DNA from: Planctomycetia bacterium
GTDB taxonomy: Bacteria; Planctomycetota; Planctomycetia; Gemmatales; HRBIN36
Assembly: GCA_016795155.1 (NCBI GenBank)
Contig: JAEUIE010000032.1
Span: 62,001 to 126,000 of the forward strand
Reading direction: 5' to 3'
DNA: 64,000 nucleotides
Below the pieces are notes generated by a model. The model had not been told where the DNA came from, searched no databases, and saw nothing but the letters and a program-made list of their open reading frames with translations. The first letter of the stretch is position 1; each line of letters begins with the position of its first letter. Shown in pieces: positions 1 through 64,000 of the stretch. The translations under genes and the position numbers were made by a program.

Positions 1-906
1 AAAAACGGTCCAACTGCTCCGCAGAATGCTGTAAAAGTTCCCTGCCAGAGTTATACCCTTTATCCAGTTACAACGCAGACAAAATAATACAAGCAAGGCG
101 AAGACAGCAATTACGATGGAATGAGGTATCCTGTCGCTGTGAATTTGTTCTGCCGTCATCTTGTACTGAGTGGTGATAGCCATCGTATCGGCAGGCAATG
201 AGTCGAAATGTGCTGTGTAAACATTGTTGTCTTTCTGGGTCGGCAAGGTACAGGCGAAATTCCAGCCAGCAGGAACGGTGACAGTCAAATCGAGGCCTTG
301 AAACGCCTTCCATTCACGGGCGGGGGAAAGAATATAAGCAATCTGCCAATACCGTACTGGGTCAAGATGCTTGACACGAGAAAACGGCACACTGTCGTAA
401 CCTACAGCAAGGGTATGCCTTCCTTTGGCCAAGCTAACTGTAAAGACGATCCACTCGTTTTCCTTATAGCCATAAGGATCAAGATCTAGCAATTCTCCAG
501 ACGAAAAACCGGGTGTATAACCAGGAAATTTCCATCGTTTGGGAAGGTTGTCGTCTCGCATATGTTCGACAGTGTAAAAAAGTAATTTGTTATCCAGCAT
601 ACACTTCACGGAATCAACCTGTTTGCTGCCCGTGATAAATACGAGTTTAACCGTTCTGGCTTCACCAGTTACTAGCAGTTCATAGATTGCTTCGACACGA
701 ATTGGTTTTTCTTGCATCAAAGGCTGCAAATCGAACGTCAACTTTTCACGGATGATGATAACATCGTGAACACCGTTTAATTCGCGGTTCAAGGTGCCTT
801 TTCGATAAGATTCGATGTTGCCCTGCAGCTGTGTTTGCCACAGCAAGAACAAGGCAATGCATGAAAAGAGCCTTTGCTCGGAGCAACCTTTTGAAAAGGA
901 AATGAT
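1..906 (-). CDS. Unknown exported, membrane-anchored protein (3' end outside window)
   Basis: Translating the minus strand gives one uninterrupted frame of about 300 codons that runs off the left edge. It is bounded upstream by an in-frame TAG at 907-909. There is no ATG near the 5' end. The frame opens with a basic stretch followed by a hydrophobic run (LFSCIALFLLW), like a signal peptide. The start is therefore a rare codon near 901-906, or TTG at 850-852, or is hidden by a frameshift. The body looks beta-rich, and a membrane segment (SIVIAVFALLVLFCLRC) lies close to the left edge. It directly follows the ThuA-like gene and is probably cotranscribed with it. I do not recognise the family. 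Confidence 0.6.
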   Translation of the reverse strand, partial: MISFSKGCSEQRLFSCIALFLLWQTQLQGNIESYRKGTLNRELNGVHDVIIIREKLTFDLQPLMQEKPIRVEAIYELLVTGEARTVKLVFITGSKQVDSVKCMLDNKLLFYTVEHMRDDNLPKRWKFPGYTPGFSSGELLDLDPYGYKENEWIVFTVSLAKGRHTLAVGYDSVPFSRVKHLDPVRYWQIAYILSPAREWKAFQGLDLTVTVPAGWNFACTLPTQKDNNVYTAHFDSLPADTMAITTQYKMTAEQIHSDRIPHSIVIAVFALLVLFCLRCNWIKGITLAGNFYSILRSSWTVF

Positions 907-909
907 CTA

Positions 910-1869
910 CTACTTCGGACTCACCAATTCCCCGATCCTCTTTTCATGATTGAACCCAGCAGGAACCGGAAAATCATGATTCAGTTTCAATTCCTCAACC
1001 GTTGGGGTTGTCGATGAGACACCATCAACAGGTACCTCCAGCTTGGAAATCCACGCCAGTGCATTGAGCACCAGTTTGCGATTGTTGTCATCGGCCCAGG
1101 TCCAGTGGAAGTGTCCGCCCGTGAAGCCGAAGCCTCTGCCACCATCAGGCCGTTCTTTCGCCCACACGACAGTCTGCTTTTCCCCACGCTTGACTGCTTC
1201 TCGAACTGCCGGGTTGCCACTATGCGGGCCATCAGGTCGCTTCAGAGTATCATCGGGAGGCAAGGCTGCCAGGATTGAAGTAACTCCCTCCATCTTCTCC
1301 GGGAATCGCATGTGATAATACCATTCATCTTGCGTGTAGTAATCCTTCACGCCCCGAGTAATGGGATGTGCCTTGGCTAATTCAACATTACGCAATCGCC
1401 AGTGCGGGTTTACCGACCAGTGCATTTCAAAATAACCGCCAATCCAGTCGAGGAATTCTGAACCGGAAACTTCCTTGGGAACTTCCACGGCGTAGTGCAT
1501 CATGCCGATGCCGACACCTTTTTTCGCCAGGCCATCCAGAAACTTCAAATGAGGATTTGCTGGATGCCCTTTGCCTCCATCGCTGTAAATACAGATGGCA
1601 TCCGCATCGTTCAGCACATTGGAATCCTTCGGCCAGCCATCGAAAATAATGGAGGTTTCCAATTGGCCGGGGAATGCTTCATCCAGCCGCTTCTTGAGCA
1701 GGATGCAGCCGGCACGGAAAGAATGCTCGCCATAGCCATGACTTTTCTTACCAGCGATGAGATACAGTTTTTTGGCTTTGGAGATTCCCAGAGTTGTTGC
1801 TGGAGTGGGCTGGCACCAGGAGTAACTGCCCACAGCTATCACGATGAAAAACGATGCGAACTGCCACAT
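910..1869 (-). CDS. ThuA-like domain protein, exported
   Basis: This 319-residue protein starts with a signal peptide (MWQFASFFIVIAVGSYSWCQ). The rest matches the ThuA / trehalose-utilisation fold (class I glutamine-amidotransferase-like), with features such as GKKSHGYGEHSF, AICIYSDGG and a C-terminal GFTGGHFHWTW. In Planctomycetes such proteins are common next to Gfo/Idh/MocA oxidoreductases and are thought to act in periplasmic carbohydrate metabolism, but no reaction is established. The start ATG has an AAGGAT ribosome-binding site about 8 bases upstream. The gene ends with two stop codons in a row, and the truncated unknown gene follows at once. Confidence 0.85.
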   Translation of the reverse strand: MWQFASFFIVIAVGSYSWCQPTPATTLGISKAKKLYLIAGKKSHGYGEHSFRAGCILLKKRLDEAFPGQLETSIIFDGWPKDSNVLNDADAICIYSDGGKGHPANPHLKFLDGLAKKGVGIGMMHYAVEVPKEVSGSEFLDWIGGYFEMHWSVNPHWRLRNVELAKAHPITRGVKDYYTQDEWYYHMRFPEKMEGVTSILAALPPDDTLKRPDGPHSGNPAVREAVKRGEKQTVVWAKERPDGGRGFGFTGGHFHWTWADDNNRKLVLNALAWISKLEVPVDGVSSTTPTVEELKLNHDFPVPAGFNHEKRIGELVSPK

Positions 1870-1950
1870 GTTGGCGATCCTTAAAGCGATAATTCAGGTT
1901 GATTAAGATTATCCAACTGGTTTGGTATTGCAAGCAATTAACCATCAGCA

Positions 1951-3099
1951 TCATTCAGGAACCAGCATACTGCCCGTCATGGGGATCGTCAGCATTTTTA
2001 CTTCAGGATGGTCGAGTTTCAGCTGAATGTGCCCCAGGTCAAACCCATAATTGCAGAGTTTCTTCCATTCATTGGGCGAAAAGCGTTGCTTGAGCAGTGC
2101 AGCATCCTGGATCAGACTGAGTTCTATTTTCCAGGTTTTGTCATTTACTTTGGTGACTTTGCCTTGGAACAACTTGGGTGAAATATCAATCAATTCACAG
2201 GAACGGGCTTCTCCAAAACGCACGGTCAATTGGATGGGGGCAACTCGATATCCATGCAGCACGGAAAGCCTGGGTGGCAAAGAAATCTTCTCTGCGCTGA
2301 GACTGATGGATGAAGTATCGTATATTCCAGTGGTAGGTATCAACAACGGTTTGTCGCGCAGACTGGTGAGGACTACTAATTCCTGCTGAAACTCACCATG
2401 TGATAGTGCTTTGGTTGGCTTCACCGTGATGCGATAACCGCCTTTGGCTTTCAAATCCTGCAGACGCTCTGCAGGCAGTGGTGTTATCGAAACAACTTCC
2501 AGCCCAGGTGATTGAAACTTCACTTCACTTGTTTTGAAGTTATCTTTTCTGGAAAAAACCTCAGCAACCAGTTGAACCGCTTCCTTATCAAGATCACCGA
2601 GTGATAACTTGCCCCAGGCAAATGGGCCACGCGGGAATGCAACCATCAGAAGTGGATCGAGCGTACCTGTTGCCTCCAACCGCAACTGATTTTTATTGTC
2701 AGAATCACCAATCTCGGCCCAGATTCGAAAAGTACTGGATTCCAATACTTCCGTTCGTGGCGTCCACAAAAGCGTGACCGTGCATTCCTGCTGCGGTTCA
2801 AGCACACTCGGAGAAATATTCACCGAAGCACAGGTGCAACTCTTGTTCTTCAGTTCCAAAGTAATTGCTTTAGCCAGGTTGTTTTTGAGTTTGAATGAAC
2901 AGGTTTTCTCTTCGCCGAAATCTGTACTGCCCAGGTTGCCATCGCCTGCAACCAATTCCAGTGGTAATGCCATTGACTTGGCAGGTGATCCAGTCTGACT
3001 ACTGGCTGGTGCTGTGGGTGCATTGGTGTTTGTTCGTTGACAACCAGCTACTGCGATCAGTAGTGTCAGAAGGCACAGGTTGAATGATTGAAGTGTCAC
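1951..3099 (-). CDS. DUF1573-type lipoprotein
   Basis: The start is placed at GTG 3097-3099, which gives a lipoprotein signal peptide ending in LIAVAGC (lipobox) and has AGGGA about 9 bases upstream. The open frame extends further upstream to 3225, but that would overlap the DUF58 gene and bury the signal peptide. The mature part opens with a DUF1573-like module: the LGSTDFGEEKTCSFKLKN region and the CTCASVNISP motif, typical of the ASH/immunoglobulin-like fold. Two more beta-sandwich-like stretches follow. It is probably an outer-surface or periplasmic protein of unknown role, in a minus-strand group with the DUF58 gene upstream. Confidence 0.8.
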   Translation of the reverse strand: MTLQSFNLCLLTLLIAVAGCQRTNTNAPTAPASSQTGSPAKSMALPLELVAGDGNLGSTDFGEEKTCSFKLKNNLAKAITLELKNKSCTCASVNISPSVLEPQQECTVTLLWTPRTEVLESSTFRIWAEIGDSDNKNQLRLEATGTLDPLLMVAFPRGPFAWGKLSLGDLDKEAVQLVAEVFSRKDNFKTSEVKFQSPGLEVVSITPLPAERLQDLKAKGGYRITVKPTKALSHGEFQQELVVLTSLRDKPLLIPTTGIYDTSSISLSAEKISLPPRLSVLHGYRVAPIQLTVRFGEARSCELIDISPKLFQGKVTKVNDKTWKIELSLIQDAALLKQRFSPNEWKKLCNYGFDLGHIQLKLDHPEVKMLTIPMTGSMLVPE

Positions 3100-3154
3100 G
3101 TCAGCATCCCTGCAAAACAAGCTTATCTCCAGTTTATCCAAGGCGGAGTATCGG

Positions 3155-4006
3155 TCAACGCAACACTCGATGCTGCAATCGCAATCGTGATAAGCTGTGC
3201 ACCAGTTTTTCTGCATGTGAACCATCGGTTGACAAACTCAACCAGTGAACGCGATATCTGGCGATGTCCTGTGATGCAGCACCGATCTCGGTATGTGCGG
3301 AATCAAGATACATGGTGCGGCCAGTTTCAGCATCGGTCAAATGCAGCACAGCAGCACCGGGCAGGTTTTCTTCCAGTTTGTCGCGAATGCACATGGCATA
3401 TACGTCATGACGATGCGCTAGCCGATCCATGGCATTTTGCCAGTTCTGATCAAGAAAATCACTCAGGACAACAATGGCCGAGCGACGTTGACTGACCCGC
3501 GCAGCAAACTGCAGGGCTTTGCCGATATCGGTTTCCGATTGTTCCGGCTGCTGATAGAGTGCCTGGTAAATAAGCTTGCACGCATGTCGCATTCCCCGTC
3601 TGGGTGCGAGATACGATTCGATCTGTGATGTGAAAGTAACCAATCCCATGCTGTCGCCATAGCGAAGGCCTGCCAGTGCAAGTAGTGCCATCAATTCTGC
3701 AGCAATGTCGTGTTTGACCAACCGCCCCATGCCGGTGGTCAGGCTGGCGCTTAGATCGAGCACGAAAAGAATTCTCAATTCACGTTCTTCAATAAACCGT
3801 TTAACGAATGGCTGTCCCATGCGTGCCGTAACATTCCAGTCGATAGCACGCACATCGTCACCAGGCTGATAGTGCCTGACTTCATCGAACGTCAGGCCTG
3901 AACCCTTGAAAATACTGGGAAGTGAGCCAGATTGCAGGGTAGCAACCGCTTTTTTGACAATCAGACGCAAATGCCGCAGTGGAGCTAATCTGTTTTTTGG
4001 GGGCAT
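3155..4006 (-). CDS. DUF58 domain protein (vWA-like)
   Basis: The N-terminal half carries the DUF58 signature: GLTFDEVRHYQPGDD, then VRAIDWNVTAR, then KRFIEERE. It continues into a von Willebrand factor A-like fold (LFVLDLSAS, then IVVLSDFLD). DUF58 proteins usually sit beside MoxR AAA ATPases and vWA membrane proteins and are thought to help assemble metal or periplasmic complexes. No MoxR gene is visible here. ATG 4004-4006 is chosen because the protein then begins at the conserved region and has a GAGAAAG-like site upstream. An in-frame TTG at 4037-4039 would add 11 residues. The gene diverges from the membrane-protein/ATPase operon, and the promoters of both must lie in the roughly 80 bases between them. 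Confidence 0.85.
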   Translation of the reverse strand: MPPKNRLAPLRHLRLIVKKAVATLQSGSLPSIFKGSGLTFDEVRHYQPGDDVRAIDWNVTARMGQPFVKRFIEERELRILFVLDLSASLTTGMGRLVKHDIAAELMALLALAGLRYGDSMGLVTFTSQIESYLAPRRGMRHACKLIYQALYQQPEQSETDIGKALQFAARVSQRRSAIVVLSDFLDQNWQNAMDRLAHRHDVYAMCIRDKLEENLPGAAVLHLTDAETGRTMYLDSAHTEIGAASQDIARYRVHWLSLSTDGSHAEKLVHSLSRLRLQHRVLR

Positions 4007-4087
4007 CTGCAAGCTTTCTCTTTTGCATGATGACTTCAAAAGCTATAGTAGAGCAGGTTAGAAAATGAACCAGCCGGGAATTTCAGC

Positions 4088-5125
4088 ATGGCAATGGGCG
4101 CCCAGGTATCCAAGCAAATGACCATGAAACAGCCTCTCTTCGCCGACAATGCGGCAGCGGGGCTTACCACATCACTGCAGACGGATAATCCTTTTACACC
4201 AGGTCACTGGTCGCAAAACATCATTATTCGAATCGTGATCGGGCTTGGTGTGACAGCAGGTATTACCATTCTGCTGATGAGACTGACGGATCTGGCCATG
4301 TTCTGGATGGGGCCGAATGAAAAATTCTGGAACACGGTGGCGGGCTTCGTTACCTGGCAGACCATTCAGGTCATTGCTGTTTTCTTTGGCAGTATGCTTG
4401 CGGTTGCCGGGCGAAATGAAATGGTCATACTTGGATTGCTGATCGGCATGGTCGTCGGGTTTACTACGCTTATACTCTTCCCCACGAATCCGAACATTTC
4501 ATCTACACTTTATTTTGCCATGCCTGCATGGTTTGCTGTCAGCAGTACTATTGGCGCCATTATTGGCGAGTCGATCTGGCATCCATTGCAGCGCAAACAG
4601 ACTCGTTCAACTTCGATTTCCAAACTGACACAGGAACATGCTGATATGAGCGTCATGCAGGCGGTGCGCATGGCCATTGTCAACATGATTCTTGCCAGCA
4701 TACGCTGGATCAAGGTGATTTTTGCCAGTGCGTGCATTGTTGCCACGCTCTGGTTTGCTCAGTCGCTCGTGAACTGGATAATTTCCAAATTCGGTCTGCA
4801 GGACTGGGTGCAGGAAGTTGGTCTGCAGAAATCCTGGGTAGTCACCATGTTGAAGATACTGGTTGTGGTGCTGGCTGCATCCTTTGCTGGCGCATCCACG
4901 ATGCATGGAATCGCGCATGGCTTCTGGGTAGGAGTTATCAGTGGTGTAGCCAATTTGCTGCTTCATGTATTTATCCCCAGGAGCGAGGTATTGCCGACGG
5001 ACCAGATACTCTGGGAAATTGGCTGGGTATTTGCAGTATCAATTGCAGCCGGAGGGTTTGGTGCTCATGTGATTCCTCCTATGATAGTCCTTGCGCAACG
5101 GCGCAGACCCGCCTCGCTCCGCTAG
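4088..5125 (+). CDS. Polytopic membrane protein, first gene of the ATPase-SPFH operon
   Basis: This 345-residue protein has a hydrophilic N-terminus of about 45 residues and then about seven or eight hydrophobic segments (for example IIIRIVIGLGVTAGITILLM and ILVVVLAASFAGASTMHGIA). A polar linker of about 25 residues lies in the middle (QRKQTRSTSISKLTQEHAD). I see no catalytic motif and do not recognise the family. It ends 15 bases before the ATG of the P-type ATPase-SPFH fusion, so the two are almost certainly cotranscribed. An inner-membrane partner of that protein is a reasonable inference and nothing more. Confidence 0.75.
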   Translation: MAMGAQVSKQMTMKQPLFADNAAAGLTTSLQTDNPFTPGHWSQNIIIRIVIGLGVTAGITILLMRLTDLAMFWMGPNEKFWNTVAGFVTWQTIQVIAVFFGSMLAVAGRNEMVILGLLIGMVVGFTTLILFPTNPNISSTLYFAMPAWFAVSSTIGAIIGESIWHPLQRKQTRSTSISKLTQEHADMSVMQAVRMAIVNMILASIRWIKVIFASACIVATLWFAQSLVNWIISKFGLQDWVQEVGLQKSWVVTMLKILVVVLAASFAGASTMHGIAHGFWVGVISGVANLLLHVFIPRSEVLPTDQILWEIGWVFAVSIAAGGFGAHVIPPMIVLAQRRRPASLR

Positions 5126-5140
5126 TTGTCCAGGCTGCCC

Positions 5141-8100
5141 ATGCACCGAGAGATTCGTTCCATCGAAGAACCGTTTGCGATGGAATCGCAAGCACTGTTG
5201 TATCTCACAACAGGCTGTATCGGTTTGCTTGTTGGCTTCGATATCTGGCCAACCGTAGCCAATTGGCTCAACCAGCTATTCGAAATATCGCTTCCAACCG
5301 GTTCCAGTTCAATGACGGTAGGAACTTATACCGTTCGCTGGGCCATGCTGGCTGCCATTCTTGGTGGTACGCGTGTTCTGTACACATCGCTGGAAAGTCT
5401 GCTGGCTGGTCGTTTAGGGGCAGATTTGGCGCTGGCCCTTGCAGTCCTGGCTGCACTGCTACTTAATCAACCTTTGGTTGCTGCGGAAGTCATTTTGATC
5501 GGGCTGATCGGCGAGTGTCTGGAAGCTTACACTTTCGGAAAAACGCAACAAGCAGTGAGAAAACTGGTCGATACCTTTCCAAAAATGTGTCTGGTCATCC
5601 GTGACGGCCAGCAGGTCATGGTGCCTCTGGATGAAGTACTTGTCGGAAATCATGTTGCTGTACTTCCTGGCAAACGTATTCCAGTCGATGGCATTATTCT
5701 GGAAGGAAACTCCAGCGTTGATCAAAGCAACCTGACAGGGGAGAGCGTACCAGTTGAGAAAAAGCCAGGCGATGAAGTGCTGGCTGGCACAGTCAATCAA
5801 TTTGGTTCCCTGACTCTCGAAGTGAAGAGAGTGAATCAGCAAACTGTGATGGGGCAGGTCATCACCATGACTGCAACTGCCTTGCGTAGTAAAGGAAAAG
5901 GTGAAAGAACTGCAGACCAGTTAGCCCGCTATTTTCTGCCTGTGGTCTTGCTGATCGCAGTGTTGACATTACTTGCTAACTGGTGGTGGTTCAGGAGTTC
6001 TGGAGCAGCGTTGTATCAAGCGGTTGCTCCAGCCCTGGCAGTCCTCGTCGTTGCCTGCCCGTGTGCACTCATCCTGGCAACGCCTGCAGCAACGATGGCA
6101 GCGCTGGCCCGCCTGGCCAAAACCGGTGTGCTGGTTAAACGTGGTGCTGCACTGGAAAAACTGTCACAGGTTAAACGCATAGTCTTTGATAAGACTGGTA
6201 CGCTCACTTCCGCTCAACTTTCTCTGGGTGCCGTGAAGCCGCTATTACCGGGTTTGTCAGAGTCTGAATTGCTTCGGTGGGTTGCCAGTGCAGAAAATCA
6301 AAGTGAACATCCGCTGGCGAAAGCCATTCTGCAGGCTGCGAAAGAAAGACGACTAGAACTGCTGCCCATATCCGATTATTTCGCCCGTCCAGGTTATGGA
6401 TTAACGGCTGTCTCAGAAGGGCAGCGCTTGCTCGTCGGTTCGCCCAAATTGATGCAGGAAGAAGGTATCAACTGGACAGCAGAAGCGGATCAGACGCTGG
6501 ATGAGTTGGATCGGCAGGGGCAAACCATTTTGTGCTTTGCTCGTAATAACGAACTGCAAGGTTTGCTGGGTGTATGGGATACCATTCGACCAGAGGCAGC
6601 TTCCGTAGTCGAAGAACTCAGACAGTCTGGTCTTGAGGTTGCTTTACTGTCGGGTGATCGACAACAGGTTGTCAATCAGGTAGCGCAGTCAGTTGGTATT
6701 CAGGAAGCATATGGAGATTGCCTGCCGCAGCAGAAAGCAACCCGGCTGGCAGAATGGAAACGAGATCAGGCGATTGCGATGGTTGGCGATGGCGTCAACG
6801 ATGCTCCAGCATTAGCTCTTGCCGATGTCGGATTAGCATTGAGTCAGCCAACACAAAGATTGGGTTCAGATATTGCAGCGGAAACAGGTGACATCGTTCT
6901 GCTTGGCGATCCACTTCGCTCGCTGCCACTCTTGATACGATTGTCACGGAAGATGGTGAGTATCATCCGGCAAAATATCATCTGGTTTGCGTTCGGTGTC
7001 AATGTCGTCGGAATTGCTCTGGTAGCCTGGCTCATGCCTGCCTGGTCGGAGGAAGGGAGGCAGCAATCTCCATTGTGGGCCGCTATTTATCATCAGATCG
7101 GGTCGCTTCTTGTCTTATTGAATGCCATGAGGCTGTTGTGGTTTGAACGTGAAAGCTCGCCGGTTCTGAAGCAATTACTATCATATTCCAATTGGCTTGA
7201 TCAAAAAATCGAGGCTTGGAATCTGCACGAGTTTAGCCATTGGGTGATCGAGCGCCGAAAAGCTTGCTTTTGGTGTATGATCTGTCTAGCACTCGCAATT
7301 TACGCCACGACCAGCCTGGTAATGGTCACTCCTGAAAAAATTGGAGTTGTCAAACGTTGTGGAAAAATACAGCAGGAATTACTTCAGCCTGGGCTGCATC
7401 TGAAGCTTCCCTGGCCATTCGATCAGGTCACTCAACTGGAACGTGACCTCATACGTCGAGTCGAAATCGGTTTCAGACGCAATGCGTCTACTTCAGACAG
7501 CCAGACATGGTCGAGCACACATAAAGACAACGTGTTGCTGGACCAGGATGAAGCGTTGCTGATGACTGCGGAAGGTAATCTGATTGAAGTGCAGGCAACG
7601 GTACTGTACACGGTTTCTGATCCTGTTCGATATTTGCTCGGAACCAGTGATGTTGAACAGGTCATTCGAGCTCAGGCTGAGCATGCATTGAGAGAAGTTG
7701 CAGCTCAGCGTCTTTTCGAACCATTGATTGCTTCAGGAAGAGGTCGTTTCCAGCAGGATGCTCTTGCTCGATTGTTAGACCGAACCAAGGCCCTGACGCC
7801 TTATCTTGGAATACAAATCAGTGCATTGGCTGTGGAGGATATGCATCCTCCACAAAAAGTGGTGAAGGATTATTACGAAGTAACCCGAGCTTTGGCGGCT
7901 CGGACTCGTATTGTCACCGAAGCTCGCATTGAACAGGAGAAAAGCAAATCGAAGGAAACGGTTAATGCCCTGCGCGTGGAGGCTGAATCGCAGGCAGAAG
8001 CTCAGGCACGTATTTCGAAGGCGAGTGCTGAACGCGATGTATTTCTGATGCTGCTGTTTCTTCAGCAATATCAATGGAACGGCTTAATCATTCCAACTTT

Positions 8101-8344
8101 TGGAATTATGCAGCCTGCCTTGATATTCCCTGTTCTGCCTGCAAAGGATGTTGAATGGTTGATAAGACTTACCCAGCATCGAATGACCATTGAAGCAGGC
8201 GAAGTACTGCTGGGGCAACGCCCCAAAATCCTGCGAGACCCTTCGATTAAAGGAAGTCTGCAACTCATACCTGAAGCCTTGAAAATGAGGTTGCCTTCTC
8301 TGATGGATCGCGAGAGAACCCCACCTAATCCGGAGATGCCATGA
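5141..8344 (+). CDS. P1B-type cation ATPase fused to a C-terminal HflK-like SPFH domain
   Basis: A single frame of 1067 residues. Residues 1 to about 700 form a P1B-type (heavy-metal) ATPase without an N-terminal HMA domain. It has TGES (nt 5734-5745), the membrane metal motif CPC in [14 protein letters not shown] (about nt 6053), the phosphorylation motif DKTGT (about nt 6188), the P1B HP motif (SEHPLAKAI), GDGVND (about nt 6785) and a final [16 protein letters not shown] helix. All core catalytic motifs are intact. A ninth hydrophobic segment ([17 protein letters not shown]) follows, then an SPFH/band-7 domain of HflK type ([27 protein letters not shown]) with a charged helical tail ([23 protein letters not shown] style, near nt 7930-8030). 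Topology of P1B pumps would place the SPFH part outside the cytoplasm, as in HflK. The in-frame TTG at 5126 is a less likely start. The stop overlaps the next start (ATGA). The metal is not predictable from motifs alone. Confidence 0.9.
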
Positions 8345-9345
8345 AACGGTGGATTTGGTTGATATTGTTTCTGCTTATTGGCCTTCTAGGATTGCGCAGC
8401 GCCGTATTGTTTGTGGATGCTGCAGAATATGTATATGTCACCCAGTTTGGCAAACTGGTTAATACATATGATGGTGAGAATGAAGCAGGATTGCAGTTCA
8501 AATGGCCTTGGCCAATACAAAGCGCCCTGAGGTTGGATCGACGATTGCAGATTTTCGATATCCCCACGCAGGAATTCCTGATTCGAGATCGAGATACATC
8601 GGGCCAGGATAAGCCGCTCCCTTTAACCTTTGATGTTTTTGTCTGTTGGCGTATCGGCTCGCCAAGCCGACAGAATGATGCCGAGGCTGCGGATCGATTT
8701 GTCAGAAGTTTTGGAAGCATTATGAGGGCACAACAATACCTGAGGACCCAGATTGTCAGCCGACTGAAGGCAGAATTAGGTGGTATCTTTCTGCACGATC
8801 TCATCAATACCGAAGTAGAAAAACTGCAGATCACCAAATTGATGAATCGCGTCAGGTCTCAGCCTGGAAATACTGGCGAGATGAGCGAAAGCCTTGAGCA
8901 ACAGGCCAACAAGGTTGGCATTCATCTGATGGACATCAAACTGCGAAGGTTCAATCATCCTTTGATGGTGCGAGATGACATTTACTCCAAAATTCGTGAA
9001 GAGCGTCGCCGCGAAGCGGAAATGTATCGCAACCAGGGAAATGAGCAGGCCGCACGATTGCGGGCAGAAGGGGATCTCGAAGCTCGTCGGATTCGTTCAG
9101 AAGCCGATGCCGCCAGAGTAAGGCTTGAAGGCCAGGCTGAAGCTGAATCAGTCAGACTCTTGAATCAGGCAGCGATGGCTCATCCAGAACTTTATGGCAT
9201 CGTCAGATTGCTGAAAGGGTCTCAGAAAATGTTTGCTGATGACAAAACGCAACTTATTTTATCGCTTGACCATCCACTACTATCGATTTTCAAAAGCATT
9301 CCCCAGTTATCGACGAAACCAGAATCATTGGGGAACAAGAAATGA
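8341..9345 (+). CDS. HflC-like SPFH membrane protein
   Basis: This 334-residue protein has an N-terminal membrane helix ([21 protein letters not shown]) followed by an SPFH/band-7 domain ([31 protein letters not shown]). A long charged helix rich in [20 protein letters not shown]-type sequence follows, as expected for HflC/stomatin oligomerisation. HflC normally pairs with HflK in a membrane cage that regulates the FtsH protease. Here the start overlaps the ATPase-SPFH stop by 4 bases and the stop overlaps the next SPFH gene by 4 bases, so the three are translationally coupled. No ftsH gene is present in the window. Confidence 0.88.
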
Positions 9346-10274
9346 AGCGGCAAATTTCATGGCTATTGCTCCTGCTGCTCTTGACCTATGCAGCATCTGG
9401 GATTTATCAGGTTGCTCCAGGTGAATATGCCGTCGTGCGTCGATGCGGTCAGATACAGAAAGAGCAACGTGGGCCTGGATTGCATTGGGGTTTGCCCTGG
9501 GGATTTGATCAGGTCGAACGCGTTGCTGTGGATGAACAAAGGCAGCTTGTCCTGGGTTTTCAGGAAGATGCAGGTCCCGATGACAGTTTAGCCCCTTTGA
9601 CACAGGCTACACCCACCGGGCAGGCCCTCACAGGTGATAATCAGATAGTTAATGTTCGGATCAGCGTTCATTATCACATCGACATAGATAATCTCGCTCG
9701 ATTTGTTTTAATCAAGGAACAGTTGGAAGAATCGCTGACAAAGATTGCTGAAGCAAGCCTGACGGAATCGCTGGCAAGTGAAAAGATCGATCATGTGCTC
9801 ATAGGCAGGTCGATCGGCCTCGAAAATCACTTGCGAAAGTTGATGATGACAAAGGTGAATCAATACCAGCTTGGATTGCTGATAGATAACGTCAATCTGG
9901 TCTATGCACGGCCTCCGAACGAACTCATAGAAGTATTTCATGACGTGAATCGAGCCAGATCGCAACGTGACATCGTTATGACCGAAGCACAATCGAAAAG
10001 GAACGCCGAAATCTCAGTGGCCAGGCAGGATGCTGATCGAGTGTCAGCAATTGCTCGATCCAATGCCCATGCGAGATTGTCACAAGCCAGATCGGAAGCG
10101 GATGCATTTCAAATGTTATTGAAGACATTTCCCAGGCAACATCAGGCGGCATCGTCGGCATTACTCCAGATGTACCTGAATGAAATGCAGCAGATATTAA
10201 GCAAAATGCAGGTTCGTACCCTGACCGATCAGGGAGTTGAGCAGGTCGTCATTGTGCCATTGCCAGCCCGCTGA
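9342..10274 (+). CDS. HflK-like SPFH membrane protein
   Basis: This 310-residue protein has an N-terminal membrane segment (ISWLLLLLLLTYAASGIY), then an HflK-type SPFH domain (VAPGEYAVVRRCGQIQKEQR, GPGLHWGLPWGFDQVERV) and a helical C-terminal region. The opening of the SPFH part closely resembles that of the domain fused to the upstream ATPase ([26 protein letters not shown]). The two are therefore probably paralogous HflK units, with the middle gene as the HflC unit. It is the last gene of the overlapping group; a gap of about 107 bases separates it from the giant exported proteins. Confidence 0.87.
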   Translation: MKRQISWLLLLLLLTYAASGIYQVAPGEYAVVRRCGQIQKEQRGPGLHWGLPWGFDQVERVAVDEQRQLVLGFQEDAGPDDSLAPLTQATPTGQALTGDNQIVNVRISVHYHIDIDNLARFVLIKEQLEESLTKIAEASLTESLASEKIDHVLIGRSIGLENHLRKLMMTKVNQYQLGLLIDNVNLVYARPPNELIEVFHDVNRARSQRDIVMTEAQSKRNAEISVARQDADRVSAIARSNAHARLSQARSEADAFQMLLKTFPRQHQAASSALLQMYLNEMQQILSKMQVRTLTDQGVEQVVIVPLPAR

Positions 10275-10381
10275 AAATGTCTGAGCGTTAATGAGCATGC
10301 TTAACTTTCAATCCCAATTGATTCTGATACTTTTAAAGTTCAAACATTTCATTACTGCTGACAGTTGTTTACAATATGTAA

Positions 10382-13300
10382 ATGAATTGGATCAAGTCAC
10401 TTTTCACGCTCTGGATAAGCTTGTGCGCTTTGACAGCAGTCTTGTCGCGACAACCACCTCGTGAAGAAAAGCAGAATGCAGTTCGTCGTTCTGGCAGCCT
10501 TCAACAGGATGTGCCGCTAGACAAATTACCTGTTCCAACGAACGGGATGATTGTTGTCACACCTGATTTGAAAAGAGCACTTGATGCTCTGGGAGCAGGC
10601 AGTGTTGTATTGTCCGCTGAAAGATACAAGGAATTGATGTCGCGCCTAGATTCAGCAAAATCCGGAATGCAGCCACAGGAGATTCTGTTTTCCAGATGCA
10701 GCATTGTTGGTGAAGTCAGTATTAAAAGTGGTAGAGAATTGGCTGATCTGACTTTTGACCTTGAATTTCGCACGGATAGCCCTGACACCATCGTCGCGCT
10801 TCCTTTCAAAGGACTGAGATTAAGCGCAGCGAGCATTAACGGTGTACCCCCTCTTTGGGGGCCTGATCCGGAAAACATGTCCATACTTATCAGAGAAGCA
10901 ATGGTATATCAATTGAAAATCTCAACCAGTATTCCCATCAGCCGCGTTGGACAGCAAAAACGCCTTATCCTGGAACGAGTTCCTGCTTCTGCTATAACAT
11001 CATTGCAGTTGAAATTACAGGGGGCAGCATCACAACCTGAGGTAGCCGGATATGGCAGCATACAGGTTGCTGCAACGACTGATGGGAACTCTCTTCTCCA
11101 GGCACCGGCACTGGGGGTTCTATCCAAATTGGAACTCACTTGGCAGCCAAACACAACAACATCCGCTACACAGGCAAGCGTAATCGAAGGCGATTTCCGA
11201 ATTCATATAGAAGAAACCAATGGAGTTATTGAAGCAAGACTGAAGCCCGTGCCATTTGCACCAATTCAATTACCCTGGAAAATACGATTGCCAGGAAATG
11301 CACAGAATGTTCGAGCTGAGTTGTTGCGCAACGAGGGAATGAACAGCGAACCTCTTCTTGCGACTGCTCAGAGAGACGGTACATTTCTGGTTACCAGTGC
11401 CTACCCTTTGGTAACAGCCGGATTCAGAGAAATGCTTGTGCGATGGAGGCAGGCATTGCCGGATGATGAATCCTCTGAGGTTGTGCTCCTTGGCAGTTGT
11501 CAGGTTATTGAGCCAATCGGACAACAACAGACTGGCACATTGTTGTTTAATATGCCTGATGATCCGGTAGCCTTGTTTAAACCACGACAACTGATTAGCC
11601 AGGAACGAAATTCGGCAGAACGTGAATCCCGTCGCCAACAGCGTTACCGTTACGAACAGCAACCGGCTGGCTTCGAGGTATTACCTGTTGCACGGCGTTT
11701 TGTTCGCGGGTTGGTTGATGCAAAAATTCGTCATGTGGTAACAGCCCAGCCTCAATCCTGGCTACTGAGCACTGAAATTGAAATCGCCAGCAATACCAGG
11801 TCTCAACTCAGTCGCATGGAATTGAGTTGGCCAAGCGGATGGAAGCTGAATCGTCGTATTTTGCTTTCACCGTTGATCAGGGACTTAGAACATGATGAAA
11901 AGAATAATAGAGTAAGACTCAGTATCGATAGTAAACCAACTTCCCCATTGATTATCAAACTGGAAGGCCAATCGACAAGTCTTGCTGATCACCTTATCGT
12001 GACGCTGCCGCAGGTGCTGTCTGCAGAATGCCTGGTTCATGAGCGTCTTCAATCTGCAGAACTATTGATTCAGAAAGAACAGCTGAAACTGGAAAGCATG
12101 AATTCAGAATTGCGTATCTCGCAGGTAGACCCGGCGTTACAGGCGGAAAAAGTTGAAGGAGTACTGAGCCAAAATCAGTTTCGCCTATTGCGGCATCCCG
12201 CTAGTCTGACCCTTACCAGGACTTTACTATTACCTCAATATAGCAGTCGTGCAGATGTGTACATCGGCGAAAAGGAATGCATTACACGACAGACATTCCA
12301 ATTCTCAAACCAGGTGGACTTTCCCCGACAGATTCAGGCATTGATTCCACGTATTGCCAGATCAACACGGTGGTTTCAACAGTTTTCAGATGGAAGAAAG
12401 CGTGAACCTGTGACATTCAAATTCACAACAATTGATGACGATGCCATGCAATTGGCTCTCTTGGATTTGCCGACATATAGTGTGAAAGATGTCAAACTTG
12501 TCTGCGAAATGGAATCTTCAGCTGATCATCCTATTACAGTTCCATTAGTCCGATTTCACCCAGGACAGGCCAGCCTGCAAAATGTGGTATCAGTTAAGTC
12601 AGTTTGTGATACCGGAATCGCTGTATCTTTACCACCTGATTTGACAGGCTGGCTTTTGCAATCCGATGGAGATTACAACGTATACCAAGGCGATTCTCTA
12701 ACTCCACTCCTGGTGCTCGAGAAAAAAACAGTGCCTGTCGTGGACAAACCGGTTCCGTTAGAGCGTCTGACAACTACCGCCATGCAGCAATCAGGAAGCT
12801 GGCTGCTGGAAACAACTTTTGAACTCGGTCCAGTCAATCAAACTCATCTGACTACCATCATGCCACTCTCATCCTCGAAATGGCATTTGCTTGGTTGGAA
12901 GTACAACAATGAGACAATGCCGTTAAATCAAATTACACTGGATGAAATGGAGAACAATAGCGGTATCAGGATTCACTTGCCTGTTTCAGCTCTTGGAAAA
13001 CAGATTCGCGTTTCATTAACGTATGAAGTCGAAAGATCGCAATCCTACTTCTGGTGGCGATTGCCCGTCTTGCATTTCCCAGGCGACTCACGGCAGAATC
13101 TTGTACCTCACGACTGGTTTATTCAAGGAAATTCGAAAAGTTGGCTGTGGGCAAGTAATGCTGTCGTGGCAAACTGGTTTCAAACTACGGAGGCCTGGAA
13201 GCCTGTAAGTTCACAATCTTTGGCGAATCATGAGCATATAAGTGGGTATCACCTGAGCCATTCTGGATCTGAGCATTCGCTGTGGTTAGTAACCTTACCC

Positions 13301-13663
13301 CGTATGTATTCCCTGATATTGATGTCGCTATCAGTTTTGGTGTTATTTCAATTCATGCTTCGTCACTATGATTGGAAACAAAGATTTGTATTATTTTTGG
13401 CTTTTTTATGGTGTTGTATCTATGCCATAATGCCCAATCTGGCGCTCGCAATACTCTGGAGCAGTGTGCCTGGTGTTGTGGCATGTCTTTTACTGAATGG
13501 ATGGAACAACTGGGTGAAATCGCGAAGTCATGGGCCTCGAGTGTTTCAGTCAACCGCGCAACGTACCGTAATCAGTACCAGACAATCATTATCGGCTAAA
13601 CTGCCAAAGAGCGGTTATGATGCTCCTACTGTTTTAGCTTCTAAACCTCCAGTTGCTTCATAG
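10382..13663 (+). CDS. Giant exported protein of unknown function (1093 aa)
   Basis: The protein starts with a signal peptide (MNWIKSLFTLWISLCALTAVLS). About 900 residues of mainly beta-type sequence follow, without cysteine clusters or recognisable catalytic motifs. Near the C-terminus there are three hydrophobic segments (YSLILMSLSVLVLFQFML, FVLFLAFLWCCIYAIM, LAILWSSVPGVVACLLLN) and a short basic tail. This suggests a large domain outside the cytoplasm anchored at its C-terminus. Its stop codon is immediately followed by the ATG of an even larger protein of similar design. I do not recognise the family. The 107-base gap from the SPFH gene leaves open whether it belongs to the same transcript. 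Confidence 0.8.
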   Translation: MNWIKSLFTLWISLCALTAVLSRQPPREEKQNAVRRSGSLQQDVPLDKLPVPTNGMIVVTPDLKRALDALGAGSVVLSAERYKELMSRLDSAKSGMQPQEILFSRCSIVGEVSIKSGRELADLTFDLEFRTDSPDTIVALPFKGLRLSAASINGVPPLWGPDPENMSILIREAMVYQLKISTSIPISRVGQQKRLILERVPASAITSLQLKLQGAASQPEVAGYGSIQVAATTDGNSLLQAPALGVLSKLELTWQPNTTTSATQASVIEGDFRIHIEETNGVIEARLKPVPFAPIQLPWKIRLPGNAQNVRAELLRNEGMNSEPLLATAQRDGTFLVTSAYPLVTAGFREMLVRWRQALPDDESSEVVLLGSCQVIEPIGQQQTGTLLFNMPDDPVALFKPRQLISQERNSAERESRRQQRYRYEQQPAGFEVLPVARRFVRGLVDAKIRHVVTAQPQSWLLSTEIEIASNTRSQLSRMELSWPSGWKLNRRILLSPLIRDLEHDEKNNRVRLSIDSKPTSPLIIKLEGQSTSLADHLIVTLPQVLSAECLVHERLQSAELLIQKEQLKLESMNSELRISQVDPALQAEKVEGVLSQNQFRLLRHPASLTLTRTLLLPQYSSRADVYIGEKECITRQTFQFSNQVDFPRQIQALIPRIARSTRWFQQFSDGRKREPVTFKFTTIDDDAMQLALLDLPTYSVKDVKLVCEMESSADHPITVPLVRFHPGQASLQNVVSVKSVCDTGIAVSLPPDLTGWLLQSDGDYNVYQGDSLTPLLVLEKKTVPVVDKPVPLERLTTTAMQQSGSWLLETTFELGPVNQTHLTTIMPLSSSKWHLLGWKYNNETMPLNQITLDEMENNSGIRIHLPVSALGKQIRVSLTYEVERSQSYFWWRLPVLHFPGDSRQNLVPHDWFIQGNSKSWLWASNAVVANWFQTTEAWKPVSSQSLANHEHISGYHLSHSGSEHSLWLVTLPRMYSLILMSLSVLVLFQFMLRHYDWKQRFVLFLAFLWCCIYAIMPNLALAILWSSVPGVVACLLLNGWNNWVKSRSHGPRVFQSTAQRTVISTRQSLSAKLPKSGYDAPTVLASKPPVAS

Positions 13664-16600
13664 ATGCGTTTTAATGTGCGTTACATTTTCTGTATCGTGT
13701 TCGCGTTAGTCTGGTTACACCAGCTCGCCATAGGAGATGATGCCTCCTTACCTGGTATTCGCAAAGTCTGGCTTGATACCAATGATAGTCCGTTTAATGT
13801 CGGCTCTGACAGTTGGACCAATGTCTCGCTCAAGGAGTTTCAGCAGATACTGACAAAAGCAGAGCAGATTAACAACGCTGAGAAATTTCCTCCCTGGTTG
13901 ATAAAAGCTCACTATGAAGTATCGATCAAAGATCAGATCTTGCAAGGCAAATCTCAGCTTTACTTCAACAATCCACATCCCATCAAAGCATGGACAAATC
14001 TCAGTCCATGGAGCCCATCGATCCTTCCGTACAAGAAAGAAAGCGGCTTAACACTACGCACAAGTGATACCGGGCAGAATGTTCGTGCGCTCATTGAGGT
14101 CGGACGAAACCAGTTGCTTGAAATGGATTTCAATTCTTTGGGTGAAGAACGTGCAGATGGAACCTATTTTCAGGTGCAGTTGCCAACCTGTACAATGACA
14201 ACCATGCAAGTACGGTTGCCTGCTGGATATCGGCTCGATTGGCCAGGCAACGCCCAATATGTTACTGGCCCTTTTCAAAATCAAGGTTCCCCAATCAGAC
14301 GTTGGAACCTGATAGTGGGAAGTCTATCAAAAAGAGAAATCCAACTGATTGTTCGAAAAGAAAAAGATCAGCAACAGCAGGGATGGTTTGAATCTCGACT
14401 TGATGCTGATTTTGTAGTTGGCCAGCGTGAAGTAATTGCAAATTATGAGTTTGAACTGCTTACATGGCATGAACGATTACGGACCATCTCTATCGATTGG
14501 CCAGAGAACATTGGTATCGAATCAATCCAATTGAAGAAGTTGGATGTTGAGTTGCCCGTATCAGCCGAGAGAATCTCACCTTCTCAATTGAATTTGAATC
14601 TTCCTGAATTTCTGGATCAGCGGGTTAACATACACTTGAAAGGAAAATGGAAATATTCTCCCGATCAGCGAATCGCTTTTCATACCCCGGCGATGCAGAA
14701 TACGCAGTTATCACGTTCATCGATACGTATAGTGAGCAGTTACGATCTTCCATTAATCGATTGGGATTGGGGAGATTATTTGCCCAGCCAGGCACCACAA
14801 AAAGTATTTTCGCTTGACACAGGCGCGGAAATACTGACTCTGACTCCCAGGATTCTTACTGGAAATAGTGTAGGAAAATCACCTTCTGCAAAGTTAGCAC
14901 GACGGAATAACGAGATTAATTATGTAGAACGTAATTGGTGGAATATAGGACGTGAAAAGAATGAATTAACCGTGCAGTACCACTGTACTGTGTCACAAGG
15001 CAGTATGGAGTTTCTTTCGTGGCGCGTTCCAGATGGATGGCAAGTGAAGGAAATCAATAGTGAGCCTTCCGCACGTTTATATGCATGGAATTGGCAACCA
15101 GGCAAAGCTCTGATTGTACAGTTAGATAAACCCTTAGTCCCTGGAAACTCTGTATTAGTGTTGGTCAAATTAGTGAAAAATCAACTAGCAACATTCGAGA
15201 TGGAACCACGCATTGAATACCTGCCCCGGCTTATACCGGTAGAGCATGGTTCGCTGACAGGCAGTTATGCCATGTCTTTTGAACGGGAGGAAACCTGGCT
15301 CCCGCCTAGTTTTCACGTAATCAAGGCGCCGGGCCAAAGAACAACTCCACCCATGGATACTTCAGAATTGTGGAGTGACCAAATTACTGTCCCCGACCTT
15401 TACTGGCAATTGCATGATTTGCAAGCCAGCGGTACGATTCAATGGCAGGAGTGGAATGAATCAATTCAGACATCAATAATAAATGAGATAAAGGATATCC
15501 GCAACGGTCTTGAGCTCATCTATCGTTTGTCAATTCGACCACATTCTGGTCGAGTTACCCAAGTCTCTGTCCGCTTTTCGAGTCCGGTTCAGAATATTGT
15601 TTGGAAGTCTGAAACTTCAACCAACAAACCATTTCAGTGGTCACCGATGAGTGCAATAGTAGGTAAACTAGTGTGGGAAACTCCGATTGTCGAAGAGATG
15701 ATCCTGGAAGCCAGGCTGCCTTGGCATGTCGATCAGCCCATTCCACTTTTATTAGCAGATGATGCGAATGACATTCAATTAAAAGTGGATGAATCCTGGG
15801 AGCCTGTATGGGATCAGGGAGATAAATCCAGTTTCAAACAGAATACAGATGATACGAAATGCTGGCGACTGCTACCTCAGACGCAATCGCCACGTCTGAT
15901 TCGCAAAAAGATCACCGATGATGTACTGATCAATCCGCAGTTAATTACCGTACTCAAGAATGGATATGCAGAAAATCAATACACAGTCAAGCTGGCTGCA
16001 ACGTCTAATCCACTCACCCTTACAATCCCTTCCGATGCATGGCTGATTGAAGTGTTACTGGATCAGGAGACTTTGGAAACAATCTCCACTTTAACGCTTC
16101 CAGCATCTGATCGTGTTAGGATACTAAAGCTTCGATATCGGCAGCCTGTTTTTTCCCAATTCATCTATTCTAGATATCATCCTGTGTATCCGATATGGAC
16201 TTCCATCAAGTCAACAGCGATTCAGCATCAGGTACAGATGGATCAGCCTGCACTCGGATTAATTGGCTGGAGTGCAACTATTAATCAGGGTGAAATACGC
16301 ACTCAACAACAGCAGATTCATACTTTGTCATGGATACCGCTTGAAAAATATATCATCCTTATTTTTAGCGTATTTGCAGTCAGCTTTCTCATCGGAGTTT
16401 ATTGCTCAAAATGGCTTAAAGCTTGTCTGGTAATTCTGTTAATTATTCTTGCTTTCTTATTTCCGTCATATGGCTGGGTGTTATTCGTATCAGGCAGTTT
16501 AGGTTTAGTCAGTTATCTGGTACTGAAGGCTGTGCGTACACGTTATGCCATTGTGTTGATCTTCTTGCCCGTCTTGACGTTAGCTGGTCAATCCTGGATA

Positions 16601-18628
16601 CAGGCATGTGATGATCAAAAGATCGAAATGGTTTATATCATTTCTGATGCCACGGGCGACACTGAGAAATCGCGTGTCATGGTGCCAGCAAAACTCTGGA
16701 CGTTGCTTCAGAGTAAAGCCGCGCAATCTGCGGCAGGTATTCAGCGGCCCTGGTGGATCCGAGAAGTGCACACTACCGGTGAACTGGGTCTACAGCATCT
16801 GCGTTTGACTGCAGAATGGAAAGTGGTTGTCGAAGGATCAGGGCCGGTTGATATTCCCTGGCTTGAGTCTAAGCCTCCTCAAGCTGTCAGGTTGAATGGC
16901 GTTCTACATGAGCCACGCATGGTACTAGGCCCGTTTGGTATCCAGCAATTTGTATTCAGGATCAAAGAGCCTGGAGAGCACACACTGCAGGTAGATTGGG
17001 ATCTAAAAGTACAAGCTTTTCGGGGAATGGAAACAGCTTCAATCAAATGGCCAGGAGCACCAGTACAGACTTTGTCCCTAAAGCATGTTGCCAGCGATAC
17101 TCAGGTTTCTGGAATTGCAGGGCTTTGGACTATCCAACCCGAAAACCAGCGATATCGACTTGATGCCGATGTCGGCATGGTAAGTGTATCAAACCTTGCA
17201 TGGTTCACTCCTGCTGGAAACAATCTACCTGTTGTAGCTGATGTAGGAGTATTGTGGGAACATCGTGCTTCAGAAAGTGTTGCACATGCAGTAATCAGTT
17301 TTCAGATGGACAATACCTGGCTGGATAAAATTAGTCTTAATATTCCCCTGAACACGAGGGTAAGAAATCTGAATGTTACCGGTGATCTCTTTCCCAATCC
17401 CACTCCACGAATTCGCAATTGGAATCTTAAGGCTGGTTCAGACAGTCAGGAGCTAACGATTCAACTGCAACGTCCTGTTACTGGACGATGTGTACTCTTA
17501 CTCGAATTGCCCTGGATTCGAAATCAAGTAAATGAAAAAATTCCGCTTTATGGAATCGAAGTAAATGGAGCAGACATACGAAACAATTTTGTAGCTTACC
17601 TGCTTGATGGCATCACGGGAAAGTCGGACCGGGAACTAACTCCAATACAGAAATCCCGGACAGATTTTGCCAGACCCTGGCTACCATCTCTTGCATTGTT
17701 ACCTGGTAGCTCAATTATCAGGATGCCTGGGTTTCGTGAAGTCCCTGCATCGATTCAGATTCAATCTGAATATGTAGATGCTACACTTAAGACCCGATTG
17801 GATATTCAACTCGATTTGCAGCAGGTCACATATCGCTTCACTGCCGATTCGGCCGATAAGAATGTTCCGGTGTATCTCACAGGCCAGATAGACCCTGGAA
17901 TCAAAATTCAGGATATATCAGGCGAAAGTGTCATACGCTGGCATCAGACTGCCATACAGTCCTCCGGACCTAGTCAACTTTTCATCTGGCTGAGCGGTAA
18001 ATCAAAATCTGAACAGCAGAATCTTTTTACCATAAGAAGCAGCATTCCGATCGAGCATATGGATAAAAACAGAGTGCGTATTCCCCTATTTGCAATCAGG
18101 TGGGATGGAATCTCGATACAAGAACACTTGCCTATAACTTTGAGGAATCTACGCCCCTATCGCTCGCAGTTGGCGTCTTATTCCCCAGGTTTAATGGAAC
18201 ACTGGGGACCTCATCTGGAGACCAACATCCTCGGACAATGGAGTTTGCCAATTTCTATGCCTTTTGGCTCCATGATCGTGTTGCAGGAGGAATCGCGAAA
18301 ACAGAGTCCGACCTTTACCAAACTATGGGATAATGCCGAGAAATGCTGGCGATACACGCTGCAAGCATCCACGGATGAAACACTCCCTGCTGAATTGGAA
18401 CTTATGATACAGAATGGAAAGATAGAAGATGATTGGCAATTCGAAGCGAATGTGCCTTTGGTTTCGCGACCAGTTCGTGGTCAGAAGGCGGAGTTGGTCT
18501 GGGCTCTTCAACTCGCCAGACCTGTTAAACGTCTGCAAATCAAAATGAAACCGGCAGCCAGAAGTGAAGGCAAGCAGGTGGAACCTGTTATTTCATTCCC
18601 CGCGTGGTCAACACTCGTTTCTCCTTGA
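13664..18628 (+). CDS. Giant exported protein of unknown function (1654 aa)
   Basis: The start ATG abuts the stop of the upstream 1093-residue gene (TAG/ATG), which implies coupled expression. The protein has a signal peptide (YIFCIVFALVWLHQLAIG) and an ectodomain of about 850 mostly beta-type residues. A central membrane cluster (YIILIFSVFAVSFLIGVY, then ACLVILLIILAFLFPSYGW, then AIVLIFLPVLTLAG) is followed by a second ectodomain of about 650 residues. The ectodomain-plus-membrane-cluster layout recalls the upstream protein, so the pair may be related or form a complex, but I cannot show homology. No enzyme motif was seen. Confidence 0.8.
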   Translation: MRFNVRYIFCIVFALVWLHQLAIGDDASLPGIRKVWLDTNDSPFNVGSDSWTNVSLKEFQQILTKAEQINNAEKFPPWLIKAHYEVSIKDQILQGKSQLYFNNPHPIKAWTNLSPWSPSILPYKKESGLTLRTSDTGQNVRALIEVGRNQLLEMDFNSLGEERADGTYFQVQLPTCTMTTMQVRLPAGYRLDWPGNAQYVTGPFQNQGSPIRRWNLIVGSLSKREIQLIVRKEKDQQQQGWFESRLDADFVVGQREVIANYEFELLTWHERLRTISIDWPENIGIESIQLKKLDVELPVSAERISPSQLNLNLPEFLDQRVNIHLKGKWKYSPDQRIAFHTPAMQNTQLSRSSIRIVSSYDLPLIDWDWGDYLPSQAPQKVFSLDTGAEILTLTPRILTGNSVGKSPSAKLARRNNEINYVERNWWNIGREKNELTVQYHCTVSQGSMEFLSWRVPDGWQVKEINSEPSARLYAWNWQPGKALIVQLDKPLVPGNSVLVLVKLVKNQLATFEMEPRIEYLPRLIPVEHGSLTGSYAMSFEREETWLPPSFHVIKAPGQRTTPPMDTSELWSDQITVPDLYWQLHDLQASGTIQWQEWNESIQTSIINEIKDIRNGLELIYRLSIRPHSGRVTQVSVRFSSPVQNIVWKSETSTNKPFQWSPMSAIVGKLVWETPIVEEMILEARLPWHVDQPIPLLLADDANDIQLKVDESWEPVWDQGDKSSFKQNTDDTKCWRLLPQTQSPRLIRKKITDDVLINPQLITVLKNGYAENQYTVKLAATSNPLTLTIPSDAWLIEVLLDQETLETISTLTLPASDRVRILKLRYRQPVFSQFIYSRYHPVYPIWTSIKSTAIQHQVQMDQPALGLIGWSATINQGEIRTQQQQIHTLSWIPLEKYIILIFSVFAVSFLIGVYCSKWLKACLVILLIILAFLFPSYGWVLFVSGSLGLVSYLVLKAVRTRYAIVLIFLPVLTLAGQSWIQACDDQKIEMVYIISDATGDTEKSRVMVPAKLWTLLQSKAAQSAAGIQRPWWIREVHTTGELGLQHLRLTAEWKVVVEGSGPVDIPWLESKPPQAVRLNGVLHEPRMVLGPFGIQQFVFRIKEPGEHTLQVDWDLKVQAFRGMETASIKWPGAPVQTLSLKHVASDTQVSGIAGLWTIQPENQRYRLDADVGMVSVSNLAWFTPAGNNLPVVADVGVLWEHRASESVAHAVISFQMDNTWLDKISLNIPLNTRVRNLNVTGDLFPNPTPRIRNWNLKAGSDSQELTIQLQRPVTGRCVLLLELPWIRNQVNEKIPLYGIEVNGADIRNNFVAYLLDGITGKSDRELTPIQKSRTDFARPWLPSLALLPGSSIIRMPGFREVPASIQIQSEYVDATLKTRLDIQLDLQQVTYRFTADSADKNVPVYLTGQIDPGIKIQDISGESVIRWHQTAIQSSGPSQLFIWLSGKSKSEQQNLFTIRSSIPIEHMDKNRVRIPLFAIRWDGISIQEHLPITLRNLRPYRSQLASYSPGLMEHWGPHLETNILGQWSLPISMPFGSMIVLQEESRKQSPTFTKLWDNAEKCWRYTLQASTDETLPAELELMIQNGKIEDDWQFEANVPLVSRPVRGQKAELVWALQLARPVKRLQIKMKPAARSEGKQVEPVISFPAWSTLVSP

Positions 18629-18679
18629 ATTGACAGTTTATGATTGACGGCATCTGCCTTGGACATCAGACTTTGACTC

Positions 18680-20095
18680 ATGTCAACCAAATCACCTTTG
18701 TCGCAGTCGAATGTTCTTCCTCGAGTCATGGGATTGTGGACTGCTATTGCTTTAGTGGTAGGAGGCACCATTGGGACTGGTGTATTTGTCAAGCCTCAGG
18801 TAGTGGCCAGGAATCTTGGTAGTTTTGACTGGGCGATATCTGCATGGATTCTCTGCGGTGTACTCGCTTTCTTTGGCTGTATGGCATTAGCTGAATTATC
18901 CGCAATGATGCCCCAAGCGGGTGGCAATTATGTCTATCTCAAACGTGGATATGGTCCGGTTGCTGGTTTTCTGTGGGGCTGGATTGAATTCTGGGTCATG
19001 CGAACCGGTTCTATTGCTGCATTAGCCTGGATGGCAACTGAAACTCTGTTCGTAGATTTCCTTCAAATTCAGTTGGAGCCTGGTGGTATTCTGATTGGCT
19101 CATTAATTGTGGTCCTGTTCCTGACCGTTATCAACGCAGTGGGGTTGAGTTGGGGAGGTGCATTCCAGAACCTCACCACCAGTCTGAAAATAGGAACACT
19201 CGTCATCATTGCGTTACTGCCGTTCTTATTTGGTTCAGCTGACATTCAGAAACTGTCTGAACAAATTGAATCGCCACCACATCGCATGGTTGGTTTCGCT
19301 GGTGCCATGCTGGCCACATTGTGGGCATATAAAGGATGGGCAGATCTGGGTGCTGTCGCAGAAGATATCGAGGAGCCATCACGCAACCTACCCCGTGCCT
19401 TCGCTTATGGCTTATTGATCATTGCTGGCTTATACGTCGCTGCCAACCTGGCGTATGCACTGGTTCTGACACCAACGGAAATGATTCAGTTGCCTGCTGG
19501 AAAAAACGTTGCAGCCGGGTTTATGGAGAAACTGCTGGCAGGCTGGGGTGCTTCTGCGAGTGAATGGGGTGGTCGTATCGTGTCGCTGATCATTGGCATC
19601 TCAGCTATTGGCGCCATGAATGCCAGTGTGTTAGTTGGTCCTCGTGGATACTTTGCCTTGGCACGCGATGGCTTATTCCCACGCTGGTTCAGCACAACTT
19701 CTGGCAGGGAAACTACTCCGTTGACATCGATACTCCTGCAAAGCCTGTGGACTTGCCTTCTGATTATTGGTTCGGAGCTTGTCAGGCGTTTCAGTATTGC
19801 GTTTACTACCAATCCATTTGATCTGCTTACCGATTACGTAGTATTTGGTGCAGTGATTTTCGAGACCCTGGCTGTATCAGCAGTGTTTCGAATGCGTTAT
19901 CTGGAACCCGATCTTGTGCGACCGTTCCGTTGCTGGGGCTATCCCTGGGCTCCTGCTCTGCATGTACTGGCCATGATTTATGTGGCGGTAGAAACAGTTC
20001 GGCACCAATGGCTTCAATCTTCAGTGGCTCTCGGCTTCATTGCCCTGGGGGCAGTTGTCTATCTGCTGGTGCATGGCAGGCGTCGTTCGCTATAA
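18680..20095 (+). CDS. APC-family amino acid permease
   Basis: This 471-residue polytopic protein has the typical APC opening (ALVVGGTIGTGVFVKPQ) in helix 1 and the conserved AELSAMMPQAGGNYVYLKRG segment in helices 2-3. About twelve hydrophobic segments are seen. The closest general type is the L-type amino acid transporter / exchanger branch of the superfamily. Substrate cannot be read from sequence. It is separated by 29 bases from a class V aminotransferase on the same strand, so joint handling of an amino acid is plausible. Confidence 0.88.
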   Translation: MSTKSPLSQSNVLPRVMGLWTAIALVVGGTIGTGVFVKPQVVARNLGSFDWAISAWILCGVLAFFGCMALAELSAMMPQAGGNYVYLKRGYGPVAGFLWGWIEFWVMRTGSIAALAWMATETLFVDFLQIQLEPGGILIGSLIVVLFLTVINAVGLSWGGAFQNLTTSLKIGTLVIIALLPFLFGSADIQKLSEQIESPPHRMVGFAGAMLATLWAYKGWADLGAVAEDIEEPSRNLPRAFAYGLLIIAGLYVAANLAYALVLTPTEMIQLPAGKNVAAGFMEKLLAGWGASASEWGGRIVSLIIGISAIGAMNASVLVGPRGYFALARDGLFPRWFSTTSGRETTPLTSILLQSLWTCLLIIGSELVRRFSIAFTTNPFDLLTDYVVFGAVIFETLAVSAVFRMRYLEPDLVRPFRCWGYPWAPALHVLAMIYVAVETVRHQWLQSSVALGFIALGAVVYLLVHGRRRSL

Positions 20096-20124
20096 CAAAC
20101 GCATCTTTCACAGTGAGAAACAAC

Positions 20125-21321
20125 ATGCCGCACTGGCCTGATGTCCGTGATTCCGTGATGAAACACCCTGAGGTTACCTACCTGAATGCCGGTTCGATCA
20201 GCATTACCCCGCGTGCGGTCTATGAACAGGCAGTTCAGTTGCGGGAAAAGATGCATGGCAACCCGGTTGATTACGTCTGGCGAACCAGTGCTGCTCCGCT
20301 GTGGAAAGCACGTTCTCGTCTGGCACAATTTGTTGGGACAACACCAGAGAGATTGATACTGGCCCAGAATGTTTCGCAGGCAATCAACTTCGTTGCAAGC
20401 TCCATCAAGCTGCCTGAGAACAGTGAAATTCTCACGACGGATCATGAATATCTGGCGATGCGCTGGGCGTGGGATCGTGCTGCTGAGAGGCTGAACATTC
20501 CTCTCAGAATCATGAAGCTGCCTGTACATTCACAGGACCCAGACCAACTAACGCAGGCTGTCATCGATGCATTTTCGCCCGAGACAAGTTTGTTGTTTAT
20601 CAGCCACATTCTGTACACGACTGGTTTGATACTTCCCATACGTTCCATCTGTCAGGAAGCGCGTCGAAGGAGAATTCTCACAGTAATTGATGGTGCTCAT
20701 GGCCCAGGCATGATTCCACTCAGCCTCGATGAAATGGGAGCTGATTTCTATGCCACCAATCTGCACAAGTGGTTTATGGCACCCAATGGTTCAGGTTTTC
20801 TCTACGTTGCTCCGGGTCGTGAACCGCTGATTGCTCCCTGGCAGGTCAGTTGGGGGTGGAAATATGATCGCGACAAGGCTCATGAACAGGGCGAGTACGG
20901 CTGTACCTACTGGCAGCGATCTTTTGAATTCGAAGGCACACGAGATATCACACCCTGGCTGACACTAGGCACAGGTGTTGATTTTCTTGACAACCTGGGT
21001 GCAGAGGTAATTCGAAACCGTCACCATGAACTGAGTACGCTGGTACGTAGGCTTTTCGACGGGCTGGAAGGATTAACATTGATCACTCCCAACCATGCCG
21101 AGTTACGAGGCGGACTTACTGCTTTTCGTATGCCCGCCAATGTAGATGGCCACAAGGCACGAAAATACCTTTGGGAAAACTACAAGATTGAAATCAACAT
21201 GGTCGAGCATCCTGATGGGCCATTCTTCAGGTTATCCACGCACATCTACAACTTGCCCGAAGAGATTCAGAAACTGGCCAGCCTGGTGCCGGAGGCATTT
21301 GCACACGCACGGAGGCACTAA
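20125..21321 (+). CDS. Class V aminotransferase (isopenicillin-N epimerase-like)
   Basis: This is a 398-residue PLP enzyme. The start is ATG 20125; the frame is open further upstream but lies inside the permease gene. Family features are LNAGSISITPRAV near the N-terminus, VIDGAHGPGMI with the cofactor-binding Asp and His, and the Schiff-base lysine in ATNLHKWFMAPNGSGFLYV. A C-terminal GGLTAFRMP region completes the fold. The isopenicillin-N-epimerase/cysteine-desulfurase-like branch covers several reactions, so no substrate is given. Its stop overlaps by 4 bases the stop of the convergent fhcA-like gene. Confidence 0.87.
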   Translation: MPHWPDVRDSVMKHPEVTYLNAGSISITPRAVYEQAVQLREKMHGNPVDYVWRTSAAPLWKARSRLAQFVGTTPERLILAQNVSQAINFVASSIKLPENSEILTTDHEYLAMRWAWDRAAERLNIPLRIMKLPVHSQDPDQLTQAVIDAFSPETSLLFISHILYTTGLILPIRSICQEARRRRILTVIDGAHGPGMIPLSLDEMGADFYATNLHKWFMAPNGSGFLYVAPGREPLIAPWQVSWGWKYDRDKAHEQGEYGCTYWQRSFEFEGTRDITPWLTLGTGVDFLDNLGAEVIRNRHHELSTLVRRLFDGLEGLTLITPNHAELRGGLTAFRMPANVDGHKARKYLWENYKIEINMVEHPDGPFFRLSTHIYNLPEEIQKLASLVPEAFAHARRH

Positions 21322-22928
21322 AGTTTTATTTTGACCAGTTGTTCCTGATGGCGTGGAGATACGCCAAACTGTTCAATGGAATAACTACCTTTTTCTGAAA
21401 ACCATTGTTGCAGAAGTTTCTCTCCTTCTTTCGGGCTTGCAGGGGAGCAGGCGAAAGTTTTACCTTGGACATCACGTCGTAAATGCCCCTCCTCAACAAT
21501 GATCTCACCACCTTTGATGACAAATCTGGGTGAACGAAACATCTGTTCGCGATTGGTATGATCTGAGTAAATAGTGATATCAGCATCTGCACCGGGTCCG
21601 AGATGTCCTTTGTGCTTCAGGCCAAGGATTCGCGCCGGGGCTGATCGAGTAATGATGGCGATTTCCTGCAGAGTATACTCCCGGTGCAAATCACGTAATA
21701 CTGACTTTTCCTGCACGGAATGAGGCAATCGCTTGAATGCTTCCCGTCGACAGGCGGCATCCATCAGCAACGCCATGATTGCTGGATATGCAAAAAAAGA
21801 GGCTCCATTGGGATGATCAGTCGAAAGCACCACCTGCCAGGGATTTTGAGCCAGCAGCAACAACTCTAGTCCGATAGCCCATTGCCAGGCGTGAAGTGTG
21901 ACCTTGTCCTTAAATTCAAATGGCAACATTCCGCAACCTGATTCAAGTTCTGAATCCAGATTGACCCACCGTTTGCCTGTCAGTTGCCAGAGCAGATATT
22001 CGAGTGGGGAATCTTCCGTGAGTGTTACCACATTGCCAAACATGACCTGCCCAATGTCGCAAGTCGTTTCGGGATGTGCATTCAGATACTCCATCAAGCG
22101 TTCCGAAGAACTGGTGATGGTGCCTTTATCGTTACCGTAAGCATGAAATTGAATATGCGTTAAATGATGCCTTCTACCTTGGAGCGCCTTCAGGGTCTGC
22201 AGCGTTATGTCAAAATTGCCCGGTACACCCAGTCGATTTGCGTGTACATGAATGGGATGAGGTAGTTTGAATCTGTCAGCAACATCGGCCAACTCAGTCA
22301 TAATAGTGCGTGGAGTGATCGAACTGCTACCTAATTGAGAATCAATCGATTCAACTTCTAATGGATTGCCGCCGTGACGTTGCCAGGTGGATACAGCACC
22401 GGGATTGACGATCTTGATGCCATAGGCGCCTGTCCGATGGAGCAAAGCGGAAACGATGGCTTCCAGTCGAGATGAATCTTTCGCTGTGAGGGCATCCAGC
22501 ACCTGTTTATGATTGCCCAGCAGCAACAGAAAGCCTTTATCGAGATTAGGGGTATCAGCAAGTTCAAAATGCGTTTGTCTGGCAGCCGAAGCGCTGATCG
22601 CTGCTTCGATTGCTGTTGTGTATCCGAGTGCAGCATATCGTCGTCCAGTCAATATTGCAGAAGCGAGCAATCCATCATGGTTGTTCTGAACCAGTTCTGG
22701 CAGTAGCCGACGCGCCCGATTCACACATGGCCCGGCAATGTGGCAATGCATATCCACTCCGCCCGGCATCACCACCATGCCTGAAACATCCAGTGAGCTG
22801 ACTTGATCCTTCCGAGTGAATTGAGAAACGAGTTTGCCATTTTCAATCAGAATGTCCTTTATCACTCCATCAATCTGGTTGGCTGGATCATAGACTTTAC
22901 CACCTTGTAGTTTCAATCGGTCAGTCAT
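21318..22928 (-). CDS. fhcA: Formylmethanofuran dehydrogenase / formyltransferase-hydrolase subunit A
   Basis: This 536-residue amidohydrolase-fold protein matches subunit A of the bacterial formyltransferase/hydrolase (Fhc) and archaeal formylmethanofuran dehydrogenase complexes. Metal-site features include GVDMHCHIAGPCVNRAR, a lysine in GAYGIKIVNPGA, IHVHANRLG and STDHPNGASFF. In the tetrahydromethanopterin C1 pathway it hydrolyses formylmethanofuran to formate. The start overlaps the end of fhcB by 4 bases, so the two form an operon. Subunits C and D and other pathway genes are not in this window. Confidence 0.9.
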   Translation of the reverse strand: MTDRLKLQGGKVYDPANQIDGVIKDILIENGKLVSQFTRKDQVSSLDVSGMVVMPGGVDMHCHIAGPCVNRARRLLPELVQNNHDGLLASAILTGRRYAALGYTTAIEAAISASAARQTHFELADTPNLDKGFLLLLGNHKQVLDALTAKDSSRLEAIVSALLHRTGAYGIKIVNPGAVSTWQRHGGNPLEVESIDSQLGSSSITPRTIMTELADVADRFKLPHPIHVHANRLGVPGNFDITLQTLKALQGRRHHLTHIQFHAYGNDKGTITSSSERLMEYLNAHPETTCDIGQVMFGNVVTLTEDSPLEYLLWQLTGKRWVNLDSELESGCGMLPFEFKDKVTLHAWQWAIGLELLLLAQNPWQVVLSTDHPNGASFFAYPAIMALLMDAACRREAFKRLPHSVQEKSVLRDLHREYTLQEIAIITRSAPARILGLKHKGHLGPGADADITIYSDHTNREQMFRSPRFVIKGGEIIVEEGHLRRDVQGKTFACSPASPKEGEKLLQQWFSEKGSYSIEQFGVSPRHQEQLVKIKL

Positions 22929-24124
22929 AGCTGCACCTTCCGTGAGATCGTCTCCAGTAGAGCAGCAGTAGGCGAAGGTTGTCCCTTTGCCTGTCCCACC
23001 AGTCGGAGCATTACGCCGTCGCCACGCACAATATGTGCATCATAAACCGGGCTTAACAGTGGCACCTCCATCGCAAACTCTGCTTGTTGAAAGTCCGGAG
23101 ATTGGGAGATGACAATTTCCTTGAACCTGGAACGGTCGAAGTGTGGGTGCTTTTGCTTCATGGATTTCCAGAACAGGTTGGGATCTACACCAATCCAGAG
23201 AATCACATCGAGTGCATGTTGCAGAATGAGCTTTTCTGCTTCCCCCATGTGTGGCAGATACTGAGCCTGGTTGTTGCTGAATCGCAAAGGCCCGGGAAAG
23301 CCTGTCAGCCAGGTGAGGGCTTCTGTAACAGTACGTGCCTTACCGGTACTGCCGAGCAGTGATATGCCAACCCTTCGATGTGCACGCTGATGTGCAGCCC
23401 ACTGCTGCCATTGTGCAACGTACGGTACATCGTCGAGTGCCAATTGAGCCAGAAAGTAGATTTGAATGCATTGAGCTTTTGTAGCCGCAGCAGAAAGTGA
23501 CTTCAGATGAGCAGGTAGCAGTTCTCCTTTTTCGTCATGCAGTCGCAAATGAAGAATGTTCTTCATCCTTTCTTGCGGAGTCCACAAAACCTCCAGTTGA
23601 GTTCTGTTTTTTCCTGGCCCTTTGCTGAAGTGTCGTTCACGAAAGCGAGGTTGAACAGCATCGACACCTTTCTCAAATCCAATAAACAGTATGAGGTTAG
23701 CAGCCTGTTCTGTCTCCGCTCGACTCAGTGCAAGATCAGGTGCATCATGCCCCCAGAATCGAATAGGATCAGCAGGCCAGGTGCATAGCCAGGCATTCAA
23801 TAATTCAGCCAGGCGTACCGAAGCAGCAATATCTTCTACGGTTACCAAGCTTAATCCGAGTATACCGGGACTTTGTGCATTTCTCAGAAGTTGAACAGTT
23901 CTATCAACCAGTTGTTCTTGAGAGATTAGCTGACCTTTCTGCCAGCAGCGGTCCTGGCTGTTCAATGCATGACGAATAAATGTAGTACCCTGCTCACAAG
24001 CATTGGCATACGCAATTGCTTCACCACTATGGTGCAGCTCGATGTCATCGCACAAACAGCCGCATCCTGAACATACGACAGGTCCGGCTGGTACTGCACT
24101 GGTTGGAGAGGAGTTTGTTTCCAA
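22925..24124 (-). CDS. fhcB: Formylmethanofuran dehydrogenase-type subunit B
   Basis: This 399-residue protein begins with the VVCSGCGCLCDDIELHHSG motif seen in FwdB/FmdB/FhcB proteins, and keeps ANACEQGTTFI and a molybdopterin-oxidoreductase-like fold (for example LWIGVDPNLFW). In archaea this subunit binds the W/Mo-pterin. In bacterial Fhc complexes it is thought to be structural and lacks dehydrogenase activity. It is the promoter-proximal gene of the fhcB-fhcA pair, and the promoter lies in the roughly 100 bases shared with the divergent kinase gene. Confidence 0.88.
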   Translation of the reverse strand: METNSSPTSAVPAGPVVCSGCGCLCDDIELHHSGEAIAYANACEQGTTFIRHALNSQDRCWQKGQLISQEQLVDRTVQLLRNAQSPGILGLSLVTVEDIAASVRLAELLNAWLCTWPADPIRFWGHDAPDLALSRAETEQAANLILFIGFEKGVDAVQPRFRERHFSKGPGKNRTQLEVLWTPQERMKNILHLRLHDEKGELLPAHLKSLSAAATKAQCIQIYFLAQLALDDVPYVAQWQQWAAHQRAHRRVGISLLGSTGKARTVTEALTWLTGFPGPLRFSNNQAQYLPHMGEAEKLILQHALDVILWIGVDPNLFWKSMKQKHPHFDRSRFKEIVISQSPDFQQAEFAMEVPLLSPVYDAHIVRGDGVMLRLVGQAKGQPSPTAALLETISRKVQL

Positions 24125-24224
24125 GTGAGTTCCGCATGAACTTACATTATTGGGACGATTATACCGTTATCGTTACAATTCACCATGTCAGGGAATGAAT
24201 CTGAAGCCAACGGGAAAGTGTGGA

Positions 24225-24752
24225 ATGAAACGAGCGTCAGCCAGGCAGAATGTGACTTTGATCGGCATGCCTGGTTCTGGGAAAACAACCATAGGCAGAT
24301 ATCTCGCCAAGCATTGGGGTTGGACTTTTTTCGATACCGACCATTTCATTGAATCGGGCGAAGGTAAAACCCTTGAGCAGATCATTGAAACCATTGGCTT
24401 TGTTTCCTTCGTTAATCTGGAAGGCGAGTACATCAAGAAGGTACAGGGGCAGCAACAGATCATTTCCACCGGCGGAAGTGTTATTTATGTAGATGCTGCG
24501 ATGCAGCATTTACGCACCATCAGCACCATTGTTTATCTCGAAACGCCATTGCCCACTCTTGAAGAACGTGTGGGCGATTTGAAAGTTCGTGGAGTCGTCA
24601 TTGCACCGGATCAGTCGCTTGCCAGTTTACTGGAACAGCGGCATCCACTCTATGTGAAGTATGCTGATGTAATAAACGTCTGTGATGGAGATGAACCAGA
24701 GTTAAGCAGTCAGGAAGTCATCAAACAGGTGGAACATCGCTGGAATACATGA
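24225..24752 (+). CDS. Shikimate-kinase-superfamily kinase, divergent
   Basis: This 175-residue P-loop kinase has Walker A GMPGSGKTT, the DTD motif (FFDTDHFIE) and the late Arg motif EQRHPLYVKYADV of the shikimate kinase fold. Two shikimate-kinase hallmarks differ: the FR..E substrate-binding arginine is Val (SFVNLE), and the GGG motif reads GGS (STGGSVIY). This places it in a divergent branch. From memory, some members of that branch have been proposed to be homoserine kinases, so the substrate is open. ATG 24225 is chosen because of a GGGAAAG site 7 bases upstream and a normal family length. An earlier in-frame ATG at 24195 has a poorly spaced site. Confidence 0.75.
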   Translation: MKRASARQNVTLIGMPGSGKTTIGRYLAKHWGWTFFDTDHFIESGEGKTLEQIIETIGFVSFVNLEGEYIKKVQGQQQIISTGGSVIYVDAAMQHLRTISTIVYLETPLPTLEERVGDLKVRGVVIAPDQSLASLLEQRHPLYVKYADVINVCDGDEPELSSQEVIKQVEHRWNT

Positions 24753-24800
24753 CAGAGAGTGTTTGGTCTGGTAAATTAGTCGAATCACAGGAGTGGTTAC

Positions 24801-25823
24801 ATGGTTCGCGTCGGTTTGGTGGGCATCGGCTTCATGGGCATGATTCATTATCTGGCTTACCAGAAAGTACCCGGAGTCAAGGTTGTTGCCATCTGTGAAC
24901 GCGATGCAAAAAAGCGGGCGGGGGATTGGACAGACATTCAGGGCAACTTCGGCCCACGTGGTTCGCAGATGGATTTATCCGGCATCGACTGTTACGAAAG
25001 TTACGAAGAATTCCTTCTGAAATCTGATGTTGATCTCGTCGATCTTTGTTTGCCTACCGAGATGCATGTATCGTGGTCGCTGCAGGCACTGGCTGCAGGC
25101 AAACATGTGTTTGTCGAAAAACCTTTGGCGTTGACTACGGCAGAGGCAGATCGTTGTCTAAGTGCAGCGAAGCAGGCAGGCAAGTTGCACTTTGTCGGGC
25201 ATGTGTTGCCTTTCTTCCCTGAGTTCAGCTATGCCTTGAAGTTCGTTCAAAGCGGCCAGGGTGGAAAACTGCAGGCTGCACATTTGCGACGGTTGATCTG
25301 CAAGCCACTTTGGCGGAAAGGTCCCCAGGCAGATGGCCCGGCAGTTGATCTGCACATTCACGATAACCATTTTGCCTGCCTGCTCGCTGGCACACCCAAA
25401 GCAGTTCGCAGCAAAGGCGTGGTGGATAGAGATAATGTGGTTCAGCATGTGGAAACGCAATATCTCTATGATGATGTCAGTCAGTGCATTACTTCAGCGA
25501 GTGGGGCGCTGTATCAGCAGGGATGTGGTTTTTCACACGGGTTTACCATCCTGATGGAAAAAGCCAGCTTGCTCTTCGATTCACTTGGCATTCCGCTGAC
25601 CTTGTTGACTCATGATGGCAAATCAGAGAAAGTGTCGCTGCCGGGATCAGGCGATCCGGTCGATGCCTTCTCAGCGGAGATTGCTGAAGTGGTTGCATCG
25701 GTAAGGCAAGGCAAGCGCTCAGCGATACTCGATGGCAAGCTTGGTCGCGATGCATTGGCGATCAGTTTGTCGGAAGAAGATGCAGTCAAGTCAGGTCGTG
25801 AAGTGAACATTCCAACTGCTTAA
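24801..25823 (+). CDS. Gfo/Idh/MocA-family oxidoreductase, cytoplasmic
   Basis: This 340-residue NAD(P)-dependent dehydrogenase has the Rossmann motif [14 protein letters not shown] at the N-terminus and the family Lys-Pro signature in [16 protein letters not shown]. No signal peptide is present, unlike the Tat-type paralogue at 37690. The start has AGGAG about 8 bases upstream. It is followed after 11 bases by leuB. The substrate is probably a sugar or polyol, but it is not identified. Confidence 0.88.
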
Positions 25824-25834
25824 CAAGGGAAATC

Positions 25835-26902
25835 ATGCAAGCACATATTACGGTTCTTCCCGGTGATGGTATCGGCCCAGAAGTGACAAGCTGCGCCCTC
25901 GAAGTTCTGCAGCGCGTTGCAACGAAGTTTGGGCATACGTTTACCACCAAAACGATGCTCGTTGGCGGCGCTTCCATTGATGCCCACGGAACGGCATTAA
26001 CCGATGAGACATTGCGCGCCTGTCAGCAAAGCCAGGCTGTTCTGCTGGGTGCTGTAGGTGGGCCGAAGTGGGACAACCCGCAAGCAACGGTCAGGCCGGA
26101 ACAGGGCTTGCTTGCTTTACGCAAAGGCCTGGGAGTGTTTGCCAACCTGCGTCCGGTCAAAGTGCATCCGGCACTGGTGAATGCATCGCCATTGAAACCT
26201 GAATTTTTAAAAGGTGTTGATATCCTGGTGATGCGTGAACTCACCGGTGGTTTATATTTTGCAACGCCCCGTTTTCGTGAGAAAACAGCAGCAGGATATG
26301 AACGTGCTGTGGATACTCTTGAATATGCAGACTACGAAGTGGAACGTGTGGTTGATCTAGCGTGCCAATTAGCTATGGCACGGAGAAAGAAAGTTACTTC
26401 GGTGGATAAGGCCAATGTGCTTGATTCTTCGCGTCTGTGGCGGCAGGTGACCAACCGCGTAGCAGCACGGTATCCGGAAGTAAAACTGGAGCACATGCTG
26501 GTCGATACTGCAGCTATGCGACTCATCTCAGCTCCCAGCAGTTTTGATGTTCTGGTCACCGAGAATATGTTTGGCGATATATTGACCGACGAAGCCTCGG
26601 TGCTGGCTGGTTCCATGGGCATGTTGCCCTCTGCTTCACTCGGTAAAGATGTGCCGGGACTGTATGAGCCCATTCATGGATCAGCGCCAGACATTGCCGG
26701 AAAGGGAATTGCCAACCCCATTGGAACCATTTTGTCAGTTGCACTATTGCTACGCTATTCACTGAAACTTGAGAGGGAGGCTGCAGCGATTGAAGGTGCA
26801 GTTGACCGTATCATCAGTGATGGTCACCGTTCACAAGATTTAGGCGGGAAGTTGACGACAAATCAGGTTTCTCATGCTATTCTAGAATGCTTGGCCAACT
26901 AA
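25835..26902 (+). CDS. leuB: 3-isopropylmalate dehydrogenase
   Basis: This 355-residue protein is full length for LeuB. It begins [13 protein letters not shown] and has the substrate-binding arginines in the [15 protein letters not shown] region. It carries the metal-binding aspartates in [23 protein letters not shown] and ends with [19 protein letters not shown], typical of LeuB. It catalyses oxidative decarboxylation of 3-isopropylmalate in leucine synthesis in the cytoplasm. The ATG has AAGGGA just upstream. Other leu genes are not in the window. Confidence 0.95.
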
Positions 26903-26933
26903 GCTGCCCCTTGATCATCCCAGATTGACATCC

Positions 26934-27791
26934 ATGAAGATTGGCTACAACACCAACGGCTTTGCTCACCATCGATTAACCGATGCCTTGCATATTCTGG
27001 GTGATATCGGTTATCAATCCGTTGCGATCACACTTGACTATCATTCGCTGAATCCATTTGAGGCAGATCCGAGGCCGCAACTGGATGAAGTGAGGGCGAT
27101 TCTGGAATCGTACCAGATGGCTTGTGTCATTGAGACCGGCGCCAGGTATCTGCTTGATCCCTATCGCAAACATCAGCCGACACTGCTGGATGCCGAGCCA
27201 GGTGAACGATCCAGGCGCATCGGTATGTTGCTGCGATCCATCGAATATGCTCATCATCTGGGTGCAGACGCTGTCAGTTTCTGGTCGGGCTCTCCGAACG
27301 ATAAAGCACCGGCTGAAGTCCATTGGCAACGCATGGTGGATAGTTGCAGGTGGCTATGTGATCATGCAGAAAAGCGCAAAGTCCGGTTGGCTTTTGAGCC
27401 TGAACCGGGCATGCTCATTGCCTCAACCAACGATTTTGGCAAATTGCATCGACAATTGAATCATCCCTATTTTGGTTTAACCCTCGACCTGGGACATGTG
27501 CATTGCCTGGGTGAAGGTCCTATTCCACCGATTATTCGTCGCTGGAGCCATGTGCTCTGGAACATTCATGTCGAAGACATGCGACAGGGAGAACATCAAC
27601 ATCTGATGTTCGGCGAAGGGGAAATGGAGTTCGACTCGATTGCACAGGCACTTCACGAAGTGGGGTACGAAGGTGGTCTGCATGTGGAATTGAGTCGTCA
27701 TAGCTATGACGCTGTCAATGTCGCTGCATCGGCGTTACACTACCTGCAGGAACATGGATTTGCTTCTCCTGCCAGTCGCTGCTTGGCCTAG
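26934..27791 (+). CDS. Xylose-isomerase-like TIM barrel protein
   Basis: This 285-residue protein is a member of the sugar-phosphate isomerase/epimerase (AP endonuclease 2 / xylose-isomerase-like) family. Metal-site type residues are present: ETGARYLLDP, LAFEPEPGMLIAS, LTLDLGHVHCLGEG, NIHVEDMRQGEHQHLMFGEG and LHVELSRHSYDA. Unlike the paralogue-type barrel at 59385, it therefore looks able to bind a divalent metal. The ATG at 26934 is preferred over an in-frame TTG 9 bases upstream. It follows leuB by 31 bases. The substrate is unknown. Confidence 0.83.
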   Translation: MKIGYNTNGFAHHRLTDALHILGDIGYQSVAITLDYHSLNPFEADPRPQLDEVRAILESYQMACVIETGARYLLDPYRKHQPTLLDAEPGERSRRIGMLLRSIEYAHHLGADAVSFWSGSPNDKAPAEVHWQRMVDSCRWLCDHAEKRKVRLAFEPEPGMLIASTNDFGKLHRQLNHPYFGLTLDLGHVHCLGEGPIPPIIRRWSHVLWNIHVEDMRQGEHQHLMFGEGEMEFDSIAQALHEVGYEGGLHVELSRHSYDAVNVAASALHYLQEHGFASPASRCLA

Positions 27792-27925
27792 CAGCTAGAG
27801 TTGTAGAAAGCCATCTTGATTTCTAATTCATCAACTGCATCAAGCAGATAGACCAATAGCTCAGCTTGTGACCAGACGCATTTCTGGTACGATGTCATAC
27901 CAGATATTAATTGGCAGGGAAGCCG

Positions 27926-30900
27926 ATGCGTGTTGCACTTTTTTCGAGGAATCTACATACTGCAGATGCAGTCGGTAAGCAGGTTTTGGCCAAGCTGCAC
28001 TTCTTTCAGCAGCGTGGCGCTGAAGTAAAACTTTTCCTTACTGAGCCTTGTTCCCAAAACCCTGAGCTGAATACAACCCAGTATGTAATTGGTTCAGCGA
28101 AAGAGATTTGGAAACAACCTGAACATCGACGTTACTTACAGTCGTCCGATTGGATTATTGCCGAGTTTGCAGCATCATATTCCCTGCTTGACCTGCTCCC
28201 GGCCCTGCAACATGCTGGGCCACGAGTGCTGATTGATTATCACGGCATCACGCCGCTGGAACTGGCAGAAGAGGGTTTGAAGTCAGAAATTATTCAGGCA
28301 AACAGCCAATGTGCTCTGCTTTGGTGTGCTGATGCAGTGATGGTGCACAGCCAGTTTGCTGCAGGCGAATTGCAATCAGCCATTAATCTGCCTGCTGAAC
28401 GTATCTATGTGATTCCATGCTGGGTACAAGCATCGGTTCAACAAAATCACCTGCAAAACAAAGTACAGCAATTGCGGCTACCATTTGGCCGTTCCAGAAT
28501 CCTTCTGTTTACTGGAAGAATGGCCAGGAACAAGCTGCCGGAAATGCTGATACAGGCTCTGTCCATTTTGAATCAGACAGGTCAATCGTATCAGGCTGTA
28601 TTCATTGGCAAGCAGGATGACATCTATCAAACGAGATTGCAGGCTTGTCATTCCCTGGCCCGGCAACTTGGTGTTGAGGATCGCGTTCACTTTATGGGCT
28701 GTGTCAGCAATACAGAATTGCAAGCCTGGTATTCTGCTGCTGATACACTCATCTTGCCTTCGCGACATGAGTGCTTTGGCATGCCCATCGTGGAAGCGAT
28801 GATGTCGGGTACTCCAGTCATTGGACTGCAAGCAGGTTCGCTACCTGAAGTCATCGGGCATGCTGGCTACACCGTTCGCAATCCAGAAGAGTTGGCAAGC
28901 CAGTTGCAGGTTCTGTTCAGTAAACCTGTGGTTTGTTCATCAAAGCGAGTTGCGATAGTAACCCATCGGTATGGTCAGCATTTTGCTGGCGGTGCAGAGA
29001 AATCGCTGCGAACCATGGCCAAGGCACTTCAGCAGCGTGGGTACGCGATTGATATCCTCACTACCTGCAATGTACATGAAAACAGGTGGAGTAACACACT
29101 GCCTGCTGGCACTGTCAGCGAAGATGGTTTTCAGGTGAAGCGATTTCCGATTGACCCATTCAATGCTTCCAAACTGGGTGATGCCTACGAGAAAATCAGC
29201 CAACGACGGGGCAAAGTGGATCATGGCACTGAGCAACTCTATCTGAATAATTCTCTGAGTTCTCAGTCATTAATTGCAGAATTGAAGTCGCAGTTGGATC
29301 AGTATCAGGCAGTCATCACCGGGCCTTATTTATTTAAGTTGGTGTACGATGTGGTGCAGGCATGTGGAAGTAAAGTGCTGCTGGCACCGTGCTTTCATAA
29401 TGAGCCTTTGGCCCGTCTTGAAGCCTTTAGAACTGCCTACCGTCAGGCAGGGGGAATGTTGTTCCACTCGGATGTGGAAGCAGAATTCACCAGCCAGTTA
29501 TTGGGAATTCACCATCCTCGACATGCAGTGATGGGAACAGTGTTGGAGCCTGCTGCATTTCAGGGGAACGCTGCATCAGGCCAGCAAAAGTGTGGTGAGA
29601 ACTATCTCGTCTATGTGGGAAGATACTGTCCGGAAAAGGGATTGGATTGCCTGATCGAATGGCTTGATCAGATCAATCGAAATTCAGCGAACCCTGTGAA
29701 ACTGGTCTGTATGGGGCAGGGGCCACGCAAGCTGCCGTCCAAACCCTGGCTGATGGATTTAGGTTATCTTGATGAAGCAGAAAAGCGTGATGTTATTGCT
29801 GGTGCATTGGCTCTGGTAAATCTTTCCCGCCAGGAATCGCTCTCGATTGTGGCCTTGGAAGCCTGGGCATTGGGTGTGCCGGTGATAGTTCACGAGCAAT
29901 GCTCGGTGTTAAAAGAGCAGGTCAAACGTTCCCAAGCTGGAAGGGTAGTTGGATCGGTGCAAGCACTGAAAGACGTAATCACTACCTGGATGAAAAACCC
30001 AGATGAGAGAGTTGATACGGGATCACATGGAAGAACATGGGTGATGCAGGAATATGCATCAGCCGAGCGCTACGCGGGTAAATTGGATCAGTTAGTCAGA
30101 TCATTGTCTGACCCAATAAGTAAGGTTGCAAAAGAACAGGGGATTCGCAGAGCAAATGGGTTTGATCCTGCCCTCTGGGAAGAGCGATTGTCGTTAATTC
30201 TGGATGCTGTCTGGTCTGAGGAACCACGCAAACAGCACGCTCGGGTTGAAATAGAATTGTTGCAACATGAACTCGTTCTTACGCCAACAGCGAAATCCAT
30301 CGCAACGACAGTGCGTGCAAGAAACCTTGGCAATATACTGTTGCCTTCCCATGGGCCTGCTCGCTGTTCCTGGCAGGTGCAATGGCTTAATGCAAAGCAT
30401 GCTTGCGTTGGACAGATTCAGGTAATACCTCTTGCAGCAGCCCTTATGCCAGGACAAGAGCAGATGTGCGTACTGTCTATTGATGTTCCTGCTGATTCTC
30501 AAATAACAGGCATGCAGCTTCAATTAAGGCAAAAGGAAATGGTGTTGAATACTGCAACAGCCCGGATTATGGAAAAGAACAACTCACAGTCTGATATTCA
30601 ACATGACAGACCAATTGCAGCCATTGAGCCATTGCTTCGCCAGCTCAGGTCATTGCTGTCGGAAGCCAAGCAGGTGGAAACCCTGCCTGAAACATATCAG
30701 GACGTTACAGAAGGTCTGCTGGCTACACTGAAAAAACAGGTTAAACACAAACTGCTCAACAACTTCCGGAAAGCCTATGTGGATGTAGCGTTCAGGCAGC
30801 AATCTGACTTGAACGAAAAGCTGATTGTGTGTATGAGTCTGTTGCTGGAAGCACTATCAACCCAGGATAGCACCGCTCAGGCTGCTGAGCAGGACAGGCG

Positions 30901-31018
30901 AGTTCGCAGACTTGAAAAACAGATGCGAAAGGATCGCCGTCAGATACGTTTGCTGGAGCGACAACTGCAGCGTTGGCAAACGCCAGTGCAAACGGGAATT
31001 CAGGGGGAAACACCATGA
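27926..31018 (+). CDS. Two-domain GT4-type glycosyltransferase with C-terminal coiled coil
   Basis: This 1030-residue cytoplasmic protein contains two GT-B modules. The first (about 1-325) has FTGRMARNKLP and the GT4 donor-site motif ECFGMPIVEAMMSGTPV. The second (about 340-720) opens with KRVAIVTHRYGQHFAGGAEKS and has VYVGRYCPEKGLD and QESLSIVALEAWALGVPV. A beta-type region (about 770-875) follows, similar in position to accessory domains of polysaccharide enzymes, then a helical tail ending in a basic coiled coil (RRVRRLEKQMRKDRRQIRLL). The ATG at 27926 has AGGGAAG upstream; the upstream TTG frame start is unlikely. The stop overlaps the next gene (ATGA), an NAD-sugar epimerase, which points to surface glycan assembly. 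Confidence 0.87.
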   Translation: MRVALFSRNLHTADAVGKQVLAKLHFFQQRGAEVKLFLTEPCSQNPELNTTQYVIGSAKEIWKQPEHRRYLQSSDWIIAEFAASYSLLDLLPALQHAGPRVLIDYHGITPLELAEEGLKSEIIQANSQCALLWCADAVMVHSQFAAGELQSAINLPAERIYVIPCWVQASVQQNHLQNKVQQLRLPFGRSRILLFTGRMARNKLPEMLIQALSILNQTGQSYQAVFIGKQDDIYQTRLQACHSLARQLGVEDRVHFMGCVSNTELQAWYSAADTLILPSRHECFGMPIVEAMMSGTPVIGLQAGSLPEVIGHAGYTVRNPEELASQLQVLFSKPVVCSSKRVAIVTHRYGQHFAGGAEKSLRTMAKALQQRGYAIDILTTCNVHENRWSNTLPAGTVSEDGFQVKRFPIDPFNASKLGDAYEKISQRRGKVDHGTEQLYLNNSLSSQSLIAELKSQLDQYQAVITGPYLFKLVYDVVQACGSKVLLAPCFHNEPLARLEAFRTAYRQAGGMLFHSDVEAEFTSQLLGIHHPRHAVMGTVLEPAAFQGNAASGQQKCGENYLVYVGRYCPEKGLDCLIEWLDQINRNSANPVKLVCMGQGPRKLPSKPWLMDLGYLDEAEKRDVIAGALALVNLSRQESLSIVALEAWALGVPVIVHEQCSVLKEQVKRSQAGRVVGSVQALKDVITTWMKNPDERVDTGSHGRTWVMQEYASAERYAGKLDQLVRSLSDPISKVAKEQGIRRANGFDPALWEERLSLILDAVWSEEPRKQHARVEIELLQHELVLTPTAKSIATTVRARNLGNILLPSHGPARCSWQVQWLNAKHACVGQIQVIPLAAALMPGQEQMCVLSIDVPADSQITGMQLQLRQKEMVLNTATARIMEKNNSQSDIQHDRPIAAIEPLLRQLRSLLSEAKQVETLPETYQDVTEGLLATLKKQVKHKLLNNFRKAYVDVAFRQQSDLNEKLIVCMSLLLEALSTQDSTAQAAEQDRRVRRLEKQMRKDRRQIRLLERQLQRWQTPVQTGIQGETP

Positions 31019-31983
31019 AATGCGTAGTAACTGGAGCAGCGGGATTCATAGGCTCGCATCTGAGTGAAAGATTGATCCATCATGGGCATGAAGTCATAGG
31101 CATCGATTCACTGGTGCCTTATTATTCCCCTGAACTGAAGCAACAGAACATTCAATGGCTCAAACAGCATCCACGCTTTGTGCTGCATCAGCACGATCTG
31201 CGTTATCAGCCAGTCCATGAACTGGTTCAGCAGGCTGATGTCATCATCCATCTTGCTGCCATGCCGGGTTTGTCTGCCAGTTGGACCAAATTCGATGACT
31301 ACATGACATGCAATCTGCTTGGCACGCAGAAACTGCTCGAAGCAGTGCGAGAAACCAAGGTGCGTTTGCAACGATTCATTCTAGGTTCAACTTCCTCGGT
31401 CTATGGCAAATATGCATCCGGTGATGAAACAGCACCAACAGTACCGTTTTCTCCATACGGAGTAACTAAATTAGCTGCAGAGCACCTGGCTCGTTCATAC
31501 GAAGAAAACTATGAGCTGCCTCTGGTGGTGCTTCGTTTCTTTTCCGTCTATGGACCAAGGCAGCGTCCGGATATGGGTTATAACAAATTCATTCAGGCCC
31601 TCTTGACCGGCTCTCCGATCTCACTGTTTGGAGATGGCAAGCAGGTGCGAGGCAATACCTATATTCATGATTGCGTTTCAGCAATCGAAGCGTCCATGCA
31701 GGCCCCCGTACATGAGACATATAACATTGGCGGCGGTGAAATGGCCAATGTCTGGGACATCCTCAAGATGCTGGAAAAAATCAGCCAGAAAACAGCCCTT
31801 GTTAATCGCATGGATGCGCGACCAGGTGATCAGCGATACACGATGGCCGATACCAGTCGTCTGTTCAGGCACACTGGCTGGACACCGCAAACACCTCTCG
31901 AAGAGGGATTAACACAGCAATTCCTTTGGCAGCAACGCATGTTTGAACAGTTAGGTAAATCGACTATTCGCCGTGCAGCATAA
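31015..31983 (+). CDS. NAD-dependent nucleotide-sugar epimerase/dehydratase
   Basis: This 322-residue extended SDR enzyme has a TGAAGFIGSHL NAD motif, a catalytic Ser-rich segment (GSTSSVYGKYA) and YGVTK (catalytic Tyr-Lys). It also has LRFFSVYGPRQRPDMGYNKF, typical of UDP-glucose/UDP-glucuronate 4-epimerase relatives. The start overlaps the glycosyltransferase stop by 4 bases. It probably supplies an activated sugar for that enzyme. The exact sugar is not predictable. Confidence 0.88.
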   Translation: MKCVVTGAAGFIGSHLSERLIHHGHEVIGIDSLVPYYSPELKQQNIQWLKQHPRFVLHQHDLRYQPVHELVQQADVIIHLAAMPGLSASWTKFDDYMTCNLLGTQKLLEAVRETKVRLQRFILGSTSSVYGKYASGDETAPTVPFSPYGVTKLAAEHLARSYEENYELPLVVLRFFSVYGPRQRPDMGYNKFIQALLTGSPISLFGDGKQVRGNTYIHDCVSAIEASMQAPVHETYNIGGGEMANVWDILKMLEKISQKTALVNRMDARPGDQRYTMADTSRLFRHTGWTPQTPLEEGLTQQFLWQQRMFEQLGKSTIRRAA

Positions 31984-33432
31984 TCATTGCTGCTTAAAGT
32001 AATAAAGCACGGCCAAGGTGATGATAAAGCCAAGGAACATGACCAGACCGAGTAGAATTACCAGGCGAATATCGCTCTTGGATTGTGAAGGCTTCTGCAA
32101 GCGGTAATTTGCCGGAACGGTGAAAACAGTTTCGGGCGAAATGCCTGGCTGGATGATGATGCCACTATGGGGCGTTCGAGGCGGTGGCGATTTAGGAGTG
32201 GCATCCGACTTGGGTTTGTTCATCGAACCGGAACCAGGACCAGTTGGCGAAAACCCACCACTGCCTGGCTTGGGTAGCGAACCACTGCCAGGGCCGCTGC
32301 TGTCGACACGGGGAATCGCAGTGCCTGAAAGCGGTGTCAATAAAGGCACAGCTACGGGAACGATTACCAGGTCTCGGAATTCCGGATGTGTACGAAGTTG
32401 TTCAAATGGGCCAGTAGGCAGACGGCTGACACGAATATCATTGGCATCGCCCAGTCGGCCTTCCTTGAAGCATCGGCGGATGGACTGCATGGCACCTTTA
32501 ACTGTATGTGTGGTACCGAATTCATCTGAATAAACGATATACCACAAATCGGTTTGGCCTGATGTCGAACTGCTTGAACCCACGCGGCGCGTTGATCTGC
32601 CACTGATATCTTCAACAAACTCCCTGCACGTAGACGGGCGCTGCATGGGGTCAGCACTCATCGCCCGGCGAATGGCCCAATCCAATCGTTCACTCAGATG
32701 CGGGTTCAATTCACGGGGTGGAGGATAGTCGTTCTGAACCTTCTTCATCCATGCATCAAGAGGGCTGCATGATCGGAATGGCAGTTCGCCTGTCACCGCC
32801 ATGTAAAGCGTGGCAGCCAGCGAATAAATATCGCAACGGGAATCGGCGTTTTTGGCATTGCGAAATTGCTCAGGTGCCATGAACTGAGGTGTGCCTAATC
32901 CACGACCGGTTCGAGTGAGATTCAAATCAGTTTCGTTTTCCTTGACCAGACCGAGGTCGGCAATTTTTGATGTGCCATCTGGTTTAATTAGAATGTTATC
33001 AGGCTTAACGTCGCGATGGACCATTCCATTCGAATGAGCTTTATGTAGACCTTGTGCAATCTGTGCAATGATCCGGATGGCTTCTTTTTCTGGTAAGCGG
33101 CCCTGCTGATCGATGCGCTGGCCCAGCGTTTCTCCTTCGACATATTCCATCACCAGGTATGGACTGCCATTGTCATAGCCGAAATCTAATGCTCGGACAA
33201 TATTGGGATGATCCAGGGTGCTGGCAGCTTTAAACTCTTGTTCGAATCGCTTAACGAGAACGGCATTAGATGCCATGTTGGCTGGGACAATTTTGATTGC
33301 AATTATTTCGCCGGTAATGTTATTTCGAGCTTTATAGACCGATCCCATGCCACCATCGGCGATCTTACTCAGGAGATCGTAGTCCCCTACGGTGCGTAGA
33401 GGAACGACCCCGCGTAATTCGTCGGTCGGCAT
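31984..33432 (-). CDS. Membrane-anchored Ser/Thr protein kinase with GYF-like domain
   Basis: This 482-residue protein has a complete Hanks-type kinase domain (about 15-275): glycine loop IADGGMGSVYKA, IIAIKIVP lysine, HRDVKPDNILI catalytic loop, ADLGLV (a DLG variant of DFG) and GTPQFMAPEQ. A domain of about 60 residues beginning LWYIVYSDEFGTTHTVKG resembles GYF-2-type modules. A Pro/Gly/Ser-rich linker (about 370-440) follows, and a single membrane helix (VILLGLVMFLGFIITLAVLYYF) lies at the extreme C-terminus. The kinase is therefore cytoplasmic and tail-anchored. It stops immediately after the convergent epimerase gene. Confidence 0.9.
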   Translation of the reverse strand: MPTDELRGVVPLRTVGDYDLLSKIADGGMGSVYKARNNITGEIIAIKIVPANMASNAVLVKRFEQEFKAASTLDHPNIVRALDFGYDNGSPYLVMEYVEGETLGQRIDQQGRLPEKEAIRIIAQIAQGLHKAHSNGMVHRDVKPDNILIKPDGTSKIADLGLVKENETDLNLTRTGRGLGTPQFMAPEQFRNAKNADSRCDIYSLAATLYMAVTGELPFRSCSPLDAWMKKVQNDYPPPRELNPHLSERLDWAIRRAMSADPMQRPSTCREFVEDISGRSTRRVGSSSSTSGQTDLWYIVYSDEFGTTHTVKGAMQSIRRCFKEGRLGDANDIRVSRLPTGPFEQLRTHPEFRDLVIVPVAVPLLTPLSGTAIPRVDSSGPGSGSLPKPGSGGFSPTGPGSGSMNKPKSDATPKSPPPRTPHSGIIIQPGISPETVFTVPANYRLQKPSQSKSDIRLVILLGLVMFLGFIITLAVLYYFKQQ

Positions 33433-33486
33433 CCGTAAACCCCAATAACACCATTACTTAACTACACTTCTTACTATAGCTTATTG

Positions 33487-33515
33487 CCACTGAAATGCAG
33501 TAAACATTTCAGTGG
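33487..33515. terminator. Perfect 11-bp stem hairpin between kinase and cyclophilin genes
   Basis: CCACTGAAATG pairs exactly with CATTTCAGTGG around a 7-base loop. A T-run (ATTTTTTTAT) lies about 10 bases to the right on the plus strand. Read leftwards from the cyclophilin gene no T-run follows, so this is a transcript-end or RNA-stability hairpin of uncertain polarity. Confidence 0.5.
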
Positions 33516-33538
33516 TCTTACCATTTTTTTATGTCCGG

Positions 33539-33566
33539 AAGAAACGAAGTTATTGGTTCGTTTCTT
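33539..33566. terminator. Second perfect hairpin (10-bp stem) downstream of cyclophilin
   Basis: AAGAAACGAA pairs exactly with TTCGTTTCTT around an 8-base loop. It lies 23 bases from the first hairpin and about 50 bases past the cyclophilin stop, so it may end or protect that transcript. No classic T-run follows on the minus strand. Confidence 0.45.
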
Positions 33567-33616
33567 GGCTTAAACATGAGAATTTACACGATCTGCATAA
33601 CAGATAGTGACTGCCC

Positions 33617-34195
33617 TTACTGAACCTTCTTTGCGCTCTTGATGATTATGTCCTCAGTAGGCACATCCTGATGTCCACCAACACTGGTGGTTGAAATAGC
33701 TTTGATGCGATCAACCGTATCCATTCCTTCAATGACTTTGCCGAATACGCAGTAGCCCCAGCCATCGCGAGCATTGGGCTGATCGAGAAATCGGTTGTCT
33801 ACGATGTTGATGAAGAATTGTGCCGTTGCACTGTGGGGATTCCCGGTTCGTGCCATGGCAATAGTGCCACGTGTATTGGAAAGGCCATTTTTGGCTTCAT
33901 TCTTGATCGGAGCGTCGGTTTTCTTTTCAGACATACCTGGGTTCATGCCACCACCCTGAATCATGAACTTGGCAATCACACGATGGAAGATTGTTCCATC
34001 ATAGTGCTTCTTTTCCACGTAGTTCAAGAAGTTTTTAACGGTTTCAGGTGCCTTGTCAGTATAGAGTTCAATCTTGATGTTACCTTTGTTGGTTTCCAGC
34101 AGTACTACAGGATTTTTGCTGTCGCCCTGGGCAAACATCATTCCGGTTGCAAACAGAACCAGTGTCAGGCTACTGATGATACTTTTCAACTGCAT
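33617..34195 (-). CDS. Exported cyclophilin-type peptidyl-prolyl isomerase
   Basis: From ATG 34193-34195 the protein has 192 residues, a signal peptide ([18 protein letters not shown]) and a complete cyclophilin domain. Typical elements are [48 protein letters not shown] and [23 protein letters not shown] upstream supports this start; the open frame extends 13 codons further. It should assist proline isomerisation of proteins outside the cytoplasm. It diverges from the DUF1569 gene. Confidence 0.92.
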
Positions 34196-34316
34196 GAGAC
34201 ACCTCGTGTGTGTAAGAAACATTCCTCGACTCATTGGATATTAGTATTAACTGATGACTCGACTGACATCATCCGGCCCGTTAGACTATGAGTTTGTTCC
34301 CGATGTGGAGAAGAGC

Positions 34317-34805
34317 ATGAAACCTCGCGAACTCGATCTACCTGATTACCAAGCAGTACTGCAAGAGGTAGGCATGCTGCATCAGAAGGGATACGAGCCA
34401 GTAGGAAACTGGGACCTCGCTCAAGTGCTGAATCATCTTGCCTATTTTATGCAGGGTGCCTTGGAAGGAAGTCAGTTCAAGGTTCCCTGGATTTTCAAAG
34501 CATTGTTTGGCAAGATGGTGCTTCGTCGCATTTTGACTTCGAAGCGTATGAAACGTGGGCAGTTCACCCCACAGCGTCCCTTACCCCCATCTGGACTGGA
34601 TGAATCGGAAGCAGTGAAGAATTTCCATGTCATGGTGCATCGCTTTGTCAATTATCAAGGTGAATATGTTCCTTCACCATTTTTCGGAAAGATGACTAGA
34701 GAAGAGTGCCAGGAACTCAATCGAATTCATTGCAATCACCATCTAGGCTATTTGATTCCCCAAAGGCAATTCCCGTTGAAAATGCAGGCAAAGAACTTAA
34801 GTTAG
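34317..34805 (+). CDS. DUF1569 (DinB-like) family protein
   Basis: From ATG 34317 the protein has 162 residues. The DUF1569 pattern is visible: WDLAQVLNHLAYFMQGALEG near the N-terminus, a PxPPSGLDESEAVKNF segment, and a C-terminal HCNHHLGYLIPQ with the metal-type histidines of four-helix DinB-like folds. A GGAG site lies 6 bases before this ATG. An upstream in-frame ATG at 34254 would add 21 residues unlike the family start. Function is unknown. It is 4 bases from the following zinc-ribbon gene. Confidence 0.8.
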   Translation: MKPRELDLPDYQAVLQEVGMLHQKGYEPVGNWDLAQVLNHLAYFMQGALEGSQFKVPWIFKALFGKMVLRRILTSKRMKRGQFTPQRPLPPSGLDESEAVKNFHVMVHRFVNYQGEYVPSPFFGKMTREECQELNRIHCNHHLGYLIPQRQFPLKMQAKNLS

Positions 34806-34809
34806 CTGT

Positions 34810-35511
34810 ATGGAACACTTTACTGCAGCTCTTCAGTCGTTACATACACATTTACTTCGCATTCGTGCGGTGACCGAAGAACTGGAAAACGGACCACGTC
34901 GGGTTAAGCGTTCTCTGCAAAAAGTAGCTGCTGCCGAGAAAGCTGCACAGGATCATCAACAGGCCATTAAATCCCTGAAAGTGAATATTCAGGATCGGGA
35001 TGTCAGCCTGAAAGCCAACACGGAAAAGATCAAGAAGTACAAACGCGATCTGGATGGCATCTCGTCCAAAAAGGAATACGACGCACTCAACATCGAAATT
35101 GCATCGCTCGAAAAACGCAACAGCGACCTGGAAGAAGAAGCGCTAGGTATGATGTCTCAGGTAGAAGAAATGACTGCTCGAATTCCCGAATTCGAACAAG
35201 CCATCGTCAAAGCCAAGGAAGATCATGCTCGTGTTGAAGCAGAGTACCAGGCACAGTTGCCTGCCTGGCAGACACGCCTGGAAGAAGCTCGACAAGTAGT
35301 AGCTCAACAGGTTGAGAAACTTCCTGATGGTTGGAAAAAAACCTATAAACGGCAGCTTCTATCAGAAGGTGCTGATGCTCTTGCAGCACTTACTGGCAAA
35401 ACATGCTCGGCCTGCAATATGGACGTTACAGCACAGCAGTACGCCATGATTGCAGCAGGCAATATCGAATCGTGCAAGCACTGTGGAAAGATTCTCTATG
35501 TTTCTGCATGA
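34810..35511 (+). CDS. Coiled-coil C4 zinc-ribbon protein (CT398/HP0958-like)
   Basis: This 233-residue protein has a long antiparallel-type coiled coil (about 15-185) with the conserved KYKRDLDGISSKKEYDALNI segment. A C-terminal zinc ribbon with two CxxC pairs (CSACNMD and CKHCGK) follows. This is the architecture of the DUF164/zf-RING_7 family, which includes chlamydial CT398 and Helicobacter HP0958. Those members bind RNA, sigma factor or secretion-system partners; a role here is not established. It is probably cotranscribed with the DUF1569 gene. Confidence 0.88.
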   Translation: MEHFTAALQSLHTHLLRIRAVTEELENGPRRVKRSLQKVAAAEKAAQDHQQAIKSLKVNIQDRDVSLKANTEKIKKYKRDLDGISSKKEYDALNIEIASLEKRNSDLEEEALGMMSQVEEMTARIPEFEQAIVKAKEDHARVEAEYQAQLPAWQTRLEEARQVVAQQVEKLPDGWKKTYKRQLLSEGADALAALTGKTCSACNMDVTAQQYAMIAAGNIESCKHCGKILYVSA

Positions 35512-35517
35512 GGTGCT

Positions 35518-36537
35518 TTACTTTTGGAGCAATTGATTCCAATTCGTTGACTGCAATCGCTTGACCTGTTGATCCTGTTCCACCAGAAATAAACTGGCAG
35601 CTCCTGGCAAACCTTGAATCATCCGCATTCCTGATTCACTGTTTAAAACACAGAATGCTGTAGCTGCAGCATCACTGTCTACGCATCGTGGTGCAATGAC
35701 AGTACAACTCATGCGACCTTTCACGCCAATTCCGGTACGCGGATCAACGATATGAGAATAACGTGTGCCGGCGATTTCAACAAATTGTTCAAGATCGCCT
35801 GAGGTGGACACTGCCTGGTTTTCAAGAATAATCGTGTCTGCTGCGTACTCATCAGTTGCTTTTAATGGAGCAATGGCAATTCTCCAGCCTGTCTGATGAG
35901 GCGGTCGCTGAGAAACGCAAATATCCCCGCCAGCTGCAACGCAGGCTGATTGGATCCCATGCTCCTTCAGTACGCGTTGCACTTCATCTGCTGTGAATCC
36001 TTTGGCGATGCCGCCCAGGTCAAGTTTCATTCCAGATTGAGTGAGTGTTACGGTTACCTGTTTCTGATCAAGCTGAATATTCCGATAGTTCACCAGATTT
36101 CTGGCGCGCTCAAGAACTTCTTGCCGTGGTAGTTGCCTTGTGCGACGAGCGTTTCGCCACAACTGTATAACAGGCGCCAAGGTGATATCGAATGCACCAT
36201 CAGTTCGTTTCGACCAGAGAAGGCTTTCCCGTAGTATGTCCATCATATCTTTACTAACTGTAACAGGCCCTTTGCCTGCCTTGGCACAAAGCTGGCGCAA
36301 TTCACTGTTTTCATCATAATCACTGAAAGCAGTGTTTAACTCCTTGATGCGTTTGAAACAGGCTGAAGCAACACGATCCGCTTCAGCTTGATGATGAGCA
36401 TAGAACTGAAGGTGGAAGATGGTCCCCATGTGAGGCTCAGAGAATTCGAATCGTTTCAGTGGAATGTCCGTAGGCTGTTGGTTTTGTGAAGTACCCAATA
36501 GCAATGGCAGAAAAAAGATGAAGTTGAGCATAGTCAT
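35518..36537 (-). CDS. apbE: ApbE-type FAD:protein FMN transferase, exported
   Basis: This 339-residue protein has an N-terminal hydrophobic export signal (LNFIFFLPLLLGTSQ), then HMGTIFHLQFYAHH and LDLGGIAKGFTADEV. It also has TSGDLEQFVEIAGTRYSHIVDPRTG, the ApbE signature for FAD and Mg binding. ApbE attaches FMN covalently to threonine of target flavoproteins such as NqrB/C or RnfG; no target gene lies nearby. It diverges from the SUMF1-type gene, with about 50 bases between the starts. Confidence 0.9.
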   Translation of the reverse strand: MTMLNFIFFLPLLLGTSQNQQPTDIPLKRFEFSEPHMGTIFHLQFYAHHQAEADRVASACFKRIKELNTAFSDYDENSELRQLCAKAGKGPVTVSKDMMDILRESLLWSKRTDGAFDITLAPVIQLWRNARRTRQLPRQEVLERARNLVNYRNIQLDQKQVTVTLTQSGMKLDLGGIAKGFTADEVQRVLKEHGIQSACVAAGGDICVSQRPPHQTGWRIAIAPLKATDEYAADTIILENQAVSTSGDLEQFVEIAGTRYSHIVDPRTGIGVKGRMSCTVIAPRCVDSDAAATAFCVLNSESGMRMIQGLPGAASLFLVEQDQQVKRLQSTNWNQLLQK

Positions 36538-36590
36538 TCCGGGTATGGCATGTTAAAGTGTTAGATTGAAGCTTCAACAGGAGTAACAGT

Positions 36591-37631
36591 GTGGTTGGTG
36601 CTCAGAAACTGCCTGGTTTGATTGTCGTTCTCGGCCTCTTACTGACACAATATTGCATGGTCGAGTCGCAGGATAAGTCCAGCCAGCCTTTTACCAAGTA
36701 TACACAAACCATCCCTGATACAAATGTTAAGTTTGAGATGCTTCCCATTGCTGGCGGAGTATACCTGCAAGGCAGCCCCGATTCCGAAGCAGGCCGAAAT
36801 AAGGACGAAGGCCCACAGTCTAAGGTGGAAATCAAACCCTTCTGGATGGGGAAATGTGAAGTAACCTGGGATGAATACGATCTGTTTCGCAATAGCGAAG
36901 AAACACATCCTCCCGAAGGTGAAAAAGGTAGATTGATTCGATTCAAATTCAAGAGCTTGTCTGGCGATGAAATTACTCGTCCCACGCCACCCTATACCGA
37001 TATGACATTTGGTTATGGCAAGGATAACTATCCTGCTATCAATGTGTCCCATTTTGCTGCGATGGAATATTGCCGCTGGCTGTCGGCAAAAACCGGCCAT
37101 GCTTATCGTCTTCCCACAGAAGCTGAATGGGAATATGCAGCGCGAGCCGGCACAACTACTGCATATTCATTTGGCGACGATGCTTCCAAACTTGGAGAAT
37201 ATGCTTGGTACGATGCCAATTCGGACAGCAAAACCCACGCGGTAGGTCAGAAGAAAGCAAATCCCTGGGGTCTGCACGACATGCATGGCAATGTGGCAGA
37301 ATGGTGCCTCGATGGCTACTCCAAGGATGACTATTCCAAACGGGATAAGAACAAGGTTCAGGTCCAGCCTGTCAATCTTCAACTCAAAGCCCGCTTCCCC
37401 AACGTAGTCCGTGGAGGCAGTTGGGTGGATGAAGCCAAAACCTGTCGCAGTGCGGCACGAATGCCTTCTGATAAAGACTGGCTGCGTCAGGATCCGCAAA
37501 GTCCACAAAGTATCTGGTACCTGACTGATGCAGATTTTGTTGGCTTTCGCATTGTGCGTGCGGTAGAAGAACAAAAGGATTTGATCGGCATCAAATCCCT
37601 GGTTACACGCCAGAGCCCTTACAAGCCGTAA
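36591..37631 (+). CDS. SUMF1/FGE-sulfatase-type protein, exported
   Basis: This 346-residue protein starts at GTG 36591 with AGGAG 7 bases upstream. A signal peptide (LPGLIVVLGLLLTQYCMVES) precedes a formylglycine-generating-enzyme-like domain: PIAGGVYLQGSPDSEAGR, EVTWDEYDLF, YRLPTEAEWEYAARAG, WGLHDMHGNVAEWC, VVRGGSW and VGFRIVR. The paired active-site cysteines of true FGE are not evident, so it is better called a SUMF1-domain protein than a sulfatase activator. No sulfatase gene is in the window. Confidence 0.87.
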   Translation: MVGAQKLPGLIVVLGLLLTQYCMVESQDKSSQPFTKYTQTIPDTNVKFEMLPIAGGVYLQGSPDSEAGRNKDEGPQSKVEIKPFWMGKCEVTWDEYDLFRNSEETHPPEGEKGRLIRFKFKSLSGDEITRPTPPYTDMTFGYGKDNYPAINVSHFAAMEYCRWLSAKTGHAYRLPTEAEWEYAARAGTTTAYSFGDDASKLGEYAWYDANSDSKTHAVGQKKANPWGLHDMHGNVAEWCLDGYSKDDYSKRDKNKVQVQPVNLQLKARFPNVVRGGSWVDEAKTCRSAARMPSDKDWLRQDPQSPQSIWYLTDADFVGFRIVRAVEEQKDLIGIKSLVTRQSPYKP

Positions 37632-37689
37632 CCGTGATCGGTTACATCCATCCTGCCCGTTTTCCCACCTTCACAAGGATTTGCCTGTT

Positions 37690-38985
37690 ATGACGACACC
37701 CACGAATGCACATCGGCGAGATTTCATCAAGGCAACTGCTGCCGCCGGACTGGCCACAGCTGTTGGTGGATTGCCTGCAGTACATGCCGGCAGCAATGAA
37801 ACGATTCGAGTCGGCTTGATTGGTTGTGGTGGCCGTGGTTCAGGAGCAGCCAAGGATGTACTCTCTTCAGCTCCCAATGTCGAAATCTATGCCATTGCCG
37901 ATATCTGGAAGGAACGACACGATCGTTTCTTTAATGAACTCAAAGACTTTACCTCACAAGGCAAAGCCAAGGAATATGGCAACCGATTGAATGTTTCTGA
38001 AGAACGACGCTTTCTGGGATTCGATGCGTATAAGAAAGTGCTCGATTCTGGCGTGAACTATGTCATGCTCTGTACGCCTCCTGGCTTTCGACCCATGCAT
38101 CTGGAAGCTGCAGTTAAGGCTGGCAAGAACATCTTTACTGAAAAGCCTGTTGCAGTAGATGGCCCCGGTATCCGCAAGGTTTATGCCGCATACGAAGAAG
38201 CCAAGCAGAAGGGCCTGAACATTGTTGCAGGCACACAGCGACGGCATCAGTTGCCTTATGTTGAAACCATCAAAAAGCTGCACGAAGGAGCTATTGGTGA
38301 TATTCACTTCATGCGCTGTTACTGGAACCAGGGCGTGCTGTGGAAAGTAGATCGTACCGAGAAAATGAGCGATCTCGAATGGCAACTTCGCAACTGGTAC
38401 AACTTCATGTGGATTTGCGGCGACCACATCGTCGAACAGCACATTCACAATATCGACGTCTGCAACTGGGTGATGAATGATCATCCCATCAAGGCACGGG
38501 GATCAGGTTTCCGCACCCGCACCGACCCCAATTTCGGGCATATCTACGATCACTTCTCCATTGAATATGAATACCCTAAGAACGTTTTCATGCACAGCAT
38601 GTGCCGCCAGATCAGTGGTTGCTGGGACAGTGTTTCCGAACAAGTGTTTGGCAGCAATGGACACAGCGATCCTGCTGGTTCGATTAATGGCAAACCTACT
38701 GTTGCCCGGGAAGCTGTCCGCAAAGCTCAAGGACCATACGTTCAGGAACATACCGATCTAATCGAAGCCATTCGTTCAGGCAAGACAGTGAATGAACTAA
38801 AAACGGTTGCTGACAGCACCTTGACCGCCATCATGGGACGCATGTCTGCTTATTCCGGCAAGGAAGTCACTTGGGACGCGGCACTGAATTCAACGCTTGA
38901 CACCTTCCCCAAAGTGCTGGATTTCAACGAGAAATACCCGGCCCCACCAGTACCCATACCTGGAAAGTACAAATTCAACACATGA
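37690..38985 (+). CDS. Gfo/Idh/MocA-family oxidoreductase with Tat-type signal
   Basis: The 431-residue protein begins with a twin-arginine-like leader (HRRDFIKATAAAGLATAVGG), then a Rossmann motif (VGLIGCGGRGSG) and the family EKP motif (NIFTEKPVAVDGPG). GDHIVEQHIHNIDVCNW carries the typical C-terminal-domain His residues. ATG 37690 is chosen because AAGGAT lies about 9 bases upstream; the in-frame TTG at 37681 would be too close to that site. Exported Gfo/Idh/MocA enzymes are abundant in Planctomycetes and probably act on sugars outside the cytoplasm. Confidence 0.9.
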   Translation: MTTPTNAHRRDFIKATAAAGLATAVGGLPAVHAGSNETIRVGLIGCGGRGSGAAKDVLSSAPNVEIYAIADIWKERHDRFFNELKDFTSQGKAKEYGNRLNVSEERRFLGFDAYKKVLDSGVNYVMLCTPPGFRPMHLEAAVKAGKNIFTEKPVAVDGPGIRKVYAAYEEAKQKGLNIVAGTQRRHQLPYVETIKKLHEGAIGDIHFMRCYWNQGVLWKVDRTEKMSDLEWQLRNWYNFMWICGDHIVEQHIHNIDVCNWVMNDHPIKARGSGFRTRTDPNFGHIYDHFSIEYEYPKNVFMHSMCRQISGCWDSVSEQVFGSNGHSDPAGSINGKPTVAREAVRKAQGPYVQEHTDLIEAIRSGKTVNELKTVADSTLTAIMGRMSAYSGKEVTWDAALNSTLDTFPKVLDFNEKYPAPPVPIPGKYKFNT

Positions 38986-39006
38986 TTCCGGGTGCGGGAC
39001 GGGTGC

Positions 39007-39036
39007 CACGGTTTGCGTGTACTCACGCTAATCGTG
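39007..39036. repeat. Imperfect REP-like hairpin
   Basis: A 13-base stem (left arm from CACGGTTTGCGTG, right arm CACGCTAATCGTG) closes on a TACT loop with one G-T pair and one mismatch. It sits just past the stop of the Tat-type oxidoreductase and before a perfect terminator hairpin. It resembles short palindromic intergenic repeats, but no second copy is in the window. Confidence 0.45.
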
Positions 39037-39075
39037 CCGATTCGCCTCATAGGTGATTTTGCTGGTTAACTTAAA

Positions 39076-39104
39076 AACTCGTGCGATGCACATTCGCACG
39101 AGTT
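39076..39104. terminator. Bidirectional terminator between convergent genes
   Basis: AACTCGTGCGA pairs perfectly (11 bp) with TCGCACGAGTT around a 7-base loop, flanked by TTAAAA on the left and ATTTGTT on the right. It lies between the 3' ends of the plus-strand oxidoreductase and the minus-strand DUF4097 gene, so it can serve both. Confidence 0.75.
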
Positions 39105-39120
39105 ATTTGTTGAATAGACT

Positions 39121-40032
39121 TTATTCTTCAACAGTGTCTGTTGATTTTGTATCGCCGTTGCGTTTCAGGCTGATGCTGCTGTTGCTCGTTTTCAGAGTCA
39201 AGGTTTTTCCAGGCTTATCATTTCCGATAGTGCCTTTTACATAGTTTTTGCTCGATTTAAATCCAAAATCGGTTTTCAGATAGTTGAAATCGCTTTTGAT
39301 TCTGCCGTTACTGGTGGTAGCTTCCACATTGACTGCAGTATCCCGAGGCAGTTGCATAGTGATATGAGCGTTGCTGGTAGTTGCCTTATGATCGCCATCC
39401 ACCAGATTTCCAGTACAGCGAAAGCTGCCATTGGAGGTTTTGCAGTCTAACAGAAGGTCTCGCCCATTGACCTGTACTTTCGCATTGCTGGTTGCAATTT
39501 TCACGGGGCCTTGAATTGCCTCACACTCCACGGAACCATTGGTAGTGGTGAGATCAACCCATGACTGCGTATCTTTGACATCGATGGAGCCATTGCTGGT
39601 TTTGGCAATGGTCCCCTGGTTGCGTCCACTCACCCGGATGCTGGCATTGGTGGAGACCAGTTCCAGCTTACTTCCTTTGGGAACCTGCAGAGTAGCCGCT
39701 GCTCCGCTGCTGTTCCACTGCTTGCGGCCATCAGTGCGCTTCACCCGGATGACTATCTTTCCGTCCTGGTTGGGAATCATGTCAAAGGCAATGGCAGCCA
39801 GTTCCGCTTCAGCTTCTTCCTTATCAACTCCTACACCACGCTTGGTTAACTTGCCGGTTACATCTTTGCCTGATGTCGAAGTAATATCAATCGAGCCGTT
39901 GGCCATCTCAATGAACAGGTGCGGCTTTTCACCTACTGGCAAACTGACGTCGCGGTGCTCAAGAATGGTGTAATCAGGGGTGCAGCCTGTCAAACAGGGT
40001 ACCAGAAACACGAGGGCAACAAGACGCAACAT
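39121..40032 (-). CDS. DUF4097-type beta-helix lipoprotein
   Basis: This 303-residue protein has a lipoprotein signal (LVALVFLVPCLTGC, lipobox LTGC). The body is made of repeated short beta strands with the recurring pattern TSNGSI/TSNAHI (for example AKTSNGSIDV, TTTNGSVEC, KTSNGSFRC, ATTSNGRIK). This is characteristic of the DUF4097/DUF4098 putative adhesin-like beta-helix family. It is probably a cell-envelope protein; function is unknown. Confidence 0.85.
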   Translation of the reverse strand: MLRLVALVFLVPCLTGCTPDYTILEHRDVSLPVGEKPHLFIEMANGSIDITSTSGKDVTGKLTKRGVGVDKEEAEAELAAIAFDMIPNQDGKIVIRVKRTDGRKQWNSSGAAATLQVPKGSKLELVSTNASIRVSGRNQGTIAKTSNGSIDVKDTQSWVDLTTTNGSVECEAIQGPVKIATSNAKVQVNGRDLLLDCKTSNGSFRCTGNLVDGDHKATTSNAHITMQLPRDTAVNVEATTSNGRIKSDFNYLKTDFGFKSSKNYVKGTIGNDKPGKTLTLKTSNSSISLKRNGDTKSTDTVEE

Positions 40033-40188
40033 GGCCTGGTTCTCTCAGAAAAAGTGGTTCAGACGCTATTCGTTATTTCAGGGGCAACATTTAATAGAAT
40101 AGCGTGCATATGCTGTTAAAATCAAGACAGCAGAAAGCTACCTTATTTCCTTTGAACAATTTCCCTTACATCTGGAAGGAACAGCATC

Positions 40189-41058
40189 ATGAAATGGGAA
40201 GATCGTGAAGAAAGCCAGAATGTGGAGGATCGTCGCAGAATGACCCCCAAGGCGGGAATGGCATTGGGTGGAGGCGGCTTGATCATTCTCCTGATTGCCT
40301 TGGTTTTCGGCTTAGATCCCCGCAAAGTCATGAATCTTCTGGGTGGGGCAGGTGGTGGCGACCAGCAGGTTCAGGTCGATAATAGTAAACAGTTCAGCCC
40401 AGAAGAAGAGCGCCAGGCACAGTTCAGCAGGGTCATTTTCAGAGATACAGAAGTCATCTGGGATGAACTTTTTGCCAAGATGGGAAAAACTTATCGAAAA
40501 CCCACTCTGGTACTGTTTTCCGGTGCTGTTGCATCCGCTTGTGGCAGAGCTGATTCTTCCGTTGGACCGTTCTATTGCCCTGGCGATGATCGGGTTTACA
40601 TTGATACATCATTTTATCAGGACATGTCGAAAAAACTGAATGCACCGGGAGACTTCGCAAGAGCCTATGTTATTGCTCACGAAGTAGGCCATCATGTTCA
40701 GAATCAACTTGGCTTTACCCAGCGGGTTGATGAAGCCAGGCGTCGCGGTCCGGAAGTGGAAGCCAATCGCATGTCGGTCAGGTTGGAACTGCAGGCAGAT
40801 TTCCTGGCAGGCATCTGGGCTCATTATGGTCAGAAGAAATTCAATTTTCTTGAGAATGGCGATGTGGAAACCGCTCTCAACGCTGCTTTTCAGATTGGCG
40901 ATGATCGCCTGCAGAAACAGGCCCGTGGAACCGTCGTTCCCGATTCCTTTACGCACGGCACATCTAAACAACGCATGCGTTGGTTTATGGAAGGCCTGAA
41001 AACAGGAGACATGTCCAAAGCCAGGTTGCTTTTCGATCTGCCTTACAACGAACTATGA
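40189..41058 (+). CDS. YpfJ-type neutral zinc metallopeptidase
   Basis: This 289-residue membrane protein has a cytoplasmic-type N-terminus (MKWEDREESQNVEDRRR), one helix (GGGLIILLIALVFGLD), and a domain with the zinc-protease motif HEVGHHVQNQLG (HExxH). ELQADFLAGIWAHY supplies the further ligand, and FYCPGDDRVYIDTSFY is typical of the YpfJ/neutral zinc metallopeptidase family. ATG 40189 has GGAAGGAA upstream. Substrates are unknown. The tRNA-Arg gene follows 42 bases downstream. Confidence 0.9.
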   Translation: MKWEDREESQNVEDRRRMTPKAGMALGGGGLIILLIALVFGLDPRKVMNLLGGAGGGDQQVQVDNSKQFSPEEERQAQFSRVIFRDTEVIWDELFAKMGKTYRKPTLVLFSGAVASACGRADSSVGPFYCPGDDRVYIDTSFYQDMSKKLNAPGDFARAYVIAHEVGHHVQNQLGFTQRVDEARRRGPEVEANRMSVRLELQADFLAGIWAHYGQKKFNFLENGDVETALNAAFQIGDDRLQKQARGTVVPDSFTHGTSKQRMRWFMEGLKTGDMSKARLLFDLPYNEL

Positions 41059-41100
41059 CGAATTGGACAAACATCCAAAGTGTCATAAGTTGATAATCAT

Positions 41101-41174
41101 GCACCCGTAGCTCAACTGGATAGAGCAATGGTCTTCGGAACCATAGGTTACAGGTTCGACTCCTGTCGGGTGTA
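41101..41174 (+). tRNA. tRNA-Arg (TCG anticodon)
   Basis: All four arms fold: acceptor GCACCCG/CGGGTGT (first pair G-U), D arm GCTC/GAGC, anticodon arm ATGGT-CTTCGGA-ACCAT giving anticodon TCG, and T arm ACAGG-TTCGACT-CCTGT. The discriminator is A and no CCA is encoded. The gene sits 19 bases outside the left end of the integrated element. Confidence 0.93.
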
Positions 41175-41193
41175 TTGGGAGTTGTATATCGAA

Positions 41194-41213
41194 CAGCGGA
41201 GAGGAAGGGATTC
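41194..41213. other. Left attachment site (attL-type 20-bp repeat)
   Basis: CAGCGGAGAGGAAGGGATTC is identical to the 3' end of tRNA-Ser plus three flanking bases at 48606-48625. Here it is not part of a tRNA. It marks the left boundary of the element and implies that tRNA-Ser originally lay close to tRNA-Arg. Confidence 0.85.
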
Positions 41214-41358
41214 TCTGAACGCTCAATTGCTGCATGCCCAAGATAGTGGCAAGTACCTTATTTATAGGCCTTTTTCAGAAGCTGTCCATGTAGCAATTGA
41301 CGTGGCCCGCGAATCAAATCAACTTCCCAATGCCACAAATCCGCCACAAGGAGTGCAG

Positions 41359-41718
41359 TTATCTGATAGTCTCCTCTATCCATTCTCGCCCCTCCGGAGT
41401 TCTGGTGCATCTTACCTTTGTACCTTCCTTGTAATTCATCGTTGGAAGCCTCCCTTTAAGTTTGGAATGAAGGACACCTTGATCGTCTGTGACATCATGA
41501 CTGTAGTACTTGACAGTAACGCCAGTATAAAGGCTAGAAGCGTCATCAAGACTTTGTCGAGTAACAGTTCCAATCCAGTAGTTGTTTTTGTCGGGTGGTT
41601 CCTTCCACGTGCTATTGTGCCACCAAAGGAATAGAAAAAAGAGGCCAAAGTAAGCGATTAGTATGGCAACTGCTTTCTTACTCCATTGTCCCTGAGTTAC
41701 TGTCGGCGATTGTTCCAT
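41359..41718 (-). CDS. Small single-helix membrane protein, unknown
   Basis: From ATG 41716-41718 (AGGGGGA just upstream) the protein has 119 residues. A short polar N-terminus is followed by one membrane helix (AVAILIAYFGLFFLFLWW) and a domain of about 75 residues outside or inside the membrane. I do not recognise it. It is divergent from the XRE regulator, and both could be controlled from the palindrome between them. Within the element, codons are clean and the alternative plus-strand frame is less protein-like. Confidence 0.6.
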   Translation of the reverse strand: MEQSPTVTQGQWSKKAVAILIAYFGLFFLFLWWHNSTWKEPPDKNNYWIGTVTRQSLDDASSLYTGVTVKYYSHDVTDDQGVLHSKLKGRLPTMNYKEGTKVRCTRTPEGREWIEETIR

Positions 41719-41794
41719 ACGTCCCCCTGCCGTCGGTTGTGGATTGTGAACTCGCAGTATGTGCATCATGAATTGCGTAGAACCGCCTCACGAG

Positions 41795-41815
41795 AATAGT
41801 CCATTTTGGACTATT
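41795..41815. promoter_or_regulatory. 21-bp palindrome, probable XRE operator
   Basis: AATAGTCCA, a TTT spacer and TGGACTATT form a perfect inverted repeat with 9-bp arms. A further half-site TGGACT occurs at 41822-41827. It lies 46 bases before the XRE start and 77 bases from the start of the divergent membrane protein, so autoregulation of the pair is likely. Confidence 0.6.
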
Positions 41816-41860
41816 CCATCATGGACTCTATCATCCATCCTCCTGACGTGCAAGGATGTG

Positions 41861-42118
41861 ATGGAAAAATCGATCTACACACGTGAATACTCTGTCGTGC
41901 TTCGATTAATTCGTGAAGCCCGAGAAAAGTCTGGCATCACTCAGGAGCAACTTGCAAAGCAACTCAAACAGACTCAGTCTTTTGTCAGCAAAATTGAGCG
42001 TGGTGATCGACGCATCGATATTGTCCAACTCCGCACTTTGTGCAGAGTATTTGGCACAACGCTTTTGTCGTTTGTGCAGAAAATGGAAGCTGAACTCAGC
42101 AGTAAATCTTCAGTCTGA
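41861..42118 (+). CDS. XRE-family helix-turn-helix regulator
   Basis: This 85-residue protein has a typical HTH_3 domain: LRLIREAREKSGITQEQLAK, then QTQSFVSKIERGDRRIDIVQ, then LCRVFGTTLLSFVQK. ATG 41861 is preferred because AAGGA lies 4 bases upstream and the domain starts soon after; the open frame extends to 41759. It is probably the controller of the element, acting at the adjacent 21-bp palindrome. Confidence 0.88.
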   Translation: MEKSIYTREYSVVLRLIREAREKSGITQEQLAKQLKQTQSFVSKIERGDRRIDIVQLRTLCRVFGTTLLSFVQKMEAELSSKSSV

Positions 42119-42565
42119 GTTTGATCCAACATTCAAAGTCATTGTCTTCAATGATGCTTCTACGAGCATGTGCTAGTAAGAGATGGGGTTTCAGTTGTGT
42201 GTACGATTAAGTGCCCATGGAAGCAGTTGGGCGTATGGTGGCGTACCTTGTACATTTCTGGGCTTAAGCGGATGCAAGGGGAAACTCTGTGCATCTTGAC
42301 TGCCAGAGATGGTACTTCGCTTAGTTCTACAATCCTGACACCGGTTACCCGAAACAATCTAGATACCAGGGGAAGCACAGTTTCTTTAGCGGATAGTATT
42401 CTTTAGCTTAATTGAAATAACTGCTTATCGCGGTACTCTGCTAAGGTCGCAGTTTATCCTTGACTTCGGTTCTCGGCAACAATAACTTTCAGTTAACTGC
42501 AAGGGATTGGAGGAAACACTTACTGCAGTTATTCATGAATTAACAGCCTTGAATTGGAGCAAACA
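42119..42565. other. Gene-poor stretch with AACTGC/GCAGTT repeats
   Basis: No convincing gene is seen in these 447 bases. Four copies of an AACTGC half-site in alternating orientation occur near 42417-42424 (ATAACTGC), 42449-42457 (GCAGTTTAT), 42492-42500 (GTTAACTGC) and 42525-42532 (GCAGTTAT). They lie directly upstream of the truncated queC and could be regulator sites. No preQ1 riboswitch consensus was found by eye. Confidence 0.4.
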
Positions 42566-43021
42566 ATGGGGCCAAAAAGAGCCGTGGTTCTTTTGAGTGG
42601 CGGACTCGACTCCACTACGACCTTGGCCATTGCTAAGTCTCTGGGGTTCGAAGTTTACGGGTTAACATTTCGCTACGGCCAACGACATGATGTTGAGGTT
42701 GCTGCTGCGTCAAAAGTAGCTGCTGCATTTCAAGTCACGAAACATGTCATCTGGGCATTGGATCTTCGCCAGATCGGAGGTTCCGCCTTAACCAGCGACT
42801 TGCCGGTACCTAAAGGAAGGACGTCGAAGGAGATCGAGACTGGAATACCTGTTACGTACGTACCAGCTCGGAATACAATTTTTCTCTCGCTTGCACTTGC
42901 TTGGGCCGAGGTGTTAGGCGCGGGAGACATTTTCATTGGAGTGAACGCCCTGGACTATAGTGGCTATCCAAGGCGGTATCTCCAATGTCATCATCGCCAT
43001 AGATATCTATTTCAGAGATAG
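42566..43021 (+). pseudogene. queC: Truncated queC (7-cyano-7-deazaguanine synthase)
   Basis: From ATG 42566 the first 135 codons match QueC well: PP-loop [27 protein letters not shown], then [20 protein letters not shown] and [13 protein letters not shown]. At about 42970 similarity stops abruptly, in the middle of the motif that normally continues DCRP. A foreign tail of 16 codons leads to a stop. About one third of the protein, including the zinc-binding Cys cluster, is missing, so activity is unlikely. The broken end overlaps the 3' end of the opposite-strand unknown gene. Confidence 0.85.
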
Positions 43022-44081
43022 CACGACCTGTTCTGGCTGCTAGAGTGATTTCCCATAAGAATTTCCACGGTAACCTCTGAGATTCCCAAGCGACATCGAT
43101 CTTTATGCCACCCCAAAATGCCGTAGGCGGATCTTGCCGGAGCACTAAAGGAACTGTTTCGATCTTCTTCTCGTATTCTGTCTGTCGACCAGAGGAGCCT
43201 CCAAAATAATCCGCAGTTAGATTAACAGCATCGCATAGTTGATCAAGAGTTCCAAAATCGGGATTATGAATCAGTTGTTCGGACAATATCGTACCTCGAC
43301 TAAGCGAGTTTTTCAGACTTAACCAACCTGTGTGAGGCTTCGGATGAAACGCGACGTAAGTTTGCGTCACGGCTATGCAGGCATTCCGTAAGGCATGTTC
43401 TTTCCCATTAAAACACATTAAGTTCAATTTGTAGGTGTTAAGTTCTATTTCCTCCATCCATGCTCGATAATCCTCCATAATGTACCACCACTTTCTTGGT
43501 GATAAATTGTGAGCATAGTTAGCCTCTGTCAGTTCATTTTTCAGTAACTCTGTGATCAGTTCGATTCTTATCCTCATGGTTCGAGTAATGTAATCGCCAA
43601 TAGACCGCAGGAAAGGATTGGTGAAGACGTTGAGAGCTTCAATAACTTTCTTGTCAAATGCTGTTTTTTGCGTACGGTTGAACGTTTGTCTAGGTATGAA
43701 GTAATCGTCCGGATTCACCAAGTCAATCCAGAACCGTTCGGCAATAAACTTGATGGTATCAGTTTGCAGCAAATAAACCGGCACGTTATAGTCTGATTTC
43801 AACTTGGTCAATCTCCTGTGCAGCCCGGCAGCTAACCTCAAGAAATCCTTTTCTATTTTCCTGACTAGCCGTCTCTCTGGTGTTTTGCAACCTTTGGTCA
43901 GATGGGTTAGCGGCCACTTCGCATATTCCTGAAAACTAGGTAGTCGGCAGAGGTCATCAATTTCCAACACAAAATCATGCAGCCAGGCTTTAACTTCTGC
44001 TTTCGGAAATACTTGTGATCTCCTGTCAGTCGCAGCGACAAGAGTGTTAATCCGATTTTGTAGTGTTCTAAGGGATGCCAC
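42933..44081 (-). CDS. Unknown 382-residue protein with chimeric 3' end
   Basis: The frame begins at a GTG (44079-44081) with no strong ribosome-binding site. It encodes a soluble, mostly helical, charged protein (for example [20 protein letters not shown]). I see no recognisable catalytic motif and no membrane segment. The last 12 codons and stop are read from the antisense strand of the queC fragment, so the original C-terminus was probably replaced at the same rearrangement junction (about 42970). It is within the element and may be true cargo. Confidence 0.6.
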
Positions 44082-44247
44082 AATTCAACCAAGTCACGTT
44101 TAGGGCAGTGTTGCGGACTGCTGTGTCAGGAACCACTCTCGACCTTGTTTTTTTAGTGCAGTAGGTACTTTTTACACGGAAAATCAGCCAATGTAAACAA
44201 GATGTAAAAGCAGATGTGCAAGATGATGGACAGTTCAAGAGTCCATC

Positions 44248-45747
44248 GTGGAAATAGCCATGAACATGGCTGCTGGCGAAAATCTCGATAATCCTGCGAT
44301 CACCGTTAACTCTACGGCATGCTCTTGGTCAAATCGCTTTGGCGAGAAGCATCGCTGGAGACGGCTCGTCGATCTGCCTGCCGGTTTTGCTTTGCCAAAA
44401 AAAATCCGAATATATCAACGAGCTAATCACTATTTGCTGCAGTGGTGGGAACCATCAGCCAAACGCAATCTAACCGAGAGGATCAATAGCGATTTGCTTG
44501 CCGCACTTACCAGAGCCCGCGAACTCGACGACCGCCTGTTAAACGTCAAGGCGACTGGTGCCGCTAAGAAGCGGGTCACTCATATCGAAATGGTTGATTG
44601 CTTTCAAAAGGACCTGGAACGCCGGGCTAACGCCGGCGAACTGGCCTTCTCGACGCCTGCCCGATATCGTTCTGCCCTTCGTTACTACCTACAGTTTTGC
44701 GAGTTACCGGAATCGGCAAGGACCTTTCCGTTTCCGGTTAGCGTCAATCGAGAATTCCGAATGGCGTTTGTGGAGTACATCATTCGGCTAAGGCTTGATG
44801 TTCGAGGGAGCAGTGAGACGGGATTTACCGGGTGTAGTCCTCATTATCTTCTGGACGTCGCCCGGGCGATGTACTTGTGGGCGGCTGATCCGGAGCTAGG
44901 CCACCTGTTACCTGAAAACTTTCACAATCCATTTCTGCGCGCTCACACAGGTTTGGCTCGCCTAGTCAAAGACCCGTTGGCTCCACCAGACATCACAACT
45001 CTGATGGCCTGTGATTTCCTTAGAGAGTGCAACCTTCAACAGCTGAGGCTGTTCGTTCCCATTGTTCTTTTTGGGCTGCGTGCCAGCGAACCATGCTTCC
45101 TATTTCATGAACATGTAGTCGGGGACTGGCTTCGTGTGCCAAATCTGCCTGAGCTGGCATACCAGACGAAAGGGAAGCGCGAGAAGCGATTCCCACTTGT
45201 TCCCGAGCTTGCAACATTCTGGCTGCTGCTGCATGGTCCATCACAAGAGGGCCTGCTATTTATCAAGCCAACCCACAAATGGGAATGCATCGAGTCCAGC
45301 AATTCCTCAATCGCCCTACAAACTGTCGTACAACAATTTGTAACCAAAATGAAGAAAGCAGGGGATTCTCGTGCCGCAACACAACTCGGTATCAGAACGG
45401 AGGTGTTCCGTGCAGCAGGCGGAATAGACTATGATTTCATTGAGGATGAGTTCAAGAAGATTGCAAGACGGTTGAATTGGCCTCGAAGGGCTACCCTGAA
45501 AGACTTCCGTCACCTGTTCTGCACAACACTCAATAACTCGGGAATGCCCGAGGTCTATCGCCGGTATCTCATGGGGCATGCACTGGGGAAGGGCGCCATT
45601 CTGAATTACACACATCTGGATGAGCTGCAGCGACACTATCGGAAGGCTCTCCTTTCGGAGTGGGGTACTTTGCTTGAGACGATTGAGAAACTCGCTATAT
45701 CGTTTAGCACAGATGTTACTTCCAATGAGGTCCGACTTGCTGGATGA
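44248..45747 (+). CDS. Tyrosine recombinase (second in element)
   Basis: This 499-residue site-specific recombinase has a catalytic domain (about 250-490) with the first Arg in FGLRASEPC, Lys in YQTKGKREKRFPL, LKDFRHLFCTTLNNSG (second Arg-His), MGHALGKG and the nucleophile in ILNYTHLDEL. The N-terminal half contains a SAM-like core-binding region (STPARYRSALRYYLQFCELP). The first codon is GTG 44248; ATG 44260 is equally possible. TGGAC and GTCCA half-sites flank the 5' end (44227-44245). Its partner att sites are not identified. Confidence 0.85.
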   Translation: MEIAMNMAAGENLDNPAITVNSTACSWSNRFGEKHRWRRLVDLPAGFALPKKIRIYQRANHYLLQWWEPSAKRNLTERINSDLLAALTRARELDDRLLNVKATGAAKKRVTHIEMVDCFQKDLERRANAGELAFSTPARYRSALRYYLQFCELPESARTFPFPVSVNREFRMAFVEYIIRLRLDVRGSSETGFTGCSPHYLLDVARAMYLWAADPELGHLLPENFHNPFLRAHTGLARLVKDPLAPPDITTLMACDFLRECNLQQLRLFVPIVLFGLRASEPCFLFHEHVVGDWLRVPNLPELAYQTKGKREKRFPLVPELATFWLLLHGPSQEGLLFIKPTHKWECIESSNSSIALQTVVQQFVTKMKKAGDSRAATQLGIRTEVFRAAGGIDYDFIEDEFKKIARRLNWPRRATLKDFRHLFCTTLNNSGMPEVYRRYLMGHALGKGAILNYTHLDELQRHYRKALLSEWGTLLETIEKLAISFSTDVTSNEVRLAG

Positions 45748-45800
45748 GATAGTTGTCACACAATCTAAGAATTGATCCGTGCTGCATACAAGTTGAGCCG

Positions 45801-45830
45801 GCAGGGAACCAGGCTGACCTGGCTCCCTGC
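45801..45830 (+). terminator. Strong hairpin after the recombinase
   Basis: GCAGGGA-A-CCAGG pairs with CCTGG-C-TCCCTGC around a CTGA loop (12 pairs, one mismatch). It is 54 bases past the recombinase stop. There is no T-run, so it may be Rho-assisted or an RNA-stability element. The rest of 45748-46038 holds nothing recognisable. Confidence 0.5.
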
Positions 45831-46038
45831 ATCAAGTAGTTAATAGTTGGTTCCTGTTTCGAGCAGTTACCCCTTGGTATTGCCCCTCGAACTGAACGGA
45901 TATTTCAACTCGAACTTCTTGGAGGTGTTGATTCTAGAAGTTCGATTGATTGAAGAGGACGTAGTCCGATATCTCAGCCTCGATTTGTGAACCCGATAAG
46001 TCAGGTCCTTTTTGAGATGCAAAGATCTTCCATATCTT

Positions 46039-46560
46039 TTATTCATGATGCACCTGTGGCGAGGTTGCGTCACTTTCTGAGCGTGGAACCATTTCCCACC
46101 CTGGATCAATCGTTGGCTTCTTGCAGCAGAGCATCGTCATCAGTTTGTCGATGAGATCTTCGATCTGTGGAAGAAGCCAGTCTCGCACTTGTACAGAGCA
46201 CTGGTCGTACGCCTTGAAGTAGATCCAGGAACTGGATTCAAGTGCCTCCGGTTCCTGCATCAACTGGTACCAGGTATCCGAATTGCATTCGATAACCCCT
46301 AAGCCACCGGGGAGACAGATGACTGCCTGGAAACAAACACCCGAGTCTTGGGTGCCAGCTGTCACCTCAGGAGGGAGGGTCAGGATTTCGCTGCCCAGGA
46401 AAGCCTGACCAAGCAGAACGCCAGCGGAAATCAGACTATCCAGCCATGGCTTTAACCGTTCCACATGCGTGTCAGCGAGTTCCGCATTCTGGAACATCTG
46501 CAGCAACCGAGGTTGCTGATCTTTCAGGATCGTATCAATTCGATCCTTCAACTCCTTCAT
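46039..46560 (-). CDS. Unknown 173-residue protein of the element
   Basis: ATG 46558-46560 is preferred, with AAGGA about 8 bases upstream; the frame also allows TTG 46587. The sequence starts with a charged helix (KELKDRIDTILKDQQPRLLQ). A mixed middle follows (VCFQAVICLPGGLGVIECNS), then a helical end (DWLLPQIEDLIDKLMTMLCC). It looks like a small soluble protein. I do not recognise it. Confidence 0.55.
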   Translation of the reverse strand: MKELKDRIDTILKDQQPRLLQMFQNAELADTHVERLKPWLDSLISAGVLLGQAFLGSEILTLPPEVTAGTQDSGVCFQAVICLPGGLGVIECNSDTWYQLMQEPEALESSSWIYFKAYDQCSVQVRDWLLPQIEDLIDKLMTMLCCKKPTIDPGWEMVPRSESDATSPQVHHE

Positions 46561-46801
46561 AAGTTCGATTCCTTGACCAGGTTTCAATAACCGTCAATGC
46601 TCTCCGGCCTGGAGCGTTGCAGCTGATGGAGTAAGCGCTATGTTGTCCATCAGAGAATGATGACAGGATTCAGGCCGAGATTAAGCTGCTGGAACCTGAC
46701 AGCTTTCTGTCATTAATGACATGGCACCTAAGACCACAGGAATCTGAACTTCCTTTCAGTCAACGTGCTTGTTAGCTTGCAGCATCTTGAAGGAGAAAGT
46801 T

Positions 46802-47122
46802 GTGGCAAATGAACTTTCCGATGATGTTAAGAAGGCCCACGTCAAAGAGGCAATGAGGCGATTGGATCATGACGCCTTCTTCACTCGACTTGAGCAACTT
46901 GGTATCAAAGCTTCGGATGAAGACCCTGGTGCAATGATTCCAATTGATGCGGACTCCTTATCACGGGCAAGAGATTGTTGCCAGCATAAGGAGCAATCGT
47001 TTTTGGGACAGAACACCAGAGATTGGGAATTGTTTGATCAACAAATCCGGGAGTTCGTGAATAATAGACGCGATAATGACGAACTGGAAGCGATCCTGAA
47101 GCAGGTTATCGACCAGTCTTAG
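46802..47122 (+). CDS. Unknown 106-residue protein of the element
   Basis: The start is GTG 46802 with AAGGAG 6 bases upstream, a good site that decides the start. The protein is acidic and helical (KKAHVKEAMRRLDHDAFFTR, FDQQIREFVNNRRDNDELEA). Its stop overlaps the 3' end of the convergent integrase by 17 bases. The family is unknown. It could be a small regulator or partner of the neighbouring recombination genes. Confidence 0.6.
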   Translation: MANELSDDVKKAHVKEAMRRLDHDAFFTRLEQLGIKASDEDPGAMIPIDADSLSRARDCCQHKEQSFLGQNTRDWELFDQQIREFVNNRRDNDELEAILKQVIDQS

Positions 47123-48479
47123 GCTCGCCTTTCTGCCCATCCGCCCATTGTCTGCCCATGGCAACTGCCGGACAGGCATCGAGTGCAGCAAACAGTTGTT
47201 CTCGTTTTGTTTCTGGCTGCGTGTGAGTGTACACAGCGGTCATGGCGAGCCCATGGCCGGCACTTCTCGATCCGGAAAGGACATGCCCCATCAGTTCATT
47301 CCGTATCAGAGGATCGACTCGGCCTTTCTGCAGCGCTGTGGCAAACAGGTGCCGGAGCATTTTGGGAGATGAATAGCTCGGTAGGCCCATTTGAGTCGTT
47401 CGACGCATGAACTGACGGCGTATCACATCCTCCTCAATGGTTCCCATTGATTGCCACAGGCTCTGGGCCATCTGCCTTTTGCCTAGACGCCCTAGTTCCT
47501 TCTGGTCCGCCATTCGGCTTTTGATGCTTCGTTCCAGTTCAACCTCCATCAGTTCCTGATGCTGTGCAAATGCTGGCAACCGCTCCAGATCGTATTTGCG
47601 CCGAGTGAATACTGGGCCGACTTTTCTTCCCGCAAGGTGGAGACTCAGGACATCCACCAGGACCGGATGGAGAGGGATTGATCTTTCGTTTCTGGTCTTC
47701 ACCTGCCACATGAGCCGGGGCTTGTTGCGGACATGGAGAATGCCCTGCTCGAGGTCAAGATTGTCGGGTAGCAGGAGGTGACAGAGTTCGCCAGAGCGTA
47801 ACCCGGTCAGCATCAGCGTCAGGAAAATCGGGAACTGCCAGCGATCACATCCGTCCAGGAAATTGCTTTCCTGCTCAGAAGTAAAGAGGTGGATAGGCCG
47901 ATGGACTTCGATCGGGATTCTATTCAGCTCCAGTTCTGCGAAGGGATTCTCGGCATAGGGCGAGAGATGCCGCCGTTTCAGGGCAAAGGTAAAGAGTGCC
48001 CGACAGCATTCCAGGATGTACTTCAGCCCCTTGTCCATCAAGGGACGCGGAGTGGTGTTGCTGTGCCCGTTGGGAGACACCTTCAGCCTTCGCAGATAGC
48101 CGACAAACTCCTCGGCATGGGAGATGTGGAACAGCGATGTATTACGGACCGGCCGCTGCATCAGAAATCGCACTAGATGCTCGGTAGCAGTCCGGTAGCG
48201 GTTGACCGTCTGCACGGATGACCGCAGGATCATCTCGTGATGCTCCAGCCAGCGCCGGCGCAATTCGACTATGGTGATCGGCTGAAAGCTGAGAGCTGCC
48301 GGGATGTTGTTTTCCAGCTGCGAGTTGATCTGGGCGGCCATCTGGCGGGCGGCTGTAACGTCTTCTCCTACTCGAGGTCGTTGCCGCTTTCCCTGCTCGT
48401 GGTAGCAAAGGTACCAGACAGACCCACGTAAATAACCCTGAACTTTCCCGATACGAAACGACTCGGCTGTCCTGCGCAT
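47106..48479 (-). CDS. Tyrosine integrase next to attR
   Basis: The 457-residue protein has an N-terminal AP2/SAM-like region (GSVWYLCYHEQGKRQRPRVG, SSVQTVNRYRTATEHLVRFL) and a full catalytic domain: LTGLRSGELCHLLLPDN (Arg), VKTRNERSIPL (Lys region), SPKMLRHLFATALQ (Arg and His), LMGHVL and AVYTHTQ (Tyr). ATG 48477-48479 has GAGGA upstream; a TTG at 48530 extends the frame by 17 codons. Its position 130 bases from tRNA-Ser makes it the likely enzyme for integration at the 20-bp repeat. Confidence 0.9.
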   Translation of the reverse strand: MRRTAESFRIGKVQGYLRGSVWYLCYHEQGKRQRPRVGEDVTAARQMAAQINSQLENNIPAALSFQPITIVELRRRWLEHHEMILRSSVQTVNRYRTATEHLVRFLMQRPVRNTSLFHISHAEEFVGYLRRLKVSPNGHSNTTPRPLMDKGLKYILECCRALFTFALKRRHLSPYAENPFAELELNRIPIEVHRPIHLFTSEQESNFLDGCDRWQFPIFLTLMLTGLRSGELCHLLLPDNLDLEQGILHVRNKPRLMWQVKTRNERSIPLHPVLVDVLSLHLAGRKVGPVFTRRKYDLERLPAFAQHQELMEVELERSIKSRMADQKELGRLGKRQMAQSLWQSMGTIEEDVIRRQFMRRTTQMGLPSYSSPKMLRHLFATALQKGRVDPLIRNELMGHVLSGSRSAGHGLAMTAVYTHTQPETKREQLFAALDACPAVAMGRQWADGQKGEPKTGR

Positions 48480-48605
48480 TGCATCCTCAGAGAATCCCCC
48501 TTCCCCAAAACGCCACAAAAACTGCCACAAATCGGGGGTTCCGAGGATCGCTCAGAAACGCAACTGCCCATGGGACCAAGACTTAGGTCACATGGGCATA
48601 CAAGT

Positions 48606-48625
48606 CAGCGGAGAGGAAGGGATTC
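48606..48625. other. Right attachment site (attR-type repeat in tRNA-Ser)
   Basis: The 20-bp sequence is identical to 41194-41213. It covers the 3' acceptor end and part of the T arm of tRNA-Ser plus three bases beyond the discriminator, so integration restored a complete tRNA. Confidence 0.85.
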
Positions 48626-48695
48626 GAACCCTTGATGCCCTTGCGGGCATATCGGTTTTCGAGACCGACGCATTCAACCGCTCTGCCACCTCTCC
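48609..48695 (-). tRNA. tRNA-Ser (CGA anticodon)
   Basis: The minus strand folds as a type II tRNA of 87 bases: acceptor GGAGAGG/CCTCTCC, anticodon arm TCGGT-CTCGAAA-ACCGA (anticodon CGA), a long variable arm (TGCCC-GCAA-GGGCA) and T arm AAGGG-TTCGAAT-CCCTT. The discriminator is G and CCA is not encoded. It lies 7 bases after the panD stop on the same strand and may share its transcript. It is the target of the integrated element. Confidence 0.95.
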
Positions 48696-48702
48696 AATTC
48701 CT

Positions 48703-49065
48703 CTAACCACCCGGTGATGTGGTGGTAATGCGTTCCAGTTTATTGTTTTGACCCACCATGGCGACCTTGGGTTCAATAGGCTTGTCGCTTTGGGCAAAAG
48801 CCATGATGATCAATTTGTCACCAATTTCAGCCAAACGGGCTGCTCCACCATTCAGAGTGCATTCACCCGGTTTTCCACCAGGTAACACGTAGGTGATGAA
48901 TCGTTCGCCATTTTCCACGTTTACCACCTGTACTGCTTCATTGACTTGAATGCCCGATGCCTGCAGGAACTCTGGTCCAAGCGTGACTGAACCGACGTAA
49001 TTGACGTTCTTGTCAGTCAGGCGGATGTTGTGAATTTTTCCCAGTAAATACGTTCGTAACAGCAT
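48703..49065 (-). CDS. panD: Aspartate 1-decarboxylase
   Basis: This 120-residue PanD precursor is full length. The self-cleavage site is the Gly-Ser in NVNYVGSVTLGPEFLQASG. Cleavage makes the pyruvoyl cofactor used to convert aspartate to beta-alanine for pantothenate synthesis. The family features GERFITYVLPGGKPGECTLNGGAARL and GDKLIIMAFA are intact. ATG 49063-49065 has a GAGG site upstream. No other pan gene is nearby. Confidence 0.95.
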   Translation of the reverse strand: MLLRTYLLGKIHNIRLTDKNVNYVGSVTLGPEFLQASGIQVNEAVQVVNVENGERFITYVLPGGKPGECTLNGGAARLAEIGDKLIIMAFAQSDKPIEPKVAMVGQNNKLERITTTSPGG

Positions 49066-49130
49066 GGTTTCGCAGCCTCGTATTCGTTGGGCTAACTTAC
49101 TGAAGGTTGCATAACAGGCCAGTCTGAAGA

Positions 49131-51293
49131 CTACTTACTGCTGGTCAAAGGCTTACCTTCTTCGAGAAATGTTTCTTGAAGCGTGAGGCCGAGAATAGTC
49201 GCCTGCTCTCGCCTTGCGAGTATTTCCCATGGTGTGCCGGGGTGTTCCTTGATGATCCTGTTCAATATTTTCTGTCGTTCGGAATCATAGGTGCGAGTTT
49301 CTTTCTGTTCCAGTTTGCGTTGTGGAACAATAATCCAGCCATTATGATTTTTGGCATCTTTGATTTTGGGTGTGTCCTTCCTGAGTTTGTTGCCAAGGAC
49401 AAAGCTGTATTCCTGCACATGAGCCAGTTGAGCGAGGAGCCGGGCCTGGGTGAAATCGAAGTGAGCCTGCCAGCGGGGGGAAGGTTCCTCGTCACGTTTT
49501 TCAGACAGTTTTTTCATCTCCTCCAGAATGTCAGACAATTCAGCGGTGACAAATGCAGGTGTTTCCTGCTCCTTTACCATTTTCTTTTTGAATGCAGTTT
49601 CGTCGCTCTCTTCTACAAAACGGGTTTTGAAAGATTTCATCGAACGATCAATTGCCCGGATGGCTTTCACTGTCATGGCTCGCAAAGGCCATTGGTTCAG
49701 CTTTTCTGACAGTTCTTTGGCAGACTGGTAGTCGGGCTTATATTTAGCAAATAGTGCCTGCTTCAGGGGTGGGAAACTGCTCGGACTGATCCTGCGAGTC
49801 GGGTCACTTTCAATTCCCGCCTCTTGGATTACCATGGACAATTCCTGCCCATTTACCAGATCCGATTTATTCGTTGGCACTACCAGTTTGACAGCAGGTA
49901 AATTCTCATGAAGCGTTACCGGTGTAGCTTCCGTCGGTTTTTCCTTGCCCAGAAGTTGCGGAGTCTGAACAAGCTCTCTATCTTTCAGATACTTTGCAGT
50001 GTCCGTGCTAACTTGTTTCGCAAGCAGAACCAATGGCAAACTACTTGTTTTCAGTGCAGGGTCTTTATCGATCAACTTCCAGTTGCGCTCAATACTAAGG
50101 GTTGCCAATTGGCAGATGGTATCCATGAAGACAGTTCCATTCTGCCCGGAACTGTTGATGCCATACGAAAACTGCCCAGCCTGGCAGGGTATCCAAACTT
50201 GAACTCCGTCTGGCATGTTTCTAAGCTCCACATGCATTTCTTCAATCAATGGACCGCTGGCAAGTCGAATCATTCCTGCTTCCGGATCGTTCTGAGCAAT
50301 ATCCAGAATGAGCAGTTTCTGACGTGCCGGGCAATTCGCCAATTTCTCATAGAGCCAACTCAACGGAATCATATTGTTGCTCAGGCGGGCATCTCGTTCA
50401 GCATCAGGCTTGGCGCCTTCGAGAGGCAATTCACCATCGACAGGGATCAGGTATGTTTTGCCACCAAGATAACAGGCATGCACGCAGAGAGTCAGCACGA
50501 CTCTCTGAGCAGGCAGGCTACCTGACAGAAATTCGCTGATGGTAGCTTGTATAGTTTCTTTCGTTGGAACTGCTGGCTGGTGATCATCCACATCGCTAAG
50601 CACCATTACCTGTTCGCGTGGGAAAGACAACTCGGTTACAAGTACCCGTCGCAGGTTGATCAGCCCCAGAGGATCTTTCTGGAATGAGCGTTCGGCACGA
50701 TATCCTGGGTTGAGCGGGTTCAAATAGAGGTAGTTTCGAATGCCGATCAATAAAGCCCGTCCGGGGTAAGGTGCCGGTATGCGTGCAAGATTACGACGGT
50801 TTTTCCGGGCTGGCGATGAGTCCTGAAGCTGAGTCAAATCCCCTGATCGTTCATCCAGTTTTTCCTTTGTGGTGATCAACAATGACGACTGCGGTTCATT
50901 CTTGCTTGCTTGAGCTTGTGACGTCGCCTGGTTCATCCAGGCAAAGATTTTGTCTTTGAATACCACAAAACCAGTGGTGATGGCTCCAATAGCAATCACC
51001 ACCATAGTGAGAAAAATGTAAGTACTGCTTCGTTGTTGCCGTACCATCCGGCTGGAGTAGGGTATCACTTCGTCAGCTTGCTTGCCCTCTTTTTTCGCAT
51101 TTTGTAGGGGTGCTTTAGACACTCCCGCTTTTCGAACAAGCTCATTCATTTCCGGAGAATTTTTACGATCTGAAGCAGCCATGAAAGTCTTGGAGCAACC
51201 TTTGCAACGAACGGTGCGGCCCAGTAACTCCGAAGGTATTTTGAGAGCCTTTTGACAATGAGGGCACTGCGATGTAACGATTGCACTAGCCAT
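49131..51293 (-). CDS. Zinc-ribbon, membrane, caspase-fold protein lacking the catalytic Cys
   Basis: This 720-residue protein has an N-terminal MJ0042-type zinc ribbon (CPHCQKALKI...RCKGCSKTF), one membrane helix (STYIFLTMVVIAIGAITTGFVVF) and a caspase/peptidase C14-like domain (about 180-400: RALLIGIRNYLYLNP, VVLTLCVHACYLGGKTYLIPV). A helical C-terminal half of about 300 residues follows. The His of the caspase dyad is present (CVHA), but the Cys segment usually read as LDVCR is LDIAQ, so the nucleophile is Ala. It is therefore probably a pseudo-protease. Such caspase-family membrane proteins are frequent in Planctomycetes. Its function is unknown. Confidence 0.8.
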   Translation of the reverse strand: MASAIVTSQCPHCQKALKIPSELLGRTVRCKGCSKTFMAASDRKNSPEMNELVRKAGVSKAPLQNAKKEGKQADEVIPYSSRMVRQQRSSTYIFLTMVVIAIGAITTGFVVFKDKIFAWMNQATSQAQASKNEPQSSLLITTKEKLDERSGDLTQLQDSSPARKNRRNLARIPAPYPGRALLIGIRNYLYLNPLNPGYRAERSFQKDPLGLINLRRVLVTELSFPREQVMVLSDVDDHQPAVPTKETIQATISEFLSGSLPAQRVVLTLCVHACYLGGKTYLIPVDGELPLEGAKPDAERDARLSNNMIPLSWLYEKLANCPARQKLLILDIAQNDPEAGMIRLASGPLIEEMHVELRNMPDGVQVWIPCQAGQFSYGINSSGQNGTVFMDTICQLATLSIERNWKLIDKDPALKTSSLPLVLLAKQVSTDTAKYLKDRELVQTPQLLGKEKPTEATPVTLHENLPAVKLVVPTNKSDLVNGQELSMVIQEAGIESDPTRRISPSSFPPLKQALFAKYKPDYQSAKELSEKLNQWPLRAMTVKAIRAIDRSMKSFKTRFVEESDETAFKKKMVKEQETPAFVTAELSDILEEMKKLSEKRDEEPSPRWQAHFDFTQARLLAQLAHVQEYSFVLGNKLRKDTPKIKDAKNHNGWIIVPQRKLEQKETRTYDSERQKILNRIIKEHPGTPWEILARREQATILGLTLQETFLEEGKPLTSSK

Positions 51294-51345
51294 AAATCAT
51301 ATCCTGAATGTTCAGATTGTTATCTTAACATAGACTGTAGTTGGC

Positions 51346-52299
51346 ATGGAAAAAATATGCAGTACTATGATTCGCCATACATGGGATCGAACAGCCTGGC
51401 AGACTGCACGCGAAACTCATCAGCAGCGGGTTCAATTCTGGATTAACGATAGAGTGGAGCGAAGTCTTCGCAACGAAAAGCATCCAGTCTACGATTTCCT
51501 ATTCGAATATTACACGTTCAGGCCAAGTCATCTGGGCCGATTTTCCCCTGGAATGGGTGTTCTGATTCAAGGCGTGCCAGCGGAAAGTCTGGATTGGTCA
51601 ACATATTATCAACCGGTAGATGGTGGCATTGCTATTACTGCCGATACATTTCCCGTCAAAAGGCTGCCTCTGGTGCGCTGGGGCGTCCGTTTTCTGGAAC
51701 AGACGCTGGAACGTCCGCCCGTATGGCACTGTTTTGGATTGCACGAATGGGCCATGGTCTATCGAGCCATGAAAGGCCGGCACGAACAGGTTCCGTTGCG
51801 TCTCAGCAGCGATGAGATCGCTCGATTAGTTGAAGAGAATCAGCTTTGCTGTACCCATTTCGACGCTTACCGGTTTTTCACACCGGAAGCGAAGCCGCTT
51901 AATCGAATGCAACTCAACCGGCTGAGTCTCAATGACTATGATCAGCCGGGCTGTATCCACGTCAACATGGACTTGTACAAGTGGGCGTTTCACCTGGCTC
52001 CGTTCATCAGCAGTGAGTTGATTGCAGACGCATTTGAGCTGGCTGTTGCTGCTCGTGAAGTGGATATGCGAGCGAGCCCCTATGACCTGAAGCAGTTTGG
52101 CTTTGAGCCGATTTGCATTGAAACGAAAGCCGGACGTGAAGAATATGTCAGAAATCAGCGCATGATTTCAGAACGCGGCATACCGGTTCGCCGGAGATTG
52201 CTGGAAGCCTATCGTTACATTGAACGCGGAGTAACGGCATTGACATCACAATTGTCTATTCAAGGTGCAACCGTTTTTTCCACGTCGATCAACTCGTGA
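51346..52299 (+). CDS. Conserved protein of unknown function
   Basis: This 317-residue soluble protein has well-conserved-looking blocks: HPVYDFLFEYYTFRPSHLGR, WHCFGLHEWAMVYRA and THFDAYRFFTPEAKPLNRMQ. Related proteins in Actinobacteria and Planctomycetes are, to my memory, sometimes labelled 3-methyladenine DNA glycosylase, but no glycosylase motif is visible, so that name is not adopted. The start may also be ATG 51367; neither has a strong ribosome-binding site. Its last 40 bases overlap the end of the convergent CDF transporter gene. Confidence 0.75.
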   Translation: MEKICSTMIRHTWDRTAWQTARETHQQRVQFWINDRVERSLRNEKHPVYDFLFEYYTFRPSHLGRFSPGMGVLIQGVPAESLDWSTYYQPVDGGIAITADTFPVKRLPLVRWGVRFLEQTLERPPVWHCFGLHEWAMVYRAMKGRHEQVPLRLSSDEIARLVEENQLCCTHFDAYRFFTPEAKPLNRMQLNRLSLNDYDQPGCIHVNMDLYKWAFHLAPFISSELIADAFELAVAAREVDMRASPYDLKQFGFEPICIETKAGREEYVRNQRMISERGIPVRRRLLEAYRYIERGVTALTSQLSIQGATVFSTSINS

Positions 52300-53195
52300 T
52301 CGCCCCATGATTCTGCTGCCTCGATGGGTTCGAGGTGAATGGTGACATCTCGCTGAGGATCGGCTTGCAGAAGTGATAGCTCCAGGTCATGCGCAAACTG
52401 ATGGGCGTCAAGCAAAGTCATGCTGCCCGGCACCAGTAGATGAAATTCAATCAGTCTGCGAGTTCCTGCAGTGCGAGTTCGCAAGGCATGAAATGTCATG
52501 CCTTCTTTGAGTTGCTGCTGGATATTTCGCCGCAATTCATTCAGTTCTGGAACGGGCCAGGCTCGATCCATTAATCCATCAAAGGAACGTCGGATCAGCA
52601 GTAAGCCTGTGGCCAGGATGTGCAATGCTACCAGTATCGCCACGATAGCATCAAGCCAGACCCAGCCCGTCAACCATACCAGCGTCAAAGCTGCAATGAC
52701 TGCCAGGGATGTATAGACATCCGTCATAAGGTGACGTCCATCCGCTTCAAGAACAATGGATCGATGCCGTTTGCCTTCCCGAAGCAGAAAGTAGGCAGCC
52801 AGGAAATTAACTAGGGAAGCGGCGACGCTGCACAGCAATCCCAAGTCGAGGTGTACCAGTTGGTGAGGTGCTAGCAGATGTTGAACGGCTTGCCAGCAAA
52901 TGGTAACGGAGGCAAACAGAATCAACATGCCTTCCAGACCACTGGAGAAGTAGGCAATTTTTTCATGACCATAGGTGTGTTCTGCATCGGGTGGGCGGGA
53001 AGCATACCACAGAGCCACCAGTGCAAGGGAACTGGCAACCAGGTTTATCACTGATTCCATCGCATCAGACAATAAGCCGACCGAACCGGAAATGAACCAT
53101 GCTGCAAATTTCAGCAAGATGGTTAGCACTGCAGCCATGATGGAGAGATAAACAGGCCAGCGGGGTGGTTGCACGCGAACAGGCATGCTGGACAT
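52260..53195 (-). CDS. CDF-family divalent metal transporter
   Basis: This 311-residue protein has about six helices and the CDF metal sites: GLLSDAMESVINLVASSLAL in helix 2 and DGRHLMTDVYTSLAVI in helix 5. The PPDAEHTYGHEKIAYFSSGL signature lies between helices 2 and 3, and a C-terminal cytoplasmic domain follows. It exports a divalent metal such as Zn, Fe or Mn. The start codon shares one base with the RND permease stop, so translation is coupled. Confidence 0.92.
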   Translation of the reverse strand: MSSMPVRVQPPRWPVYLSIMAAVLTILLKFAAWFISGSVGLLSDAMESVINLVASSLALVALWYASRPPDAEHTYGHEKIAYFSSGLEGMLILFASVTICWQAVQHLLAPHQLVHLDLGLLCSVAASLVNFLAAYFLLREGKRHRSIVLEADGRHLMTDVYTSLAVIAALTLVWLTGWVWLDAIVAILVALHILATGLLLIRRSFDGLMDRAWPVPELNELRRNIQQQLKEGMTFHALRTRTAGTRRLIEFHLLVPGSMTLLDAHQFAHDLELSLLQADPQRDVTIHLEPIEAAESWGDHELIDVEKTVAP

Positions 53196-56100
53196 TATGC
53201 TTTACCTTCTTCATCGTAATTCCACTGTCTGCGGAACCACGTGCCAACATGATCCAGCTGAACATAAAGTACCGGCACGTAAAAGAGCGTTACCAGTGTG
53301 GAAAGGACAATACCACCGATGATGGCCAGTGCCAGCGGGGCACGCGTTTCCGCACCAGCTCCCAGACCGTATGCCATGGGTACTGCACCTGCAATGGTAG
53401 CCAGCGAGGTCATCAGAATCGGTCTTATACGCATCACACAGGCTTGATGCATGGCTTCTTCCGCGCTCATTTTGTCTGTTACACCCAACTCTCCATTCTC
53501 CAGAGGTTTTGAATCAGCGTCCAGTTCATGTCCACAGGCACTGCCTCTACGCACCTGACTGGCAAAATCGACCAGAACAATGGAATTTTTCTTTACCAGG
53601 CCAGCCAGCAGTACCAGGCCGATCATGCTCATAAGATTGAGCGTATCTCCGGTATACCAGAGTGTCGCCAGTGCTCCTGTCACGCCAAAGGGAACAGCCA
53701 TCAGAACGGTAAACGGATGCACAAATGAATTGAACTGCACCCCCAGAATCATATACGCCACGACGAAGCCGAGAATCAATGCCCACCAAAGGCTTTTCAT
53801 GGTCTGCTGCATAACCTGAGCATTGCCGAGTGGGACAATGAAATAGCTGCTTGGTAATTCCAGCTCCAGCCTGACTTCTTCCGCAATTTCCCTGCATCGT
53901 CCTAGTGCTTCGCCCTGCGATACACCAGGCGACATGTTGGCGCTCAATTCAATCTTGCGTCGTCGGTTGTATCGATTGATTACAGGCAGCGTCGATTTCA
54001 TCTCTGTGGTGACCACATCACTCAGTGGTATCAGGTTGCCGGACTCGGTCTTCAGGTGTACCAGTTTGAGTTGATCAGGACTGGCTCGCTGTGTCTCCAG
54101 AAAGCGAATACGGACATCATATCGATGATCGTCATCGGTAAATCGCCCCACACGCAGGCCGCCGATGGCGGCATTAATGGTAAATCCCAGGCGTTGCATG
54201 GGGATACCCAATTGCTCTGCTTTTTCGCGTTCCGGGATGATGTGTAATTCCGGCATGCCGGGGCGATAATCAGTGTTAACATCATTGATGAGCGTGGTGT
54301 CAGTCATTCTTTCCCTGATACGTTCAGCGAATCGAATGACTTTCTCCCAGTCCGGTCCCTGTACTGCGAAATTCACGGGATAGCCACGTGTGGCTGCGAA
54401 ACCCTGTGTTGACAAATCCAGCACGACTGCTTTCATGCCAACAATACCACCCAAACGTTTGCGTACTTCGTTAATTACCTGCGTTTGCGTCATGCCACGC
54501 ATATCCTTAGGCATCAGACGACAGAAGATGGTACCTTCACTGATCAACTGCCCGGGGCGAATCGAAACAGCTGCAAACATGGTTGCCAGAATCTCCCGAC
54601 CTACTGGATCACGCAGTTGAATCAGAACATCTTCCGCTTTTTTCAACATTTCATCGACATAATCGATGCTGCTGCCTACCGGACAAATCACCGTGCATAC
54701 AAAACGAGATTGATCTTCGCTGGGCACCAGTTCCATACCGATAGGTTTCATGATCAGTGTTTCTTTCCCCAGCCAAGAAGAGAGTGGAGCAGGCAAGGGG
54801 ATTTCTACGCCGATAAGGAAAAGTGCAGCAGATCCGGCAATGAGCAGACTGATGATGGTCACCAGCCATTTCAGTTTTAATGCCCATGAGATCAGCCAAC
54901 CGTAAACAGAAGTGATTCCGCGCATCAACCAGTTGATGGGACGAATTAGTATTGGTTCGATGATGCACCGATCCAATACCCAGTACAGGAATCGAATGGG
55001 ATAGATCAGAGTAAGCAACAGTCCAGCTTTTGCGAAAGGTAGCCTGTATGGCATGGCTCGGCTATGCTCACGAATATCCAGAAACCGCGAGCATAACATC
55101 GGTGTAATGGTCAACGATGTGAGTAATGACAGCAGAACAGCAACCGTAACCGTGATGGCAAATTGATAAAAGAAAGCGCCAATGGCGCCTTCCAGAAATG
55201 CCACGGGGATAAAAATGGCTGCAATGGAAAAGGTGGCAGCACTGGCAGCAAAGGTAATTTCTCTCGCCCCAATCCAGGCTGCCTGCATGCGATTGACTCT
55301 TTCCTTTTCGCGATCTGCCGCACGCTTCTGCTGTTCACGAAGTCGATAGATATTTTCAAGCACTAATATGGCATCATCGACTACCACACCAACGGATAAC
55401 GACAACCCGAGCAGCGTCATGAAGTTGACGGTAAAACCCAGATAACGAATGACCATGAAGGTGCCAATGAGCGAGATTGGTATGGAAAGGCAAACATTGA
55501 TGGTGGTTCCCAGTGATCCAAGAAAACAGTAAGTAACCACCGCTGTCAGCAATACGCCAATCAGCAATGTTTCTTTTACTTCTGCGATGTCGTCTTTAAT
55601 GAACAGGGAAAAATCAGTTGAAACACTCAGGCTCAAATCATCAGGCAGTTTTCGCCTCAGTTCTGGTATTTTTCGTTTTACTTCATCACAGACTTCTACC
55701 ACGTTGGCTCCCGTGGCACGTAGCACGCCAATTCCAACACAGGGTTCTCGGTTGAACCGTGCCAGGCTGCGGCGATCATCCAGTCCATCTTCAATAACCG
55801 ATAGATCGCCAAGTTGAATCACCTGGCCAGTCGAAGATGTTGTGAGTGGTAGTTTTGCAAAATCATCAGTTTTTCTTGCCTCACTCAACACCCGTACCTG
55901 CAGTTCACGCTTGCTGCTTTCCACCGCTCCGGCAGGTTTTTCGACATGTTCCCGTCGCATGGCCTGTACAACATCAACCGCATCCAGCCCGAAGGAATGT
56001 AGTTTGGGAGCATCGAGCCAGACTCGCATGCTTCGACGGCGCATACCGCCGAAGAACACGCCGCCGCAGCCTTTAATGCTCTCGATATGCTGTTTCAGTT

Positions 56101-56575
56101 CATCCTGTACCAGTCGGTTGATTTCCGCAGAAGAACGCGGCCCGTGCACTGTCAGCCAGATGACCGGAAATCGGTTGAAATTTATTTTCGAAATGACCGG
56201 AGGGTCTATGTCGCTGGGCAGGCGATGCATGGCAGCCTGCACCGCATTCTGTACGTCTTTCAATGCTACATCAACATCGCGTCCCAATCGAAAATTCACC
56301 GTAACTGCACTGACACCTTCAGAGGATGAAGATTGAACGTAATCAACAGCTTCCACGCCAAACACTGCATCTTCAATGATCTCGGTGACATCGAGATCCA
56401 TTGATTCGGGACTGGCGCCTTCCCAGAACGTGTTGATGTTAACAACGGGAAAATCAATTTCAGGAAACTGGCTGATTCCCAGCCCCTGATATCCCAGCCA
56501 GCCAAAAACCACCAGAGCCGCTGAGAGCATGATGGCAAACACCGGATTGCGAATGCTCAGATCAGATAGGCTCAT
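53195..56575 (-). CDS. RND-family efflux permease (HAE1-like)
   Basis: This 1126-residue, twelve-helix inner-membrane pump begins LSIRNPVFAIMLSAALVVFG and has the porter-domain signatures. The proton-relay pair is present in helix 4 (VGVVVDDAILVLENIYR). The NFMTLLGLSLSVG and LMSMIGLVLLAGLVKKNSIV segments are typical of the HAE1 multidrug branch. No membrane-fusion adaptor or outer-membrane channel gene is adjacent; the gene is followed only by the CDF transporter. It either recruits parts encoded elsewhere or has another role. Confidence 0.92.
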   Translation of the reverse strand: MSLSDLSIRNPVFAIMLSAALVVFGWLGYQGLGISQFPEIDFPVVNINTFWEGASPESMDLDVTEIIEDAVFGVEAVDYVQSSSSEGVSAVTVNFRLGRDVDVALKDVQNAVQAAMHRLPSDIDPPVISKINFNRFPVIWLTVHGPRSSAEINRLVQDELKQHIESIKGCGGVFFGGMRRRSMRVWLDAPKLHSFGLDAVDVVQAMRREHVEKPAGAVESSKRELQVRVLSEARKTDDFAKLPLTTSSTGQVIQLGDLSVIEDGLDDRRSLARFNREPCVGIGVLRATGANVVEVCDEVKRKIPELRRKLPDDLSLSVSTDFSLFIKDDIAEVKETLLIGVLLTAVVTYCFLGSLGTTINVCLSIPISLIGTFMVIRYLGFTVNFMTLLGLSLSVGVVVDDAILVLENIYRLREQQKRAADREKERVNRMQAAWIGAREITFAASAATFSIAAIFIPVAFLEGAIGAFFYQFAITVTVAVLLSLLTSLTITPMLCSRFLDIREHSRAMPYRLPFAKAGLLLTLIYPIRFLYWVLDRCIIEPILIRPINWLMRGITSVYGWLISWALKLKWLVTIISLLIAGSAALFLIGVEIPLPAPLSSWLGKETLIMKPIGMELVPSEDQSRFVCTVICPVGSSIDYVDEMLKKAEDVLIQLRDPVGREILATMFAAVSIRPGQLISEGTIFCRLMPKDMRGMTQTQVINEVRKRLGGIVGMKAVVLDLSTQGFAATRGYPVNFAVQGPDWEKVIRFAERIRERMTDTTLINDVNTDYRPGMPELHIIPEREKAEQLGIPMQRLGFTINAAIGGLRVGRFTDDDHRYDVRIRFLETQRASPDQLKLVHLKTESGNLIPLSDVVTTEMKSTLPVINRYNRRRKIELSANMSPGVSQGEALGRCREIAEEVRLELELPSSYFIVPLGNAQVMQQTMKSLWWALILGFVVAYMILGVQFNSFVHPFTVLMAVPFGVTGALATLWYTGDTLNLMSMIGLVLLAGLVKKNSIVLVDFASQVRRGSACGHELDADSKPLENGELGVTDKMSAEEAMHQACVMRIRPILMTSLATIAGAVPMAYGLGAGAETRAPLALAIIGGIVLSTLVTLFYVPVLYVQLDHVGTWFRRQWNYDEEGKA

Positions 56576-56696
56576 GCCTGGGAAAGCCTCGTGGGCCAGA
56601 AAGGTGGCACAGGTATTCCTGCCAGTTCAGGCCGACAGAAAGGTCTGTACCACTGCACTATTGCATTGACGAGTAACCTGGCAACCTGCTGGTGAG

Positions 56697-56894
56697 TTAT
56701 TGATTAGAAACGTCTGCCATCAATTGCCTGGCGATCTTGTAAGCGTGTTTAAGTGTGATCACTCTTGCCTCTATCTGTTCAGGTGTGAAATAACGTCCAT
56801 GTTCTGAATGAGGCAGTCCAGCAAGCTCCACGGTTACGGGTAACAACTGCATGAATTCCCGCATGCGCTGCTGCTGTTTTTCTGTATCGTTCAT
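56697..56894 (-). CDS. Small helical protein (65 aa), unknown
   Basis: ATG 56892-56894 has AGGAG about 8 bases upstream, which supports a real gene. The protein is amphipathic and helical (MNDTEKQQQRMREFMQLLPV) with a YFTPEQIEARVITLKHAYKI segment. No Cys, no membrane segment and no recognised family. Confidence 0.65.
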   Translation of the reverse strand: MNDTEKQQQRMREFMQLLPVTVELAGLPHSEHGRYFTPEQIEARVITLKHAYKIARQLMADVSNQ

Positions 56895-57039
56895 GTGCAG
56901 ACTCCTGGTACCTGCATTCAGAGTATCGTACCCAGGATCGGCAAGGAAGAGAAAAAATACTGTTCAACGAAAAAGCCGAGGCAACAACTGCCACGGCTCT
57001 AACAAGATTGCAGTATCGATTAGCTAACAGGGTGAGACG

Positions 57040-57414
57040 TTAATCATCGTCGTCATCCAGATCATCGTCATCCTCATCTTCATCTTCGTCGTCCTCATCG
57101 TCTTCGTCGTCGAGGTCGTCGTCGAATTCTTCATCGTCAAAGTCTTCGTCGTCGAGGTCTTCATCATCGAAGTCGTCATCGAGGTCTTCGAGATCATCAT
57201 CATCGAGGTCTTCGAAGTCGTCATCCTCTTCATCGTCTTCGTCTTCATCGTCTTCGTCTTCTTCGTCTTCATCCTCTTCTTCGTCATCATCATCCTGCTT
57301 GCGGCGACCGGCATAGGTACCAGGAGCTGAACCGCCCGGAGCCAATGTACCAGCTTCGCCAAGAGGCCAAGCCAGAGTGCGACGAACTTGATCCAGAACC
57401 AACGCCATAAGCAT
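57040..57414 (-). CDS. Hyperacidic low-complexity protein
   Basis: This 124-residue protein has a normal, slightly basic N-terminal 38 residues (VLDQVRRTLAWPLGEAG...YAGRRKQ). About 85 residues made almost only of Asp and Glu follow, with Phe or Leu every four to seven positions. GAGGA lies about 8 bases before ATG 57412-57414. The competing frame would be rich in Met, Lys and Thr and is not credible as a protein. The tail would carry a very high negative charge. Possible roles include metal, histone-like-protein or RNA-polymerase binding; none is shown. Confidence 0.7.
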   Translation of the reverse strand: MLMALVLDQVRRTLAWPLGEAGTLAPGGSAPGTYAGRRKQDDDDEEEDEDEEDEDDEDEDDEEDDDFEDLDDDDLEDLDDDFDDEDLDDEDFDDEEFDDDLDDEDDEDDEDEDEDDDDLDDDDD

Positions 57415-57584
57415 GGAATAATCCTCGATGAGCTAACAGTTTCCATCAATGCACAGGAGAAGTATTTCCTAAGTTGCCTTACGCTCCTGCTCAGTGCCAG
57501 TTTCTTGGTTAGTAAGAGTTTCTGTCCTTGTCAAGCCGACGTGGGATAATTCCTATGAAGCGTAGAGTCTGCCTGAACGGGTAA

Positions 57585-57612
57585 TTGAATCATCGCTCCG
57601 GGAATCTATAAT
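57585..57612 (+). promoter_or_regulatory. Sigma70-type promoter for the 57704 gene
   Basis: TTGAAT (57585-57590) and TATAAT (57607-57612) are separated by 16 bases, about 90 bases before the ATG of the next plus-strand gene. The -10 box is a perfect consensus. The remaining bases of the 57415-57703 gap hold nothing recognisable. Confidence 0.6.
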
Positions 57613-57703
57613 ACGCCGGTTGCCAGGGTGGTGTCTGGTGAGATAATAACGGGCACCAGTCCATGGATCAATGATTCACGAGAAAATTGCCCAGGAGCTA
57701 CGG

Positions 57704-59320
57704 ATGTCTGCAGATTCCGGCGTTGCCCGAACCACGGAACCTCAACGATCTCGACCCTGGTCGATGCTGTTTCGCATCTTCGAGCTGTCCCGGGATCTTT
57801 ACAAGATCATCATCGCCATCGGCGCCGTTATAATCCTGACCATTGGATGGACAATCCTGGGCTGGATCTTCGGAATCGGGCATGATCATCACGGCACATG
57901 GCCTGCCAATGCCGATCGTGGCCCCAATCCTTTCCTCGTTGTCACTACTCCAGCTGAACGCAGCCAGCTATTTACCTGGCAGCTTTGGTTTGGCCAGAAA
58001 GACCAGGATCCACCACTACAGGTAGAACCCTTCCGCCAATTCTATCAGCCGGTAATCGACCTGGTGCATTACAGCCCCATCGGTCATGGCTGGCAAAACT
58101 GGTGGTACTCGATGTTCGGCGTAGTATTCACTCTGATCATCTGGGGCATGGCTGCTGGCGCCATCACTCGAATTGCCGCCATGCAACTTGCACGTAATGA
58201 ACGAATCGGGTTGGGAGAAGCGCTGGGCTATGCACGTCGCAAGCTGTTTGACTTTATCATCGGGCCTGCCATACCGCTGATTATCTTTGCCATTCTGGCG
58301 CTGCTCAATGCACTGGGTACGTTCATCCTCACCGTAGTACCCTACCTTGGCTCCGTTCTGACAGCCATTCTGTTGCCTTTGCCAATTCTTTCGTCTTTGG
58401 TGATGGCTGTCATGCTGGTGGCGTTTATTGGCTGGCCCTTGTTCTATGCTACCATCAGCGTGGAAGGCAGTGACAGCTTTGATGCACTAAGCCGTACACT
58501 CGCATACATCACCCAGGGGGCATGGAGCTACATCAAGTACGCTGTTTTTGCATTTGTCTTCAGCGTGGTCGTTGTATTTCTCGTGGTATTGCTTGCTTCA
58601 GGCAGTATTTACATCGTTCGCTGGAGCATGGGCCTGGCTCCTGGCCTCAGTTGGCAGGATACTGGAGATCCGGTTGGTTCAAGCTTTGCACTGGCTCCAT
58701 GTTCTTATCAATGGCGCGATCTACTGGTTGGACGTGATCATCCCATTATCCGGATTCACCAGACTTTGAATGAGCAGTTGCTTCAGCCCGGCAAGTTGCT
58801 GGCATTTCAAAAAGGCCTGGTTGAGAACAAGCCACTTAACGAACTTCTGGATGCTGACATCATCAAACGCACAGGATTTGGTGAAAAGCCACCTCAAGGG
58901 ACCGAGTTGGCAGTCTTGAAAGATTTCTACACCGGCAAAAAGGTTGATGATCTGCGCGACCCACAATCAAAGTTCAATTTCCTCTGGTCGTATATGAATG
59001 GTGGTCAGAAGCTGGCAGCCTATATTACCGGTTTCTGGACTCACGGCCTGTTCCTCTTGCTCGTCGGATTTGCCTACTGCCTGTTCTGGTGCAGTGGAAC
59101 CGTTATCTACTTCCTGCTGCGAAAACAGATTGATGAAACAGAATTTGACGATGTTTATATCGAAGATGAACAGGACTTTGCACCGCCTCCGTTAGTCAGT
59201 ACGCCCTCGGCAGCTGATCAAGGACCGGTTGCGCCTCCACCCGTGTTGCCCATTACGAATCAGGCATCAGTACCCACTGATACCCCAGCCGATCCGCCAG
59301 GCAGCACTCCTGGGAGTTGA
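57704..59320 (+). CDS. Polytopic membrane protein of unknown function
   Basis: ATG 57704 with AGGAG 6 bases upstream gives 538 residues. About six hydrophobic segments are seen, including IIIAIGAVIILTIGWTILGW, AIPLIIFAILALLNALGTFI and YAVFAFVFSVVVVFLVVLLA, and a late one (GLFLLLVGFAYCLFWCSGTV). Two large hydrophilic parts lie between them. A Pro/Ala-rich acidic tail ends the protein. No enzyme motif is evident. Similar proteins appear to be Planctomycete-specific, but I cannot confirm this. Confidence 0.75.
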   Translation: MSADSGVARTTEPQRSRPWSMLFRIFELSRDLYKIIIAIGAVIILTIGWTILGWIFGIGHDHHGTWPANADRGPNPFLVVTTPAERSQLFTWQLWFGQKDQDPPLQVEPFRQFYQPVIDLVHYSPIGHGWQNWWYSMFGVVFTLIIWGMAAGAITRIAAMQLARNERIGLGEALGYARRKLFDFIIGPAIPLIIFAILALLNALGTFILTVVPYLGSVLTAILLPLPILSSLVMAVMLVAFIGWPLFYATISVEGSDSFDALSRTLAYITQGAWSYIKYAVFAFVFSVVVVFLVVLLASGSIYIVRWSMGLAPGLSWQDTGDPVGSSFALAPCSYQWRDLLVGRDHPIIRIHQTLNEQLLQPGKLLAFQKGLVENKPLNELLDADIIKRTGFGEKPPQGTELAVLKDFYTGKKVDDLRDPQSKFNFLWSYMNGGQKLAAYITGFWTHGLFLLLVGFAYCLFWCSGTVIYFLLRKQIDETEFDDVYIEDEQDFAPPPLVSTPSAADQGPVAPPPVLPITNQASVPTDTPADPPGSTPGS

Positions 59321-59384
59321 GTAATAACGGATTAACACACCCCTGTTGCAATCATCAGGGGTTTCGCATGAAGCGAGGATCGTC

Positions 59385-60350
59385 ATGCCACGCAAGCTGG
59401 CGTTATTTACAGGCCCCTGGTCAGACATTCCGCTGGAAGAACTGGTGAGCAAAGCCCATGAATGGGGTTACCAGGAACTCGACCTGGCATGCTGGGGCGA
59501 ACACCTGGCTGTTCAGAAAGCACTCTCCGAACCTGATTATGGTAGGTCCATTCTTGAATTACTTGCAGAACACAATTTGAAACTGAATGCCATCAGTCAG
59601 CATGCTGTTGGCCAAGCTGTTGCCGATCAATTGAGCCATTATCATTCAACTACGTTGCCGGAGTGGGTTTGGGGAGATGGTGTGCATGAAGCAGTGCATG
59701 CCCGTGCAGCACAGGAAATGATTGATACCGCCAAAGTCGCACAACAGCTGGGCGTCAATCTGGTACATGCTGCTACGGGGTCACCATTTTCTCTTCAACA
59801 TCAATGGCTTGGCTATGGTTCACCAGAAGTTACTGTACAGTGCTGGAAGATATTTACCGACAGATGGAAACCCATTCTCACCGAATTTGAAAAGATGAAC
59901 ATCATGCTGGCCTGTGAAGTCGGCCCGGCACAAACTGCTTTTGATATCTACTCCACGCAGGAAACCATACAGGCACTGGAAGGTCAACTTTCCTATTCGC
60001 TGGCTATTTCTCCTGCTGCGTTGCATTGGCATGGAGTCGATCCGATCGAATATCTACGACAGTTCAGTGATCGCATCAGCCAGATTCTGGTACAGGATGT
60101 TGCAGTGACTTTGAATGGTCGTTCCAGTCTGCTAGGCTCGCTGCTGCCCGATGGCGATTACCGCCGGGGCTGGAACCATCGTGCTCCAGGGTATGGCAAT
60201 CTCGATTGGCCATCACTGTTGCGAACGCTGCATCAGATTCATTATGAAGGCCCGGTGACGGTATGCATCAAGGATGCAGATATTAATAAAGACCACGCTG
60301 CAGCGGAAGCAGTGCATTTCATCCGGCGACTCGATTATGAACCGGCTTAA
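59385..60350 (+). CDS. Xylose-isomerase-like TIM barrel, metal site degenerate
   Basis: ATG 59385 with GAGGA 6 bases upstream gives 321 residues. The overall pattern matches sugar-phosphate isomerase/epimerase proteins (LALFTGPWSDIPLEEL, WGYQELDLACWGEHL, QDVAVTLNGRS, HRAPGYGNLDWPSLL). Compared with the usual motifs, EVHP reads EVGP, FDPSH reads ISPAA, the HxHxKD segment reads ILVQD, and the late Glu region reads CIKDAD. Most metal ligands are therefore lost. It is probably a non-catalytic paralogue or has a new role. Confidence 0.8.
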   Translation: MPRKLALFTGPWSDIPLEELVSKAHEWGYQELDLACWGEHLAVQKALSEPDYGRSILELLAEHNLKLNAISQHAVGQAVADQLSHYHSTTLPEWVWGDGVHEAVHARAAQEMIDTAKVAQQLGVNLVHAATGSPFSLQHQWLGYGSPEVTVQCWKIFTDRWKPILTEFEKMNIMLACEVGPAQTAFDIYSTQETIQALEGQLSYSLAISPAALHWHGVDPIEYLRQFSDRISQILVQDVAVTLNGRSSLLGSLLPDGDYRRGWNHRAPGYGNLDWPSLLRTLHQIHYEGPVTVCIKDADINKDHAAAEAVHFIRRLDYEPA

Positions 60351-60449
60351 TGATCAAACCGGTTATTCATGAGCCTGATTTCGTTGACCGGTATTTTCAT
60401 TCAAAATGCTTTGAAACACATTGAAATGGATTGATACTCTATAAGTATT

Positions 60450-61046
60450 ATGCCAAGAACCAGCAGCATCATCCGAAAGACCAACGAAACGCAATTGCAG
60501 GTTGATATCAACCTGGATGGAACCGGCGTCGCGCACATCAATACGGGCATTGGTTTCTTCGACCATATGCTGAACCTGCTTGCCCGGCATTCACTGATTG
60601 ATTTGACCGTAGAGGCCAAGGGTGATTTGCAGGTTGATCCCCATCATACCGTGGAAGATACCGGTATTTCACTTGGCAAAGCAGTGTGCCAGGCTTTGGG
60701 AGACAAGGCAGGTATTCGTCGCTATGGTCATTGCATACTGCCGATGGATGAAACACTGGTGACGGCAGCGGTGGATTTCAGTGGCAGACCCTACCTGGTC
60801 TGGAAAGCAGAAATACCGCCGGTTAAGCTTGGTGATTTTGATGCAGAACTAGCGGAAGATTTCTGGCAGGGATTTGTAACACAAGCACAATGCAATTTTC
60901 ACATTATTCTTCACGATGGCCGTAACACCCATCACAAAATAGAAGCTATATTTAAGGCTGCAGCACGAGCCATTCGTCAGGCTGTTGAGCCTGACCCTCG
61001 CCTGCCGGATGTCATTCCATCTACCAAAGGCACTTTAAGTGCCTGA
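60450..61046 (+). CDS. hisB: Imidazoleglycerol-phosphate dehydratase
   Basis: This 198-residue protein is full length for the monofunctional HisB. It has the manganese motifs FFDHMLNLLARHS, DPHHTVEDTGI and GRNTHHKIEAIFKAAARAI. It catalyses the sixth step of histidine synthesis in the cytoplasm. Other his genes are not in the window. Hairpins at 61056-61141 follow and could end the transcript. Confidence 0.96.
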   Translation: MPRTSSIIRKTNETQLQVDINLDGTGVAHINTGIGFFDHMLNLLARHSLIDLTVEAKGDLQVDPHHTVEDTGISLGKAVCQALGDKAGIRRYGHCILPMDETLVTAAVDFSGRPYLVWKAEIPPVKLGDFDAELAEDFWQGFVTQAQCNFHIILHDGRNTHHKIEAIFKAAARAIRQAVEPDPRLPDVIPSTKGTLSA

Positions 61047-61055
61047 TAATTAACT

Positions 61056-61141
61056 GTGGCAGGGTTATTCGGTACACCGAATGACCCTGCTGGATGTGCA
61101 AGAAAATCGTATTTTCGCAGGGTCATGCATGACCCTGCCAC
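61056..61141. repeat. Nested inverted-repeat element after hisB
   Basis: GTGGCAGGGT (61056-61065) and ACCCTGCCAC (61132-61141) form 10-bp terminal inverted repeats. Inside are a hairpin at 61059-61090 (GCAGGGT...TTCGGT/ACCGAA...ACCCTGC) and a perfect 22-bp palindrome at 61117-61138 with arms GCAGGGTCATG/CATGACCCTGC. It resembles a REP or small MITE-like intergenic repeat and may also terminate hisB. Confidence 0.7.
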
Positions 61142-61179
61142 GACTTGCTAACTTTCGATAAGTGTGGAAAGGTCAATAC

Positions 61180-61806
61180 ATGGCACGCGGTGATCTGGTT
61201 CTGGGTATCACGGGAGCCAGTGGTGCACCCTATGCCATTCGATTACTGGAAATGATGGTGAAGGCTGGGCGTCATGTTCATGTCACCATGAGTACTTCTG
61301 CACTTCAGGTTTTTCAGGCGGAACTGGGAGTGCTGCTCGATCAGAAGCAGCCCGTGCTTTCAGATTTATTACCAAGCGATCTGGAGGCTGACGTTCATCG
61401 GCTAGTGACTTATCATCACTACAAAAACCTGTTTGCAGGGATAGCCAGTGGTTCGTTTCGTACCGATGGAATGGTGATCTGCCCCTGCAGCATGGGTACT
61501 GTAGCAGCCATTGCTCACGGCTTGTCACAAAACCTGATCCATCGTGCAGCAGATGTACATCTCAAAGAAAAGCGCAAGCTGATTCTGGTGCCACGCGAGA
61601 CGCCATTAGGCTTGATTCAATTAAAGAACCTGGCAACATGTGCGGAAGCAGGTGCTTTGATTCTGCCAGCCATGCCTGCGTTTTATACCAAGCCGGAATC
61701 AATTCAGAATATGGTCGATTTTGTGGTTGCTCGCATTTGCGATCAGTTGCAGATTGATAATCACTTATTGAAACGATGGGGAACCGAGCAGGGAGAAGAA
61801 GGGTGA
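61180..61806 (+). CDS. ubiX: UbiX-type flavin prenyltransferase
   Basis: From ATG 61180 (GGAAAGG 7 bases upstream) the protein has 208 residues. It starts LVLGITGASGAPYAIRLLE, the FMN-binding motif, and has MVICPCSMGTVAAIAHGLSQ, NLIHRAADVHLKEKRKLILV and PRETPLGLIQLKNLA. UbiX makes the prenylated FMN cofactor used by UbiD decarboxylases. No ubiD is in the window. Its stop overlaps the start of the next gene (GTGA). Confidence 0.93.
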   Translation: MARGDLVLGITGASGAPYAIRLLEMMVKAGRHVHVTMSTSALQVFQAELGVLLDQKQPVLSDLLPSDLEADVHRLVTYHHYKNLFAGIASGSFRTDGMVICPCSMGTVAAIAHGLSQNLIHRAADVHLKEKRKLILVPRETPLGLIQLKNLATCAEAGALILPAMPAFYTKPESIQNMVDFVVARICDQLQIDNHLLKRWGTEQGEEG

Positions 61807-62672
61807 TTGATGTTCAGGGACAGATTCTCATCCTGGGTTCACACGGCCAATTAGGTCGTGAACTAGCTGCTTTATTACCCGCTGAGCATTGTTTTCTTGC
61901 AACTCGCAACGATGCAGATCTGGCAGTTGCCGGTGAGGCTGATGCCTTAATCCATCGACTGCAACCATCACTGGTCATTAACTGTGCAGCTTACAACCTG
62001 GTCGATCAGGCAGAAAAATCACCCGATGATGCCTGGAGAAACAATGCAGTTGCAGTTCGGGAACTGGCAAAAGCCTGTGCATCGATCAATGCAACTTTGG
62101 TACATTTCAGCACCGACTATGTCTTTGGATTAAACACCAGCCGTAAAGAACCTTATTGCGAAACAGATGCACCGGGGCCGCTGTCAACCTATGGCATCAC
62201 CAAGCTGGCAGGCGAATACTTCGCTCAAGCATTCTGTCCAAATCATTTGGTGATTCGAACTTGCGGCCTATATGGACATCATGGAGCAGGGGGCAAAGGC
62301 ACCAATTTCGTTGAAACCATGCTGCGGTTGGCGAAGTCCGGCAAAACGATCCGTGTGGTGAATGATCAAAAGCTGATTCCGAGTTCTGCGCGTGATGTCG
62401 CGAAAGCTGCCTGCTCACTTTTCCAATCCAATGCCAGGGGTTTGTACCATCTGACCAATGCAGGCGAATGTTCCTGGTTTAATTTCGCACATGCCATTTT
62501 TGAATTGTCTGCAGTCAAAGCGGATCTTCAGCCAATCAGTTCGAAAGAGTATGGCAGCCTCGCAGCCAGGCCTGGCTATTCAGTTTTGCGTTCCCAGTTT
62601 TCAACAACACCGGCTTTGCCACACTGGAAACAGGCTTTACAAACCTATCTGGAAAATCGGACAGCGAGTTAA
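61803..62672 (+). CDS. rfbD: dTDP-4-dehydrorhamnose reductase-like SDR
   Basis: GTG 61803 overlaps the ubiX stop by 4 bases and has GGGAGAAGAAGG upstream; ATG 61776 in the same frame lies inside ubiX and is less likely. The 289-residue protein has ILILGSHGQLGRELAALLP (NAD site), VINCAAYNLVDQAE, FSTDYVFGL and YGITKLAGE (Tyr-Lys). This matches RfbD, which makes dTDP-L-rhamnose. No rfbA, B or C is nearby. Its 3' end overlaps the convergent permease gene by 4 bases. Confidence 0.88.
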   Translation: MIDVQGQILILGSHGQLGRELAALLPAEHCFLATRNDADLAVAGEADALIHRLQPSLVINCAAYNLVDQAEKSPDDAWRNNAVAVRELAKACASINATLVHFSTDYVFGLNTSRKEPYCETDAPGPLSTYGITKLAGEYFAQAFCPNHLVIRTCGLYGHHGAGGKGTNFVETMLRLAKSGKTIRVVNDQKLIPSSARDVAKAACSLFQSNARGLYHLTNAGECSWFNFAHAIFELSAVKADLQPISSKEYGSLAARPGYSVLRSQFSTTPALPHWKQALQTYLENRTAS

Positions 62673-63790
62673 CTCTGCATGCCATCCCGGAGTGTATAGG
62701 CTAGGGGACCGAAAATAAAAATGGGCATCCAACCTGCCAGTGCTGTTGAGATCATTTCACGTTCGCCCAGATATTTCCCAATCATCGTTGTCACAAAAAC
62801 GCTGGCAGCGGCAGCCAGGCAGAGTCCTGTGTTCAGGAAGATATTCCTGCTCGATTCCCGTAGAATTATACCCATACCCAGGGTAATAGAAACGAGAGTC
62901 ACCAAGGGGGCTGCCAGGCGCTGATGCAACTGGGTAGCCAGTGCAGGCAATTGTTGTGCGCCGGTTGATTCCATTTCCTGGATTATTTCACCCAGGCTGG
63001 CAAACTGAAACCACATCTTATTGCGTGTGATACGGCGAAAATCCATCTGCTCAATTTTCACAAAGGTCTGGCCTGTGCTGAGGGGAATCATGACTCCTCC
63101 CAAGCCACCTGCTGGTGGTTCAGCAGGCGTGGTGTTATAGAGCAGCCAGCCAGGACTGTTCTGCCTGGAGCCATCGGGCAGAATAGTGCCTTCCGGAAAG
63201 AACCGAGCTTCTTTGGCGAAGATGTGATACATGGTGCCACCAAGTTGGGTTGGCACTGTGCAACTCATATTACGAACCAGTTGCTCAGCAGGAATAGCGC
63301 GTGTTCCTTCCAGTAAAACTCCCGTTCGGTCAAATCCTCCGGTGATGGATTTCGCTTTCTGGCCCGTTGGATCCGCAGCACTGTGTTCCAGTTGGTCGGA
63401 TAGTAAAGGCATGATCAATTCACGATTAATCGTTTGCAGCGTTAGAAAGAATAGGCAGCCAATGTAAATGGGCCTGACGATGCGTCGCGTGGGTATTCCT
63501 GCGGAAAGCAGAGCGACCATTTCATTTTGTCGTTGTATCCAGGCGATGGTAAATGTACTTGCCAGCAGGAGTATCACACCGCAAAGTCGATCAAAAATCA
63601 GCACTAGTTGGTAGCTGTAATAGATGGAGAGTGTTTCCGTTATCGTCTTCTGCATGAACCGCGATGCCTGCAACAATTCCTCAAAATGGCTGAATGCATC
63701 AATGATGACGTAGAGACTGACCAGGCTGACAAAGAGCGCCAGCCAGGCTTTCACAAACGTCTTGATCAGGTAGCGGTCGAGGAGGATCAT
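62669..63790 (-). CDS. LptF/LptG-family permease
   Basis: This 373-residue protein has the YjgP/YjgQ layout: N-terminal LDRYLIKTFVKAWLALFVSL with further helices (LCGVILLLASTFTIAWIQRQ, NEMVALLSAGIPTRRI). A periplasmic beta-jellyroll region of about 170 residues follows, then three C-terminal helices (LVTLVSITLGMGIILR, LCLAAAASVFVTTMIGKYLG, MPIFIFGPLAYTL). It belongs to the LPS-export permease family (LptF or LptG); which one cannot be decided. Its start overlaps the stop of the upstream phosphatase-like gene. Confidence 0.88.
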   Translation of the reverse strand: MILLDRYLIKTFVKAWLALFVSLVSLYVIIDAFSHFEELLQASRFMQKTITETLSIYYSYQLVLIFDRLCGVILLLASTFTIAWIQRQNEMVALLSAGIPTRRIVRPIYIGCLFFLTLQTINRELIMPLLSDQLEHSAADPTGQKAKSITGGFDRTGVLLEGTRAIPAEQLVRNMSCTVPTQLGGTMYHIFAKEARFFPEGTILPDGSRQNSPGWLLYNTTPAEPPAGGLGGVMIPLSTGQTFVKIEQMDFRRITRNKMWFQFASLGEIIQEMESTGAQQLPALATQLHQRLAAPLVTLVSITLGMGIILRESSRNIFLNTGLCLAAAASVFVTTMIGKYLGEREMISTALAGWMPIFIFGPLAYTLRDGMQS

Positions 63791-64000
63791 GGGGGGGTGG
63801 CAGCTTCTACCTGCGATGAGGATTGATGCATGGCATAGCGCTGTGCTCGTGGTACATAATCAACCAGGTAATTTTTGATGTAAGGATTCTTGACATGGCA
63901 CTGCTTCAGGCTGAAGCCATTGGTCATCAATTCCTGTATAGCTGCATCGGGTGTCCAGCCTTCATATTCAATGCGATAAAAAGCAGCCATCGTTCCGGTA
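63787..64000 (-). CDS. Tyrosine/dual-specificity phosphatase-like protein (5' end outside window)
   Basis: Only the last 70 codons are present. They open with TGTMAAFYRIEYEGWTPDAA, which resembles the segment following the catalytic Cys-Arg loop (usually ..DRTGT..AAYRI..GW) of dual-specificity phosphatases. The active-site loop itself lies beyond the right edge. The stop overlaps the LptF/G-type start (ATGA), so the genes are coupled. The assignment rests on a short tail. Confidence 0.6.
   Translation of the reverse strand, partial: TGTMAAFYRIEYEGWTPDAAIQELMTNGFSLKQCHVKNPYIKNYLVDYVPRAQRYAMHQSSSQVEAATPP

Follow-up and report, generated by a model that had tools for sequence, protein, structure and literature searches.

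The 3-keto-glycoside β-eliminases AtOGE and PuCGE are TIM-barrel enzymes with a Mn site on β-strands 5, 6, 7 and 8 and a catalytic His (PMC10628242). In AtOGE, the catalytic His lies two residues after the β5 ligand, and among single Ala changes H134A is dead and H189A has <0.1% activity (PMC10628242). The solved structures nearest to the protein considered here are 2zds, which is SCO6571 of Streptomyces coelicolor (E 3.5e-73), and next 8ro4, the 2-hydroxy-3-keto-glucal hydratase AtHYD (E 1.4e-10; only 21% identical). The 2zds entry is labelled as a putative DNA-binding protein; our literature search found no paper on the function of SCO6571, one match concerning a two-component system.

Here, we describe a xylose-isomerase-like barrel gene from a planctomycete of the family HRBIN36 (order Gemmatales). 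The window is the whole stretch of 64,000 nucleotides that was analyzed, and its features are collected in Table 1. The gene starts with ATG a few bp downstream of an AGGA-like site. Its product matches PF01261 with 87.6 bits (cut-off 31.1) over profile positions 2-248 of 249. In NCBIfam, the window protein has only a weak match, to IolO (25.9 vs. a cut-off of 300), and for the intact and degenerate barrels scanned the nearest family is myo-inosose-2 dehydratase (best 59.5 bits vs. a cut-off of 290). These scores lie far below the cut-offs and hence no reaction is assigned, while analogy with the relatives suggests keto-sugar dehydration, hydration or epimerisation as the chemistry of the intact family. 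A literature search, with subscription journals mostly outside its reach, found no publication on the window barrel gene, none on xylose isomerase-like TIM barrel pseudoenzymes and none on 3-keto-glucal hydratases.

Table 1. Features of the barrel locus and an intact paralogue, with positions in the window.
Feature	Position	Strand	Basis
Xylose-isomerase-like TIM-barrel protein, 321 aa, dismantled active site, predicted pseudoenzyme	59385..60350	+	Pfam, alignment, model
Codon of E178, sole predicted metal ligand retained, β5	59916..59918	+	Alignment, model
Codon of G180; predicted catalytic His in 85/88 orthologues of the sister family	59922..59924	+	Alignment, AtOGE/PuCGE comparison
Codon of S209, replaces ligand Asp, β6	60009..60011	+	Alignment
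Codon of L235, replaces ligand His (second His of HxHxKD), β7	60087..60089	+	Alignment
Codon of C294, replaces late ligand Glu/Asp, β8	60264..60266	+	Alignment
Multi-pass membrane protein, 549 aa, directly upstream, candidate partner, short loop after first membrane segment	57671..59320	+	Hydrophobic stretches, linkage
L005, intact PF01261 paralogue inside the window	about 27003-27752		Alignment

Compared with 2zds and the orthologues, the window protein has EVGP for EVHP (59916-59927), ISPAA for FDPSH, QILVQD for HVHxKD and TVCI for SVEW, and the strand order in the model places these motifs at the ends of β5, 6, 7 and 8. SCO6571/AtHYD-like enzymes are expected to carry four metal ligands (E, D, H and E/D) on these strands. 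The window protein keeps E178 and has S for D209, L for H235 and C for E294; two residues after the β5 ligand, G replaces H180. The absence of three of the four predicted ligands (D209, H235 and E294) and of the predicted catalytic His is well supported by the alignment and agrees with the first-pass annotation, which had described a TIM barrel short of most metal ligands. FDPSH to ISPAA, HxHxKD to ILVQD and the lost late Glu were all confirmed by direct reading of the window sequence. The annotation was also right that EVHP is replaced by EVGP, but not in counting the lost His as a metal ligand: the expected ligand is the Glu, which is kept, and the His is predicted to be catalytic because it matches the catalytic His of AtOGE and PuCGE (PMC10628242). 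The sites of these two proteins, both active enzymes unlike the window protein as we read it, match E178/D209/H235/E294 and H180, mapped by strand order and motif and not by superposition; the inactivating H134A and H189A changes of AtOGE affect His residues that match in this mapping.

SCO6571 is homologous to the window protein over the full length (rmsd 1.2 to 1.4 Å). It retains E, D and the late E as well as the His of EVH, and carries Asp at the second-His position, whereas the window protein retains the Glu alone. Since 2zds has Asp there, the second-His ligand is not absolute. AtHYD, a named enzyme, aligns with ExHP, DPSH, FHVKD and EWE, the set lost from the window protein. The AlphaFold2 model (pLDDT 94.7, pTM 0.92) is an α/β barrel as in solved PF01261 members, although it is biased toward the family fold because the input alignment consisted mostly of intact orthologues. 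Foldseek aligns it with 2zds at TM 0.97 and with 8ro4 at TM 0.90 (Z 46.5 and 39.4 in a second comparison). Judged from its residues, the window protein is probably inactive.

Orthologue searches gave matches in 61/61 relatives at E 1e-20, in 7/7 members of the window's family and in 132/392 genomes of the phylum sample. Within the order, a profile of degenerate members matches 97/102 genomes, two of which (G474 and G479) hold a weak paralogue-type match only. The orthologues of the remaining 95 were all read, as 96 rows (the G394 gene is split over two contigs). In all seven family genomes, the catalytic His and two or more ligands are missing. In the order E178/D209/H235/E294/H180, the window protein reads ESLCG, G395 EDYKQ, G396 HDFLS, G392 HDVLS, G393 and G397 LDRAQ, and G394 ECTGR. 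The sister family is intact at all five positions in 83/88 genes (late position E or D), so the window gene is an orthologue of an enzyme family whose catalytic residues were lost in its own family. Outside the order, each of the 49 rows read, a part of the phylum-sample matches, is EDHEH (48 distinct; one gene was entered as two loci).

The sister family contains further variants. G439 (FDYRQ) and G453 (LDHNQ) have lost several ligands, separately from the window's family, and G462 is intact as far as its contig reaches. In G423 (L082, G423:C270), the β6 ligand Asp is His and the other four positions are intact. G471 (L177, G471:C14:5700-6900) has four intact ligands, Gln for the catalytic His and Ala at position 207, a possible first step of active-site loss. 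Two trivial explanations of the altered window gene were rejected. A private pseudogene or sequencing error does not apply because the loss is common to 7/7 family genomes. Duplication, with this copy altered and another one intact, does not apply either, as the 61 relatives have one match each at E 1e-20, except G394 with its two contig ends.

Loss is concentrated at the catalytic columns. The comparison used 69 columns with a conservation of 95% or more among the 83 intact rows (E or D accepted at the late Glu) and nine degenerate rows, namely G439 and eight from the family, with G453 left out. Only 10/43 catalytic cells are kept vs. 414/521 cells at the other conserved columns; for single degenerate rows, Fisher p ranges from 0.0013 to 0.21. 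The loss at catalytic columns is not chance, and the retained cells together with the intact modelled fold fit the earlier impression that the fold-defining sequence is preserved. Further columns frequently lost in degenerate rows are H73, F130, W136 and their neighbours, which probably line the pocket. Position 207, two before the β6 Asp, is A or V wherever H180 is missing (10/10 readable rows) and T, L or N wherever it is present (85/85 rows), an association that shared descent may explain in part.

The conserved remainder raises the question of whether the barrel is still catalytic, either metal-free or via a relocated site made of residues kept in all rows. All readable degenerate rows retain H40, Q183, D238, R266 and D297, conservation is also good in the GDPRRGW...PGxG loop, and A207 is common to the family and missing from the 83 intact rows. 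However, H40 and the other retained residues are retained in intact orthologues as well. Moreover, catalytic and pocket columns diverge between the family genera with no new shared set: five family lineages have a mean of 4.0 distinct residues at catalytic sites vs. 2.5 over all columns (P 0.005), and such differences between lineages speak against a shared new active site. We thus regard continued catalysis as unlikely.

The family genes are maintained as open frames. None of the seven, from five genera, has a stop or frameshift, the G394 gene being broken by the contig end only. Intact orthologues combined with frameshifts in close relatives, the pattern of decay named in the first-pass annotation, are therefore not what we observe; intact orthologues lie outside the family, and all seven family genomes share replaced sites. 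Pairwise codon models gave dN/dS of 0.07 for each of the within-genus pairs G392/G396 and G393/G397 (0.086 and 0.069 in the other alignment), and these values, about 0.07 to 0.09, are rough because dS is 2.4 to 2.8, near saturation. Neutrality is rejected for both pairs (likelihood-ratio statistics 208 and 216), as expected under purifying selection. Eight intact pairs were tried, of which six gave 0.018 to 0.081 and two were saturated. Four neighbouring genes gave 0.032 to 0.058 for G392/G396 and three gave 0.021 to 0.056 for G393/G397, with 0.30 for one short ORF.

A slowly decaying relic under relaxed selection and heading for loss would account for some of these numbers. In the all-column tree, branches of the family measure 0.7 to 1.6 changes per column, a length that indicates relaxed constraint, the family dN/dS exceeds five of the six estimable intact pairs, and 7/102 genomes of the order have no orthologue, some of them being fragmentary assemblies. 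Yet dN/dS is far below 1, the frames are open throughout the family and the loss is concentrated at catalytic positions, and we consider such a relic quite improbable. A non-catalytic role under selection, as the first-pass annotation had proposed, is instead suggested by the family-wide loss, the open frames, the low dN/dS and the modelled fold.

The active site was probably lost once in the family, in its ancestor. A tree without motif columns separates the seven family genes from the others by a branch with SH-aLRT 91 (not starred) and places G439 and G453 elsewhere, which requires three changes. In the all-column tree, G392 and G396 stand apart from the rest of the family with weak support. 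Both trees are uncertain because long branches meet.

The window genome has 27 PF01261 matches, and a search for related loci in genome contigs returned only one distant locus. Among seven other PF01261 proteins aligned, a comparison suggested by the earlier reading, L133, L003, L004, L005 and L002 keep E, D, H and the late E, the ligand set that the window protein has mostly lost; L006 and L129 are unclear or altered. L129 (G000:C3:142000-143600) has Asp for the β5 Glu and no late Glu and is possibly a second altered barrel. The window protein could also assist another, active PF01261 protein of the cell as its non-catalytic stabiliser or subunit, in the way that PDX1.2 assists PDX1 enzymes in plants, with no involvement of the membrane protein. 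An intact relative that scores 171 bits against the family profile (G000:C13) indeed occurs in the same genome, and the other six family genomes have second matches of similar length. Such matches explain nothing special because they also occur beside intact orthologues elsewhere in the order, and we think this arrangement very unlikely.

The gene directly upstream encodes a multi-pass membrane protein. Pfam gives nothing above cut-off for it, only sub-threshold DUF matches, and its model (pLDDT 80.2) resembles no solved structure at E ≤0.001. It is present in 96/102 genomes of the order; weaker matches are widespread, in 182/198 genomes of the class sample. Among the 94 genomes that have both, the membrane-protein gene immediately precedes the barrel gene on the same strand in 71; in the family it does so in 5/7 genomes. 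The non-adjacent cases are on different contigs (21 genomes) or separated by 6.7 kb (G393) or 2.1 Mb (G440). As this linkage holds with intact orthologues too, it is not specific to the pseudoenzyme. The membrane protein evolves faster than its neighbours (dN/dS 0.136 for G392/G396). The loop that follows its first membrane segment, up to the RGPNP motif, was read in 15 genomes with an intact barrel (72 to 227 residues), in G439 (63), G453 (112) and G471 (146), and in five family members, where it has only 30 or 31 residues. In G393, an extended low-complexity stretch takes its place, and the two pieces from G397 are similar. The loop change represents one lineage and may be unrelated to the loss in the barrel. 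G397 has its membrane partner on a different contig, and a Csm6-like HEPN ORF (L074:3376-5097) precedes its barrel gene at a short distance. In the window, the second part of a minus-strand ORF at 57040-57414 is nearly pure Asp/Glu, i.e., acidic low complexity.

Taken together, we favor with moderate confidence a pseudoenzyme that was retained for a binding or scaffold role after catalysis was lost in an ancestor of the family, with the upstream membrane protein as the likeliest partner. The starting point would be an order-wide metal-dependent sugar TIM-barrel enzyme of the keto-sugar dehydratase, hydratase or epimerase type. Catalysis was probably lost in the ancestor of the window's family, and the folded protein and its binding would then have been kept under purifying selection, such that the barrel most likely acts without catalysis, as a subunit for binding or scaffolding. 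The membrane protein is the likeliest partner because the two genes are linked across the order whether the barrel is intact or not, and this linkage suggests that the two proteins might interact physically. A broader scenario is possible but doubtful: within one order, a linked pair of barrel and membrane protein would have become non-enzymatic at least three times, once family-wide. The barrel would then persist in a membrane complex as a subunit for scaffolding or sensing, G471 (only the His lost, with T207A) would be at the first step, and the partner loop would have been trimmed in the family.

The locus points to an uncharacterised two-gene unit of barrel and membrane protein in this order, and such genes should not be annotated as sugar isomerases. 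Intact, half-lost and fully lost versions coexist and thereby provide a natural series on the roles of a barrel enzyme besides catalysis. A pseudoenzyme is frequently a spare paralogue that accompanies an active copy. Here, the loss is family-wide, and two further lineages of the order show it again. PDX1.2 is likewise a TIM barrel. As a pseudoenzyme of plant vitamin B6 synthesis, it provides a precedent for a non-catalytic version retained by a clade (PMC6829848). It belongs to another family, however, and is accompanied by active copies, whereas the only orthologue in the window genome is the one that lost its active site.
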